Assembly: GCA_036378675.1 (NCBI GenBank)
Contig: DASUWA010000035.1
Coordinates: forward strand, 1 to 36,328
DNA from: Acidimicrobiales bacterium
GTDB taxonomy: Bacteria > Actinomycetota > Acidimicrobiia > Acidimicrobiales > Palsa-688
Reading direction: 5' to 3'
DNA: 36,328 bases
In this document: piece after piece, positions 1-36,328 of the stretch
Layout: the number at the start of each line of letters is the position of its first letter
Position numbering within the stretch: position 1 is the first letter of the stretch
Notes under the pieces: model-generated
Seen by the model: only the letters and a program-made list of their open reading frames with translations
What the model was told of the DNA's origin: nothing
The model's database searches: none
Translations under genes and position numbers: made by a program

Positions 1-2651
1 AACCGGACCAGGCCGCCCTGACCGCCGCGGCCGGCGCCAGAAACGTCCCCGTGCTCGGCATCACCGGCACCGGCGGCTCCGGCAAGTCCTCGCTCACCGA
101 CGAACTGGTCCGCCGGTTCCGCACCGACCAGCAGGACAAGCTCCGCATCGCGGTCCTGGCCGTGGACCCCACGAGACGACGCGGCGGCGGCGCCCTGCTC
201 GGCGACCGGATCCGGCAGAACGCCCTGGACGGCGAGCACGTCTTCTTCCGCTCGCTGGCCACCCGCGGCGCCCGCGAACTGCCCGACGGCATCGAGGCCA
301 TCATCACCACCGCGAAGGCCGCTGGATACGACCTGGTCATCCTGGAGACGCCCGGCATCGGCCAGGGCGACGCCGGCGTGGTCCCGCTGGCCGACGTGTC
401 CCTGTACGTGATGACCCCGGAGTTCGGCGCCGCCTCCCAGCTGGAAAAGATCGACATGCTCGACTTCGCCGGCGCGGTCGCGATCAACAAGTTCGAACGG
501 CGAGGCGGCGAGGACGCGCTCCGGGACGTTCGTCGGCAACTGGCTCGCACCGACAACTTCCCGGGAGTCGCGCGCGACGACCTGCCCGTGTTCGGCACGA
601 TCGCTTCGAGGTTCAACGACGACGGGGTCACCGCCCTCTACCGTTACCTTCTCGACCGGCTGGCGGATCTCGGGCTTCGGGTCAGCGCCGGCGTGCTCAG
701 TTCAGACCCCGGGGCGCCCGCTCGTGTCTCCTCGAAGATCCACGCGGTGGTTCCGGCCTCGAAGTCTCGTTACCTCGCCGAGGTGGCGGAGACGGTTCGC
801 GACTACCGGCAAGAGACCAAGCTGGAAGTAGAGCGTGCCCGCCGTCGTCAGCAGCTGACTTCCGCGGCTGAAGCCCTAGAAGGTGCCGGTCATGGCCAGG
901 CGGCTGATCAGGCACGAGCCCTCGCCGGCGATGCCGAGAGAGAGCTCAGCGACGAGAGCAGGACCCTGCTCGAGGATTGGCCGTCAACCGTGGAGTTGTA
1001 CGACTCCGACGATCATCGGCGGGAATCGCTGTCCGGGACGCTTGTGTCCCGAGTCGCGTTGCCGCGCTTCGAAGACGATGGAGCGTTGCTCCGGTGGTTG
1101 CGTCTCGAGCACCTTCCGGGCCGTTTCCCCTATACCGCCGGTGTCTTTCCGTTGAAGCGTGACACCGAGGACCCTGCCAGGATGTTCGCCGGCGAAGGCG
1201 ACGCCTTCCGTACCAACCGCCGTTTCAGGCTGCTTTCCGAAGGACAGCCGGCGACGAGGCTCTCGACTGCGTTCGACTCGGTGACCCTTTACGGATTCGA
1301 CCCCGATCTGCGCCCTGACATCTACGGCAAGGTCGGCAACTCGGGGGTCTCGATCGCGACGCTCGACGACATGAAGGTGCTCTACAGCGGATTCGATCTT
1401 TGCGACCCGCGGACGTCCGTCTCGATGACGATCAACGGACCCGCCCCCACGATCCTCGCGATGTTCCTCAACACCGCCATCGATGACCAACTCGCGCGCC
1501 ATCCAGAGGACGATCCGGACGAGGTTCGGGCGAGAACCTTGCGCACGATACGAGGAACCGTCCAAGCCGACATCCTCAAGGAGGACCAAGGGCAGAACAC
1601 GTGCATCTTCTCCACGGAGTTCTCCTTGCGGATGATGTCCGACATCCAGGAGTGGTTCATCGAGAACCAGGTCCGCAACTTCTACTCAGTGTCCATCTCC
1701 GGCTACCACATCGCCGAGGCGGGGGCGAACCCGATTAGTCAGCTCGCGTTCACCCTGGCCAACGGGTTCACCTATGTCGAGTCGTATATGTCCAGAGGGA
1801 TGAACGTCGACGACTTCGCGCCGAACTTCTCCTTCTTCTTCTCGAACGGGATGGACCCGGAGTACACGGTCATCGGCCGGGTAGCCCGGCGGATCTGGTC
1901 GGTTGCCATGCGAGACAGGTATGGAGCCAACGCTCGATCGCAGAAGCTGAAGTACCACATCCAGACGTCCGGGCGCTCGTTGCACGCGCAGGAAATGGCG
2001 TTCAACGACATCCGCACGACCTTGCAAGCTCTGTGCGCCATTTACGACAACGCCAACAGCCTTCACACGAACGCCTTCGATGAAGCCGTGACCACCCCGA
2101 CCGCGGACTCGGTCCGAAGGGCGCTTGCCATCCAGATGATCATCAACGAGGAGTGGGGGCTTGCCGTCAACGAGAACCCTCTGCAGGGAAGCTTCATCGT
2201 CGAGGAGCTGACCGATCTCGTCGAAGAGGCGGTTCTGGCAGAGATGGAGCGGATCAGCGAACGCGGGGGAGTACTCGGTGCGATGGAGACCGGCTACCAG
2301 CGCGGGCGGATTCAGGACGAGTCGATGCTGTACGAGCAGAGAAAGCACGATGGGTCGCTGCCGATCGTCGGGGTCAATATCTTCCGCAACCCCGCCGGCG
2401 ACGCAGTTGCGGACCAACTAGAGCTCGCTCGCTCGACCGAGGAGGAAAAAGAGAGCCAGCTACAACGGCTTGCGGCCTTCAAGGAGGCCCACGCGTCGGA
2501 GCGGCCAGAAATGCTGGTTCGACTGCAGGAGACCGCTGTCAACGGGGGGAACGTTTTCGCGGTCCTCATGGATGCAGTGCGCGCCTGCAGCCTCGGCGAG
2601 ATCACCCAGGCCTTGTTCGAAGTCGGCGGGCGCTACCGGCGCAACGTGTAG
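1..2651 (+). CDS. icmF: Fused isobutyryl-CoA mutase IcmF, 5' truncated by window edge
   Basis: Adenosylcobalamin-dependent enzyme interconverting isobutyryl-CoA and n-butyryl-CoA, with a built-in G-protein chaperone. The reading frame is open from base 3, so the B12-binding N-terminal domain lies upstream; the GTG at 51 is internal. Visible in order: a P-loop GTPase module (GTGGSGKSS at 66-92, NKFE near 486), then the mutase large-subunit domain from about 1080. The mutase part carries FPYTAGVFP and a GQN with Gln codon 1593-1595, where methylmalonyl-CoA mutases have an Arg that binds the substrate carboxylate. That supports IcmF over methylmalonyl-CoA mutase. The last residues are RRNV and TAG. 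No neighbour is clearly co-transcribed; the next gene is convergent. The first ~525 bases have much higher third-position GC than the rest (see findings). The family call is secure; exact substrate is inferred. Confidence 0.93.
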   Translation, partial: PDQAALTAAAGARNVPVLGITGTGGSGKSSLTDELVRRFRTDQQDKLRIAVLAVDPTRRRGGGALLGDRIRQNALDGEHVFFRSLATRGARELPDGIEAIITTAKAAGYDLVILETPGIGQGDAGVVPLADVSLYVMTPEFGAASQLEKIDMLDFAGAVAINKFERRGGEDALRDVRRQLARTDNFPGVARDDLPVFGTIASRFNDDGVTALYRYLLDRLADLGLRVSAGVLSSDPGAPARVSSKIHAVVPASKSRYLAEVAETVRDYRQETKLEVERARRRQQLTSAAEALEGAGHGQAADQARALAGDAERELSDESRTLLEDWPSTVELYDSDDHRRESLSGTLVSRVALPRFEDDGALLRWLRLEHLPGRFPYTAGVFPLKRDTEDPARMFAGEGDAFRTNRRFRLLSEGQPATRLSTAFDSVTLYGFDPDLRPDIYGKVGNSGVSIATLDDMKVLYSGFDLCDPRTSVSMTINGPAPTILAMFLNTAIDDQLARHPEDDPDEVRARTLRTIRGTVQADILKEDQGQNTCIFSTEFSLRMMSDIQEWFIENQVRNFYSVSISGYHIAEAGANPISQLAFTLANGFTYVESYMSRGMNVDDFAPNFSFFFSNGMDPEYTVIGRVARRIWSVAMRDRYGANARSQKLKYHIQTSGRSLHAQEMAFNDIRTTLQALCAIYDNANSLHTNAFDEAVTTPTADSVRRALAIQMIINEEWGLAVNENPLQGSFIVEELTDLVEEAVLAEMERISERGGVLGAMETGYQRGRIQDESMLYEQRKHDGSLPIVGVNIFRNPAGDAVADQLELARSTEEEKESQLQRLAAFKEAHASERPEMLVRLQETAVNGGNVFAVLMDAVRACSLGEITQALFEVGGRYRRNV

Positions 2652-2726
2652 GCGGCGTCGCGCTCGCTGGAGCGGTGGTGCGCAGCCGCCGGACTTCTGG
2701 GAGTGACTTTTGCGCTTGGGTGTGGA

Positions 2727-2749
2727 TTTAGACCCACCTGAGGTCTAAA
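2727..2749. promoter_or_regulatory. Perfect 8-bp inverted repeat, 7-nt spacer
   Basis: TTTAGACC (2727-2734) and GGTCTAAA (2742-2749) are perfect reverse complements around a 7-base spacer. The site lies between two convergent genes, which favours an RNA hairpin that ends or protects transcripts. There is no T-tract, and the shape also resembles a dimeric repressor site. Function is undecided. Confidence 0.4.
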
Positions 2750-2783
2750 GCCATGCCCAAAATCACGTGCGGGCGCCCAATAA

Positions 2784-2814
2784 GGGGCCTCGTCGCCGGG
2801 GGGGTTGGGGCCCC
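2784..2814 (-). terminator. Weak candidate terminator for the minus-strand gene
   Basis: GGGGCC (2784-2789) pairs with GGCCCC (2809-2814) across a 19-base loop. Read on the minus strand the second arm is followed by TTATT. It lies just past the stop of the minus-strand gene at 2828. The short stem and long loop make this uncertain. Confidence 0.25.
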
Positions 2815-2827
2815 GTTCGGGCAGGTG

Positions 2828-3931
2828 TTACGGCGCGACGGACATGAAGTCGGTGAAACCGGTCGGGTCGTGCCGCCCTATCGAAGCGTGCTCGAACAGT
2901 CCTAGGCCCGGCTCGCCCTCGCACATGGCGCTGGCGGCGTGGTCGATGACTCCCCAGGGGACTCGGCCGGCGATCTCGGGATCGGCGTAGTCGTAGGTCC
3001 TGAAATCGACCCACCCCGGCCCCTTCCACTGGCCGTGTGACCACTCTGGGTCGGCACCGTATCCGCTGCCGACGTGGAGCGCCTGGAAGGTCATTGTCTC
3101 AACTTCCACCACCAGCGGCCGGCCGTTGGGGGTGGTCAGATGGATGGCCGCCTTTTCGGGATGGCGGGTGCCGCTCCTGTACTGAAACTCGACCCGCGGC
3201 CAGCCGAGTTGCTCGACCGTCCCGTCGGCGAATACCCGGCGGGCGTCGTTGAGCGTCCTGTAACCGTCCGGCTGCTCCTGAAGGATCACCATGAGCGCGA
3301 AGGTCTCGAATCTCATGGGGACATACAGCCACCAGAAACCCTGGTTCGGGTTGTCTGCCTCGCGCCCGGGGGGGTCGGCATCGCCGGTCGGCCTGATTCC
3401 CCAGGACCGGTCCCGGGATCCGAGCCACCTGGACGGGTCAACCTCGATACTTTCGCCCTCGACCTCTATCGACCCCGACCAGCTCCCGAGCTGGGCGAAG
3501 CGCTGGGCGTCGAGTATCGGCCGCTGGCGACCGTTGAGCAGGAGATGCGGCTCTTCGAGGATCGACGGGAACGATCCGTCCCAGGTCAGGTCGGCGCTGA
3601 GCCGCTCGTGCTCGCAGACCAGCCGCACCTTGTGGAGGGGTTCTCGAATCTCGAGCCGCCAGCCCCCGACGTGGGGAGACAGCTCGCGGTGGTCGATTGC
3701 GTCGGAGAACCGGACGGTCCACTGCCGGTCACCTCTGCGAAGCGAGAAGAACGCGTCCTTCACGCCGACGTTGGGGTAGTAGCCACCGCCGCTGATCAGG
3801 AGGTTCTGCCCGGACTGATCGAAGGCGTTGAAATAGTTCCGGTCGTAGAAGTTCCGGTCGCTGGTGGCAACCCGCGACATCGAGAGGGGGCTTTGGTGGA
3901 TGGGGTACTCGTCCAGCGGATCAGGTAGCAC
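2828..3931 (-). CDS. Conserved actinobacterial protein of unknown function
   Basis: A 367-residue soluble-looking protein with no signal peptide or membrane segment. It is rich in aromatic residues and Trp-Gly motifs (for example a segment GFWWLYVPM), giving a beta-rich look. I recall similar uncharacterised mycobacterial proteins that begin near the motif DEYPIHQ, but cannot name a domain or reaction. The frame is open back to 4003, but the extra N-terminal residues are Gly/Pro/Arg-rich and unlike the rest. I therefore chose the GTG at 3931, a few codons before DEYPIHQ. No clear Shine-Dalgarno supports either start. It is divergent from cysD, and the shared intergenic region holds three 17-bp repeats, so the two could share regulation. 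Coding status is well supported by length and by the coherent protein; function is unknown. Confidence 0.75.
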   Translation of the reverse strand: MLPDPLDEYPIHQSPLSMSRVATSDRNFYDRNYFNAFDQSGQNLLISGGGYYPNVGVKDAFFSLRRGDRQWTVRFSDAIDHRELSPHVGGWRLEIREPLHKVRLVCEHERLSADLTWDGSFPSILEEPHLLLNGRQRPILDAQRFAQLGSWSGSIEVEGESIEVDPSRWLGSRDRSWGIRPTGDADPPGREADNPNQGFWWLYVPMRFETFALMVILQEQPDGYRTLNDARRVFADGTVEQLGWPRVEFQYRSGTRHPEKAAIHLTTPNGRPLVVEVETMTFQALHVGSGYGADPEWSHGQWKGPGWVDFRTYDYADPEIAGRVPWGVIDHAASAMCEGEPGLGLFEHASIGRHDPTGFTDFMSVAP

Positions 3932-4006
3932 GCCGTGACGATAGCCAGCCGCGTCCCGCCCGGGCCGGGGCCCGGGTCCGCCAGCCGGCACGCCCGCGAG
4001 CACAAC

Positions 4007-4057
4007 GCGGCCGAAAACCTGACGCGGCCGAAAACCTGACTTGGCCGAAAACCTGAC
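4007..4057. repeat. Three tandem 17-bp repeats upstream of cysD
   Basis: Three head-to-tail copies of a 17-bp unit: GCGGCCGAAAACCTGAC at 4007-4023, an identical copy at 4024-4040, and a third at 4041-4057 that differs only in its first two bases (TT for GC). After the third copy the sequence turns AT-rich (TAATAAAT from 4066), which looks like a -10 region. The array would then sit just upstream of the cysD promoter, where an activator would bind. I do not recognise the unit as a known operator. Confidence 0.85.
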
Positions 4058-4065
4058 TTGGTTGG

Positions 4066-4092
4066 TAATAAATCTCCGGCATCTGGGACAAT
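4066..4092 (+). promoter_or_regulatory. Candidate cysD promoter
   Basis: Two -10-like hexamers are visible. TAATAA at 4066-4071 stands out in GC-rich surroundings and would give a leader of about 20 bases. GACAAT at 4087-4092 lies exactly 6 bases before the GTG start and would give a leaderless transcript. No good -35 is seen for either, consistent with activator-dependent transcription from the adjacent repeats. Confidence 0.4.
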
Positions 4093-4098
4093 GGGGCG

Positions 4099-5009
4099 GT
4101 GACCGTCACCTACGAGCTGTCGCACCTGCGCGCCCTCGAGGCGGAGGCAGTCCACATCATCCGCGAGGTGGCGGCGACGTTCGAGCGCCCGGTGCTGCTG
4201 TTTTCCGGCGGCAAGGACTCGGTCGTGATGCTCCACGTGGCGGCCAAGGCGTTCTGGCCGGCACCATTGCCGTTTCCGGTCATGCACGTCGATACGGGAC
4301 ACAATCTTGACGAGGTCATCGAGTTCCGGGACCGGATAGTCGAGAGAATGGGCTTGCGCCTGATCGTGGCGAGCGTCCAGGACGACATTGATGCCGGCCG
4401 GGTCGTCGAGGACGAAGGACCTCGGGCGAGCCGCAACCGGCTGCAGACCAACACGTTGCTGAGAGCCATCAACGAGGGGCGCTTCGACGCGGTATTCGGC
4501 GGCGCACGCCGTGACGAGGAGAAGGCTCGTGCCAAAGAGCGCGTCTTTAGCTTTCGGGATGGTTTCGGGCAGTGGGATCCTCGACGCCAGCGCCCCGAGC
4601 TTTGGAACCTCTACAACGGCGCACACAAGAGGGGTGAGCACATCCGCGTATTCCCCCTCTCGAACTGGACGGAGCTCGACATCTGGCAGTACATCCTCGA
4701 GGAGCAGGTGGAGCTGTCCTCGCTCTACTACGCGCACAGGCGCGAGGTGTTCGAACGTGACGGGATGCTGTTGTCAATGTCTCGGTTCGTGACATTGATG
4801 GAAGGCGAGGAGCCCTTTGAGGCGACCGTGCGATTCCGCACGATCGGAGACGCAACCTGCACCGGATGCGTCGAATCCCTCGCAGCCAGCGCGGAGGAGG
4901 TAGTCACGGAGGTCGCCGCCTCGAGGCTGACCGAACGCGGCGCGACGCGTGCGGATGATCGCATCTCCGAGGCCGGGATGGAGGATCGCAAGAAGGAGGG
5001 CTACTTCTA

Positions 5010-5010
<1 letters not shown>
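4099..5010 (+). CDS. cysD: Sulfate adenylyltransferase subunit 2 (CysD)
   Basis: Catalytic subunit of ATP sulfurylase. With CysN it makes adenosine 5'-phosphosulfate (APS) from sulfate and ATP in the cytoplasm. The 303-residue length is normal for CysD. The PP-loop SGGKDS is at residues 36-41, followed by family blocks such as HVDTGHN and [15 protein letters not shown]. The GTG at 4099 is the only sensible start: the ATG at 4091 runs into a stop after three codons. There is no Shine-Dalgarno, so translation may be leaderless. The stop (TAG, 5008-5010) shares one base with the GTG start of cysNC, so the two are translationally coupled. Three 17-bp repeats lie upstream. Confidence 0.97.
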
Positions 5011-6856
<1,846 letters not shown>

Positions 6857-6860
<4 letters not shown>

Positions 6861-7633
6861 CCGTTCCCGACGTCGACTCCTCCGACGATGCAGTGCTCGC
6901 CGGGCAGCTGGCCGATCGAGCAGGTCGATTACTTCTCGAGGTCAGAGGCTCCTGGAGCGGCCCGGATCCCAAGGAGCTCGGACGGACCGGTGACCGCGAG
7001 TCGAACAAGCTGATCCTCGCTGAACTCGCTCGGATCCGGCCGGCGGATGCGATCCTGTCGGAGGAGTCGGCGGACGATTCCGGCCGGATTACGTCCGAAA
7101 GGGTTTGGATAATCGACCCGTTGGACGGCACCCGAGAGTTCACCATGCCGGGGCGCACCGACTGGGCCGTTCACGTCGCTCTGTGGGAGGCCAAGAAGGG
7201 CATCACGGCCGCGGCGGTAGCGACACCAGCGTTGAACAACCAGGTCTACGTGAGCGGGGTCGCCCATGCTCAAACCGTACGTCCCGAGCGGGCAGGTCCG
7301 TTGATCCTGGTGAGCGACAGCCGCCCTCCGGCATTCGCCGGCAAGGTTGCCGCGACGATCGGCGGACAGGTGACGCCGATGGGATCTGCGGGCGCCAAGG
7401 CGATGGCGGTCCTACGGGGCGACGCCGACGCGTACGTTCATGCAGGCGGTCAGTGGGAGTGGGACTCTGCGGCCCCCGTCGGCGTGCTCCTGGCCGCCGG
7501 GATGCACGCTTCGAGACTCGACGGCTCTCCCTTGCTGTACAACCAACCGCATCCGTATCTACCCGACCTTGTGATGTGCCGAGCCGACTTGGCGCCGGCA
7601 CTGTTAGAGGCTCTGGAAGACGAGTTGGCGTAG
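6857..7633 (+). CDS. cysQ: 3'(2'),5'-bisphosphate nucleotidase, CysQ-like
   Basis: Inositol-monophosphatase-fold enzyme of 258 residues. Metal-binding motifs are visible: Glu69-Glu70 in LSEESAD, the block DPLDGT from Asp87, and a C-terminal WEWDSAAP segment that normally supplies the last metal ligand. Overlap of its GTG start with the cysNC stop (GTGA, 6857-6860) ties it to PAPS metabolism, where CysQ hydrolyses the by-product PAP to AMP. An earlier in-frame start at 6833 would lie inside cysNC and is less likely. Activity on inositol or fructose phosphates is the alternative for this fold, but the context strongly favours PAP. Confidence 0.9.
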
Positions 7634-7705
7634 GCAAACCCCGAGGGCCTACAAATCCGCAGGTCGCTGCGGTGACAACGCTGCCGTGACGGGTAGTAGA
7701 GAAGT

Positions 7706-8158
7706 ATGCGATTTCAGCTTTGGCACGTTCCCTTACGCTTGGCGACCGGGGCGTACATCCTCAACTCCGGCGTCAACAAATGGAATGCCGACGACGAAGA
7801 GGTGCACAAGGGCATCCATTGGATGGCGTCTACGGCGTATCCCCAGGTCGAGCCGGTCGATCCCAAGACCTTTACCAAGGCGCTCGCGGGCGCCGAGATC
7901 GCTCTCGGGACCGCGCTTCTGACGCCCGTGATCAGCCCTGGCCTGGCGGGCGCTGCCCTGACGGCATTCTCTGGAGGGCTTGTGGGCCTCTACGCGAGAA
8001 CTCCATCGATGCGGGAAGACGGCAGCCTCAGGCCAAGTCATAGCGGTTCGGCCGTTGCGAAGGATGTGTGGCTGTTGGGTATCGGTCTGGCGCTTGTGAT
8101 CGATGCCGCAACATCCCGAGCAAGGAAGTTGCTCCCGCGGAGAAACAGCACGGGTTAA
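7706..8158 (+). CDS. DoxX-like small membrane protein
   Basis: A 150-residue protein with three or four hydrophobic stretches: a helix near the N-terminus containing LRLATGAYILNSG, two in the middle around ALAGAEIALGTALL and GLAGAALTAFSGGL, and one near the C-terminus around VWLLGIGLALVID. The pattern resembles DoxX-type membrane proteins, some of which belong to redox and sulfur-stress complexes. That link is an inference from family and from position between sulfur-activation genes and a peroxiredoxin. Start ATG 7706 has a weak purine-rich stretch (GAGAAG) just upstream. The substrate is unknown. The gap after cysQ is 72 bases, so it may have its own promoter. Confidence 0.7.
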   Translation: MRFQLWHVPLRLATGAYILNSGVNKWNADDEEVHKGIHWMASTAYPQVEPVDPKTFTKALAGAEIALGTALLTPVISPGLAGAALTAFSGGLVGLYARTPSMREDGSLRPSHSGSAVAKDVWLLGIGLALVIDAATSRARKLLPRRNSTG

Positions 8159-8264
8159 CCACCTGACATTGGGCCAATTCGGGTGCTGGATCGTGCGTTC
8201 ACGCGGCTACGTTTTTCGCGGCTCGGCCGTTGCGGGCGCCAGCCTGCAAAAGACCACCCGCAAA

Positions 8265-8269
8265 GGAGG
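8265..8269 (+). promoter_or_regulatory. Ribosome binding site that decides the peroxiredoxin start
   Basis: GGAGG lies 10 bases before the ATG at 8280 but only 1 base before the in-frame ATG at 8271. The spacing therefore favours 8280. It is one of few strong Shine-Dalgarno sites in the window. Confidence 0.75.
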
Positions 8270-8279
8270 AATGGCACAA

Positions 8280-8936
8280 ATGGGGCTTTCTATCAATGAC
8301 ACCGCGCCTGATTTCGAGGCAGACACGACCCAAGGTCGCATCAAGTTCCACGATTGGGTCGGCGACTCGTGGGCGATCCTCTTCTCCCACCCCAAGGACT
8401 TCACCCCGGTCTGCACCACCGAGCTCGGCTACATGGCCAAGCTGCAGCCTGAATTCGAACGTCGCAACGTCAAGGTAATCGGGCTGTCCGTTGACGGAAC
8501 CGACGATCACGAGTCCTGGGCCAACGACATCGAGGAGACCCAGGGGGCCCGGCCCAACTATCCCATCATCGGCGACGCGGACTTCAACGTGTCCAAGCTC
8601 TACGGGATGCTCCCGGCCAGCGTGTCAGGGGACGCCAAGACCCGCACCCCCGCAGACAACCAGACCGTACGCAACGTGTTCGTCATCGGCCCCGACAAGA
8701 AGGTCAAGCTGATTCTGGTCTATCCGATGACCACTGGCCGAAACTTCGACGAGGTCCTGAGAGTGGTCGACTCACTGCAGCTAACGGCCAAGCACCGGGT
8801 GTCGACCCCGGTGAACTGGAGGCAGGGAGAGGACGTCATCATCGCTGGCTCGGTCTCGAACGAAGAGGCAAGGCAGATCTTCGGTGACTGGAAGGAACCG
8901 AAGCCGTACATTCGGATCGTGCCCCAACCGAGCTGA
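8280..8936 (+). CDS. 1-Cys peroxiredoxin (Prx6/AhpC-TSA type)
   Basis: Thiol peroxidase of 218 residues that reduces hydrogen peroxide or organic peroxides. The active-site block HPKDFTPVCTTEL carries the peroxidatic Cys45. This is the only Cys in the protein, so it must be a 1-Cys enzyme needing an external reductant. The C-terminal extension with TPVNWRQGEDVII is typical of Prx6-type proteins. An ATG at 8271 is in frame but sits one base from the Shine-Dalgarno; 8280 fits better. The neighbours (DoxX-like protein upstream, persulfide/rhodanese protein downstream) suggest a sulfur-redox stress group, although the gaps of about 120 and 70 bases allow separate transcription. Confidence 0.95.
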   Translation: MGLSINDTAPDFEADTTQGRIKFHDWVGDSWAILFSHPKDFTPVCTTELGYMAKLQPEFERRNVKVIGLSVDGTDDHESWANDIEETQGARPNYPIIGDADFNVSKLYGMLPASVSGDAKTRTPADNQTVRNVFVIGPDKKVKLILVYPMTTGRNFDEVLRVVDSLQLTAKHRVSTPVNWRQGEDVIIAGSVSNEEARQIFGDWKEPKPYIRIVPQPS

Positions 8937-8996
8937 AAAGGGGCCACGGCCGGCGGCCGCCTCATGTTTTTTCGGAGTACGTGCGTTTCGTCGAAA

Positions 8997-9001
8997 GGGG
9001 G
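8997..9001 (+). promoter_or_regulatory. Ribosome binding site deciding the MBL-rhodanese start
   Basis: A run of five G (within AAAGGGGG) ends 6 bases before the GTG at 9008. The alternative in-frame GTG at 8981 lies upstream of this site, so 9008 is preferred. Confidence 0.65.
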
Positions 9002-9007
9002 CAAAAG

Positions 9008-10744
9008 GTGATCTTCACGCAGCACTATTTGGGATGCCTGTCGCATGCGTCCTATCTGATCGGCGACGAAACGACGGGGCGGGCGGTGGTCGTGGACCCA
9101 CGGCGTGACATAGGCGTGTACGTCGAAGAGGCCGAAGCGAATGGGCTTCGGATCGAACGCGTCATCGAGACCCATCTCCATGCCGACTTCCTGTCGGGCC
9201 ATCTCGAACTGGCCTCAGCCACCGGCGCCGTGATCTCATTCGGCGACGCGGCCGAAGTTGACTTCCCGATTGAGCCATTGGCCCATGGGCAGCGGATTGA
9301 CGTGGGTGAGATTTCTCTCGAGATCCGGGCCACGCCCGGCCACACGCCGGAGTCGATTTGCATCGTGATCTACGAGCACCCCGGCGACCGGACCCCTTAC
9401 GGCGTGCTGACCGGAGACACCGTATTCATTGGAGACGTGGGCCGGCCCGATCTCCTCGCTTCCGGTGGCACTGGGTTCGACGCGCAAACACTTGGGCGCC
9501 TCTTGTACCAGTCGGTGCATGAGCAGTTCCTGGTCCTCCCCGACGATACGAAGGTCTTCCCGGCTCACGGTGCAGGATCCTCCTGCGGGAAGCAGCTGTC
9601 GAGTGAGACGAGCTCCACCGTGGGTGAGCAACGCCGGACGAACTACGCGTTGCAACCCATGACGGAAGATCAGTTCGTGGCCGCGGTGACCGAAGGCCAG
9701 CCGGCGCGGCCTCATTATTTCTCCTTCGACGCCCGGCGCAACCGGCAGGCTCATCGGTTACTGGACGAGACAGAGCCGCCGCCGGGGCTCCGGCTCGCCG
9801 AGGTGCTCGAAAGAGTGGCCGCCGGCACCGTACCGCTGGACACTCGGGAACCGAACGACTTCGCGGCCGGCCATCTCGGAGGGGCAATCAACGTCGGTTT
9901 GCATGGCCGCTTCGCCGAATGGGGTGGCGACGTTCTCGACCCCGATCGCGACATCGTGTTGGTGGGTGACCCGACCACCGCGCTCGAGAGCCGAGTCCGT
10001 CTCGCCCGGATCGGTTTCGACCGGGTCATCGGCTACCTCGAGGATCCGCGTGAGCTTCTCGTCGAGCGACCCGACCTGGTCGAGGCCAGCTCCCGGGTCA
10101 CCATCGAGCAGCTCGCCGAGCTCATCGGGCTCGTGCCCGACCTGCAGATAGTCGACGTGAGGAACCCGGGGGAGACAGCGGCCGGCGCACTGACGGGCGC
10201 GCGACTTATCCCTCTCGCCGTGCTGGTCGATTCGCTCGACCAGCTCGACCGGAACGCACCGGTGATCGTCAACTGCGCCGGCGGTTACCGGTCCGTCGTC
10301 GGCGCAAGCCTGTTACGCCACGCCGGTTTCTCAGACGTGTCGGATCTCATCGGTGGATACGGAGCCTGGGCAGCGGCCGGCCTACCGGTCACGACGGGCG
10401 AGTCGGCTCCGACGATCGCGGTCGAGGTGACGCCGATCGCCGCAGAGGATTTGGTCAGCGCCGGCGCGGTCGTCATCGACGTGCGCGAGCCGGACGAGTG
10501 GATGGCGGGCCATGCGCCCGGGGCTCGTCTCATCCCCATGAGCCAGGTCGAATCAAGGGTCGACGAGGTGCGAGCCGAGACCGCGGTGATCGTGTGCCGA
10601 ACCGGCGGCCGCTCGAACGCCGTTACTCAGTTGCTCAACTCGCGTGGCATCAACGCCGTCAACCTGGCCGGAGGGATGCGGGCCTGGGAACACGCCGGTC
10701 TGCCTGTGGTGACCGACACCGGTGACCCCGGGCGGATCATCTGA
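9008..10744 (+). CDS. Metallo-beta-lactamase protein with three rhodanese modules (persulfide dioxygenase-like)
   Basis: A 578-residue fusion. The N-terminal metallo-beta-lactamase domain has THLHADFLSGH at residues 55-65, the metal motif of the ETHE1/persulfide-dioxygenase and glyoxalase II group; related proteins oxidise glutathione- or mycothiol-persulfide to sulfite. Three rhodanese modules follow. The first (about 255-345) has Asp321 (GDP) where the catalytic Cys is expected and is probably inactive. The second has Cys423 (NCAGGYRS) and the third Cys530 (CRTGGRS), both plausible sulfur-transfer sites. Family members with one or two rhodanese modules are familiar to me; three is unusual. 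Start GTG 9008 follows a good Shine-Dalgarno and gives the family-like N-terminus MIFTQHYL. Context with the sulfate genes and a peroxiredoxin supports sulfide/persulfide handling. Substrate is inferred. Confidence 0.9.
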   Translation: MIFTQHYLGCLSHASYLIGDETTGRAVVVDPRRDIGVYVEEAEANGLRIERVIETHLHADFLSGHLELASATGAVISFGDAAEVDFPIEPLAHGQRIDVGEISLEIRATPGHTPESICIVIYEHPGDRTPYGVLTGDTVFIGDVGRPDLLASGGTGFDAQTLGRLLYQSVHEQFLVLPDDTKVFPAHGAGSSCGKQLSSETSSTVGEQRRTNYALQPMTEDQFVAAVTEGQPARPHYFSFDARRNRQAHRLLDETEPPPGLRLAEVLERVAAGTVPLDTREPNDFAAGHLGGAINVGLHGRFAEWGGDVLDPDRDIVLVGDPTTALESRVRLARIGFDRVIGYLEDPRELLVERPDLVEASSRVTIEQLAELIGLVPDLQIVDVRNPGETAAGALTGARLIPLAVLVDSLDQLDRNAPVIVNCAGGYRSVVGASLLRHAGFSDVSDLIGGYGAWAAAGLPVTTGESAPTIAVEVTPIAAEDLVSAGAVVIDVREPDEWMAGHAPGARLIPMSQVESRVDEVRAETAVIVCRTGGRSNAVTQLLNSRGINAVNLAGGMRAWEHAGLPVVTDTGDPGRII

Positions 10745-10769
10745 CTCTTCCGAGATCCGATTCGTACAC

Positions 10770-11939
10770 TCACGGCCCTTTCGAGACGAGAACGCATCGT
10801 GTGCCGCTGTAGATCGTGGGCATGCACTTGTTGCAGTGAATGCAGAGCGCTTCGCTCGACGAGCCCTTCTTCATCTTGTTGATGAGATCGGGTTCTCTCA
10901 GAAGAGCCCGTGCCATTGCCACGAACGGGAATCCAAGGTCGATTGCGTGTTCGATGGTGTCCAGCCGGTTGATCCCTCCGAGGAGTATCAGCGGCATCGT
11001 GAGCGCGTCGCGGAATTGCCGGGCGAACGGAAGGAAGAAGGCCTCCTCGAACGGGTAGGAGGGCATGAACCTGCTGCCGATGAGTTTGAATCCGAATCGG
11101 AAGGGTTGTGGAAGCGTCGCTCCGAATTCCTCGAGAGGCGCGTCACCGCGGAAGAGGTACATCGGGTTGCTGAGCGAACTTCCGCCGGTCAGCTCGAGCG
11201 CGTCGAGATGACCGTCTGCTTCGAGCATCTGTGCAACCCGAAGGCTTTCGTCGAGCCACAGACCGCCACGGACACCATCGGCCATGTTGAGCTTGGCTGT
11301 CACGGCGACGTTCTCGCCGGCGGCGGCCCGGACCGCCTCGACGACCTGCCTCGCAAAACGAGCACGGTTCTCCAGGTTCCCTCCCCACCTGTCCTTGCGC
11401 TTGTTGAGCTTCGGGCTGAGAAAAGCAGAGAGCAGGTAGTTGTGGCCGAGATGTATCTCCAGGGCGTCGAAGCCGGCCTGGACGGCGGTCGCCGCACTTT
11501 TCCTGTAGTCCTCCGTGATCCTCTCGATCCCGGCCTCGGAGACTTCGTGAGAGACAGTTCCCATCGCGCCGATGTGGCGCGACGGGGCTAGGGATGGCAC
11601 GCGGTTCGACTTGGGGTTGGCGACCGGACCAGCGTGGCCTATCTGGGCGGCGGCTTTCGCTCCTTCGGCGTGGATCGCGTCGGTCAGCCTCGAAAGGCCC
11701 TCGACAGTGTCAGGCCCCAGCACTATGCAGCCCCGGCCCGTTCGCCCCTCCGGCGAAACCGCCAGGTAGGCGACGGTGCTCATACCGACTCCTCCCGAGG
11801 CCACCTTCACGTGGTAGTCGATCAGCGCATCGGTCACCTGCCCCTTCGGTGTCGCGCCCTCGAAGGTCGCAGCCTTGATGATCCGGTTTCGCAGCGTGAC
11901 CGGGCCGAGCTGGCCGGGGCTGAACGCCTGGGAGGTCAT
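10770..11939 (-). CDS. NADH:flavin oxidoreductase, old yellow enzyme family
   Basis: FMN-dependent ene-reductase-type TIM barrel of 389 residues. Family blocks include LRNRIIKAATFEG at the N-terminus, QIGHAGPVA, the catalytic-region HLGHNYLLSAFLSPKLN and the phosphate-binding MARALLREPDL. The C-terminus carries four Cys as CxxCxxC then nine residues then Cys (CIHCNKC...RC). This matches the Fe-S motif of 2,4-dienoyl-CoA reductase-like members, but the protein ends there and lacks their FAD/NAD domain. ATG 11939 gives a family-like start; the frame is open upstream to 12083 but that part crosses the divergent promoter region. TATGGT 6 bases upstream suggests a leaderless transcript. It is divergent from the esterase and shares a palindrome with it. 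Substrate unknown. Confidence 0.9.
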   Translation of the reverse strand: MTSQAFSPGQLGPVTLRNRIIKAATFEGATPKGQVTDALIDYHVKVASGGVGMSTVAYLAVSPEGRTGRGCIVLGPDTVEGLSRLTDAIHAEGAKAAAQIGHAGPVANPKSNRVPSLAPSRHIGAMGTVSHEVSEAGIERITEDYRKSAATAVQAGFDALEIHLGHNYLLSAFLSPKLNKRKDRWGGNLENRARFARQVVEAVRAAAGENVAVTAKLNMADGVRGGLWLDESLRVAQMLEADGHLDALELTGGSSLSNPMYLFRGDAPLEEFGATLPQPFRFGFKLIGSRFMPSYPFEEAFFLPFARQFRDALTMPLILLGGINRLDTIEHAIDLGFPFVAMARALLREPDLINKMKKGSSSEALCIHCNKCMPTIYSGTRCVLVSKGP

Positions 11940-11945
11940 GTGACG

Positions 11946-11951
11946 ACCATA
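11946..11951 (-). promoter_or_regulatory. -10 hexamer of the old yellow enzyme gene
   Basis: TATGGT on the minus strand, 6 bases before the ATG at 11939, with no Shine-Dalgarno between. The spacing fits a leaderless transcript. Confidence 0.45.
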
Positions 11952-11997
11952 GGGAAGCAGGAATCGAGGCGCCCCCTTGACCGTCCCATCGTTTGAC

Positions 11998-12016
11998 ACG
12001 CTAAGTTCCTTAGCGT
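11998..12016. promoter_or_regulatory. Perfect 19-bp palindrome, likely repressor operator
   Basis: ACGCTAAG, spacer TTC, CTTAGCGT: two perfect 8-base arms in the 104-bp divergent region between the reductase (-) and esterase (+) genes. TTGACA at 11993-11998 abuts the left arm. A TetR-type dimer is the natural reader and could control both genes. No regulator gene is adjacent. The half-site CGCTAAG recurs at 29375-29381. Confidence 0.65.
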
Positions 12017-12043
12017 TGACAACCAATCCCTGGGGGGAAACCG

Positions 12044-13267
12044 ATGAAGGTCGACGCTGAAGCCGCCGGAATGGACCCGGCACGCCTCGCTCGAGTCGAC
12101 GAGCATCTGCGTTCGCGCTACGTGGAGCCGGGGAAGATTGCCGGCTGCCAGGTGGCGGTGATCAGGCGAGGGTCGCTTGCGCATTTCTCGAACCTGGGCT
12201 TGGCCGACCGCGAGCGCAACGTCCCCGTTGCCGAGGACACCATCTGGCGCATCTACTCGATGACCAAACCGATCACCGGAGTGGCGTTGATGTCGCTCTA
12301 CGAGCGGGGCACGTTCCAGCTCACCGACCCGGTGACCCGGTTCATCCCGCAGTGGAAGGACATGAAGGTCGCCGAGCGGGCCGAGGACGGTTCGAGGCGG
12401 TTGGTGGACGCTCGCCGGCCTATCAACGTCCGTGACTGTCTGATGCACATGTCCGGCCTGGGATACGGCCGGGACAACGCCGACCTCAACCTCGAGGCAC
12501 AGGACGGACGGCTCCGCCCGCCTTCGTCGCGCTTCGACAGCCTGGCGGACATGGTGGACCGCCAAGCGACGTGGGCGTTGCGCTTTGAGCCCGGAACTCG
12601 CTGGCTTTACTCGTTCGGCACCGACGTCTGCGCTCGCTTGGTGGAGATCATCTCGGGTCAGAACTTCGACGACTACTTGGAAGAGCAGATCTTCAGGCCG
12701 TTGGCGATGACCGACACGAGCTTCCACGTCCCCGACTCCGAGATGGGTCGCTTCGCGGCGATGTATGGCAGGAACGCCCGTAAGGAGCTGGTGCTCGTCG
12801 ACGACCCTGACACGAGCAGCTACCGCACCCCGCCGAAGTTCCTGTCGGGTGGCGGTGGCCTGATCTCCACGATCGGCGACTACCTGCGTTTCTGCCAGAT
12901 GCTGCTAGGCGGCGGGGAGCTGGAGGGGCGCCGGGTCCTCGGGCCCAAGACGGTGCAGCTGATGACCATCAATCATCTCCCGGGAGGCGGGACGCTGACC
13001 GACTTCGCTCTGCCGGGCGGTTACGGGGAGGTCGGTTTCGATGGGATGGGATTCGGGCTGACCATGGCGGTCTCGCAGGGACCCGCGGCGACCGGTGTGA
13101 TCGGATCACCGGGTGAGTTCATGTGGGGAGGCGCGGCGTCGACGATCTTCTGGGTTGATCCTGTAGAGGAGCTGATCGTGATGTTCATGACCCAGCTTCT
13201 CCCATCCGGCACGTTCAACTTCCGCGGTCAGCTGAAGTCTTTGGTGTACCCGGCGATCGTCGAGTAG
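12044..13267 (+). CDS. Serine hydrolase, beta-lactamase class C / family VIII esterase type
   Basis: A 407-residue serine hydrolase of the beta-lactamase/transpeptidase superfamily. The nucleophile motif SMTK is at residues 72-75. A Tyr in WLYSFGTDV is the likely second catalytic residue, and WGGAAST near the C-terminus takes the place of the KTG block, as in family VIII carboxylesterases. No signal peptide is seen, so the enzyme is probably cytoplasmic and an esterase rather than an antibiotic-hydrolysing enzyme. ATG 12044 is preceded by GGGGGG at 12032-12037 with a 6-base gap, a good ribosome binding site. It is divergent from an old-yellow-enzyme gene with a shared palindrome, suggesting joint induction in breakdown of some ester compound. 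Substrate unknown. Confidence 0.9.
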   Translation: MKVDAEAAGMDPARLARVDEHLRSRYVEPGKIAGCQVAVIRRGSLAHFSNLGLADRERNVPVAEDTIWRIYSMTKPITGVALMSLYERGTFQLTDPVTRFIPQWKDMKVAERAEDGSRRLVDARRPINVRDCLMHMSGLGYGRDNADLNLEAQDGRLRPPSSRFDSLADMVDRQATWALRFEPGTRWLYSFGTDVCARLVEIISGQNFDDYLEEQIFRPLAMTDTSFHVPDSEMGRFAAMYGRNARKELVLVDDPDTSSYRTPPKFLSGGGGLISTIGDYLRFCQMLLGGGELEGRRVLGPKTVQLMTINHLPGGGTLTDFALPGGYGEVGFDGMGFGLTMAVSQGPAATGVIGSPGEFMWGGAASTIFWVDPVEELIVMFMTQLLPSGTFNFRGQLKSLVYPAIVE

Positions 13268-13291
13268 GAAACTGCGCCCGGGGGGGAACCC

Positions 13292-14446
13292 TCAAGGCTT
13301 GGCGGGAAGCCCCAGCTCGCGGGCGATCAGCATCCGCTGTACCTCCGAAGTTCCTTCGCCGATCTCGAGGATCTTCGCATCCCGGTAGAAACGGCCGACC
13401 GGCGTCTCGTTCATGAATCCGTACCCACCGAAGATCTGAGTCGCCTCTCGTGCGTTCAGCATGGCCGCGTCCGAGCTCACCAATTTTGCGATCGCGGCCT
13501 CTTTCTTGAACGGCTTGCCCGCCTGCAGCAGCCGGGCGGCGTACCGGTAGGCCAGCCGGGCAGTGTGGGTGCGAGCCTCCATGTCGGCGATCTTGAACTG
13601 GAGCACCTGGTATTCCGAGATCTTGTGCCCGAAGGCCTCTCTGTCATCGACGTAGCGAAGGCTCTCGTCTACGCATCCCTGAGCCAAACCAACCGACAGG
13701 GCCGCAATAGCGATTCGCCCCTCGTCCAGCGTGTTGAGGAATTGGGCGTAACCTCGGCCTCGCTCACCGAGCAGATTCGCCTGCGGCACCCGGCAGTCCG
13801 AAAAGGACAGCTCCCGCGTGTCAGAAGCGAGCCACCCCACCTTCGAGTACTTCTTCGAAACGGTGAAACCCGGTGTGCCAGACGGGACGATGATCGCCGA
13901 GATCTCCGGCCTTCGACCTTCGGTCGTCCCGGTCAGCGCGGTGATCGTGACGACAGAGGTGATGTCGGTACCCGAGTTGGTGATAAACGACTTGGTCCCG
14001 TTGATCACCCACTCAGGACCGTCGAGGCGAGCCGTCGTCCGTGTCGCACCCGCATCTGAGCCGCCGCCCGGCTCGGTGAGACCGAACGCGGCCAGCGATT
14101 TGCCCGCGCAAAGGTCGGGAAGCCAGCGCTGCTTCTGCTCCTCGGTGCCGTACCGGTAGATCGGCGTAGCGCCGAGTCCGACGCCGGCCTCCAGGGTGAT
14201 CGCCACCGACGAGTCGACGCGCGCAAGCTCCTCGAGGGCGAGGCAGAAGGCCAGATAGTCGCCCCCCATTCCGCCGTACTCCTCCGGGAAGGGAAGCCCG
14301 AACAACCCGATCTCGCCCATGCGCGCGACGAGCGAATACGGAAACTCCTCCTTCTCGTAAATCTCGCCGATCACCGGGGCGACTTCCGTGCGGGCGAAGC
14401 GCTCGACGGTGGATCGCAGCGCCTCGTGCTCGGGTGAAAGTTCCAC
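13292..14446 (-). CDS. Acyl-CoA dehydrogenase of the leucine degradation operon
   Basis: FAD-dependent acyl-CoA dehydrogenase, 384 residues. FAD and substrate blocks are clear: FGLTEPGGGSDAG, NGTKSFITNSG, and the C-terminal EIGEGTSEVQR with Glu364 at the position of the usual catalytic base. Operon position after methylcrotonyl-CoA carboxylase and HMG-CoA lyase predicts isovaleryl-CoA dehydrogenase. However, vertebrate-type isovaleryl-CoA dehydrogenases put the base in an earlier helix and lack Glu here, so this protein resembles the short/branched-chain group. Actinobacterial operons of this kind (compare mycobacterial accD1-accA1-fadE19) appear similar. GTG at 14446 lies 4 bases after the stop of the HMG-CoA lyase gene, indicating coupling. 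It is the last gene of the operon. Confidence 0.93.
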   Translation of the reverse strand: MELSPEHEALRSTVERFARTEVAPVIGEIYEKEEFPYSLVARMGEIGLFGLPFPEEYGGMGGDYLAFCLALEELARVDSSVAITLEAGVGLGATPIYRYGTEEQKQRWLPDLCAGKSLAAFGLTEPGGGSDAGATRTTARLDGPEWVINGTKSFITNSGTDITSVVTITALTGTTEGRRPEISAIIVPSGTPGFTVSKKYSKVGWLASDTRELSFSDCRVPQANLLGERGRGYAQFLNTLDEGRIAIAALSVGLAQGCVDESLRYVDDREAFGHKISEYQVLQFKIADMEARTHTARLAYRYAARLLQAGKPFKKEAAIAKLVSSDAAMLNAREATQIFGGYGFMNETPVGRFYRDAKILEIGEGTSEVQRMLIARELGLPAKP

Positions 14447-14450
14447 GTGC

Positions 14451-15404
14451 CTAGTTCTCTCTCTGTTGGCGTTCGGACGCGAGCGCTCGCACTACCCTCG
14501 ACGGACTCGGCCGGCCCAGCTGGGCGGCCATCCACTCGCTGGTTCCGATCAGCGCATCGAGATCGATCCCGGTTTGCACCCCGAGCCCGTGCAGCATCCA
14601 CACCAGGTCCTCGGTCGCCAGGTTGCCGGTTGCACTCTTGGCGTACGGGCACCCGCCCAACCCGCCTGCGGAAGCGTCAACCGTGGCGACACCGGCTTCG
14701 AGCGCGGCGAGCGTGTTCGACAACGCCTGGCCGTAGGTGTCGTGAAAGTGAACCGCCACTTGCCCCGTTTGTATCCCGGCTGAGGCGAGTGACTCCAGAA
14801 GGTCATGAACGTGGCCGGGCGTGGCCACGCCGATTGTGTCGCCGACGCTCAGCTGATCACACCCCATGTCGACCAAGCGCCGGCACACGCCGACGACCTG
14901 ACCCAATGCAACTTCTCCCTCCCACGGATCACCGAAGCACATCGAGACGTAGCCTCTGACCCACATCGCGTTTGAGCGCGCAGTTTGCACGACGGGCTCG
15001 AACATCGCCAGGGCTTCGTCGACGCTGCGGTTGAGGTTGTTCTTGGCGAAGCTCTCCGTCGCGCTCGCGAAGACCGCGATCTGAGTAGCGCCAGCCGTGA
15101 CCGCTCGTTCCAATCCGTTCGCGTTAGGTACAAGAACCGGGAAGCGCAGGTTTGCTCGCTTCGGCAGCTTCGGAAAAAGATCGTCCGCGTCGCCGAGCTG
15201 CGGAACCCACTTCGGAGATACGAAGCTCGTGGCCTCTATCACCGATAGCCCACTGGCCATCAGGCGCTCAATGAACTCGAGCTTGGTTTCGACCGACAGA
15301 GCCGCGGACTCGTTCTGGAGGCCGTCACGAGGGCCGACCTCGTACACCTCGACCGCGTGCGGCAACCCCGCCTTGGGATGTGCCGAGGGCGAGCGGAGGC
15401 TCAA
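14451..15404 (-). CDS. mvaB: Hydroxymethylglutaryl-CoA lyase
   Basis: Cleaves 3-hydroxy-3-methylglutaryl-CoA to acetyl-CoA and acetoacetate, the last step of leucine degradation. The 317-residue TIM barrel has the N-terminal EVGPRDGLQNE, the metal-binding HFHDTYGQ and the signature GGLGGCPYAKSATGN with the catalytic Cys. These separate it from isopropylmalate or homocitrate synthases. The start is TTG at 15404, chosen because TTGA overlaps the stop of the carboxylase alpha gene by 4 bases. Internal TTG or GTG codons closer to the EVGPRDG block are possible. It lies between mccA and the acyl-CoA dehydrogenase in a coupled operon. Confidence 0.95.
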   Translation of the reverse strand: MSLRSPSAHPKAGLPHAVEVYEVGPRDGLQNESAALSVETKLEFIERLMASGLSVIEATSFVSPKWVPQLGDADDLFPKLPKRANLRFPVLVPNANGLERAVTAGATQIAVFASATESFAKNNLNRSVDEALAMFEPVVQTARSNAMWVRGYVSMCFGDPWEGEVALGQVVGVCRRLVDMGCDQLSVGDTIGVATPGHVHDLLESLASAGIQTGQVAVHFHDTYGQALSNTLAALEAGVATVDASAGGLGGCPYAKSATGNLATEDLVWMLHGLGVQTGIDLDALIGTSEWMAAQLGRPSPSRVVRALASERQQREN

Positions 15405-17380
15405 GCGGGTGCCTCCTCCGTGACTTCCGCGAGCGACTGACCGAGCGATACGGACTCGCCAGGAGCGACAAGCACCCTGGTAACCGTGCCGTCCATCTGG
15501 GAAGACACGACGTGCTCCATCTTCATGGCCTCCACCGTCACCAAAGGTTGACCTGCCCGGACAGAGTCTCCGCTCTTGACATGCACCGCGAGCACGGTAC
15601 CGGGCATTGGGCTGCTCACTGGGCCCGGCCCGGTTCCCGCCGGGCCGGCGTGATCGATTGTCTCCCGTTCCATGGTGACAGTCCAGGTGTCACCGCGATG
15701 CGAGATCCAGACGCAGTCGCCTTCCGCAGCGAAGGTGATTTTCTCGAGCGAGCCGCCCATCTGCAGCTCCAAGACGTCTCCGTCGATCACCGCCCGAACC
15801 CTGACTTCTCCAGCACCCCAATCGACCGCGCCTTCTTCTCGGAGGTTGCCGGTAAGCGAAACCTCGACCGCCTCGTCGAACAGCCTCCAGCGCGACAAGC
15901 GTGGAGCGGGCCCGGCGATTCGCCATCCGTCAAGCACTTCCCACGGCCCCTTGGATTGAGCTGAGCCGATAAGTTCCGCGACGATGGCCGCAGCACCGAC
16001 CACCCATCCTTCCTCCGGCGGCGCCGCAAGGGACTCCTGAACCCGATCGACGAGGCCAGTGTCGAGCCGGCCGGAGACAACGTCGGGATCAGCCAGTAAC
16101 CGGCGCAAGAATCCGATGTTGGTGGTGACCCCGACCAAAGCAAAGTCCGCAAGGGCGTGCCGCAGCTTCGCCAACGCTTCGGTGCGGGTTGCTCCCAACG
16201 CGATCACCTTGGTGAGCATCGGGTCGTAGCCGGTGCCGACCTCACTGCTGAGCCCGATTCCGGAATCGACGCGGACTCCAGTCGCGGACGGCTCGGCGTA
16301 AACGCGGACCGTCCCGGTCGCCGGAAGGAAGCCACGGCGAGGATCTTCCGCGTAAATCCGGGCTTCCACAGAATGGCCCCGGGCCGGGGGGACAGAGCTC
16401 TGATCTGGCCATGGGAGAGCTTCGCCGGCTGCAATCCGCAGTTGGCATTCAACCAGATCGAGATCGCGCACCATCTCCGTCACCGGGTGTTCGACCTGGA
16501 GCCGCGTATTCATCTCTATGAAGAAGAATTCGTCAGGTCGATCCGCGGACACGATGAACTCGACCGTGCCGGCATTGACGTACCCGCAGGATTTCGCCGC
16601 CGAAATTGCCGCCTGCTCGATGGCTGCCCGCGTGTCGGGATCGACCGCCGGCGAGGGGGACTCCTCGACGATCTTCTGGTGACGCCGCTGGAGGCTGCAC
16701 TCTCTTTCCCCGAGTGCGACGACGCGGCCGTGGACGTCGGCAAGAACTTGGACCTCGATGTGCCGCGGCCGGTTGATGTAGCGCTCGACCAAGAGGGTTC
16801 CGTCGCCGAATGCCGCGATCGCCTCGCGCGTCGCAGCCGAGATGGCGTCCACAAGACCCTCCCGGCGGTCCACCCGGTGCATCCCCTTGCCCCCGCCGCC
16901 GGCCGACGGCTTCAGCAGAACAGGCAAGCCGATTTCTATGGCGGCCGCGGCGAGGCCGGCGTCATCGAGCGAGCGGCCGTCGCGTCCCGGCACCACCGGC
17001 ACACCCGCCTCAGAAACGAGCCGCTTCGCGTTGATCTTGTCGCCCATTGCCCTGATCGCCGACGCTGATGGCCCGACGAAAACGATCCCAGCCTGCTCGC
17101 AGGCCTCGGCCAACGCGGGGTTTTCGGACAAGAAGCCGTAACCGGGGTGGAGGGCGGCGGCTCCAGCCTCCAAGGCGGCGGAAACGACCGCGTCGACGTC
17201 GAGATAGGCGGAGCGCCCACCGATATGGATGGCCGAGTCGGCCATGCGCACATGAGGTGCATCACGGTCGGGATCGGTGTACATGGCGACCGACCTGATT
17301 CCCATCGAACGCAGAGCGTTTATGACGCGGACGGCGATCTCCCCACGGTTGGAAATCGCAGCGGACTCGAACACCGTCAC
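15401..17380 (-). CDS. mccA: Methylcrotonyl-CoA carboxylase alpha subunit (biotin carboxylase + BCCP)
   Basis: A 659-residue biotin-dependent carboxylase subunit. The N-terminal biotin carboxylase domain has [10 protein letters not shown], an ATP-grasp Gly-rich loop ([12 protein letters not shown]) and [14 protein letters not shown]. The C-terminal carrier domain has EAMKMEHVV with biotinyl Lys620. The same architecture serves acetyl-, propionyl- and methylcrotonyl-CoA carboxylases; the beta subunit and lyase next door identify it as methylcrotonyl. The frame is open to 17581 but that part lies inside the upstream gene. I chose GTG 17380, whose GTGA overlaps the beta-subunit stop by 4 bases and leads into [14 protein letters not shown]. 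Its own stop overlaps the mvaB TTG. Confidence 0.95.
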
Positions 17381-19002
17381 ATCCTGAAAACGCCGTAGCG
17401 GACCGGTTCCAGCGGGGCCTCGCCGGCAGCAGCAAGGGCCAGACCCAGCACCCGCCGCGTGTCGAGCGGGTCGATCACTCCGTCGTCCCATATGCGTGCG
17501 GTCGAGTAGTACGGATTTCCTTGCCTTTCGTACTGATCGCGGATCGGTAGCTTGAATTCCTCGACCTTTTCGTCGGACCAAGTGCTATCGCGATCGGCGA
17601 CGGTGGCAAGAACGGAGGCGGCTTGCTCGCCGCCCATCACTGAGATCCGGGCGTTGGGCCACATCCACAGAAACCGCGGCGAATACGCGCGGCCGCACAT
17701 GGAGTAGTTACCCGCTCCGAAACTCCCCCCGATGATCACCGTCATCTTCGGGACTCTTGCGCAGGCGACAGCGGTCACCATCTTGGCTCCGTGCTTTGCA
17801 ATTCCTCCGGCTTCGTAATCACGGCCAACCATGAACCCGCTGATGTTCTGGAGGAACACCAAGGGGATTGAACGCTGGTCACAGAGCTCGATGAAGTGGG
17901 TGCCTTTCAGGGCTGACTCGCTGAAGAGAACGCCGTTGTTCGCGATGACACCGACCGGATGTCCCCAGATATGCGCGAAGCCGGTCACCAGAGTGGGTCC
18001 GTATTCCGCCTTGAATTCCAGGAACCTGCTGCCGTCCACGAGGCGGGCGACGACTTCTCTTACGTCGTAAGGGGTTCGCGTGTCCGTCGGCACGACACCG
18101 TAAAGCTGATCGGCATCGACCTTCGGCTCGTCGGGATCCTGGACGTCCCACGGCGGCGCTGGGGGAGAGCCAAGCGTCGCCAGGATTGCTCGCACCATTG
18201 CCAGGGCCTGACGCTCGTCGGACGCGAGATGGTCGGTAACTCCGGAGCGGCGGGCGTGAAGATCGCCGCCCCCGAGGTCCTCCGCGGTGACTACCTCTCC
18301 CGTCGCGGCCTTGACCAGCGGGGGCCCCCCGAGGAAGATCGTCCCCTGGTTGGCGACGATGACCGTCTCGTCGCTCATCGCCGGCACGTAGGCACCACCG
18401 GCCGTCGACGAGCCAAGTACCGCTGCGATCTGCGGAATCCCGGTGGCCGACAGATTGGCCTGGTTGTAAAAGATCCTGCCGAAGTGGTCTCTATCCGGGA
18501 ACACCTCGTCCTGGGCGGGGAGGAAGGCCCCACCCGAGTCGACCAGGTAGATGCAGGGCAGACGATTCTGCGACGCAATCTCCTGAGCCCTGAGGTGCTT
18601 CTTCACCGTGATCGGGTAATAGGTCCCGCCCTTCACGGTCGGGTCGTTCGCGACTATCACGCACCGTCGCCCGGAGACCATCCCTACGCCGGTGATTACC
18701 CCCGCGCCGGGAGACTCGTGTCCGTACATCCCGTTCGCGGCGAGAGGGGACAGTTCCAGGAAGGGTGAGCCGGGGTCGAGAAGGTGCTCGACGCGGTCTC
18801 GCGGGAGCAGCTTGCCCCGGTCGGTGTGTCTTCGCCTCGAAGCCTCGGGCCCCCCGAGGGCTGCCACTCTGAGCTTCTCCCTCAGATCGGCCACCAGCCC
18901 GAGATGCGAAGCGGTATTCCGGCGGAACTCCTCGGAAGCCGTGTCAGCGGACGTGTGCAGCACGGGGAACTCTCGAGCGGCGGTGAAGGTGGCCGTGGTC
19001 AT
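17377..19002 (-). CDS. mccB: Methylcrotonyl-CoA carboxylase beta subunit (carboxyltransferase)
   Basis: Transfers the carboxyl group from biotin to 3-methylcrotonyl-CoA in leucine breakdown. The 541 residues match MCC beta length. Diagnostic blocks are [30 protein letters not shown], given here only as the region near residues 150-185, then [21 protein letters not shown] and [16 protein letters not shown] with [20 protein letters not shown]. These are far closer to MCC than to propionyl-CoA carboxylase. ATG 19002 is the first gene of the operon; TAACAT 9 bases upstream is a likely -10. It overlaps mccA by 4 bases. It diverges from an acyl-CoA synthetase across 94 bases. Confidence 0.96.
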
Positions 19003-19011
19003 GACTGGAGA

Positions 19012-19017
19012 ATGTTA
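19012..19017 (-). promoter_or_regulatory. -10 hexamer of the leucine degradation operon
   Basis: TAACAT on the minus strand, 9 bases before the ATG at 19002, with no Shine-Dalgarno between them. It suggests a leaderless or nearly leaderless mRNA for mccB-mccA-mvaB-acyl-CoA dehydrogenase. Confidence 0.4.
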
Positions 19018-19046
19018 CGGGCACAGGCCGATCAGGCGGACTTGGG

Positions 19047-19052
19047 TACTGT
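19047..19052 (+). promoter_or_regulatory. -10 hexamer of the acyl-CoA synthetase gene
   Basis: TACTGT about 45 bases before the TTG start at 19097. It would give a leader of roughly 40 bases that contains the GGGGGG Shine-Dalgarno-like run at 19087-19092. Confidence 0.3.
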
Positions 19053-19096
19053 GGCCATGAAACGAGATGGGCTAACCAGACGAGACGGGGGGACCC

Positions 19097-20647
19097 TTGT
19101 ACGCACGCCGGCACGCCGAGGAGGACCCGAACCGGGTCGCGATAACAATGGCAGGCTCCGGGGCGACACTCACCTTCAAGGAGTATGAGGAGCGCGCGAA
19201 TCGCGTCGCCCATTTGCTCCGCGATGCGGGCCTGCGGCGTGGCGATCACATCTCGGTCTACATGGAGAACTGCCCCGAGATGCTGGAGGTGGAGGCCGCC
19301 GCCGAACGGACTGGGCTGTACTACACCTTGGTCAACTCGCACCTGTCACCCGAAGAAGTGGCCTACATCGTCACCGACTCGGAGTCGAAAGTGTTGTTCA
19401 GTTCAGCGGCTCGACAGCAGGCTGCATCGGATGCGGCTTCCCGGTGTGAGGGCCTGAGCCGCATGTTCATGGTGGGTCTCATCTCCGAGGAGGGCGGCTG
19501 GGAACCCTACGAACAGTCGATCGCCGCGTTCCCGTCCGAACCGGTTCGGGACGAATCGATGGGAGCTCCGATGCTGTACTCGTCGGGCACCACTGGCCAT
19601 CCAAAGGGCATATACCGCGAGCTGCCCGAGGGAACCCCCGGCGAGCAGCCGGATCAGACGGTCTTTTTCCGTTATCTGTGGGGTTTCCGCGAGGACATGA
19701 TGTACTTGAACCCGGCTCCGCTATACCACTCGGCACCTCAACGCAGCGTGTCCCTCGCGCTGAACCTGGGCGCCACCTCCGTCATCATGGAGCGGTTCGA
19801 CCCTGAACAGTGGCTTCGGCTTGTCGAGAGATACAAGGTGACCACTTGCCAGATGGTCCCGACCATGTTCACCCGGCTCTTGCGCCTGCCGGACGAGGTG
19901 CGGCTCAAGTACGACACCTCGTCGCTGGAGACCATCATTCACGCCGCGGCTCCCTGCCCTGTTCCGGTAAAGCAGGCGATGATCGACTGGCTAGGCCCGA
20001 TTCTCAACGAGTACTACGCGGCGACCGAGGGCAACGGGATGACCTTCTGCACGTCGGACGAGTGGTTGAAGCGCCCCGGGACCGTGGGCAGATGCCTGCT
20101 CGGGCAGTTGTTGATCCTCGACGAGAACGGAGACGAGTGTCCGACCGGAGTCGATGGCACCGTCTGGTTTCGCGGCGCGACCAATTTCGAGTACTTCCGG
20201 GATCCCAAGAAGACGGCCGACAGCCGAAGCGCAGACGGGGAGTCGAGCACGGTAGGAGACGTCGGTCACGTGGACGAGGAGGGCTGGCTCTACCTCACCG
20301 ACCGCAAGAGCTACATGATCATCTCGGGAGGGGTGAACATCTACCCGCAGGAGACGGAGAACCTCCTTATCACCCACCCGGCGGTGCTCGACGCAGCGGT
20401 TATCGGGGTTCCGAACGAGGATTTGGGGGAGGAGGTAAAGGCGGTCGTCCAACTTGTGGATCCCGACAGGGCGGGCGGAGGCATGGAGACCGAGCTGATT
20501 CGCTTCTGCCGGGAGCATCTGGCGCATTTCAAGTGCCCGCGTTCGGTCGACTTCGTCGAGGAGCTTCCGCGGCTTCCGACCGGGAAGCTGTACAAGCGGC
20601 TGGTGAGGGACAAGTACTGGGAGGGACACCGGACTTCGATCGTCTGA
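19097..20647 (+). CDS. Acyl-CoA synthetase (AMP-binding, FadD type)
   Basis: ATP-dependent acid-CoA ligase of 516 residues. The AMP-binding signature is YSSGTTGHPKG; later motifs are YYAATEGNG, the TDRKSYMIISGGVNIYPQE hinge region and the A10 motif LPTGKLYKR with the catalytic Lys present. The N-terminus MYARRHA resembles actinobacterial FadD proteins and supports the TTG start at 19097, preceded by GGGGGG with a short gap. An ATG at 19057 is out of frame. The gene diverges from the leucine degradation operon and may supply acyl-CoA to it, but the acid cannot be read from the sequence. The next gene starts 16 bases after its stop and appears to have its own -10 in the overlap of the two regions. 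Confidence 0.93.
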   Translation: MYARRHAEEDPNRVAITMAGSGATLTFKEYEERANRVAHLLRDAGLRRGDHISVYMENCPEMLEVEAAAERTGLYYTLVNSHLSPEEVAYIVTDSESKVLFSSAARQQAASDAASRCEGLSRMFMVGLISEEGGWEPYEQSIAAFPSEPVRDESMGAPMLYSSGTTGHPKGIYRELPEGTPGEQPDQTVFFRYLWGFREDMMYLNPAPLYHSAPQRSVSLALNLGATSVIMERFDPEQWLRLVERYKVTTCQMVPTMFTRLLRLPDEVRLKYDTSSLETIIHAAAPCPVPVKQAMIDWLGPILNEYYAATEGNGMTFCTSDEWLKRPGTVGRCLLGQLLILDENGDECPTGVDGTVWFRGATNFEYFRDPKKTADSRSADGESSTVGDVGHVDEEGWLYLTDRKSYMIISGGVNIYPQETENLLITHPAVLDAAVIGVPNEDLGEEVKAVVQLVDPDRAGGGMETELIRFCREHLAHFKCPRSVDFVEELPRLPTGKLYKRLVRDKYWEGHRTSIV

Positions 20648-20651
20648 GCCC

Positions 20652-20657
20652 TAACCT
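20652..20657 (+). promoter_or_regulatory. -10 hexamer before the VIT-kinase-vWA-PP2C operon
   Basis: TAACCT exactly 6 bases before the ATG at 20664, just after the stop of the acyl-CoA synthetase. The spacing fits a leaderless start and would make the four downstream genes a separate transcription unit. Confidence 0.45.
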
Positions 20658-20663
20658 GATGGC

Positions 20664-21407
20664 ATGTCTGCCCTCAGCACCGTCTCTGCTTTCTTGACGG
20701 GCCGGGACCCACGACGGCTGACCCGCCATCGCAACGTCCAGGCGGGTGGCGCGAGGGCCGCCGTTCTCGGTGCGGGCGACGGGTTACTGACCAACGTTTC
20801 ACTCGTGCTCGGTGTCGCGGGCGCGTCCCCGGGTGCTTCCACCGTGCGGCTAGCGGGAGTCGCCGGGCTTCTCGCCGGCGCCTTCTCGATGGCCGCCGGG
20901 GAACTGGTGTCTGTCCGCGCTCAGCATGAGCTCACACAGCGGGAGCTGCAGATCGAGCGCCAGGAGCTGGCGGACGAGCCTGAAGCGGAGAGGCGCGAGC
21001 TTGCCGGCATGTTCCGCGCCAGGGGGCTTTCGCAAACAGATGCGGACACCGTTTCCCGGATTCTGTCGGCCAACGACGCCGTCGCGTTCGACACCCACGC
21101 GCGGATGGAGCTGGGCATCGATCCGAACGCGGCGGGGACCGCCGAACGAGCAGCGGTTCTGTCGTTTATCTCTTTCTCGATCGGGGCGCTGCTGCCACTG
21201 TTTCCCTGGTTCTTCGCCAGCGGCACCGCCGCGGTGACATCATCGGTTGTCATCGGCGCCACTGCCGCTCTCGCCCTGGGGGCGATGATCGGCGCGCTGG
21301 CTGGGCGAAGTATCCCCCAGTCCGCACTTCGCCAGCTCGTCGTCGCGATCGTCGCTGCGGGGATCACCTTCGGAGTCGGGAACCTCCTCGGGGTCTCAAC
21401 CACGTGA
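20664..21407 (+). CDS. VIT/CCC1-family metal transporter
   Basis: A 247-residue membrane protein of the vacuolar iron transporter family, which moves Fe(II) or Mn(II) out of the cytoplasm. The first helix block GAGDGLLTNVSLVLGVAGA and the second SMAAGELVSVRAQHEL are family hallmarks. The Glu-rich cytoplasmic segment (about residues 88-130, ERQELADEPEAERRELAGMF and onward) corresponds to the metal-binding domain between helices 2 and 3. Three further hydrophobic helices follow. Its TGA overlaps the GTG of the kinase gene by 4 bases (GTGA, 21404-21407), so the two proteins are probably made together. Such coupling to a signalling triad is not something I know to be described. Confidence 0.93.
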   Translation: MSALSTVSAFLTGRDPRRLTRHRNVQAGGARAAVLGAGDGLLTNVSLVLGVAGASPGASTVRLAGVAGLLAGAFSMAAGELVSVRAQHELTQRELQIERQELADEPEAERRELAGMFRARGLSQTDADTVSRILSANDAVAFDTHARMELGIDPNAAGTAERAAVLSFISFSIGALLPLFPWFFASGTAAVTSSVVIGATAALALGAMIGALAGRSIPQSALRQLVVAIVAAGITFGVGNLLGVSTT

Positions 21408-22930
21408 CCGAAGCTCCCCGGTCCGTGCCGCCGTCGTTGCCGCGGGAGGCGATCCGGGTGGGCGAACTGCTTGCGGAAGGTGGGGAGGGTCGGGTCTTCG
21501 AACTTCCGCTGCATCCGCACCTGGTTTTCAAGGAGTACCGCCACCGGGCGAACCACGCCCACCTCGAGGACCTGGTTGGCTGGCCCGAATCCGGCGATCC
21601 AGATCTGATCGGAAGGGTGCGGTCTTCGACGTCCTGGCCCGGTTCAGTCGTCGAGCGCGGCGGCTCCAGTGGCGGCCGCTCCCGAGACGCGATCGGGGTG
21701 CTCGTCGCGAGGGCGCCGCGCCGGTTTTCGGTCCGTCACCGAGACGGCTCCACCCGACTCGCCACGCTCAGCTACCTGACTGCCGATCCGGCTTACCGGG
21801 AAGTGGCCTATGGCTTGTCTCTTCCGGCTTCCTTCGGCGCCGAGCGCCTGGGCCTGGTTTACGCCCTCGCCCGTGTTCTCGAGGCTTTCGACCGGTTGGA
21901 ACCGCGCGTCGGCCACGGCGACCTTTCGTCCAAAAACGTCCTGTGGTCGATGCAGAGGGGGCCTGAAGTCTTCCTGATCGACTGTGACAACTGCGAGCGA
22001 TACGGAGCGGACGGTCGAAGTTTGAGCGTCGAAGGTCGCCGGCGGGCGATGACTCCGAACTGGGATGACCCTGCCGTTCCTCCCGGCGGAAACCCGGCTC
22101 TCACGTCGGACCGGTACTCGTTGGCGCTGATCTTCCTTCGTGTCGTCGGCGCGGCGAACTTTCCCGTTCAAGCGCGGCAGAGGCAGGGCGGGTCGATCAG
22201 CATCGACTTCCCTATTCCTCCCGGGTTCGCAGGGGAGGTGCTTCTCGGACCGGCGTCGCCCTTGTGGGCCCTGTGCGCGCGTGGGCTCAGCACGGAGCTG
22301 CCGGAGAGCCGTCCGGCGCCGACCGAGTGGGTGGCCGCTCTTGAAGCGGTGCTGGACGGGCTGGGCGCGGCGGGCATGCTGCACTCCGTCTGGTCGGCCC
22401 AGGGCGGTGGTCCGGTTCGGGCAGCCGTACCCCAGCCGCGGGTAAGCATGGATAGCTGTCGCTCCGACGATGGTCGTACCGATGTGCCAACCGACGTGAC
22501 CGTTCGCCCGGTCGTGGCTTCAGTGCACCATCCACGGCCTGCCCGCCTCGTGGTCAAGACTGGTTCGTCCGACCCGTCCGGTGGGTTGACAAGAAGGTCC
22601 ACCTCGGGCGGGACTGGTCCTACGCAGAGCTCATCTGCGGCCGCCCGCGGTTCGAGCCCGCCCGGATCGGTGACACGCCAGAGCACGACGCCGGCCGGCT
22701 CGGTGCGGGCGGACCCAGCCATGGGGCAGATCTCTGCCGGGCTCAGGATCGCGCTGCAGTGGTGGCTCGACGCCCATCGTCTGCTGGTCCGTGGCATCGC
22801 GGGCCAGGGAAGCGCTGGTGCGGGTGAGAATGTCCAACGACTCGCGTTGTGCGCCGCGGTTGACCTCGCAGTCGCGGCGTTCGGGTTGTTCCTGGTGGCG
22901 ATGGCGGTGGCTCCGTTCCTCGGGATCTAG
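21404..22930 (+). CDS. Protein-kinase-like protein with C-terminal membrane anchor (TerY-P triad kinase)
   Basis: A 508-residue protein. The kinase-like domain (about 15-320) has a Gly-rich loop EGGEGRVF, a likely ATP-binding Lys43 (VFKEY), the catalytic loop HGDLSSKN at His171 with Asp173, and LIDCDN with Asp193 in place of the DFG motif. From about 345 to 460 runs a low-complexity Ser/Thr/Pro/Gly linker. The last ~27 residues are strongly hydrophobic and would anchor the protein by its tail, kinase domain in the cytoplasm. The following two genes encode a vWA protein and a PP2C phosphatase, the set predicted by Anantharaman, Iyer and Aravind as the TerY-P triad. GTG 21404 overlaps the VIT stop. 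Activity is inferred; the altered DFG leaves a weak or atypical kinase possible. Confidence 0.82.
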   Translation: MTEAPRSVPPSLPREAIRVGELLAEGGEGRVFELPLHPHLVFKEYRHRANHAHLEDLVGWPESGDPDLIGRVRSSTSWPGSVVERGGSSGGRSRDAIGVLVARAPRRFSVRHRDGSTRLATLSYLTADPAYREVAYGLSLPASFGAERLGLVYALARVLEAFDRLEPRVGHGDLSSKNVLWSMQRGPEVFLIDCDNCERYGADGRSLSVEGRRRAMTPNWDDPAVPPGGNPALTSDRYSLALIFLRVVGAANFPVQARQRQGGSISIDFPIPPGFAGEVLLGPASPLWALCARGLSTELPESRPAPTEWVAALEAVLDGLGAAGMLHSVWSAQGGGPVRAAVPQPRVSMDSCRSDDGRTDVPTDVTVRPVVASVHHPRPARLVVKTGSSDPSGGLTRRSTSGGTGPTQSSSAAARGSSPPGSVTRQSTTPAGSVRADPAMGQISAGLRIALQWWLDAHRLLVRGIAGQGSAGAGENVQRLALCAAVDLAVAAFGLFLVAMAVAPFLGI

Positions 22931-22935
22931 CTAGC

Positions 22936-23655
22936 GTGACCCTGGATATGACTTCCGCCAACGTCAGCGTCGAGGAGCGGTACGCCGTCTTTCCGTTCTA
23001 CCTGTGCCTCGACGTCTCCGCATCGATGTCCGGAGCCCCGATCGACAGCGTCAACAAGGAGCTCCCGATTCTCCGGTCCAGCGTGGGGGAGGACCCCGCG
23101 ATCGCGGAGGTCATCCGGTTCGGGATCATCACCTTCAGCGACGTCGCCCACACCGTCCTCCCGTTGTGCGATCTGAGCTTGGTGGAGGCGATCCCGGAAG
23201 TGTCAGCTCAGGGGCGAACGTCCTACGCGGCGGCCTTCGATCACCTGCTTCAGCAGATCGAGTCGGACTACCAAACGAGCCGTGCGGGAGGTGACAAGTG
23301 GTACCGGCCCGCGGTCGTGTTCATCTCGGACGGAAGGCCGACCGACGACCCGGAGCGGTGGAGAGCCGCGCTCGCCCGGCTCACCGACCCGTCCTGGAAA
23401 CGCCACCCGAACATCCTTGCGTTCGGCTTCGGGGACGCCGACCCGGCGATCCTCACAGAAGTTGCCGGAACGAAGCCCAACCGGGCGTTCATTGCCGACG
23501 AAGGCTCGCCGCCGAGCCGTGTGGTTCCGGAGCTCATATCTGGTCTCATCCAGTCGATCGTCAGCTCCTCGGCGAGCGTTTACACCGGGTCGGCACAGCT
23601 CGTCGTCCCCGAGTTGCCGAGCATGAACGCGATTCCTGTCGACCCCCTCGACTGA
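22936..23655 (+). CDS. TerY-like von Willebrand factor A domain protein
   Basis: A 239-residue single vWA domain without signal peptide. The metal-ion-dependent adhesion site is complete: DVSAS at Asp26-Ser30, Thr95 in GRTSY, and Asp132 in ISDGRPTDD. The closeness to TerY shows in PFYLCLDVSASMSG and in the IPEVSAQGRTSYAAAF region. TerY-like proteins are thought to act as metal-dependent scaffolds in stress signalling. The GTG at 22936 lies 5 bases after the kinase stop; ATG 22948 is an alternative start four codons in. A PP2C gene follows after 8 bases. Together with the kinase it forms the predicted phospho-switch. No other Ter gene (TerB, TerC, TerD) is in the window. Confidence 0.88.
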   Translation: MTLDMTSANVSVEERYAVFPFYLCLDVSASMSGAPIDSVNKELPILRSSVGEDPAIAEVIRFGIITFSDVAHTVLPLCDLSLVEAIPEVSAQGRTSYAAAFDHLLQQIESDYQTSRAGGDKWYRPAVVFISDGRPTDDPERWRAALARLTDPSWKRHPNILAFGFGDADPAILTEVAGTKPNRAFIADEGSPPSRVVPELISGLIQSIVSSSASVYTGSAQLVVPELPSMNAIPVDPLD

Positions 23656-23663
23656 CTGCTCGA

Positions 23664-24443
23664 TTGGCTGTCGACCCACTGGTGCTCGGGCGCCCCTCCT
23701 CGGCTGCCGAAAAGGAACCCAGACTCGCAGCTCACGGGGACGCTTCTGAAGCCCTGTACCGCGCAGCGGGCGGGTCGACCGAATGGTGCACCCTTCGGGC
23801 CGCGAGCGTGGCCGGGGTTAGGCACCGCCTCGCCGGCGAGCCCAGCGAGGACAGCTACGCCTGGTCAGCCGGCAAGGAGAGGCTGGCCTTAGCTGTTACG
23901 GACGGCCTGGGTTCCGTCGACGGGTCGCGACAGGCCGCAACTGCTGCCGCCAGAACGGCCGTTGAGGTCGCCGTCGGGGACGCCGACGACCCGGTAGTCG
24001 CAGGTGTACGTGCGGCCAACCAAGCCTGCACCGGGGGAGGGGCGACGACTCTCGTGCTCGCGGTCGTGGAACGCGACGGTCGGGTGGAAGTCGCGCGGGT
24101 GGGCGACAGCACGGCTCTTCTTGTTCAGTCAGACGGGGCGACATGGAAAGACCTGTTCCGGGCCGCGGCCGACGACGACGAAACCGTCGACGTCAGCACC
24201 GCCGCCCTGCCTGCCGACGACCCTCAAACGGAGCGCACGTCCCTGAACTTGACGCCAGGCGAGGTTCTCGTGCTCGCGAGCGACGGCATCGGGGATCCTT
24301 GGCGAGATGGCCCGACAACTGTGGCGCCTGCATTCGCAGCGCTGTTTGCCGCCCGCCCGGCACCGTTGGAGCTCGCGCGGATGGCCGACTTCTCGCGGCA
24401 GGGCTGCCATGACGACCGGACAATCGTCCTGCTGTGGTTATGA
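23664..24443 (+). CDS. PP2C-type protein phosphatase (TerY-P triad)
   Basis: A metal-dependent Ser/Thr phosphatase of about 259 residues. All metal-ligand motifs are present: Asp63 in EDSYAW, Asp80-Gly81 in TDGLGS, the core GGGATTLVLAVV and VARVGDS, Asp207 in SDGIGD, and Asp250-Asp251 in CHDDRT. It should therefore be active and would reverse phosphorylation by the kinase two genes upstream. No ATG lies near the 5' end. I chose TTG 23664, 8 bases after the vWA stop; GTG 23682 is equally possible and no Shine-Dalgarno decides. The frame stays open far upstream inside the vWA gene, but that part is a shadow. It is the last gene of the operon; the next gene is convergent. Confidence 0.87.
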   Translation: MAVDPLVLGRPSSAAEKEPRLAAHGDASEALYRAAGGSTEWCTLRAASVAGVRHRLAGEPSEDSYAWSAGKERLALAVTDGLGSVDGSRQAATAAARTAVEVAVGDADDPVVAGVRAANQACTGGGATTLVLAVVERDGRVEVARVGDSTALLVQSDGATWKDLFRAAADDDETVDVSTAALPADDPQTERTSLNLTPGEVLVLASDGIGDPWRDGPTTVAPAFAALFAARPAPLELARMADFSRQGCHDDRTIVLLWL

Positions 24444-24448
24444 GCGGA

Positions 24449-24790
24449 TCAAGTCCGTTCGAGGACCTCGCCCAGCGCTTCCACCCGTGCACCGCTGAGC
24501 GCCCAGGCCTCCACCACATAACCCCCGCCTGGGATGAGACCCGCCACCAGGATGCTGAAGGTGGTGAACAGATTCCACCTCATTCTCGAGCGGACCAGAA
24601 GGACGAGCAGCAGATACGCCGTGAACACGCAGCCGTGGGTGAAACCCACGACCATGAGGGCCGCCGCCCGCGCGCCGTGGAACCTGTAGCCGGTGAGCGA
24701 AACGACCCACGCGATACAGAGCGCCACGAAGAAGGTTGCTTCCCAGAAGGCGACCTTGCGCAGAAGGCGGATCATCCTCACCAGGGGCAC
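24449..24790 (-). CDS. DUF3817-type small integral membrane protein
   Basis: A 113-residue protein with three hydrophobic helices, around FWEATFFVALCIAWVV, ALMVVGFTHGCVFTAYLLLVLLV and FSILVAGLIPGGGYV. The GFTHG motif between a small-residue helix and a Leu-rich helix is typical of the actinobacterial DUF3817 family, whose function is unknown. Start GTG 24790 has AGGGG about 7 bases upstream. ATG 24775 is an alternative but sits directly on a GGTGAGG run. It is convergent with the PP2C gene (5 bases between stops) and divergent from ppx, so it is probably transcribed alone. Confidence 0.85.
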   Translation of the reverse strand: MPLVRMIRLLRKVAFWEATFFVALCIAWVVSLTGYRFHGARAAALMVVGFTHGCVFTAYLLLVLLVRSRMRWNLFTTFSILVAGLIPGGGYVVEAWALSGARVEALGEVLERT

Positions 24791-24876
24791 AGGCTAATCC
24801 CCTGGATCGAAGCTGAGGTAGTCGTCTCCGCGCTGGCCGGTTCCATCATTGCCCGAGTCCCGGGCGGCTAAGAGGG

Positions 24877-24882
24877 TACGGT
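24877..24882 (+). promoter_or_regulatory. -10 hexamer of ppx
   Basis: TACGGT exactly 6 bases before the GTG start at 24889, without a Shine-Dalgarno. The same hexamer precedes the penicillin-binding protein gene at 26491. The spacing fits a leaderless transcript. Confidence 0.5.
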
Positions 24883-24888
24883 CGAAGC

Positions 24889-26421
24889 GTGCGGATCGCC
24901 GCGATGGACCTCGGGAGCAACTCGTTCCACCTGCTTGTCGCGGACGCACACCCGGACGGGACCTTCGAACCGCTCGCCCGCGACAAGGAGATGCTCCGGT
25001 TGGGCAGCGTGGTCGCCAGAAACGGAGAGGTCGGCGAGGAAGCCGGAGCCGCGGCAGTGGAGACGATCGCCCGCTTCAAGGCGCTGGCCGTCTCGCTCGG
25101 GGCCGACGAAATCGTGGCCTGCGCCACGTCGGCGCTTCGCGAGGCGGGCGACTCGTTGGCGGTGGTGGACCGCATCGAGGAAGAGACCGGCGTAAAAGTG
25201 AAGGTGATCAGCGGCAAGGACGAAGCCCGTTTGGTCTTCGATGCTGTGCGCACGAGCGTAGTGATTGATCCGGGACCCGCGCTCGCCATGGATCTGGGCG
25301 GCGGCAGCCTCGAATTGATGATCGGGGATTCGAGCGGGTTGTCGTGGTCGGCGAGCCTCAAGCTGGGTGTTGCGCGGTTGACTGCCGGGCTGGTCCGAGG
25401 AGACCCTCCAACCAGTTCCGACCGCAGGCGGGTGGCCGACGCGGTGACCAGCCGGATCCATCATCCTCTCCTGCCGTCGATCGCGGATGCCGGAGCCCGC
25501 GTGGCGGTTGGAAGCAGCGGAACTCTGCGGACGCTGATTGCTCTTTGCGCATACAGGCAGGGGGGCTCGCTTCCTTCGTCGGTCAACCAGCTGAAGGTGT
25601 CGCTCGACGACCTCGAGTCGTTGTCGAAAGAATTGCTGTCGATGACTTCGGCGGAACGTGCCGAACTCCCCGGCGTTGAAGCGCGCCGAGCGGATCTTCT
25701 CCCCGCTGGTGTCCTCGTGGCTACGACAGTTATGAAGCTTGCCGGACTCGACACGATGATCGGTTGCGAATGGGCGCTTCGCGAGGGGATGGTTCTCGAC
25801 TCCATCCAGCACCACAGCCGCGCCGACTGGGACCCGGACCCCAGAGCGATACGCCGTGAGTCGGTGAAGAGCCTGGCGCGGCGTTCAGGATTCAACGAAG
25901 TTCACGCCCGCAAGGTCGCGCGCATTGCCGGCGAGTTATTCGACGGCACCGTGGTCCTGCACGGACTTGGCGATCAGGAGAAGGAACTCCTCGAGCTCGC
26001 TGCACTCCTGCATGACATCGGGGAGCACGTGAGCATGGACGGGCACGAGCGTCACACTGCGTACCTGATCGAAAACGGGCGGCTCAGAGGATTCAGCCCC
26101 GACGAAGTCGCCATGCTCGCGTGCATGGGCCGTTTTCATAAGCGTGGAACGCCCAAAGCATCCTTCGAGCCGTATGCGCGCCTCTCCGCCGACCAGAAAC
26201 AGACGATCAACAAGCTTGTCGCGCTCCTGCAAGTCGCGGACGGGCTCGACCGCAGTCACGGGGGGCCGGTCACGGACGTCTCCGTCAAGGCTCGACCGGG
26301 TGTCGTAGAGGTCACCGTGGACGCCGATGACGACATCGACCTGGAGATTTGGGGTCTCCGAAGGAAGCGGGAGCTGTTCGAGCGAGTGTTCGACTGCAAG
26401 CTCGAGGTTGCCGAGCGCTAG
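24889..26421 (+). CDS. ppx: Exopolyphosphatase / guanosine pentaphosphatase, long form with HD-type domain
   Basis: Releases phosphate from polyphosphate ends and may hydrolyse pppGpp. The N-terminal ASKHA-fold domains show the phosphate loops MDLGSNSFHLL and MDLGGGSLELM, with SGKDEARLVF between and VGSSGTLRTL later. From about residue 315 a helical HD-type domain follows (LLHDIGEHVSMDGHERH, then DGLDRSHGG). At 510 residues it resembles the long proteobacterial type. Many actinobacterial Ppx proteins are short, near 320 residues, and lack the C-terminal half. GTG 24889 is supported by the -10 hexamer 6 bases upstream. It stands alone between divergent DUF3817 and a penicillin-binding protein gene with its own promoter. 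Confidence 0.93.
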   Translation: MRIAAMDLGSNSFHLLVADAHPDGTFEPLARDKEMLRLGSVVARNGEVGEEAGAAAVETIARFKALAVSLGADEIVACATSALREAGDSLAVVDRIEEETGVKVKVISGKDEARLVFDAVRTSVVIDPGPALAMDLGGGSLELMIGDSSGLSWSASLKLGVARLTAGLVRGDPPTSSDRRRVADAVTSRIHHPLLPSIADAGARVAVGSSGTLRTLIALCAYRQGGSLPSSVNQLKVSLDDLESLSKELLSMTSAERAELPGVEARRADLLPAGVLVATTVMKLAGLDTMIGCEWALREGMVLDSIQHHSRADWDPDPRAIRRESVKSLARRSGFNEVHARKVARIAGELFDGTVVLHGLGDQEKELLELAALLHDIGEHVSMDGHERHTAYLIENGRLRGFSPDEVAMLACMGRFHKRGTPKASFEPYARLSADQKQTINKLVALLQVADGLDRSHGGPVTDVSVKARPGVVEVTVDADDDIDLEIWGLRRKRELFERVFDCKLEVAER

Positions 26422-26475
26422 GTCCGCGGAGAGCTTCTGCCGCCGCGGGCAAGCTTCGCCGATGGCCTCTCTGGG

Positions 26476-26481
26476 TACGGT
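26476..26481 (+). promoter_or_regulatory. -10 hexamer of the penicillin-binding protein gene
   Basis: TACGGT 9 bases before the GTG at 26491; identical to the hexamer before ppx. No Shine-Dalgarno is seen, so the mRNA is probably leaderless or nearly so. Confidence 0.45.
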
Positions 26482-26490
26482 TGTTCCTAC

Positions 26491-28599
26491 GTGTCCCCCT
26501 TGAGGCGCCTCGTCGCAGTCATAGGTGCTGCTTCCCTCGTGCTGGCCGGGTCTCTCAGCGCGCTGTCGGTCGTGGGAGTCGGCCTGCTTCACTATGCCGC
26601 CAGCGCGACCATCCCTCCGCTTGCGAAGCTGGATAGCACACCCCTCGGGGGATCGACTGTATACGCGGACGACGGAAAGACGGTCCTTGCGGTTCTCACC
26701 GCATCGCAAACCCGCAAACCCGTTCCGCTCAGCCAGGTCGCACCGATAATGGTCGCTGCCGCCCTCGACACCGAGGATCATCGCTTCTTCATCCACGGCG
26801 GATTCGACATCCCGTCGATCGCCCGCGCCCTGGCGGCGGACTCGTCGGGTGGAGCCGGGCTTCAGGGCGGGTCCACGATTGCGCAGCAGCTGGTCAAGCA
26901 GACCTATCTCACCTCTGAGAGAAAGCTCTCCAGGAAGATCAAGGAGGCAGTCCTTGCCGACCGGCTCGAGCGCAAGTACAGCAAGGAACAGATCCTGCAG
27001 GCTTACCTGAACACCATTTACCTCGGAAACGGGGCGTACGGGGTGGAGGCCGCAGCCAACACGTACTTCGGGGAGCACGCCAGCCAGCTCAACGTTCCCC
27101 AAGCCGCGATGCTCGCCGGCCTGATCCAGAACCCGAGTGGTTACGACCCTATCCTTCAGCCGGCACAGTCCCGCCAGAGGCGCGCTCAGGTCCTCGACAG
27201 GATGCGCCACTACGGGGATGTCACCGCAGCCCAAGAAGCGTCGGCGATCGCGTCGCCCCTGCCCACCTCGATTGTCGTCCCACCGGTTCACGCCGATGCG
27301 GTGAGCGACTACTACGTGAGCGAGGTGGTGACCGAGTTGCTCGGCACAAGCAGCCCTCTAGGCGGGACCTATGACCAGCGGTACCAGGCAGTCTTCGAGG
27401 GCGGGCTTCAGATCTTCACCAATCTCGACCCTCCGACACAGGTCGCTGCCGAGACGACAGTCGCCCACGACACACCAGCCAACAACCGGGGGTTTCAAGA
27501 AGGGATGGTCGCCATTGACCCGAGCACCGGAAAGGTGCGAGCCATGGTCGGCGGCCCGAACTTCAATCAGGACCACTTCGATGTCATCACCCAGGGCACC
27601 CGCCAGCCCGGGTCAGGGTTCAAGATCTTCACTCTTCTCGCCGCTCTCGAGAAGGGATACTCCATCTTCGACACTCTCGACGGCCAGTCGCCATGCGCAA
27701 TCAACTTTCCGACGGACCACGACCTGGTGAACAACCCGGCTCACAACGACGAAGGCGACACCGGCGCCGGAGTTCTAACTTTGCAACAGGCGACTGCGTT
27801 CTCGGTCAACTGCGCGTTCATACGGCTGGCCCACGAGGTCGGGCTCGGGAACGTGATTGCTACGGCGCACAGCCTTGGCATCAGCTCGAACCTTCCGCCC
27901 TACCCATCGATTGTCATCGGAAGCGTCGCAGTGCATCCGATCGAAATGGCGGCTGCGTACGCGACCGTCGCCAACGGCGGCGTATACCACCGGCCAACCT
28001 TCATCGACCACATCGTGGATCGCTCGGGAGCCGACGTCTACAACGGAGCCGACGCCGGTCACAGGGTCCTTCCAGAACTGATCGCCCAGGAGGCGACAGT
28101 CGCCTTCCAATCGGTCATCCAGTTCGGGACCGGCACCGCGGCCTCGCTCGCTGACCGGCCCGCCGCCGGAAAGACCGGCACCACCGACAACGCCGTCGAC
28201 GCGTGGTTCAACGGATTCACCCCCCAACTGGAGGCGACGATCTGGATGGGCAGCGCCCACGCGGAGGTCCCCATGAGCGACGTCGGAGGCATCGGCCAGG
28301 TCTACGGAGGCACATTCCCCGCGATCACCTGGCACGACTTCATGTCGGCCGCTCTGGCCGCCCAGCCGCTAGCGCAGTTTGTGCCGCCCGACTACGGGCA
28401 GCTACCGGCACCGCTTTACATAACCTCGCCATCGCTTGTGCAAGACGACGCCCTCGACCACAACGGCACATTCAACAACTACAACCCGGTCCCGCCCAGC
28501 TACGGTGGCAACTACGGAAACAACAACCCCTCGCCAAACGGCGGCGGAGACCAAGCCCAGGCTCCCACCACCGCCCCAACCGGTCACCACCACCACTGA
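26491..28599 (+). CDS. Class A penicillin-binding protein (glycosyltransferase + transpeptidase)
   Basis: Bifunctional peptidoglycan synthase of 702 residues. An N-terminal signal anchor (about 7-33) is followed by the GT51 domain with catalytic Glu95 in EDHRFFIHGG, then GGSTIAQQLVKQ and RKIKEA. The transpeptidase domain has SGFK with nucleophile Ser375, SVN in AFSVNCAF and KTGT from Lys561. All catalytic residues are present. The C-terminal tail of about 40 residues is rich in Asn, Gly, Pro and Gln and ends in four His, lying outside the cell. There is no PASTA domain. GTG 26491 follows a TACGGT hexamer. The next gene starts 12 bases after the stop and is probably co-transcribed. Confidence 0.95.
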   Translation: MSPLRRLVAVIGAASLVLAGSLSALSVVGVGLLHYAASATIPPLAKLDSTPLGGSTVYADDGKTVLAVLTASQTRKPVPLSQVAPIMVAAALDTEDHRFFIHGGFDIPSIARALAADSSGGAGLQGGSTIAQQLVKQTYLTSERKLSRKIKEAVLADRLERKYSKEQILQAYLNTIYLGNGAYGVEAAANTYFGEHASQLNVPQAAMLAGLIQNPSGYDPILQPAQSRQRRAQVLDRMRHYGDVTAAQEASAIASPLPTSIVVPPVHADAVSDYYVSEVVTELLGTSSPLGGTYDQRYQAVFEGGLQIFTNLDPPTQVAAETTVAHDTPANNRGFQEGMVAIDPSTGKVRAMVGGPNFNQDHFDVITQGTRQPGSGFKIFTLLAALEKGYSIFDTLDGQSPCAINFPTDHDLVNNPAHNDEGDTGAGVLTLQQATAFSVNCAFIRLAHEVGLGNVIATAHSLGISSNLPPYPSIVIGSVAVHPIEMAAAYATVANGGVYHRPTFIDHIVDRSGADVYNGADAGHRVLPELIAQEATVAFQSVIQFGTGTAASLADRPAAGKTGTTDNAVDAWFNGFTPQLEATIWMGSAHAEVPMSDVGGIGQVYGGTFPAITWHDFMSAALAAQPLAQFVPPDYGQLPAPLYITSPSLVQDDALDHNGTFNNYNPVPPSYGGNYGNNNPSPNGGGDQAQAPTTAPTGHHHH

Positions 28600-28611
28600 C
28601 TTCCTGGAACC

Positions 28612-29331
28612 ATGAGCAGCGCCGACCTTCAAGCGCTGCTCGACCTCCAGGCTGCCGACACCCGTGTCGACCAGCTGGACCACCGGCGGCGGAACCTCCC
28701 CGAGCGATCAGCCCTCGCAGGCATCGAAACGAGCATTGCGGAGGCCGAAGCCCTGCTATCCGAGGCAGCCGGCAGACGCGACGAAGTTGCCGCCAAGCAA
28801 AACGAGTTCGAGGTCGAGCTGGAGTCGACCGAGACGCGAGCCGACTCGGTCAACCGCAGGCTGTACAGCGGCGAGGTCTCTGCATCTCGGGAGCTGCAGG
28901 CGATGGCCGCCGACGTCGACTCATTGAAGGAGCGCGCTTCGCAGCTCGAGGACTCGATCCTGGAGGTTCTCGAGGAACTCGAACCGCTGGATCGGCAGGT
29001 CGTCGAAATCCAGGCGAGACTTTCCACGCTTCAAGCGGAACGACAGGGAGCGGTAGGCGCCCTCTCTGCGGCCGAATCGGTCGTCGACTCCGAGCTGGAC
29101 GCCGTGGCGGCCGAGCGCGAGCAGGTTGTTGCCCGGGTGCCGGACCAGCTACTTCGGGTGTACGACCAGCTGAGGGCCCGCCTGGGCGGTGTGGCCGTCG
29201 CCCGGCTGGCCGGGAACCGCTGCGACGGGTGCCATCTCACCCTTCCTGCCACGGAGCTGGACAGGATCCGGCACCTCCCACCCGGGGAGATGGTGACCTG
29301 CGACCAGTGCGGTCGCATACTGGTTCCGTAA
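28612..29331 (+). CDS. Coiled-coil zinc-ribbon protein (CT398 / DUF164 family)
   Basis: A 239-residue protein. Residues ~10-170 form a long charged coiled coil rich in Glu, Ala, Leu and Arg. The C-terminal zinc ribbon has two CxxC pairs, CDGC and CDQC, about 22 residues apart. This architecture matches the CT398-like family, widespread in actinobacteria (a mycobacterial relative is Rv2229c). Roles are poorly known; links to secretion or RNA have been suggested for relatives, and I do not choose between them. ATG 28612 lies 12 bases after the penicillin-binding protein stop. No strong Shine-Dalgarno; it is probably translated from the same mRNA. Confidence 0.9.
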   Translation: MSSADLQALLDLQAADTRVDQLDHRRRNLPERSALAGIETSIAEAEALLSEAAGRRDEVAAKQNEFEVELESTETRADSVNRRLYSGEVSASRELQAMAADVDSLKERASQLEDSILEVLEELEPLDRQVVEIQARLSTLQAERQGAVGALSAAESVVDSELDAVAAEREQVVARVPDQLLRVYDQLRARLGGVAVARLAGNRCDGCHLTLPATELDRIRHLPPGEMVTCDQCGRILVP

Positions 29332-29361
29332 ACCCCGCGCCCTAGACGCCGGCATGGCGTA

Positions 29362-29386
29362 GACTTCTTAGCGACGCTAAGGAGTC
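29362..29386. promoter_or_regulatory. Imperfect 25-bp palindrome overlapping the MFS ribosome binding site
   Basis: Arm GACTTCTTAGCG (29362-29373), central A, arm CGCTAAGGAGTC (29375-29386), with one mismatch that becomes a G-U pair in RNA. The right arm contains the only Shine-Dalgarno (AAGGAG, 29379-29384). As DNA it looks like a TetR-type operator; as RNA it folds into an 11-bp hairpin with a 3-base loop that would hide the ribosome binding site. Either reading implies control of the exporter downstream. Confidence 0.7.
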
Positions 29387-29391
29387 TGCGC

Positions 29392-30675
29392 ATTTCCCGA
29401 ACCTTCTCGTCTCTGAGTGCCCGCAACTACAGGTACTACTTCGCGGGGCAGAGCGTCTCGCTTGTCGGCACTTGGATGCAGAGCGTCACCCAGTCCTGGA
29501 TCGTGTACACCCGGACCCACTCGGGCTTCCAGGTGGGCCTGGTCATCGCGCTCCAGACTCTCCCGATACTTGTCCTCGGCCCGCTCGGCGGGACTGTGGC
29601 CGACCGGTTCGGCAAGTACCGCATTCTCTTCTTCACCCAGGGTCTGGCCGGGTTGCAGGCATTCGCGCTCGCAGGGCTCGAGTTGTCAGGGCATCTCCAA
29701 CTTTGGGAGCTCTACGCCATCGCGGTGTCGCTCGGACTGATCAACACCGTGGATAATCCGACGCGGCAAACGTTCATCGTGGAGATGGTCGGGCGAGACC
29801 AGCTCGCCAACGCCGTGACGCTCAACTCGGTGATGGTCAACGCCGCCAGGGCCGTCGGGCCGGGGGTAGCGGGCGTGATGATCGCGACGGTGGGCAGCGG
29901 GTGGTGTTTCCTAGTGAACGGCGTGTCGTTCGGATTCGTGCTTATCGCGCTCGCGCTGATGAATCAGGACGATCTGTCTCCCGCGCCGAGAACCGCACAG
30001 ATGCGGGGTCAGCTCATCGAGGGATTCCGCTACGTGGGCCGCACCCCGGTGGTGCGGAACGCGCTGATCATGATGGCGTTGATCGGTTGCCTCACCTACG
30101 AGTTTCAGACGTCGCTGCCGCTCATGGCGGGGGGCACCTTCCACGGGGATTCCAAGACGTTCGGGTACCTGACGTCGTGCATGGGCGCCGGCGCGGTCGT
30201 CGGAGGTCTCGTCGTGGCCGGGCGCCGCCGGCAGGGACCACGGTTCCTCGTCATAACCGCAGCGGTGTTCGGAGCGTTCGTCCTGCTCGCTGCACTGGCC
30301 ACTTCTCTCCTCTTCGAGGAGCTGGCGCTACTTCTGGTCGGGGCGTGCTCGGTCACGTTCCTGGCGTTGGGCAACACGACCCTGCAACTCGAGTCGGAAC
30401 CGTCGATGAGGGGCAGGGTGATGTCGCTCTGGTCGGTTGCTTTCCTGGGCTCGACACCCGTCGGCGGCCCGATCGTTGGTTTCGTGGGCGGAACCCTCGG
30501 TGCCCGCTACGCCTTGGGGCTCGGCGCGGCGGCCGCGTTCGCAGCAGCCGCGTACGGCTGGATGAACCTGGGGGACCGGAGAATTTCCGACACGGAGTCG
30601 GACGAGCAATTGGAAGAAGAACCTGTGGCGGACACCGCCACCGAGGTCACGGCGGTCGCGGCCGGCGCCGAGTAG
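29392..30675 (+). CDS. MFS exporter, EntS-like, probable ATT start
   Basis: Major facilitator superfamily transporter of 427 residues if started at 29392. The frame is open upstream of the first ATG (29476) and encodes TFSSLSARNYRYYFAGQSVSLVGTWMQS, shown here only as the region 29401-29481; it is the family N-terminus and first helix. Starting at 29476 would remove it. No ATG, GTG or TTG fits upstream, but ATT at 29392 lies 7 bases after AAGGAG and yields the family-like start (M)SRTFSSL. The protein shows the loop-2 motif GGTVADRFGKYR and about 12 helices, then an acidic tail. Relatives export siderophores or drugs; substrate unknown. A palindrome overlaps the ribosome binding site, so expression is probably repressed until induced. 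Confidence 0.88.
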   Translation: MSRTFSSLSARNYRYYFAGQSVSLVGTWMQSVTQSWIVYTRTHSGFQVGLVIALQTLPILVLGPLGGTVADRFGKYRILFFTQGLAGLQAFALAGLELSGHLQLWELYAIAVSLGLINTVDNPTRQTFIVEMVGRDQLANAVTLNSVMVNAARAVGPGVAGVMIATVGSGWCFLVNGVSFGFVLIALALMNQDDLSPAPRTAQMRGQLIEGFRYVGRTPVVRNALIMMALIGCLTYEFQTSLPLMAGGTFHGDSKTFGYLTSCMGAGAVVGGLVVAGRRRQGPRFLVITAAVFGAFVLLAALATSLLFEELALLLVGACSVTFLALGNTTLQLESEPSMRGRVMSLWSVAFLGSTPVGGPIVGFVGGTLGARYALGLGAAAAFAAAAYGWMNLGDRRISDTESDEQLEEEPVADTATEVTAVAAGAE

Positions 30676-30678
30676 CGT
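30673..30678 (+). promoter_or_regulatory. Weak -10 hexamer before the histidine phosphatase gene
   Basis: TAGCGT, whose first three bases are the stop codon of the MFS gene, 7 bases before the ATG at 30686. It fits the leaderless pattern of the window but could be chance; read-through from the MFS gene is equally likely. Confidence 0.25.
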
Positions 30679-30685
30679 CGCCAAA

Positions 30686-31279
30686 ATGCTTTACCTGGTT
30701 CGCCACGGGCGCACGGCCCAAAACGCCGGCAGGCGGCTGCTGGGCCGTCTGGATGTCCCTCTGGACGAACTCGGGTTCCGGCAGGCCCGGGCTCTGGGCG
30801 AGGTGCCGTTCTTGCGGAACGCCGCCAGGGTGGTAACCAGCCCTCTGGGACGAGCGCGCGACACCGCGGAGCTTCTGGGACCGCCGGTGAGCGTCGACGA
30901 GCGATGGATCGAGATCGACTACGGGGTGTTCGACGGGATGAGACTCGAGGAGGCTCCCGAGCTTTGGAAGCAATGGAGCCTTGACCTCTCGTACGTGCCA
31001 GACGGAGGCGAGTCGATCGCTGTGATGGCGGCCCGCGTTCGCAAGGCTTGCGATGAGCTTTGGGAGGAAGCGGCGTTGGAGGACGTCGTCGTGGTGAGCC
31101 ACGTCTCGCCGATCAAAGCGGCGGTCGCCTGGGCGATCGCCGCCGGCGACGAGATCGCCTGGAGGACGTTCGTCGACGTCGCCTCGGTTTCGGTCATCGG
31201 TCCCGGTCGAACGGCCGGTGGCGTCCCGCTGCCGTCTCTTCGCAGCTTCAACGAGACCCATTTCCGGCCCTCGGCTTAG
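30686..31279 (+). CDS. Histidine phosphatase family protein (phosphoglycerate mutase-like)
   Basis: A 197-residue member of the histidine phosphatase superfamily. The phospho-acceptor motif LVRHGRT has His7, the second Arg lies in TSPLGRARDTAE, the acid/base Glu in EIDYGVFDGM, and the second His in VVSHVSPIK. All catalytic residues are present. Small actinobacterial members include glucosyl-3-phosphoglycerate phosphatase, alpha-ribazole phosphatase and general acid phosphatases; the substrate cannot be told here. ATG 30686 starts 10 bases after the MFS stop. No clear Shine-Dalgarno is present. Confidence 0.9.
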   Translation: MLYLVRHGRTAQNAGRRLLGRLDVPLDELGFRQARALGEVPFLRNAARVVTSPLGRARDTAELLGPPVSVDERWIEIDYGVFDGMRLEEAPELWKQWSLDLSYVPDGGESIAVMAARVRKACDELWEEAALEDVVVVSHVSPIKAAVAWAIAAGDEIAWRTFVDVASVSVIGPGRTAGGVPLPSLRSFNETHFRPSA

Positions 31280-31314
31280 GGGGTAGCCGGTCCTCCCGGG
31301 AGCCGCCCAACCGC

Positions 31315-31320
31315 TATGGT
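31315..31320 (+). promoter_or_regulatory. -10 hexamer of the ferredoxin gene
   Basis: TATGGT 35 bases upstream of the ATG at 31356. It would give a leader of about 28 bases that contains the Shine-Dalgarno GGAGG at 31345-31349. Confidence 0.4.
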
Positions 31321-31344
31321 GCTTCCGAAAACGTTGTTTCTTGC

Positions 31345-31349
31345 GGAGG
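31345..31349 (+). promoter_or_regulatory. Ribosome binding site of the ferredoxin gene
   Basis: GGAGG 6 bases before the ATG at 31356, ideal spacing. It fixes the start of this very small gene. Confidence 0.75.
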
Positions 31350-31355
31350 TAACCG

Positions 31356-31547
31356 ATGCGCGTGGTAGTCGACTACGACTTGTGCGAGAGCAATGCCTTG
31401 TGCATGGCGGCCGCACCCGAGGTGTTCGAGGTGCGAGACGACGATTACCTCTACCTTCTCCAGGAGAACCCGCCTGAGGAGCTGCGGGCGAAGGTCGAAG
31501 AGGCCGTACAACGGTGCCCCAAGCAGGCCCTGAAGATAGAGGACTAG
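31356..31547 (+). CDS. Small [3Fe-4S]-type ferredoxin
   Basis: A 63-residue ferredoxin. Cys10 and Cys16 form CESNALC, that is C-x5-C with Asn in the place of the middle Cys of a 4Fe-4S motif; a third Cys near residue 51 is in RCPKQAL. Three cluster ligands indicate a [3Fe-4S] cluster, as in ferredoxins that feed cytochrome P450 or Rieske oxygenases in actinobacteria. No P450 or ferredoxin reductase gene is in the window, so the partner is unknown. It has a clean promoter and ribosome binding site and its stop overlaps the stop of the convergent peptidase gene by 4 bases. Confidence 0.93.
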   Translation: MRVVVDYDLCESNALCMAAAPEVFEVRDDDYLYLLQENPPEELRAKVEEAVQRCPKQALKIED

Positions 31548-33430
31548 AGAGCCAGCACGCGAAGGTAAAAGTCGAGTTCGGCCCTGGCCACGGCGACGAC
31601 CGTCTCCGCCTTGCGGAATCCGTGCTGTTCGCCTTCGAACTCGAAGTATTCGGCCTGAACGCCGCGCTCCGTTAGCGCCTCGTACATCAATCTGGATTGC
31701 TCGGGCGGGACGACCTTGTCCTCCGAACCTTGGAAGAGGATCAACGGGCTTGCGATCTCGTCGACGTGGTACAGCGGCGAGCGTTTCTTGTACTCGTCAG
31801 CGTCCTCCGGCCAGGGCCCGACAAGCGAATCGAGGTAATGGGACTCGAACTTGTGGGTGTCCTTCGCGAGCAGCTCCAGGTCGGCCACTCCATAGAGGCT
31901 TGCCCCGGCGGCGAAAGCGTTCGTGAAGGCGAGGGCTGCCAGAACCGTGAAGCCGCCTGCACTGCCGCCTCGGATCACGGCACGCGTTCCGTCGACGAGG
32001 CCTTCGCGATGAAGCCAGTCGATCGCCGCCGCGCAGTCCTCGATGTCGGCGATTCCCCAACGGCCCTGCAGTAAATCGCGGTACGCCCTGCCGAATCCGG
32101 AGCTCCCCCGGTAGTTGATATCCGCCACCGCGAACCCGCGGCTGGTCCAGTACTGGACGCCCCGGTCGAACGCCGGAACCGCTTGACCGGTGGGGCCTCC
32201 GTGAATGAACACGACGACAGGAGGCGCGTCCTCCTCCGGGCCGACGAAGTCCGCGCTTGCCGGCGGGTAGAACAGCAGGTGGGCCGTGTCGCCGCCGCCG
32301 GTTGAGTAGTCGACCGGTTGAGGAACGGAGACGCCGGGCGGCTCGAGGAAAGGTTCCTGGCTCCGGCGCAGGACCCCAGCGACCGAGCCGGTCGTGTCGA
32401 GTCTTACGACCGCAGCCGCCTCCGTCGGCGAGGCAGCAATCGCGATGACGGACCGGCCCGCCGCAACCACCGATGAGTAGTAGGAAAAAGACGGCGAAAG
32501 TGGCTCCGCTCGTCCCTCCGCCACGACACCGAGGTGTTCCACCCCCTTCGATCCCCATGCGGCGACGAGTGGTCCGTCTTCAACGAACGTGTAGGTGGAC
32601 GCGCCGAAAGTCCAGTCGGGTCGCCCGAATTCGGCCGGCACGGGGCAGAGTGCGGTTCCGTCCTCGTCGTACAGATTCCACCAGCCGGTCCGGTCGGACA
32701 CGTAGTGAAGCACCCCCGCCGGTGACCATCTCGGCTGGGTTACCGACTCGTTCGGACCGCCGGCGAGGGGTGCTGGCGTGCCAACCTCAGTGTCGCCGCC
32801 GATCCCGGCTGTCCAAAGGACGGTCGACTCCCACGGCATATCGGGAAGGTCCCACGTGAGCCAAGCGAGCCGGGTTCCGTCGGGTGAAATGCGAGGCGCT
32901 GCGTAGAAGTCATGCCCGGCCGCCAGGACGCGCGGTTCTTGGCCGGCGCGCGGGTTCGAGGGGACCGCAACCAGGTCGTTGACCACCTCGCCGCCCGGAA
33001 GGTGCCGCTCTCGCACGCATACCACCGAGCCTCCGTCCGCGGTGAACACCGGATCCGCGTAGCGGTGCGACGCGGGTTCGGGTGGCTCGGGCGTTAGCGG
33101 CACCGGCGCGGACGAATTCTGTTTCAACCAGAGTCGTTGGTCGTTCCAGTTGGAGAACACGAGCCTGTCACCGTGGAGCGCATAGCAGCGCCCGCCGTAT
33201 TCGTGCACGCGTGTTCGTGCGTTGAATCCTTCGGGGATCGCGTCCGTGACGTGTCCTTGGGGCGTCGCACGCACGATCACCTCTCGCCCGCCTTCGGCGG
33301 GGCGCGATTCGACCCAGTAGACGCTGTCGTCGTGAACCTGCAGCTGGCTGAGCCGCACCACGGCTTCTACGAGCCGCTCTGGTGTTACCGGCGATGCCCA
33401 GGTTCCATAGGGGGCGACCCTCTGTGTCAC
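31544..33430 (-). CDS. S9 family peptidase (prolyl oligopeptidase / acylaminoacyl peptidase type)
   Basis: A 628-residue serine peptidase. The N-terminal two thirds form a beta-propeller of repeats; the C-terminal alpha/beta-hydrolase domain carries HGGPTGQ (oxyanion region), the nucleophile in GGSAGGF, the Asp in SEDKVVPPEQS and the His in EGEQHGFR. No signal peptide is seen, so it is probably cytoplasmic and cuts short peptides. GTG 33430 is preceded by TAAGAT at 7 bases, a good -10, so the gene is probably transcribed alone and leaderless even though the acyl-CoA dehydrogenase lies just upstream in the same direction. Confidence 0.93.
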   Translation of the reverse strand: MTQRVAPYGTWASPVTPERLVEAVVRLSQLQVHDDSVYWVESRPAEGGREVIVRATPQGHVTDAIPEGFNARTRVHEYGGRCYALHGDRLVFSNWNDQRLWLKQNSSAPVPLTPEPPEPASHRYADPVFTADGGSVVCVRERHLPGGEVVNDLVAVPSNPRAGQEPRVLAAGHDFYAAPRISPDGTRLAWLTWDLPDMPWESTVLWTAGIGGDTEVGTPAPLAGGPNESVTQPRWSPAGVLHYVSDRTGWWNLYDEDGTALCPVPAEFGRPDWTFGASTYTFVEDGPLVAAWGSKGVEHLGVVAEGRAEPLSPSFSYYSSVVAAGRSVIAIAASPTEAAAVVRLDTTGSVAGVLRRSQEPFLEPPGVSVPQPVDYSTGGGDTAHLLFYPPASADFVGPEEDAPPVVVFIHGGPTGQAVPAFDRGVQYWTSRGFAVADINYRGSSGFGRAYRDLLQGRWGIADIEDCAAAIDWLHREGLVDGTRAVIRGGSAGGFTVLAALAFTNAFAAGASLYGVADLELLAKDTHKFESHYLDSLVGPWPEDADEYKKRSPLYHVDEIASPLILFQGSEDKVVPPEQSRLMYEALTERGVQAEYFEFEGEQHGFRKAETVVAVARAELDFYLRVLAL

Positions 33431-33437
33431 CCGAGCG

Positions 33438-33443
33438 ATCTTA
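33438..33443 (-). promoter_or_regulatory. -10 hexamer of the S9 peptidase gene
   Basis: TAAGAT on the minus strand, 7 bases before the GTG at 33430 and inside the 18-base gap after the upstream gene. It is the best match to a consensus -10 among the leaderless candidates in the window. Confidence 0.5.
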
Positions 33444-33448
33444 CGGGT

Positions 33449-34633
33449 CTAGCGTCCCGGCTCCCGCGGCAGTCCGAGGATGCGCTCGCCGATGATGTTT
33501 CGTTGGACCTGTTCGGTGCCGCCCCCTAGGCGCGACGACCACTGACCGATGAACAACGAGTCGAGGTACGCAACGTGGGGGTCTTCACTGCTGACCATTC
33601 CGCCGGCGCCGCGAACCCTCATGATCAGATCGCCCATCTGGCCGAGTCGCAGAGACAGCCCGAGCTTGGCCACCGAGCTCTCCGGTCCCGGCTCGATTCC
33701 CTTGCTCATCGCGGTCATCTGCCGCCATCCGAGGTACTTGACGATCTCGAACCCGATGTACAGGTCGGCGAGCTCCTGCCTGACCGTTGGGTCAGCGGTA
33801 ACCCGGCTCGAGCGGGCCAGCCGAACAAGCCGAGGAAAGCGATCACCACCAAGAAGGCTGATCAAGCTTCGCTCGCTGATGAGCGTGGTCATCGCAACGG
33901 CCCACCCCCCGTTGACAGGCCCGACCAGATTCTCCCTCGGGATGGCCACGTCGGTGAAGAAGACTTCGCAGAAATGCGCCGAGCCGGTCATCTGGCGAAG
34001 CGGTCTAACCTCCACCCCCGGCGTGCGCATGTCGAGCAGGAAGTAACTGATCCCGCGGTGGCGATCCGCCTGCTCCCCGGTGCGCGCAAGGAGTATCCCG
34101 TAGTCGCTGTAATGGGCGCTGGATGTCCAAACCTTTTGCCCGTTGACGATCCACCGTTCGCCGTCGAGCTCTGCTCTCGTTGACAAGCTGGCGAGGTCAG
34201 AGCCGGATCCGGGTTCACTGAACAGCTGGCACCAAACTTCATCCCCGCGGAGCATCGGTGGCAGGAAACGGTCCTTCTGCCACTCGCTGCCGTGAGCCAT
34301 CAGCGCGGGCCCCGCCATCCCGATGCCCTGCGCGAAGACCCCCGCCGGCACGTCGAAGCACGCCTGTTCCTGCGCGAAGATCACCGCCTGGATCGGCGTG
34401 CCGCCCCTTCCCCCGTACTCCTTCGGCCAAGTGATCCCCGCCCAACCCCCGTCGTAGAGAGTCGCCTGCCACTTCTTTGACCGTCGGACGTGTTCGCGTT
34501 CCTCGGCGGAGAAGGCGTCGGTGAGCGTCGCCGGAGGAAGGCTTTCGGACGAACGCGGCTTTGCATGAGCGACGAGCCAGGCGTGTGACTCGCCGCGAAA
34601 CGCCGCCTCTTCGGGGGTGTCGTCGAAATCCAA
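33449..34633 (-). CDS. Acyl-CoA dehydrogenase lacking the usual catalytic Glu
   Basis: A 394-residue FadE-type protein. FAD/substrate blocks are present: CQLFSEPGSGSDLA, NGQKVWTSSAHYSDYG and the C-terminal LGGGTEQVQRNIIGERILGLP. At the usual catalytic position, where most members have Glu (YEGTSE), this protein has Gly. Such sequences are common among actinobacterial FadE proteins that pair with a second subunit in steroid or lipid side-chain oxidation, so a heteromeric partner is possible; none lies beside it. Start TTG 34633 is chosen because it gives the standard N-terminus MDFDDTPEEAAFR. It lies 12 bases after the stop of the amidohydrolase gene and is probably co-transcribed. Confidence 0.9.
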   Translation of the reverse strand: MDFDDTPEEAAFRGESHAWLVAHAKPRSSESLPPATLTDAFSAEEREHVRRSKKWQATLYDGGWAGITWPKEYGGRGGTPIQAVIFAQEQACFDVPAGVFAQGIGMAGPALMAHGSEWQKDRFLPPMLRGDEVWCQLFSEPGSGSDLASLSTRAELDGERWIVNGQKVWTSSAHYSDYGILLARTGEQADRHRGISYFLLDMRTPGVEVRPLRQMTGSAHFCEVFFTDVAIPRENLVGPVNGGWAVAMTTLISERSLISLLGGDRFPRLVRLARSSRVTADPTVRQELADLYIGFEIVKYLGWRQMTAMSKGIEPGPESSVAKLGLSLRLGQMGDLIMRVRGAGGMVSSEDPHVAYLDSLFIGQWSSRLGGGTEQVQRNIIGERILGLPREPGR

Positions 34634-34645
34634 CTAAGTCTGGGT

Positions 34646-35851
34646 CTAGCCGGCGGCTGCCCGAAGCAGCGCCTCGTTCGGGTTCTCCGGCAATTCCTCG
34701 AGAGGCGCCCCGAGCTCCTCGACGGTGGGACCGTGCTCGGCCGCGATGGGAGCCAGCGCGTCGAGATCGAAGTCGTAGAGCTTTGCCGCGTTGCCGGCCA
34801 GGAAGTCACGAAGGTCGGCTTCCGAGGTGTCGTGAAACAACTGCCGCAGGTGCTCCCGCGTGAACGGGAAGGTTCCTTCGTCGTGGGGGTAGTCGCTGCC
34901 CCACATGAAGTGATCTCCGCCGAGCTCCATCTTCGCCAGCACGTCGGATGGTGTCGGCTGGCTCACCCCGACCCAGCAGTTGCGCCGGAAGTACTCGGTC
35001 GCCGAGAGGGGCAGGATCATGTCGTCGCTGAATCGCAGCTCTCCCACCGCCTTATTGGTGCGGATCCGTGCGAGCAGGTCGTCGAGCCGGCGCAGAAGCG
35101 GCGGTATCCAGGCGCACCCGGTTTCGGTCATTACGAACTTGATCCGGGGGAACCGCTCGAATACGCCCCCGATGAGAAGTTGCTGGAACGGCCGCTGCGA
35201 GTAGAACGGGACTTCGGCGATCATCAGCACCGCCGAAGACGGCGTCTTGGCGTACTCGGGGGCTCCGGTGCCGCCGTGGCTGGAGACCGGTATCTCGAGA
35301 TCCTGACATACTGCCCACAGCGGGTCGTAGTCCGGGTGGTGGAGAGGCTTGATCCACTTGACGTCGGGAGGGATGTTCGGCAGCAGGACGCCGCCTCGAA
35401 GACCGTGCTCTTTGATCCACTTGACGTCCTCGATGGCGTGGTCGATGTCGTTCAGGAAGATCTGCCCGATCCCAGCACGCCTGGTGGGGAATTCCGAGAC
35501 GAAGTCTGCGAGCCACCGGTTGTGAGCCCGGATTCCCGCACGCCTGCGGGCGTAATCCTCGGGACCGGGGGGAGCGGCGAACAGGACGAAGCTCGGGAAG
35601 AACGGCGGGATGGTGTTCGGGAACAGAACCTCGGCGACGACACCGTCGCGCTCCTGGTCCGCCCAGCGGCGCTTGGTATCCCAGTTCCGGATCCTCAGAT
35701 CGGTGTCCTTCAGATCCTTGTACGGGTTGCGGTACTTGCCTCTCCACGCGTCGAACTCGTCGCGGAAATCGGAGTCGAGATACTCGCGGTACTGGGCGTG
35801 GCTGCCGCCAGAGTGGGTGTCGGCTGAGATGATCGTGTAGCGATCGCTCAT
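34646..35851 (-). CDS. Amidohydrolase family 2 protein (ACMSD-like)
   Basis: A 401-residue TIM-barrel metallohydrolase of the ACMSD-like amidohydrolase group. Metal-site motifs are ADTH (Asp11-His13) at the first strand, SSHGGTG in the middle and GSDYPHDEGTFP near the end, with the final Asp as catalytic residue. This DxH version is common in actinobacterial proteins found among fatty acid and aromatic breakdown genes; individual reactions include decarboxylation and C-C hydrolysis. Start ATG 35851 has GGAGG about 11 bases upstream, slightly far. Placed first in a probable operon with the acyl-CoA dehydrogenase. Substrate unknown. Confidence 0.9.
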   Translation of the reverse strand: MSDRYTIISADTHSGGSHAQYREYLDSDFRDEFDAWRGKYRNPYKDLKDTDLRIRNWDTKRRWADQERDGVVAEVLFPNTIPPFFPSFVLFAAPPGPEDYARRRAGIRAHNRWLADFVSEFPTRRAGIGQIFLNDIDHAIEDVKWIKEHGLRGGVLLPNIPPDVKWIKPLHHPDYDPLWAVCQDLEIPVSSHGGTGAPEYAKTPSSAVLMIAEVPFYSQRPFQQLLIGGVFERFPRIKFVMTETGCAWIPPLLRRLDDLLARIRTNKAVGELRFSDDMILPLSATEYFRRNCWVGVSQPTPSDVLAKMELGGDHFMWGSDYPHDEGTFPFTREHLRQLFHDTSEADLRDFLAGNAAKLYDFDLDALAPIAAEHGPTVEELGAPLEELPENPNEALLRAAAG

Positions 35852-35907
35852 CGGTCTTTAGGCCTCCAGCGGTCGTCCCGGAAAGCTAGAAGCTTATTAC
35901 AGTTTTC

Positions 35908-35940
35908 GACCCGAATGCCACCCCGTCACAACTTCGGGTC
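35908..35940. promoter_or_regulatory. Inverted repeat upstream of the amidohydrolase operon
   Basis: GACCCGAA (35908-35915) and TTCGGGTC (35933-35940) are perfect 8-base inverted copies 17 bases apart. Two half-sites of a regulator upstream of the amidohydrolase promoter is the simplest reading. The minus-strand sequence GGTCGAAAAC beside it resembles the GGCCGAAAAC core of the repeats upstream of cysD. Confidence 0.4.
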
Positions 35941-36026
35941 AAATCTGTGGAAAACCTCGGTGTTTTCTCAACGCCGACGGGTATCTTTCTAATTGCGGCA
36001 CGTAGTCACAACAACTTGGCCGCCGC

Positions 36027-36068
36027 GAGCCCGGCCCCGGAGTCCCACCCGCCACCCCGGCCGGGCTC
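36027..36068 (-). terminator. GC-rich hairpin after the acyl-CoA synthetase gene
   Basis: GAGCCCGGCC (36027-36036) and GGCCGGGCTC (36059-36068) form a perfect 10-bp stem with a 22-base loop, starting 34 bases beyond the stop on the minus strand. There is no T-tract, so it may be a poor terminator or an mRNA-end stabiliser. Confidence 0.35.
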
Positions 36069-36101
36069 GTCGTGTACCTACGGAAGGATTCGGGGATCTC
36101 T

Positions 36102-36328
36102 TCACCTGTTCGCGGTGAGTAGCGGGAGAAGCTCGTCGCGCAGAAGCGTTCGCTGGATCTGGCCGGTCGCCACTGTGCGAGGGATCGCGCGGACCTCAAA
36201 GACGAGCCGGGGGTGTTTGTAGGAGGCGAGCGAGCTGCCGAGCCAGGCCCGCACGGCGGCGAGGTCAGGGGGGCTCGCCCCGGGTGAGGCGACGATCGCC
36301 GCTGCGATCACCTCGCCCCAAGTCGGGT
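36102..36328 (-). CDS. Acyl-CoA synthetase, C-terminal fragment cut by window edge
   Basis: The last ~75 residues of an AMP-binding acid-CoA ligase; the frame is open to the window end, so the GTG at 36311 is internal. The C-terminal subdomain is recognised from WGEVIAAAIV, LASYKHPRLV and IPRTVATGQIQR. The last motif is A10, where nearly all family members have a catalytic Lys (TGKIQR); here the codon at 36159-36161 gives Gln. This could mean impaired adenylation or a changed role. The gene lies upstream of the amidohydrolase operon, separated by a hairpin and promoter-like region, so it is probably a separate unit. Confidence 0.82.
   Translation of the reverse strand, partial: PTWGEVIAAAIVASPGASPPDLAAVRAWLGSSLASYKHPRLVFEVRAIPRTVATGQIQRTLLRDELLPLLTANR

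Follow-up and report, generated by a model that had tools for sequence, protein, structure and literature searches.

Within one actinobacterial family, the gene for a VIT transporter is a conserved but exchangeable partner of a kinase/vWA/PP2C gene triad, exchangeable because the orthologous triad lies behind a 2-hydroxyacid dehydrogenase gene in a sister clade. With its three genes joined to a metabolic enzyme in these close relatives, the triad looks like a general-purpose switch and not like a dedicated metal sensor. This corrects the metal-sensor reading of the initial annotation, the metal link being one of two alternatives; the triad type itself is known, and VIT as its partner is the new element. 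With moderate confidence we favour a reading in which the four genes are one unit, kinase, PP2C and vWA acting as a phosphorylation switch that changes partners and VIT being made along with it for the condition served. Because a single triad goes with one or the other of two proteins that can be assayed, the question of whether such triads influence their neighbours can be put cleanly in this family.

Layout and start box of the four-gene locus

The window, i.e. the whole 36,328-nucleotide stretch of DNA analysed, carries the four open reading frames in the arrangement claimed initially, with a 4-base VIT/kinase overlap (GTGA, 21404-21407) and gaps of 5 and 8 bases (Table 1). Two of the inner starts are uncertain: the vWA gene of locus L040 begins at the residue equivalent to the later window start given in Table 1 (the gap would then be 17), and the scripted PP2C start of L041 likewise corresponds to the later one (gap then 26). 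Among the window ORFs scanned, the neighbours are metabolic or cell-wall genes plus one DUF3817 gene, and an Rfam search of the window gave no match. The first gene product matches the VIT family along nearly the whole profile (E 1.7e-57; 195.1 bits against a curated cut-off of 28.1; positions 2-213 of 214) and also VIT1 6iu3 (phmmer, E 5.2e-21), and from its family we take it to be an Fe/Mn transporter. The vWA and PP2C products match their domains with E 2.8e-12 and E 1.2e-16 (PP2C_2), respectively.

Table 1. Coordinates of the VIT-triad locus and its start box in the window.
Feature	Position	Strand	Remarks
-10-like TANNNT box (TAACCT)	20652..20657	+	6 nt ahead of VIT start
VIT	20664-21407	+	PF01988; 247 aa
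Kinase	21404-22930	+	predicted protein-kinase fold; 508 aa
vWA, stand-alone, TerY/YegL-like	22936-23655	+	PF00092; start may be ATG 22948
PP2C phosphatase	23664-24443	+	PF13672; start may be GTG 23682

A promoter had been proposed 6 bases before the first ATG, and the comparison among relatives bears this out. Of 15 triad-linked VIT genes, 10 (from 7 of 9 genera) have a TANNNT box 6-7 nt ahead of a candidate start, and the five that lack it are L043, L044, L079, L053 and L054. The same box is found at 0/24 kinase, 2/26 vWA and 0/23 PP2C genes and at 3/17 unlinked VIT genes (the test was run without L048, whose VIT is cut, and without matches beginning past query residue 40). Because the box stands at VIT and is nearly absent at the inner genes, the four genes look like one unit, and TAACCT is the probable leaderless promoter of that unit. 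Scans for a generic or classical sigma-70 promoter detected none. A half-site-like stretch ahead of VIT in the window, CCTAACCT, was also considered as an iron-regulator box; by eye it is not kept in L040, L062 and L067, and it was rejected.

Distribution and exchange of the upstream partner

The vWA gene occurs in 26 of 32 family genomes. In 16 of these 26, from 9 genera, the kinase gene lies directly behind VIT (in G105, G213 and G216 it is split over two contigs), so that the adjacency extends beyond the genome of the window. In another nine genomes, from 4 genera and forming one clade (support 99/100), it lies behind the 2-hydroxyacid dehydrogenase gene, and in one behind neither. G215, which stands outside the 26, has dehydrogenase then kinase at a contig end (L103) and no vWA match. 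The coupling to VIT claimed at the outset thus holds in that VIT is the conserved first gene across the 9 genera, but VIT is not the defining partner of the triad. Joints between dehydrogenase and kinase genes are as tight as those at VIT (for which the gaps of L052 and L054, where automated kinase starts are wrong, are left out), with 4-base overlaps in L051 and L059. As the dehydrogenase loci are similarly close-set, tight spacing was dropped as an argument for a functional link.

These similarly tight joints to two unrelated partners could also mean that the triad landed behind VIT in one ancestor and behind the dehydrogenase in another, borrowing transcription with no functional tie to either. 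Each partner gene also occurs in the family at sites that lack the triad. VIT itself is widespread: of 148 genomes in the order, 126 have it. Among 25 VIT loci examined in other families, none is flanked by a triad gene. In addition, the triad of G214 is preceded by no VIT within the 249 bp that can be seen ahead of the kinase, and its genome (83% complete) gave no VIT match. Against this account, which we consider improbable, VIT keeps with the triad over 9 genera despite turnover of the genes on both outer sides. The nearest called gene above VIT is an acyl-CoA ligase in the window, L062, L067 and L040 (in L040 by its last residues), an amidase in L049 and L052, an MFS gene in L043 and L066, a PucR-type regulator in L079, a carboxyltransferase in L054, a thiolase-like gene about 1 kb away in L053, and an inositol phosphatase in L064 (by Pfam) and in L063 and L093 (by the same ORF pattern); L044 was not part of this comparison. 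Under the favoured reading of a partner-changing switch, the coupling to VIT would have persisted through several such turnovers, although its retention with the triad may be plain vertical inheritance. The VIT label takes two changes on the vWA tree, which does not settle the age order of the arrangements, and the linked label takes three on the VIT tree. The latter includes L092, a second and distant VIT of the window's genome that lies outside the start-box and Ser135 counts.

Kinship of the triad with known systems

The kinase is recognised mainly through its predicted fold, that of a protein kinase (AF2 mean pLDDT 81.0; Foldseek E 7e-10; structure comparison VIA Z 19.7, rmsd 3.7, 265 aligned). 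It carries a GGEG loop, K43, G172-D173..N178 and D193/D195, and the catalytic residues K43, D173, N178 and D193 form invariant columns in 19 rows. Identity as an aminoglycoside phosphotransferase was rejected, the Pfam APH match (E 5.5e-4) lying under the curated cut-off and the predicted fold being that of a protein kinase. A sequence search of the PDB with the kinase gave no match, and two plasmid records matched it weakly. No assignment to a defence system was made, as the PADLOC matches were weak (mad6 E 0.0043; PP2C E 0.012). The chain ends in a low-confidence linker followed by a hydrophobic helix at about 480-507, seen by hydropathy in the window protein; by eye, such a helix is present in 17 family kinase rows from both VIT-linked and dehydrogenase-linked loci. 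Two Cys follow residue 330, and the C-terminal zinc ribbon of TerY-P kinases was not found. In PP2C, the Asp residues D63, D80, D148, D207, D250 and D251 are invariant in 9/9 sequences. The vWA residues of the MIDAS site (D26-S28-S30, T95 and D132) are invariant in 10/10, but as an intact MIDAS is a general feature of vWA domains, it is no evidence of metal sensing.

The kinship with TerY-P suggested earlier is supported, and the triad is also related to YegIKL, by YegL (32% identity to the vWA protein over 162 aa, E 3e-22), YegI (hhalign prob 97.1 with the kinase) and PphC (prob 93.8 with PP2C). The E. coli locus encodes the same three protein types, kinase and phosphatase being related remotely, by profile, and the 508-aa window kinase aligns over the kinase part only of YegI (648 aa). 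Its order, yegL-pphC-(yegJ)-yegI beside the HSP70 gene yegD and with no VIT, differs from that of the window. YegI is reported to be a membrane-bound Ser/Thr kinase dephosphorylated by PphC, and the role of the pair is described as unsettled (PMC13232886).

The TerY-P triad, as described in the available part of PMC11090510 (citing Anantharaman et al. 2012), comprises a TerY-like vWA, a PP2C and a Ser/Thr kinase, and is a module found beside varied partner systems; that it works as a metal switch is put forward there as a hypothesis. Shared with it are a TerY-like vWA with intact MIDAS, a PP2C apparently in the same unit and a predicted Ser/Thr kinase domain. In contrast, the window kinase ends in a hydrophobic helix instead of a zinc ribbon (or OB fold), and TerY-C has no Pfam match at the locus, although plasmid matches of the vWA protein are annotated as TerY-C domain proteins (28-29% identity). 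Nearby Ter genes or restriction/processing partners were not found, the scanned neighbours being metabolic or cell-wall genes. TerD was detected in 0/32 family genomes (its control was detected in 2 of 14 named genomes), which agrees, for TerD, with the claim that no other Ter gene is nearby.

Also comparable are actinobacterial GAP1-N2 GTPase systems, which, in the text available, join a kinase (with zinc ribbon or TM helices) to PP2C and a stand-alone vWA (PMC7159879). They include TM-helix kinases, so sets of this composition are already known in actinobacteria. For the membrane-anchored kinase that the initial annotation put forward as new, a membrane helix is predicted at the C-terminus; its novelty does not stand in view of these systems and of YegI (PMC7159879; PMC13232886). 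The partner here is VIT. No GAP1 protein was recognised among the window ORFs scanned, and the GTPase domains seen there are those of IcmF and of a sulfate-assimilation gene. The terms 'VIT' and 'iron transport' are absent from the available text of PMC7159879, and no published account of a VIT-triad link was found in the literature searched, most subscription papers lying outside its coverage. Of 10 remote loci inspected, 9 of which encode all three proteins, none has a VIT gene in the available stretch. Together with the dehydrogenase partner of the sister clade and the generic nature of MIDAS, this weakens the idea of the triad as a metal device.

Ser135 and the possible role of the coupling

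Building on the gene order and its conservation, the start box, the conserved catalytic residues and the partner exchange, all observed, the favoured switch could work as follows. The four genes would be transcribed together, probably leaderless, and the last three would provide reversible Ser/Thr phosphorylation of the YegI/PphC/YegL and TerY-P kind. The kinase would be tethered to the membrane by its C-terminal helix, PP2C would undo its phosphorylation, and the stand-alone MIDAS vWA could recruit or gate a client or the kinase itself. As a module, the switch would change its upstream partner, with VIT in part of the family and the dehydrogenase in the sister clade. The reason for producing VIT and switch together might be a need for metal export in the condition that the switch serves. 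Perhaps this is acid or iron stress, a guess prompted by the name of the relative Acidiferrimicrobium.

Alternatively, in a sharpened form of what the initial annotation inferred, kinase and PP2C could phosphorylate and dephosphorylate VIT itself, likeliest at Ser135 of the cytoplasmic domain that lies between its helices, and so gate metal export. Ser135 is present in 15/15 triad-linked VITs and in 0/15 unlinked family VITs, which all have Met, and it is the sole Ser/Thr among the nine columns that separate the two sets (15 of 16 linked VITs were compared, L048 being cut there). Position 135 in 27 other VITs read is Met in 20, His in 5 and Ser in 2. As 11 of the 15 unlinked VITs sit in genomes carrying a dehydrogenase-linked kinase, Ser135 tracks linkage and not the mere presence of the kinase, and the same column scan on the dehydrogenase (10 linked vs 9 unlinked) gave no Ser/Thr column. 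However, the independent lineages are few and Ser135 may be a single historical change. L118 and L119, unlinked VITs of the linked type that were kept apart from the 15, have one Ser and one Met, and the same kinase occurs in the sister clade without an adjoining VIT. On balance, direct action on VIT seems rather unlikely, and Ser135 is a candidate phospho-site which gives a defined position for testing triad action. A fuller version, in which co-transcribed, membrane-tethered kinase and PP2C would gate VIT through Ser135, with vWA as a metal-loaded adaptor and the sister-clade dehydrogenase as an alternative client, we doubt more strongly.

The cytoplasmic-domain residues E98, E109, E112 and E149 of VIT are invariant in 14 rows and are presumably metal-binding, with roles as in plant VIT. 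Within the VIT family, the triad-linked copies share Asp/Glu126 in addition to Ser135, and they are hydrophobic at 148, where the other VITs read have Glu/Asp.

Exchange of the gene upstream of the triad

The four neighbouring genes named in the initial annotation were all found on the plus strand of the window, as a VIT-family transporter gene followed by the triad of kinase, vWA and PP2C genes. The adjoining minus-strand genes at 13292-19002 (acyl-CoA dehydrogenase, HMG-CoA lyase-like, biotin carboxylase and carboxyltransferase) look like a leucine or acyl-CoA degradation cluster.

Genes of the unit and its neighbours in the window
Gene	Position	Strand	Remark
VIT	20664-21407	+	window (G000:C35, strand +)
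Kinase	21404-22930	+	window
vWA	22936-23655	+	window
PP2C	23664-24443	+	window
Acyl-CoA ligase	end at 20647		upstream neighbour of the unit
DUF3817		opposite	downstream of the unit; beyond it Ppx/GppA and a penicillin-binding protein

Within the window organism's family, the vWA gene was found in 26/32 genomes by the family search and in all 12 with completeness of 90% or more and contamination of 5% or less. VIT lies directly upstream of the kinase in 16 of the 26, spanning 9 genera (G105, G213 and G216, whose kinase is split across contigs, are counted here). The expected recurrence of the gene order in relatives thus held within this one family, to which its confirmation is confined. In 9 of the 26 genomes (4 genera) a 2-hydroxyacid dehydrogenase gene (PF02826) occupies the upstream position, and in G214, with only 249 bp visible there, neither gene precedes the kinase. 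The dehydrogenase-linked loci form one clade of the vWA tree (support 99/100), on which the VIT-linked label requires 2 changes; the tree would be compatible with either arrangement as the older.

Dehydrogenase-kinase joints can be as tight as VIT-kinase joints in some loci. The former overlap by 4 bases in two loci (L051, L059), other gaps ranging from a few to about 200 bases and varying with the start chosen; among 12 loci with settable starts, 6 show a 4-base VIT-kinase overlap and the other 6 a gap of 3 to 78 bases. Dehydrogenase homologues occur in 31/32 family genomes (E 1e-10, a count that includes paralogues) and VIT in 29/32. VIT-type genomes carry hits 52-65% identical to the linked dehydrogenase elsewhere, and dehydrogenase-type genomes carry VIT elsewhere. 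As both partner genes are present in both genome types, the difference is one of the position of the triad. This exchange of upstream partner weakens the metal-specific mechanism first proposed, in which kinase and phosphatase set transporter activity, and leaves it as a testable minority reading.

Across 14 loci, the nearest gene called above VIT falls into seven classes (acyl-CoA ligase in 4, inositol phosphatase in 3, amidase and MFS in 2 each, besides PucR-type regulator, thiolase-like and carboxyltransferase genes), and the gene below PP2C also varies (DUF3817, Ppx/GppA, PEP carboxylase). These changing outer flanks argue that the four-gene unit is maintained as such.

In L068 (1753-5806) two kinase genes surround a single vWA and a single PP2C gene. 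In L046 a Gfo/Idh/MocA dehydrogenase gene (4004-5200, opposite strand) lies between the kinase and vWA genes. In L043, where a search of the locus found no PP2C match, the vWA gene is followed by a short opposite-strand ORF and a gene (5728-7242) that matches Cas12f1-like TNB weakly (27.6 bits against a cut-off of 26.3).

Start boxes and Ser135 of linked transporters

The TANNNT box is a sign of leaderless promoters in actinobacteria. With every gene free to choose among its own candidate starts, such a box stands 6-7 nt 5' of a candidate start in 10/15 linked VIT genes of the family, as against 3/17 unlinked ones and 0/24 kinase, 2/26 vWA and 0/23 PP2C genes, some rows being close relatives (L063, L064). 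The boxed genes spread over 7 of 9 genera; those of L043, L044, L079, L053 and L054 lack the box. Such a pattern would be predicted if the four genes share one leaderless promoter. Among the dehydrogenase genes read, the box was seen in 0/10 linked and 5/9 unlinked cases.

In nine columns the linked and unlinked VITs of the family, 15 of each, differ by residue class (at least 90% of one set, at most 20% of the other). The sole Ser/Thr among them is Ser135, which we take from topology to lie in the cytoplasmic domain. Since 11/15 unlinked VITs come from genomes whose kinase follows the dehydrogenase, Ser135 tracks linkage. In 27 further VITs position 135 is Met in 20, His in 5 and Ser in 2, and outside the family some signature columns are not peculiar to linked VITs (R111 is R in 22/27). 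The contrast, drawn from few lineages, is a lead, not proof.

Two unlinked VITs, L118 (10876-11640, G202) and L119 (12144-12812, G200), group with the linked type and carry Ser and Met, respectively, at position 135. The triad of both genomes, each 68% complete, lies behind the dehydrogenase, and these VITs may be leftover or acquired copies.

Triad proteins and known relatives

The kinase model (mean pLDDT 81.0) has protein kinases as its best solved-structure matches (Foldseek E 7e-10; structural alignment VIA Z 19.7, rmsd 3.7, 265 aligned). K43, G172-D173-L174-S175, N178, D193 and D195 are invariant in 19/19 kinase rows, as are the MIDAS residues of vWA (10/10) and six Asp residues of PP2C (9/9). 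A hydrophobic stretch was computed at 480-507 of the window kinase, and a C-terminal one was seen by eye in 17 family rows, VIT- and dehydrogenase-linked alike. Of the E. coli set, YegL matches the window vWA by BLASTP (E 3e-22); YegI and PphC are marginal by BLASTP (E 0.001 and 0.003) and reach hhalign probabilities of 97.1 and 93.8.

In the portions of the literature consulted, TerY-P comprises vWA, PP2C and a kinase with a zinc ribbon (PMC11090510), actinobacterial kinases bearing either a zinc ribbon or TM helices adjoin PP2C and vWA (PMC7159879), and membrane-bound YegI is dephosphorylated by PphC (PMC13232886). On these accounts neither the triad nor its predicted anchoring in the membrane is of a new kind. 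MbfA, with a VIT-like membrane domain, acts in iron efflux (PMC7762939). The coupling of VIT to the triad is new within the reach of the literature searches made here.

The triad and VIT outside the family

At the cut-offs applied, the triad is rare beyond the family: the kinase profile matched 9/395 genomes of the class (5 belong to the window's family), and the vWA profile (E 1e-25) 5/396 of the phylum, a count to which the genome of the window itself contributes. Nine of ten remote loci hold all three proteins (L116 has vWA only), and none of the ten shows a VIT match within the stretch covered. VIT was found in 126/148 genomes of the order (E 1e-20). Of the VIT loci it supplied, 28 were newly read, and among these a triad gene flanks L131 alone, which belongs to the window's family (G137); the 25 from other families have none in the flank.

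Remote triads have other neighbours. In L060 (3141-9667, a Microbispora MAG) genes for an ATPase of the BrxC/D family and a DEAD-box helicase come after a vWA-PP2C-kinase triad, which may place it in a defence context. In G861, from another family of the order, an HSP70 gene adjoins the kinase/vWA/PP2C triad (L129 205-4558; L113 3675-6986), much as yegD lies beside yegI in E. coli. In L114 (1675-9548) the triad is preceded by a large FtsK/SpoIIIE protein that carries an FHA domain and might serve the kinase as a phosphothreonine reader.
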